Assembly (NCBI GenBank): GCA_027489105.1
Contig: JAIYAJ010000002.1
Span: forward strand, 1 to 5,431
DNA length: 5,431 nt
Source: Zymomonas sp.
Lineage (GTDB): Bacteria > Pseudomonadota > Alphaproteobacteria > Sphingomonadales > Sphingomonadaceae
Direction: 5' to 3'
The position numbers and the translations under genes are program-made. Position 1 is the stretch's first letter; each line of letters starts with the position of its first letter. The notes beneath the pieces are model-generated. The model made no database searches. It was not told the origin of the DNA and saw only the letters and a list, made by a program, of their open reading frames with translations. Below, in pieces: positions 1 to 5,431 of the stretch.

Positions 1-315
1 GACGTCGATCAGCGCGGTGGAGCCTACCAGGATGCCACCGGGGCTGTAGAACCAGACGTTGCCGCCCGTGCCGGTGAGAGTGTTGCTCGAATCGTACAAC
101 CGGCTCTGGATCGTGCCGTTGAGGGCGATCCTGCGAGACGGGTCGTTGGGAATGATCCGGTTGAGGACGGTGAAGCCGCCCGTATTCGTCACCGAATTGC
201 GGAACAGCACCGACGAACTGGACGGCAGGAAGACGATGTCGCCCCCACCGATGCCCGCATCGTCGGGCGTCCAGTTGATGATCGCCGTCGGCGCGTTGAC
301 CGTGATCGTGTCGCT
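1..315 (-). repeat. TPS/haemagglutination-activity domain, copy 2 (exoprotein residues 1425-1529, continues off edge)
   Basis: Second copy of the secretion domain, in the same frame, with SDTITV, INWTP, FTVLNRIIPNDPSR, SRLYD and GTGGNVWFYSPGG. The DNA offset from copy 1 is exactly 4023 bp. Similarity also extends upstream: GAFAGTPGQL at 1403-1412 resembles the predicted mature N-terminus GAFAAGAPSL at 63-72. So the duplicated unit begins where a mature secreted protein would begin, but here it follows a Pro8 tract and not a signal peptide. The domain's C-terminal continuation is outside the window. Confidence 0.87.
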
Positions 316-3300
316 GCCAGGGTTGCGGACGATGTCATATTCCGCCGTCGACAGCTGGCCGGGCGTGCCTGCGAAGGCGCCGCCGCCCGCGGGCGGCGGG
401 GGCGGGGGCGGGGGCGAGATCGCGCCCTGCTGCACCTGGATCGAGAACATCATCGACGCCGTCTGGTTGTTGGCGTCGGTGACGGTCACTTCGAAGCTGT
501 ACGGGCCGGCGATTTGCGGCGTTCCGGTGATATTGCCGGCCGAATCGACCACCAGCCCGAGCGGGACCGTGCCGCCGGTGACGGCAAAGCTGTACGGCGG
601 AACGCCGCCGACCGCTGCGATCGACTGATTGTAGCTGGTACCGGTCTCAGCATCGGGCAGGCTTCCGGGCGTATCGAACCCAGGCGCGGCCGGCGGCGGC
701 GGCGGCGACGAGCATGTCGCGTTGATATTGCATTCGCCGGTAATCGTGCCGGTGGTGAGCGAATATTGCGCAGCCGTGATCGTGCCGGTGCCCACCACTT
801 CGAACGTGATGCCGCGATCGGGCATATCGACCGACAGATCGAGGCCCGATGGATTGTCGAACAGGATCGCGCCGTCGGTGGCGCTGATCAGATTGTCCGG
901 GGCACCCTGCTGAACATCGACGCCGGTGCCGAAGATGTCGACCTGCGCCGTCGATGTGATGTCGCCATTACTGGCCACGATGGAGAAGTTGCCGACGGTC
1001 GCGGTTCCGGGCTCACTGCCCACCCCGGCGAAACCGCTGAGATCGGCAGTCACGCCCGCGAGGAGGATATCACCGCGAACGGTGGGCTGGTTGAAGCGCG
1101 CCGTCGATACGATGCCCAGCGATCCTCCCGTTCCGCTGCCGCCGGCACCGGGCGTTTCGCTGCTCCCGCCATTGCCGCCGGAACCGGTGGCCGCAAAGTT
1201 GACCAGACCCGAGATGCTCAGACCCGCGTCCGAACCGTTCGAGCCACGCGAATCGAGGGAGAGTTGGCCGCCCGTCGCCAGGCCGCCGGCGCCGCCATCG
1301 CCCTGGACCCCCTGAATCGATGGGCCACCCTCGCCACCATTGCCTGCTATGGCATTTGCAGAAACCGTCACGCCACCCAGTTGCACGCGGCCCTGCGTGC
1401 CCGCAGTGTCGGGACCACTGACCAGGCCGACCTGCACGGAGCCGCCCGTCGCATCGCCGCCGACGCCGCCTGCACCGCCCTGCGTCGGCCCGGACGGGAC
1501 CTGGCCACCGCTTCCGCCCGCGCCGCCAGCAGCGTCTGCGGTAAGCGTGATCGGTCCACCGAGATTGAGTTGCCCCAGTCCGGCCTGCGCCCCCACGAAG
1601 ATGCTGCCGCCCGTTGCCGCACCACCGAAGCCGCCCGTGGCGCCGCTGGCGGCATTTCCGCCGAACCCGCCTGCACCGTTGGCATTGAGGAAAAATTCGG
1701 TGCTGCTGGCCGTGACGCTGCCGACCGTGCTGCCCCCGGTCAGACCGGCGATGTTCGCGTCGCCGCCGATACCTAAGCCGGCATTGCCGACACTGCCCAG
1801 GACATCGGCAAAGCTCTGGCCCCCTTGACCGTTCGCGTTGAGCGTTACCGCCACGCCATTGATGTTGATCGTGCCTTCCTGGGCCGTGATCGCGACACCG
1901 CCACCGCCATTGAGCAGGTCGAAGCCGCCCTGACCGATGCCGCCGCTATAGCCGGCGCCGCCCTGGCCGTTGGCCTGGATCGTACCGCCACTCATGCTCA
2001 GCGTGCTGCCGGTTCGCACCGTGACACCGGCAAAGCCGCCGGTGCCGATGCCTCCGGTCGAATTGGTGAGGGCAATGCCGCCAGTCACCGCATCGCCGCC
2101 GCCACCATCGGCGATCAGCAGCACGCTGCCCAGGGTCATGGTCGTCCCGCCGATGGCGGCAATGTTCGCGGTGCCGCCCTGACCGTCGCCGCCCGCGGTT
2201 TCGCCTTGTCCGCCGAAACCGTTGGCGAACAGGCTTACTCCCGAATTGGCGTTGATCGTGCCGACACCGCCACCGAAGACCAGTTCACCACCGGTGCCTG
2301 CACCACCATTCGTTGCCGGCGACGAGCCGCCCGTTCCGGTGCCGCTGATCGATACCGGGCCCATGAAGTCGATCGTGCCGTCCGCTGCAACGACAATATT
2401 GGCGTTACCGCCGACGGCGATACCGCCTGCTCCCCCGCTGTTCGCGCCACCCGACGCATCCATCGAAGCATCGACCGGACCAAAGAAATTGAGCGTGCCG
2501 CCATCGGCGCTGGCGCCAAAGCGACCGCCGGTCGCGCTGCCACCGCCGCTCGACCCCCCATTGGCGATTGTGGCATCGCCCTCGAAGGTGACATTGGCTC
2601 TAACCGCGACCGTTGCGCCGTTGGACGCAAGGATGTCGAATCCGCCGGCCCGGGCGTTGCCGGACGAACCTCCCAGCGAATCGCCGCCATTGGCGGATGT
2701 CCTGACGAAGAGCCCCAAGGGATTCTGAGCAGTGCCGAAATTGATCGAAGCGGTTGCGCCCGATGCGGTGATACCGACATAGCCACGCTCCGGCCCCTCG
2801 CCAGGATAGACGGAAAGCGCGTTGCCGCCCGTTCCGTTGCTGCTGTTGCCGCCGCTCCCCCTGGCAACGAGGCTGGCAAGGCCGCTGCCACCGACCGCGA
2901 TCTGACCATCGGTCGCCCCCAACAGGATTTTGCCGGCAAGCCCGTTGCCGGCCACACCTAGGCTCGAGAATCCGCCAAAGCCCGACGCGGTGATGTCAAG
3001 GCCGCCGAGATTGAGCGCACCACCGCTGATCGCGCTGACCAAAACGGTGCCCGCGACACCGTCGCCACCATTGCCCGAGACAGGCGCCCCGCCCCCGCCG
3101 CCATCGGCCTCGATCGTCAGCAGGCCGCCGATATTGATCGCCGAGTCGCTGCCCTGCGCGCGTATTGTTACATCGCCAGCCGTGCCCGTGCCCCCGTCGC
3201 CGCCATTGGCAAAGGTTTTTATCTCCAGCGAGCCCGCAGAGATGGTGCCCGAGGTGCCCGCAAGCACCGAGACATTGCCGCCGGTGACAGTCCCGCTGCT

Positions 3301-4587
3301 CTCGCCGATGCTCGTGTCGATGGCGAACGCGCCGGCCACGCTCACATTGCCTGAGGTCGTGTCGACAATGATGTCGGCACCCGCGCCATTGTCTGCGTCG
3401 ATGCTGGCATCGCCGAGGAAGGTCGTGCCCGACAGCGTCAGATCGCGCGAGGCGCCGATCGTTGCGTCGGCCCCGATCGACCCACCCTGAATGCGAACCG
3501 TGCCGGTTCCGGGCTGGTTGTTCGGGATGGTCGTGTTGCCGAACACGTTATTGCCGGCCGACAGGATCACCCCCTGATCGGTGACCGAAGCGCCGCCGGC
3601 CTCGGAGAATTCGAGCGAGCCGCCGGTCAGCAGCATCGTCAGCGCCTGGTTCTTCGGAACTGCGACCAGATAGATGTTGCGCGACGTGCCGGAACCCTGC
3701 GGCGTGACCACGGTCGTGCCGCTGTGCGTGATCGCATCGGCCGCTCCGGTACCGACCGGCACCGAGATGTCGAACAGGCCGCTGGAGAAGGTGATATCGG
3801 CCCGCTCGGCGGCCACATAGGCGACGCTGCCCTGCGACGCGACACTGCCCGACTGGACGATGCGCGGCGCGAGCACGCCGACATAGTTGGACGCCTGGAA
3901 ATTGGCCGTCTGGATTTCGACCGTGCGGCCCGCATCGCTCGCGCCGATCGACACGACATCGGGATTGGGATCGGAGGGCAAGCCGCCGAAGTCGATCGGC
4001 ACGCTGGACAGGATGATCCCGCCGACATCGATGGAGGCAGAAGCGCCGACGAGAAGGCCGCCGGGGCTGTAGAACCAGACATTGCCGCCGGTCCCGATCA
4101 AATTGTTGTTGCCGTCGTAAAGCCGGCTGTTGATCGCCCCGTTGAGGGCGACGGCGCGCGTCGGGTCGTTGGGCAGGATGCGGTTCAGGACAGTGAAGCC
4201 GCCCTGCAGCGAGGGGTCGTTGCGATAATTGGCGGTCGTGCCCGACGGGAGAAAGTCGATCGGGCCGCCACCCGACTGAACGTCGGTCGGGGTCCAGGTG
4301 ATGATCGAGGTCGGGTTGCTGACCGTGATCGTATCGGTGCTTTCGCTCTGCGTCAGGACGACGCCAGCGCCGAGACTCGGTGCGCCAGCGGCGAACGCGC
4401 CGTTGGCCGCGAGGCTTTCGCGCGTGGGGAAGGCGAGGATCGTCGCCATCGCCAGCGCCGACGTAAGCGTCCGCATGTTGCCGCCACCGCGCGCCGCGCG
4501 TTCGGATGGATCGACCGCGTGCCGCCCCAGCAATCCCGGTCCGCTGCCGAGATGTCCGTTACCGCGCCCTGAGCCCCGCTTTGTCAT
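1..4587 (-). CDS. Giant TPS-type filamentous haemagglutinin-like exoprotein with duplicated TPS domain (3' end outside window)
   Basis: One minus-strand frame stays open for 1,529 codons from ATG at 4587-4585 to base 1, with no stop seen, so the C-terminus lies beyond the left edge. Order of parts: basic Gly-rich leader (1-37); signal-peptide-like segment (about 38-61); TPS/haemagglutination-activity domain with GTGGNVWFYSPGG (84-188); beta-helix-like stem with YVGVLAPRIVQSG and PKNQALTMLL (about 190-450); glycine-rich repeats (about 452-1210); a segment with two cysteines (1286, 1292); Pro5 (1295-1299); He_PIG-like domain (about 1302-1385); Pro8 (1392-1399); second TPS domain (1425-1529). 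In this family the TPS domain directs export through an outer-membrane TpsB pore, and the repeats form an extended beta-helical fibre at the cell surface. Adhesion is an inference from the family. The protein is very poor in Lys and Cys. It follows the CHAT gene after 46 nt. The start is uncertain: Met38 at 4476 is a credible alternative. The family call is strong, the exact ligand and function unknown. Confidence 0.92.
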   Translation of the reverse strand, partial: MTKRGSGRGNGHLGSGPGLLGRHAVDPSERAARGGGNMRTLTSALAMATILAFPTRESLAANGAFAAGAPSLGAGVVLTQSESTDTITVSNPTSIITWTPTDVQSGGGPIDFLPSGTTANYRNDPSLQGGFTVLNRILPNDPTRAVALNGAINSRLYDGNNNLIGTGGNVWFYSPGGLLVGASASIDVGGIILSSVPIDFGGLPSDPNPDVVSIGASDAGRTVEIQTANFQASNYVGVLAPRIVQSGSVASQGSVAYVAAERADITFSSGLFDISVPVGTGAADAITHSGTTVVTPQGSGTSRNIYLVAVPKNQALTMLLTGGSLEFSEAGGASVTDQGVILSAGNNVFGNTTIPNNQPGTGTVRIQGGSIGADATIGASRDLTLSGTTFLGDASIDADNGAGADIIVDTTSGNVSVAGAFAIDTSIGESSGTVTGGNVSVLAGTSGTISAGSLEIKTFANGGDGGTGTAGDVTIRAQGSDSAINIGGLLTIEADGGGGGAPVSGNGGDGVAGTVLVSAISGGALNLGGLDITASGFGGFSSLGVAGNGLAGKILLGATDGQIAVGGSGLASLVARGSGGNSSNGTGGNALSVYPGEGPERGYVGITASGATASINFGTAQNPLGLFVRTSANGGDSLGGSSGNARAGGFDILASNGATVAVRANVTFEGDATIANGGSSGGGSATGGRFGASADGGTLNFFGPVDASMDASGGANSGGAGGIAVGGNANIVVAADGTIDFMGPVSISGTGTGGSSPATNGGAGTGGELVFGGGVGTINANSGVSLFANGFGGQGETAGGDGQGGTANIAAIGGTTMTLGSVLLIADGGGGDAVTGGIALTNSTGGIGTGGFAGVTVRTGSTLSMSGGTIQANGQGGAGYSGGIGQGGFDLLNGGGGVAITAQEGTININGVAVTLNANGQGGQSFADVLGSVGNAGLGIGGDANIAGLTGGSTVGSVTASSTEFFLNANGAGGFGGNAASGATGGFGGAATGGSIFVGAQAGLGQLNLGGPITLTADAAGGAGGSGGQVPSGPTQGGAGGVGGDATGGSVQVGLVSGPDTAGTQGRVQLGGVTVSANAIAGNGGEGGPSIQGVQGDGGAGGLATGGQLSLDSRGSNGSDAGLSISGLVNFAATGSGGNGGSSETPGAGGSGTGGSLGIVSTARFNQPTVRGDILLAGVTADLSGFAGVGSEPGTATVGNFSIVASNGDITSTAQVDIFGTGVDVQQGAPDNLISATDGAILFDNPSGLDLSVDMPDRGITFEVVGTGTITAAQYSLTTGTITGECNINATCSSPPPPPAAPGFDTPGSLPDAETGTSYNQSIAAVGGVPPYSFAVTGGTVPLGLVVDSAGNITGTPQIAGPYSFEVTVTDANNQTASMMFSIQVQQGAISPPPPPPPPAGGGAFAGTPGQLSTAEYDIVRNPGSDTITVNAPTAIINWTPDDAGIGGGDIVFLPSSSSVLFRNSVTNTGGFTVLNRIIPNDPSRRIALNGTIQSRLYDSSNTLTGTGGNVWFYSPGGILVGSTALIDV
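391..414 (-). repeat. Hexanucleotide tract encoding Pro8 hinge (residues 1392-1399)
   Basis: Plus-strand bases 397-414 are three exact copies of CGGGGG, preceded by GGGCGG. On the coding strand they read as alternating CCC/CCG codons for eight prolines. The unit is 6 bp, so a gain or loss of one unit changes the protein by two prolines without a frameshift. The plus strand, which is the transcription template, carries four G-runs (391-393, 398-402, 404-408, 410-414), so it could fold as a G-quadruplex. Confidence 0.8.
433..684 (-). other. He_PIG / putative Ig-like domain within the exoprotein (residues ~1302-1385)
   Basis: The segment begins PGFDTPGSLPDAETGTSY, continues AVGGVPPYSFAVTGGTVPLG and DSAGNITGTPQIAGPYSF, and ends VTVTDANNQTA...FSIQV. 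This is the classical pattern of the He_PIG family: (Y)..I.A.GG.PPY.F....G.LP.GL..D..G.I.GTP...G.Y.F.VTV.D. Its length of about 84 residues is normal for one domain. Such domains act as spacers in surface proteins. It is flanked by Pro5 and Pro8 tracts, so it forms an isolated module between the repeat stem and the second TPS domain. Confidence 0.85.
691..705 (-). repeat. CGG trinucleotide tract encoding Pro5 hinge (residues 1295-1299)
   Basis: Five uninterrupted CGG triplets on the plus strand read as five CCG proline codons on the coding strand. The tract is preceded by Cys-Ser-Ser and followed by Ala-Ala-Pro, and marks the N-terminal border of the He_PIG-like domain. Slippage here would stay in frame. 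Confidence 0.75.
712..732 (-). other. Cysteine-containing junction segment (C1286 and C1292 of the exoprotein)
   Basis: The segment ITGECNINATCSS closes the beta-helical part just before the Pro5 tract. The two cysteines, six residues apart, are the only ones I see in the 1,529 codons. A small disulfide loop is plausible in an exported protein; it could cap the first helix. The disulfide is inference. Confidence 0.5.
960..3235 (-). repeat. Glycine-rich beta-helix repeats, about 17 degenerate units (residues ~452-1210)
   Basis: The stem is built of successive units of about 37-60 residues. Each has a hydrophobic strand and small-residue turn (such as VTLNANGQGG, ITLTADAAGG, VSISGTGTGG), a variable Gly/Ser/Ala loop, a GGxATGG or GTGG motif, a second strand, and a closing strand ending in LNLGG, TINANS or similar. 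The loops vary most in length; those at about 1450-1700 and 1130-1350 are longest and richest in GGxGG. The pattern fits coils of a right-handed beta-helix with glycine loops projecting outward. DNA identity between units is low, so these are old, diverged repeats and not recent tandem copies. Confidence 0.8.
4024..4338 (-). repeat. TPS/haemagglutination-activity domain, copy 1 (exoprotein residues 84-188)
   Basis: This first copy contains TDTITV, ITWTP, FTVLNRILPNDPTR, SRLYD and GTGGNVWFYSPGG, ending ASIDV. These are hallmarks of the filamentous haemagglutinin N-terminal domain in the sphingomonad subfamily; SPGGLLVG occupies the place of the classical NPNGI-type motif. It lies shortly after the predicted signal peptide, as expected for the domain read by a TpsB transporter. 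It aligns without gaps to copy 2 at 1-315, with about 69 of 105 residues identical by hand count. Confidence 0.88.
4405..4476 (-). other. Signal peptide region of the exoprotein
   Basis: Residues 38-61 begin with Met-Arg, continue with the hydrophobic run LTSALAMATILAF, and end in SLAA, which fits cleavage after Ala60 or Ala61 (Sec-type). The mature protein would then begin NGAFAAG. The 37 residues before it are Gly/Arg-rich and do not resemble the usual extended signal peptide region of large TPS proteins, so they may be untranslated if Met38 is the true start. Confidence 0.65.
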
Positions 4588-4633
4588 ACCATCCCCCAAA
4601 CGAACCAAAACCCGCCCGTATGAATGCGCCCCA
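4588..4633 (-). other. Short intergenic gap between CHAT and exoprotein genes
   Basis: Only 46 nt separate the CHAT stop from the exoprotein ATG. I see no inverted repeat followed by a T-run that would act as a terminator, and no convincing promoter. This supports cotranscription of the two genes, with independent translation starts. Confidence 0.6.
4592..4597 (-). promoter_or_regulatory. Possible Shine-Dalgarno site for the exoprotein
   Basis: On the minus strand GGGGGA lies 4 nt before ATG 4587. The match to the anti-Shine-Dalgarno sequence is only partial and the spacing is short. A competing site, GGTGG at 4488-4484, lies 7 nt before the in-frame Met38 (ATG 4476-4474), which directly precedes the hydrophobic signal segment. 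The sequence alone does not decide between the two starts. Confidence 0.35.
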
Positions 4634-5431
4634 TCACTGCGCCGTCGATGCTGCCCCTGCGGCCTTTGCCGCCGGAAGCAGCGCCCGCTGGCCGTCGCCG
4701 ACGATCGCGAAGGCCGACCAGTAATAAGGGTGGGACGTATTCGGATCGTCCATCAGCCCCACCTGTGCATTGCGCATCGCGGTCGCCATCGGCGTCCCCG
4801 GTGGCGCGGTGAAGAGGCCGGTGATCAGCCGCTTCGTGGCGTTGAAATCGTCCGGCACCGGCCAGTGGCTGGCCAGCACCGAGCGGGCACCTGCGCCGAC
4901 GAAGGCACGCACCAGACCATCGAGTGCAAAGTTGCCGCCGGTTTCGATCCCTGCCTCGCGCGAGGCGGATACGGTGGCGAGCCCTGCGGTATCGCAGGCC
5001 GACAGGATCACCAGATCAGCGTCGAGCTTGAGGTCGAAAATCTCCTTGAAGCTCAGCAATCCGTCGGAACTGGTATCGCCGAACGAGGTGATCAGCGCAG
5101 GGCGTGCAGGGCATTCGGGGCGCGGCGCGGTCACCAGGCCGTGGGTCGCGAAGTGCAGGATGCGATAATCGTTTAGATCATCGCGCCCGAGCAACGCGGT
5201 GTCGCTGAAGGCGCTCTGGGTCAGAACACTGGCGCGACCTGCGCCCAGCACCCTTTGGGCAAGCTTGAGTTCGGCAGGCGAAATCGGATCCAGCCAGGTG
5301 TTCACCGGCCATTCGCAATCGGCTTCGCGACTGGCGGAGGCCAGGCGGATGCGCTCAGGTGGGGCAGCATTTTCGCCCAGGCCTAGATAGGCCTGCTTGC
5401 CACGCGCGGGAGCGATGGTGCGGACATCGGC
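4634..5431 (-). CDS. CHAT-domain (caspase-like) protein, C-terminal part (5' end outside window)
   Basis: The minus-strand frame is open from the right edge to TGA at 4636-4634, giving 265 residues in the window. An internal GTG at 5305 is not the start, because the frame continues upstream with family-like sequence (AYLGLGENA). The catalytic dyad of the CHAT family is present: His in HFATHG (codon 5143-5141) and Cys in SACDT (codon 4996-4994), 49 residues apart. Further CHAT signatures follow: GGNFALDGLVRAFVGAGARS, SHWPVPDD and YYWSAFAIVGDG near the C-terminus. CHAT domains belong to peptidase clan CD with caspases and separase, and often sit after TPR repeats; any TPR region would lie off the right edge. 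No membrane segment is visible in this part. The substrate is unknown. Its position 46 nt upstream of the giant exoprotein, on the same strand, suggests one transcript and a linked role such as processing, quality control or response. That role is inference. Confidence 0.9.
   Translation of the reverse strand, partial: ADVRTIAPARGKQAYLGLGENAAPPERIRLASASREADCEWPVNTWLDPISPAELKLAQRVLGAGRASVLTQSAFSDTALLGRDDLNDYRILHFATHGLVTAPRPECPARPALITSFGDTSSDGLLSFKEIFDLKLDADLVILSACDTAGLATVSASREAGIETGGNFALDGLVRAFVGAGARSVLASHWPVPDDFNATKRLITGLFTAPPGTPMATAMRNAQVGLMDDPNTSHPYYWSAFAIVGDGQRALLPAAKAAGAASTAQ

Follow-up and report, generated by a model that had tools for sequence, protein, structure and literature searches.

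The TPS secretion domain normally occurs once per exoprotein, at its front, as it does in HMW1, HxuA and EtpA, the closest described TpsA proteins of type Vb secretion. PMC5422565 describes a C-terminal disulfide loop of HMW1 and HxuA, which locks the C terminus in the TpsB pore, and places the contacts of FHA with its transporter in N-terminal and central parts. The 'two TPS domains' of PMC10449530 belong to two proteins, and no report was found in the open-licence literature under wording for a repeated or internal TPS domain.

The window analysed here (the whole stretch of 5,431 nt from Zymomonas sp.) carries the front part of a gene whose product is, judging from its sequence, a two-partner-secretion exoprotein (TpsA) of tandem modules, with predicted secretion through TpsB. 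Similar to HMW1, HxuA and EtpA, this protein family possesses a signal peptide, a TPS fold at the mature N terminus, a long repeat block and a TpsB gene nearby; unlike them, it carries one or two extra TPS domains within the chain. The NPNG position reads SPGG here, and SPNG in one internal copy. As in the C-terminal disulfide anchor of HMW1 and HxuA, a close cysteine pair follows the repeats; the mature protein contains no cysteine besides such pairs, whose bond is putative. However, a pair ends every module here, and the internal pairs therefore cannot be C-terminal anchors. Single-TPS TpsB-TpsA-CHAT clusters of related genomes (L071, L072 and L073) also share the cysteine pair and the TpsB and CHAT neighbours, and L071 and L072 have the same flanking radical-SAM gene as the multi-TPS clusters, but they contain one TPS domain, and their TpsA gene is located before the CHAT gene rather than after it.

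Two TPS domains in one reading frame

An uninterrupted open reading frame extends from 4608 to 1 on the minus strand and contains both TPS stretches, with no stop before the window edge. Translation probably starts at the ATG at 4587-4585, which is preceded by a GGGGGA-like ribosome site; the related locus L001 lacks the alternative ATG at 4476 (SRTL for MRTL) but retains MTKRG. The features of the window are listed in Table 1.

Table 1. Features assigned in the window, with the basis of each assignment.
Feature	Position	Strand	Basis or remark
Multi-TPS TpsA exoprotein gene	1..4587	minus	ORF; open at the left edge of the window
Long signal peptide region, to ...ESLAAN	4402..4587	minus	sequence; putative cleavage site
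TPS1, N-terminal secretion domain	3571..4401	minus	residues 70-346 of P0001; orthologous domain of L001 folds as TPS
Solenoid 1, Gly-rich repeat block	733..3570	minus	sequence; putative solenoid fold
Cysteine pair 1 (CNINATC)	712..732	minus	sequence
Pro5 linker	691..705	minus	sequence
Ig-like domain (He_PIG, PF05345)	433..663	minus	profile match 4.7e-12
Pro8 linker	391..414	minus	sequence
First 127 residues of the internal secretion domain, TPS2	1..381	minus	remainder beyond the window; complete in P0002, L001 and L070
CHAT protease-like protein, C-terminal part	4634..5431	minus	PF12770 6.2e-44; directly upstream of the TpsA gene

According to the initial annotation, the same stretch appears twice in this frame without a gap, and the comparison bears this out, with 69/111 identities (62%) and an E value of 1e-46 as a single BLASTP comparison. 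The repetition is also visible in the DNA, where two pairs of matching segments, one of 181 nt (76% identity) and one of 52 nt (81%), are both offset by 4023 nt, which is divisible by three. The positions assigned to both copies (1-315 and 4024-4338) were correct, but the second domain is longer than was supposed, since it begins earlier, at about 381, and runs past the window.

PF05860, the Pfam model of the TPS domain, gave no match in the full window protein, 24.4 bits for the copy-1 fragment (cut-off 33.5) and no match for the copy-2 fragment, while NCBIfam TIGR01901 matched both fragments below its cut-off of 29.1 (17.7 and 17.3 bits, respectively). PF05860 is reported over its cut-off in G001, the genome of L001, so this shortfall marks the sensitivity of the model and not the family. 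On curated profiles by themselves, the presence of a second TPS domain would have stayed undecided. Structure comparison of predicted models assigns a TPS fold to the L001 counterparts of both copies, and the solved folds closest to the TPS domains are those of EtpA, HxuA and HMW1. The passenger is putatively a β-solenoid, as read from its Gly-rich repeats, and the solenoid end was modelled at low confidence.

Complete multi-module relatives

A protein search with the front end led to P0002 (2436 aa), in which 1471 of the 1492 residues overlapping the window protein are identical. Residues 1368-1642 of P0002 form a complete TPS2, behind which come a second repeat block and cysteine pair. Two-module frames are also present in L001, a Rhizorhabdus MAG locus (2736 codons stop to stop), and in L070 of genome G153 (2731 codons stop to stop), while the 4586-codon frame of L074 (genome G115, on a contig of 5.03 Mb) encodes three modules. 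The suggestion that a single protein holds two complete modules, of which the second has no signal peptide, is thus supported for the window together with P0002, L001 and L070, and the stem and repeat block sought behind copy 2 are present in all three relatives.

Each module begins with a TPS domain, continues with a Gly-rich repeat block that reads as a β-solenoid and closes with a cysteine pair; mature P0002, L001, L070 and L074 have one such pair per module and no further cysteine. The modules are joined by what read as proline-rich hinges, and in the doubles by Ig-like hinges as well. Approximately 115 residues with a predicted Ig-like fold lie between the cysteine pair and the next TPS domain in the doubles, and the next TPS domains of the triple start only 12 and 24 residues past the preceding pair. 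The multi-TPS gene is under purifying selection, and the internal copy has been retained in several genomes; dN/dS is 0.17-0.20 in solenoid 1 (three pairs) and 0.10-0.18 in the linker. Nothing was found in favour of an assembly join or a frameshift artefact, and such an origin is very unlikely, since the architecture recurs in one open frame in independent assemblies, including two whose contigs measure 4.3 and 5.0 Mb, and the low dN/dS across the linker also speaks against it.

Conserved and relaxed parts of the internal TPS domain

The internal copies were compared with 97 reference domains, each the first TPS domain of its frame and some of them near-identical, in which 67 columns are at least 80% conserved. 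In positions 1-150, the internal copies keep 27-29 of the 31 conserved columns. Positions 151-200, where they keep 8-12 of 14, are less informative, since 36 of the 97 references do not exceed the highest-scoring internal copy. In positions 201-280 they keep 6-12 of 22, which is under every one of the 97 references (lowest reference 0.59); the six members of a control group retain 19-21 of these 22 columns. The residues lost are mainly GLFDI and VAVPKNxAxTML of the last third.

The internal copy of an unrelated double, P0007, displays the same split (29/31 in the front part and 9/22 in the last third). The six internal copies probably stem from one event and the references include near-identical ones, so the last-third comparison amounts to two independent origins, this one and P0007. 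A further double, P0013, provided no third test, as its second TPS domain is cut at 184 residues, before the last third; the closest match found for it, in G868, contains one TPS domain in the 1999 of 2163 codons read, and the rest is too short for a complete second one.

Between L001 and L070, dN/dS of the first, middle and last parts is 0.091, 0.070 and 0.050 in TPS1 and 0.079, 0.218 and 0.243 in TPS2. The last-part dN is 0.069 in TPS1 and 0.184 in TPS2, and the high dS of this part of TPS1 (1.37) explains part of the dN/dS contrast. Among 40 pairs of N-terminal domains (72-96% identical), the ratio of differences in the last part to those in the first has a median of 0.8, being at most 1 in 25 pairs and at least 1.9 in three. 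Five of six internal pairs have ratios of 1.9-4.9, and the remaining one, L070_t2 against P0005, has no last-third excess (0.40); the ratio between the two internal copies of the triple is 2.63. At the level of sequence, the internal copies therefore show a constraint pattern unlike that of the N-terminal copy.

History of the copies

In a midpoint-rooted tree of 51 rows, the internal copies of P0002, L001, L070 and the triple, together with P0005, fall on one side of a branch (98/93). P0005 is partial and begins at the domain, and likely represents a second module. The triple's own internal copies pair as sisters (100/99), and its TPS1 groups, on an unstarred branch (92/89), with P0003 and the internal set, apart from the TPS1 of the doubles; P0007 and P0013 are doubles placed elsewhere in the tree. 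Since TPS1 and TPS2 are only 49-50% identical within each of P0002, L001 and L070, the two have long been separate, and the grouping of the internal copies suggests one old duplication or fusion. The fusion or tandem duplication envisaged in the initial annotation accordingly looks like one old event, with probable later amplification to three modules in a relative, rather than a recent one. Recent duplication or gene conversion was rejected on the same identities and clustering.

The architecture may have begun as an intragenic duplication or as a fusion of two neighbouring TpsA genes; the genome with the triple keeps a second, single-TPS TpsA gene in its cluster. BLASTP scores, which are low and come from Gly-rich sequence, weakly relate the first solenoid (S1) of the doubles to S1 and S2 of the triple and to a single-TPS solenoid, and, their own orthologues aside, give S2 of the doubles its top scores with single-TPS solenoids.

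Gene neighbourhood

The L001 cluster consists, in sequence, of TpsB (ShlB 9.9e-18, POTRA_2), TPR-CHAT, TpsA, a radical-SAM gene and a UdgX-type gene, and L070 has the same order. G115 carries TpsB, a single-TPS TpsA gene (1834 codons), CHAT, the triple TpsA and radical SAM, and in both L071 and L072 the order is TpsB, single-TPS TpsA, CHAT and radical SAM. These orders place the multi-module gene after CHAT and indicate that the single and triple TpsA genes of G115 share one TpsB in the stretch read. The evidence for a cognate TpsB gene comes from outside the window, namely the ShlB/POTRA protein two genes upstream in L001 and relatives in the L070 and G115 clusters.

The CHAT end in the window matches the L001 protein at 71% identity across 249 aa and contains HFATH and LSACDT, which we take to be the catalytic His and Cys motifs of a CHAT protease. 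The TPR-CHAT protease-like gene of L001 (2618-5734) has a signal-peptide-like N terminus and is a regular neighbour of TpsA and TpsB. Within the stretches read of 17 further loci (L003-L019; L002, of 3.4 kb, was left out), TpsB is present in 17/17 and CHAT in 16/17, with CHAT before TpsB and often approximately 3 kb apart from it. No second TPS domain was found in these loci, some frames of which are cut by the locus end. No report linking a CHAT domain with two-partner secretion was found in the open-licence literature.

Distribution

In the proteins and loci, TPS domains were counted by HMMER with filters off and with another model, because default filters missed TPS domains in several long frames. 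More than one separate TPS domain occurs in 3 of 91 proteins of the first protein search (P0002, P0007 and P0013), which was limited to candidates of 845-2688 aa, and multi-TPS proteins were absent from 9 and 99 further proteins, 59 of the latter having any TPS domain. P0086 had two apparent matches, which were read as one split domain. Genus genomes gave a match in 13 of 14, with multi-TPS in 3, and a first draw of family genomes gave a match in 57 of 149, with multi-TPS in 2. In a larger draw, 151 of 397 family genomes had a match and at least three (G001, G115 and G153) had two or more TPS domains per frame; scoring covered at most six candidates per genome, the counts come from the matches listed and same-frame pairs were picked by eye, so that some multi-TPS genes may have escaped notice. 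PF05860 matched in 134 of 398 Pseudomonadota genomes, and two TPS domains in one frame were not seen among the matches listed. A plasmid or viral origin was rejected: a search of plasmids for near matches gave none, and of 20 stretches of viral contigs that fitted a pattern, none encodes a relative. Multi-TPS proteins are thus rare, at least 3 of 397 family genomes. Protein size was rejected as the cause of extra TPS domains, because single-TPS frames reach 3788 codons (L018, cut by the locus end).

Proposed role of the internal TPS domain and alternatives

On balance, the internal TPS domain is probably an N-cap and folding nucleus of a further solenoid rod, with TPS1 alone addressing the single TpsB. 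TPS1 would be the sole copy addressing TpsB in the periplasm, and the chain would be exported once, front end leading. Each internal TPS domain, once outside, would then cap and nucleate the second or third solenoid rod, which would fold independently beyond a flexible hinge and yield a longer jointed fibre; the internal domain might thereby restart folding, the presumed force that draws the chain to the outside. Comparison with solved TPS folds suggests that the part kept by the internal copies is the helix end and first coils. Because only this front part keeps N-terminal-type constraint, a structural cap is the best supported of the three roles proposed at the outset (cap, transporter re-engagement or second adhesive module), and re-engagement is less favoured.

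The simplest reading of the last third is that it serves a job of the front copy only, such as addressing TpsB. This is the weaker half of the interpretation, because the FHA-transporter contacts described in PMC5422565 lie in N-terminal and central parts. The last-third constraint of TPS1 could instead serve the junction to solenoid 1. A broader proposal, which is tentative, divides the TPS domain into a transferable cap or nucleus (the first ~135 residues) and a last-third address or initiation patch (GLFDI...VAVPKNxAxTML) needed at the front only; the cap alone would string two to three rods into a jointed fibre, with the number of modules at a single locus differing from species to species. 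Since the internal copies found in nature retain one part without the other, the two jobs may be separable with native parts. Such partial conservation offers a natural way into what each part of the TPS domain does, and multi-TPS proteins could be a ready system to test folding-driven export of very long chains.

Export might instead proceed module by module, the cysteine loop at each module end pausing in the TpsB pore until the next TPS domain, close behind it in the periplasm, binds the POTRA domains and restarts transport. The cysteine pair closing every module, the 12 and 24 residues to the next TPS domain in the triple and the pore-locking loop described in PMC5422565 fit such a restart, which we nevertheless consider doubtful: the internal copies lost or relaxed the very part conserved in N-terminal copies, approximately 115 residues with an Ig-like fold intervene in the doubles, and the disulfide is putative. 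The relaxed middle and last parts could also be those of a fusion leftover evolving as a purely adhesive display surface, and the rarity of multi-TPS proteins agrees with this. However, the first part of TPS2 is constrained (dN/dS 0.079 versus 0.091 in TPS1) although whole TPS2 domains differ by 19-21% among the three doubles, and the further copy of the triple also kept its first part (27-29/31), so a relic or purely adhesive module is unlikely. As well, the adjoining CHAT gene, with both motifs and, in L001, a signal-peptide-like N terminus, might encode a protease that cuts the hinges, making each internal TPS domain the N terminus of a separate rod. This is quite improbable, as CHAT is found alongside single-TPS genes as well, in 16 of the 17 loci L003-L019, and no cleavage site is known.

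Other features of the family

TpsA relatives carry a conserved C-terminal motif, DEPVTGxGNxDLW or DTPITSGGNSSLW, after the cysteine pair, for example at the ends of L001 and L074. The motif pattern, which misses the second form, occurs in 43 of 103 proteins, with many others partial, and 42 of these 43 have a cysteine pair in the last 420 residues. P0002 ends soon after its last cysteine pair and has neither the proline-rich tail nor the C-terminal motif seen in L001, and residues 4295-4383 of the L074 protein, near its C terminus, are 89 consecutive prolines. In the Sphingopyxis TpsA of L019 (9773-13512), the TPS domain is spread over two overlapping frames in the record. Finally, P0007 possesses a fragment (residues 1159-1281) resembling the front part of a TPS domain only, directly ahead of its full internal TPS domain.
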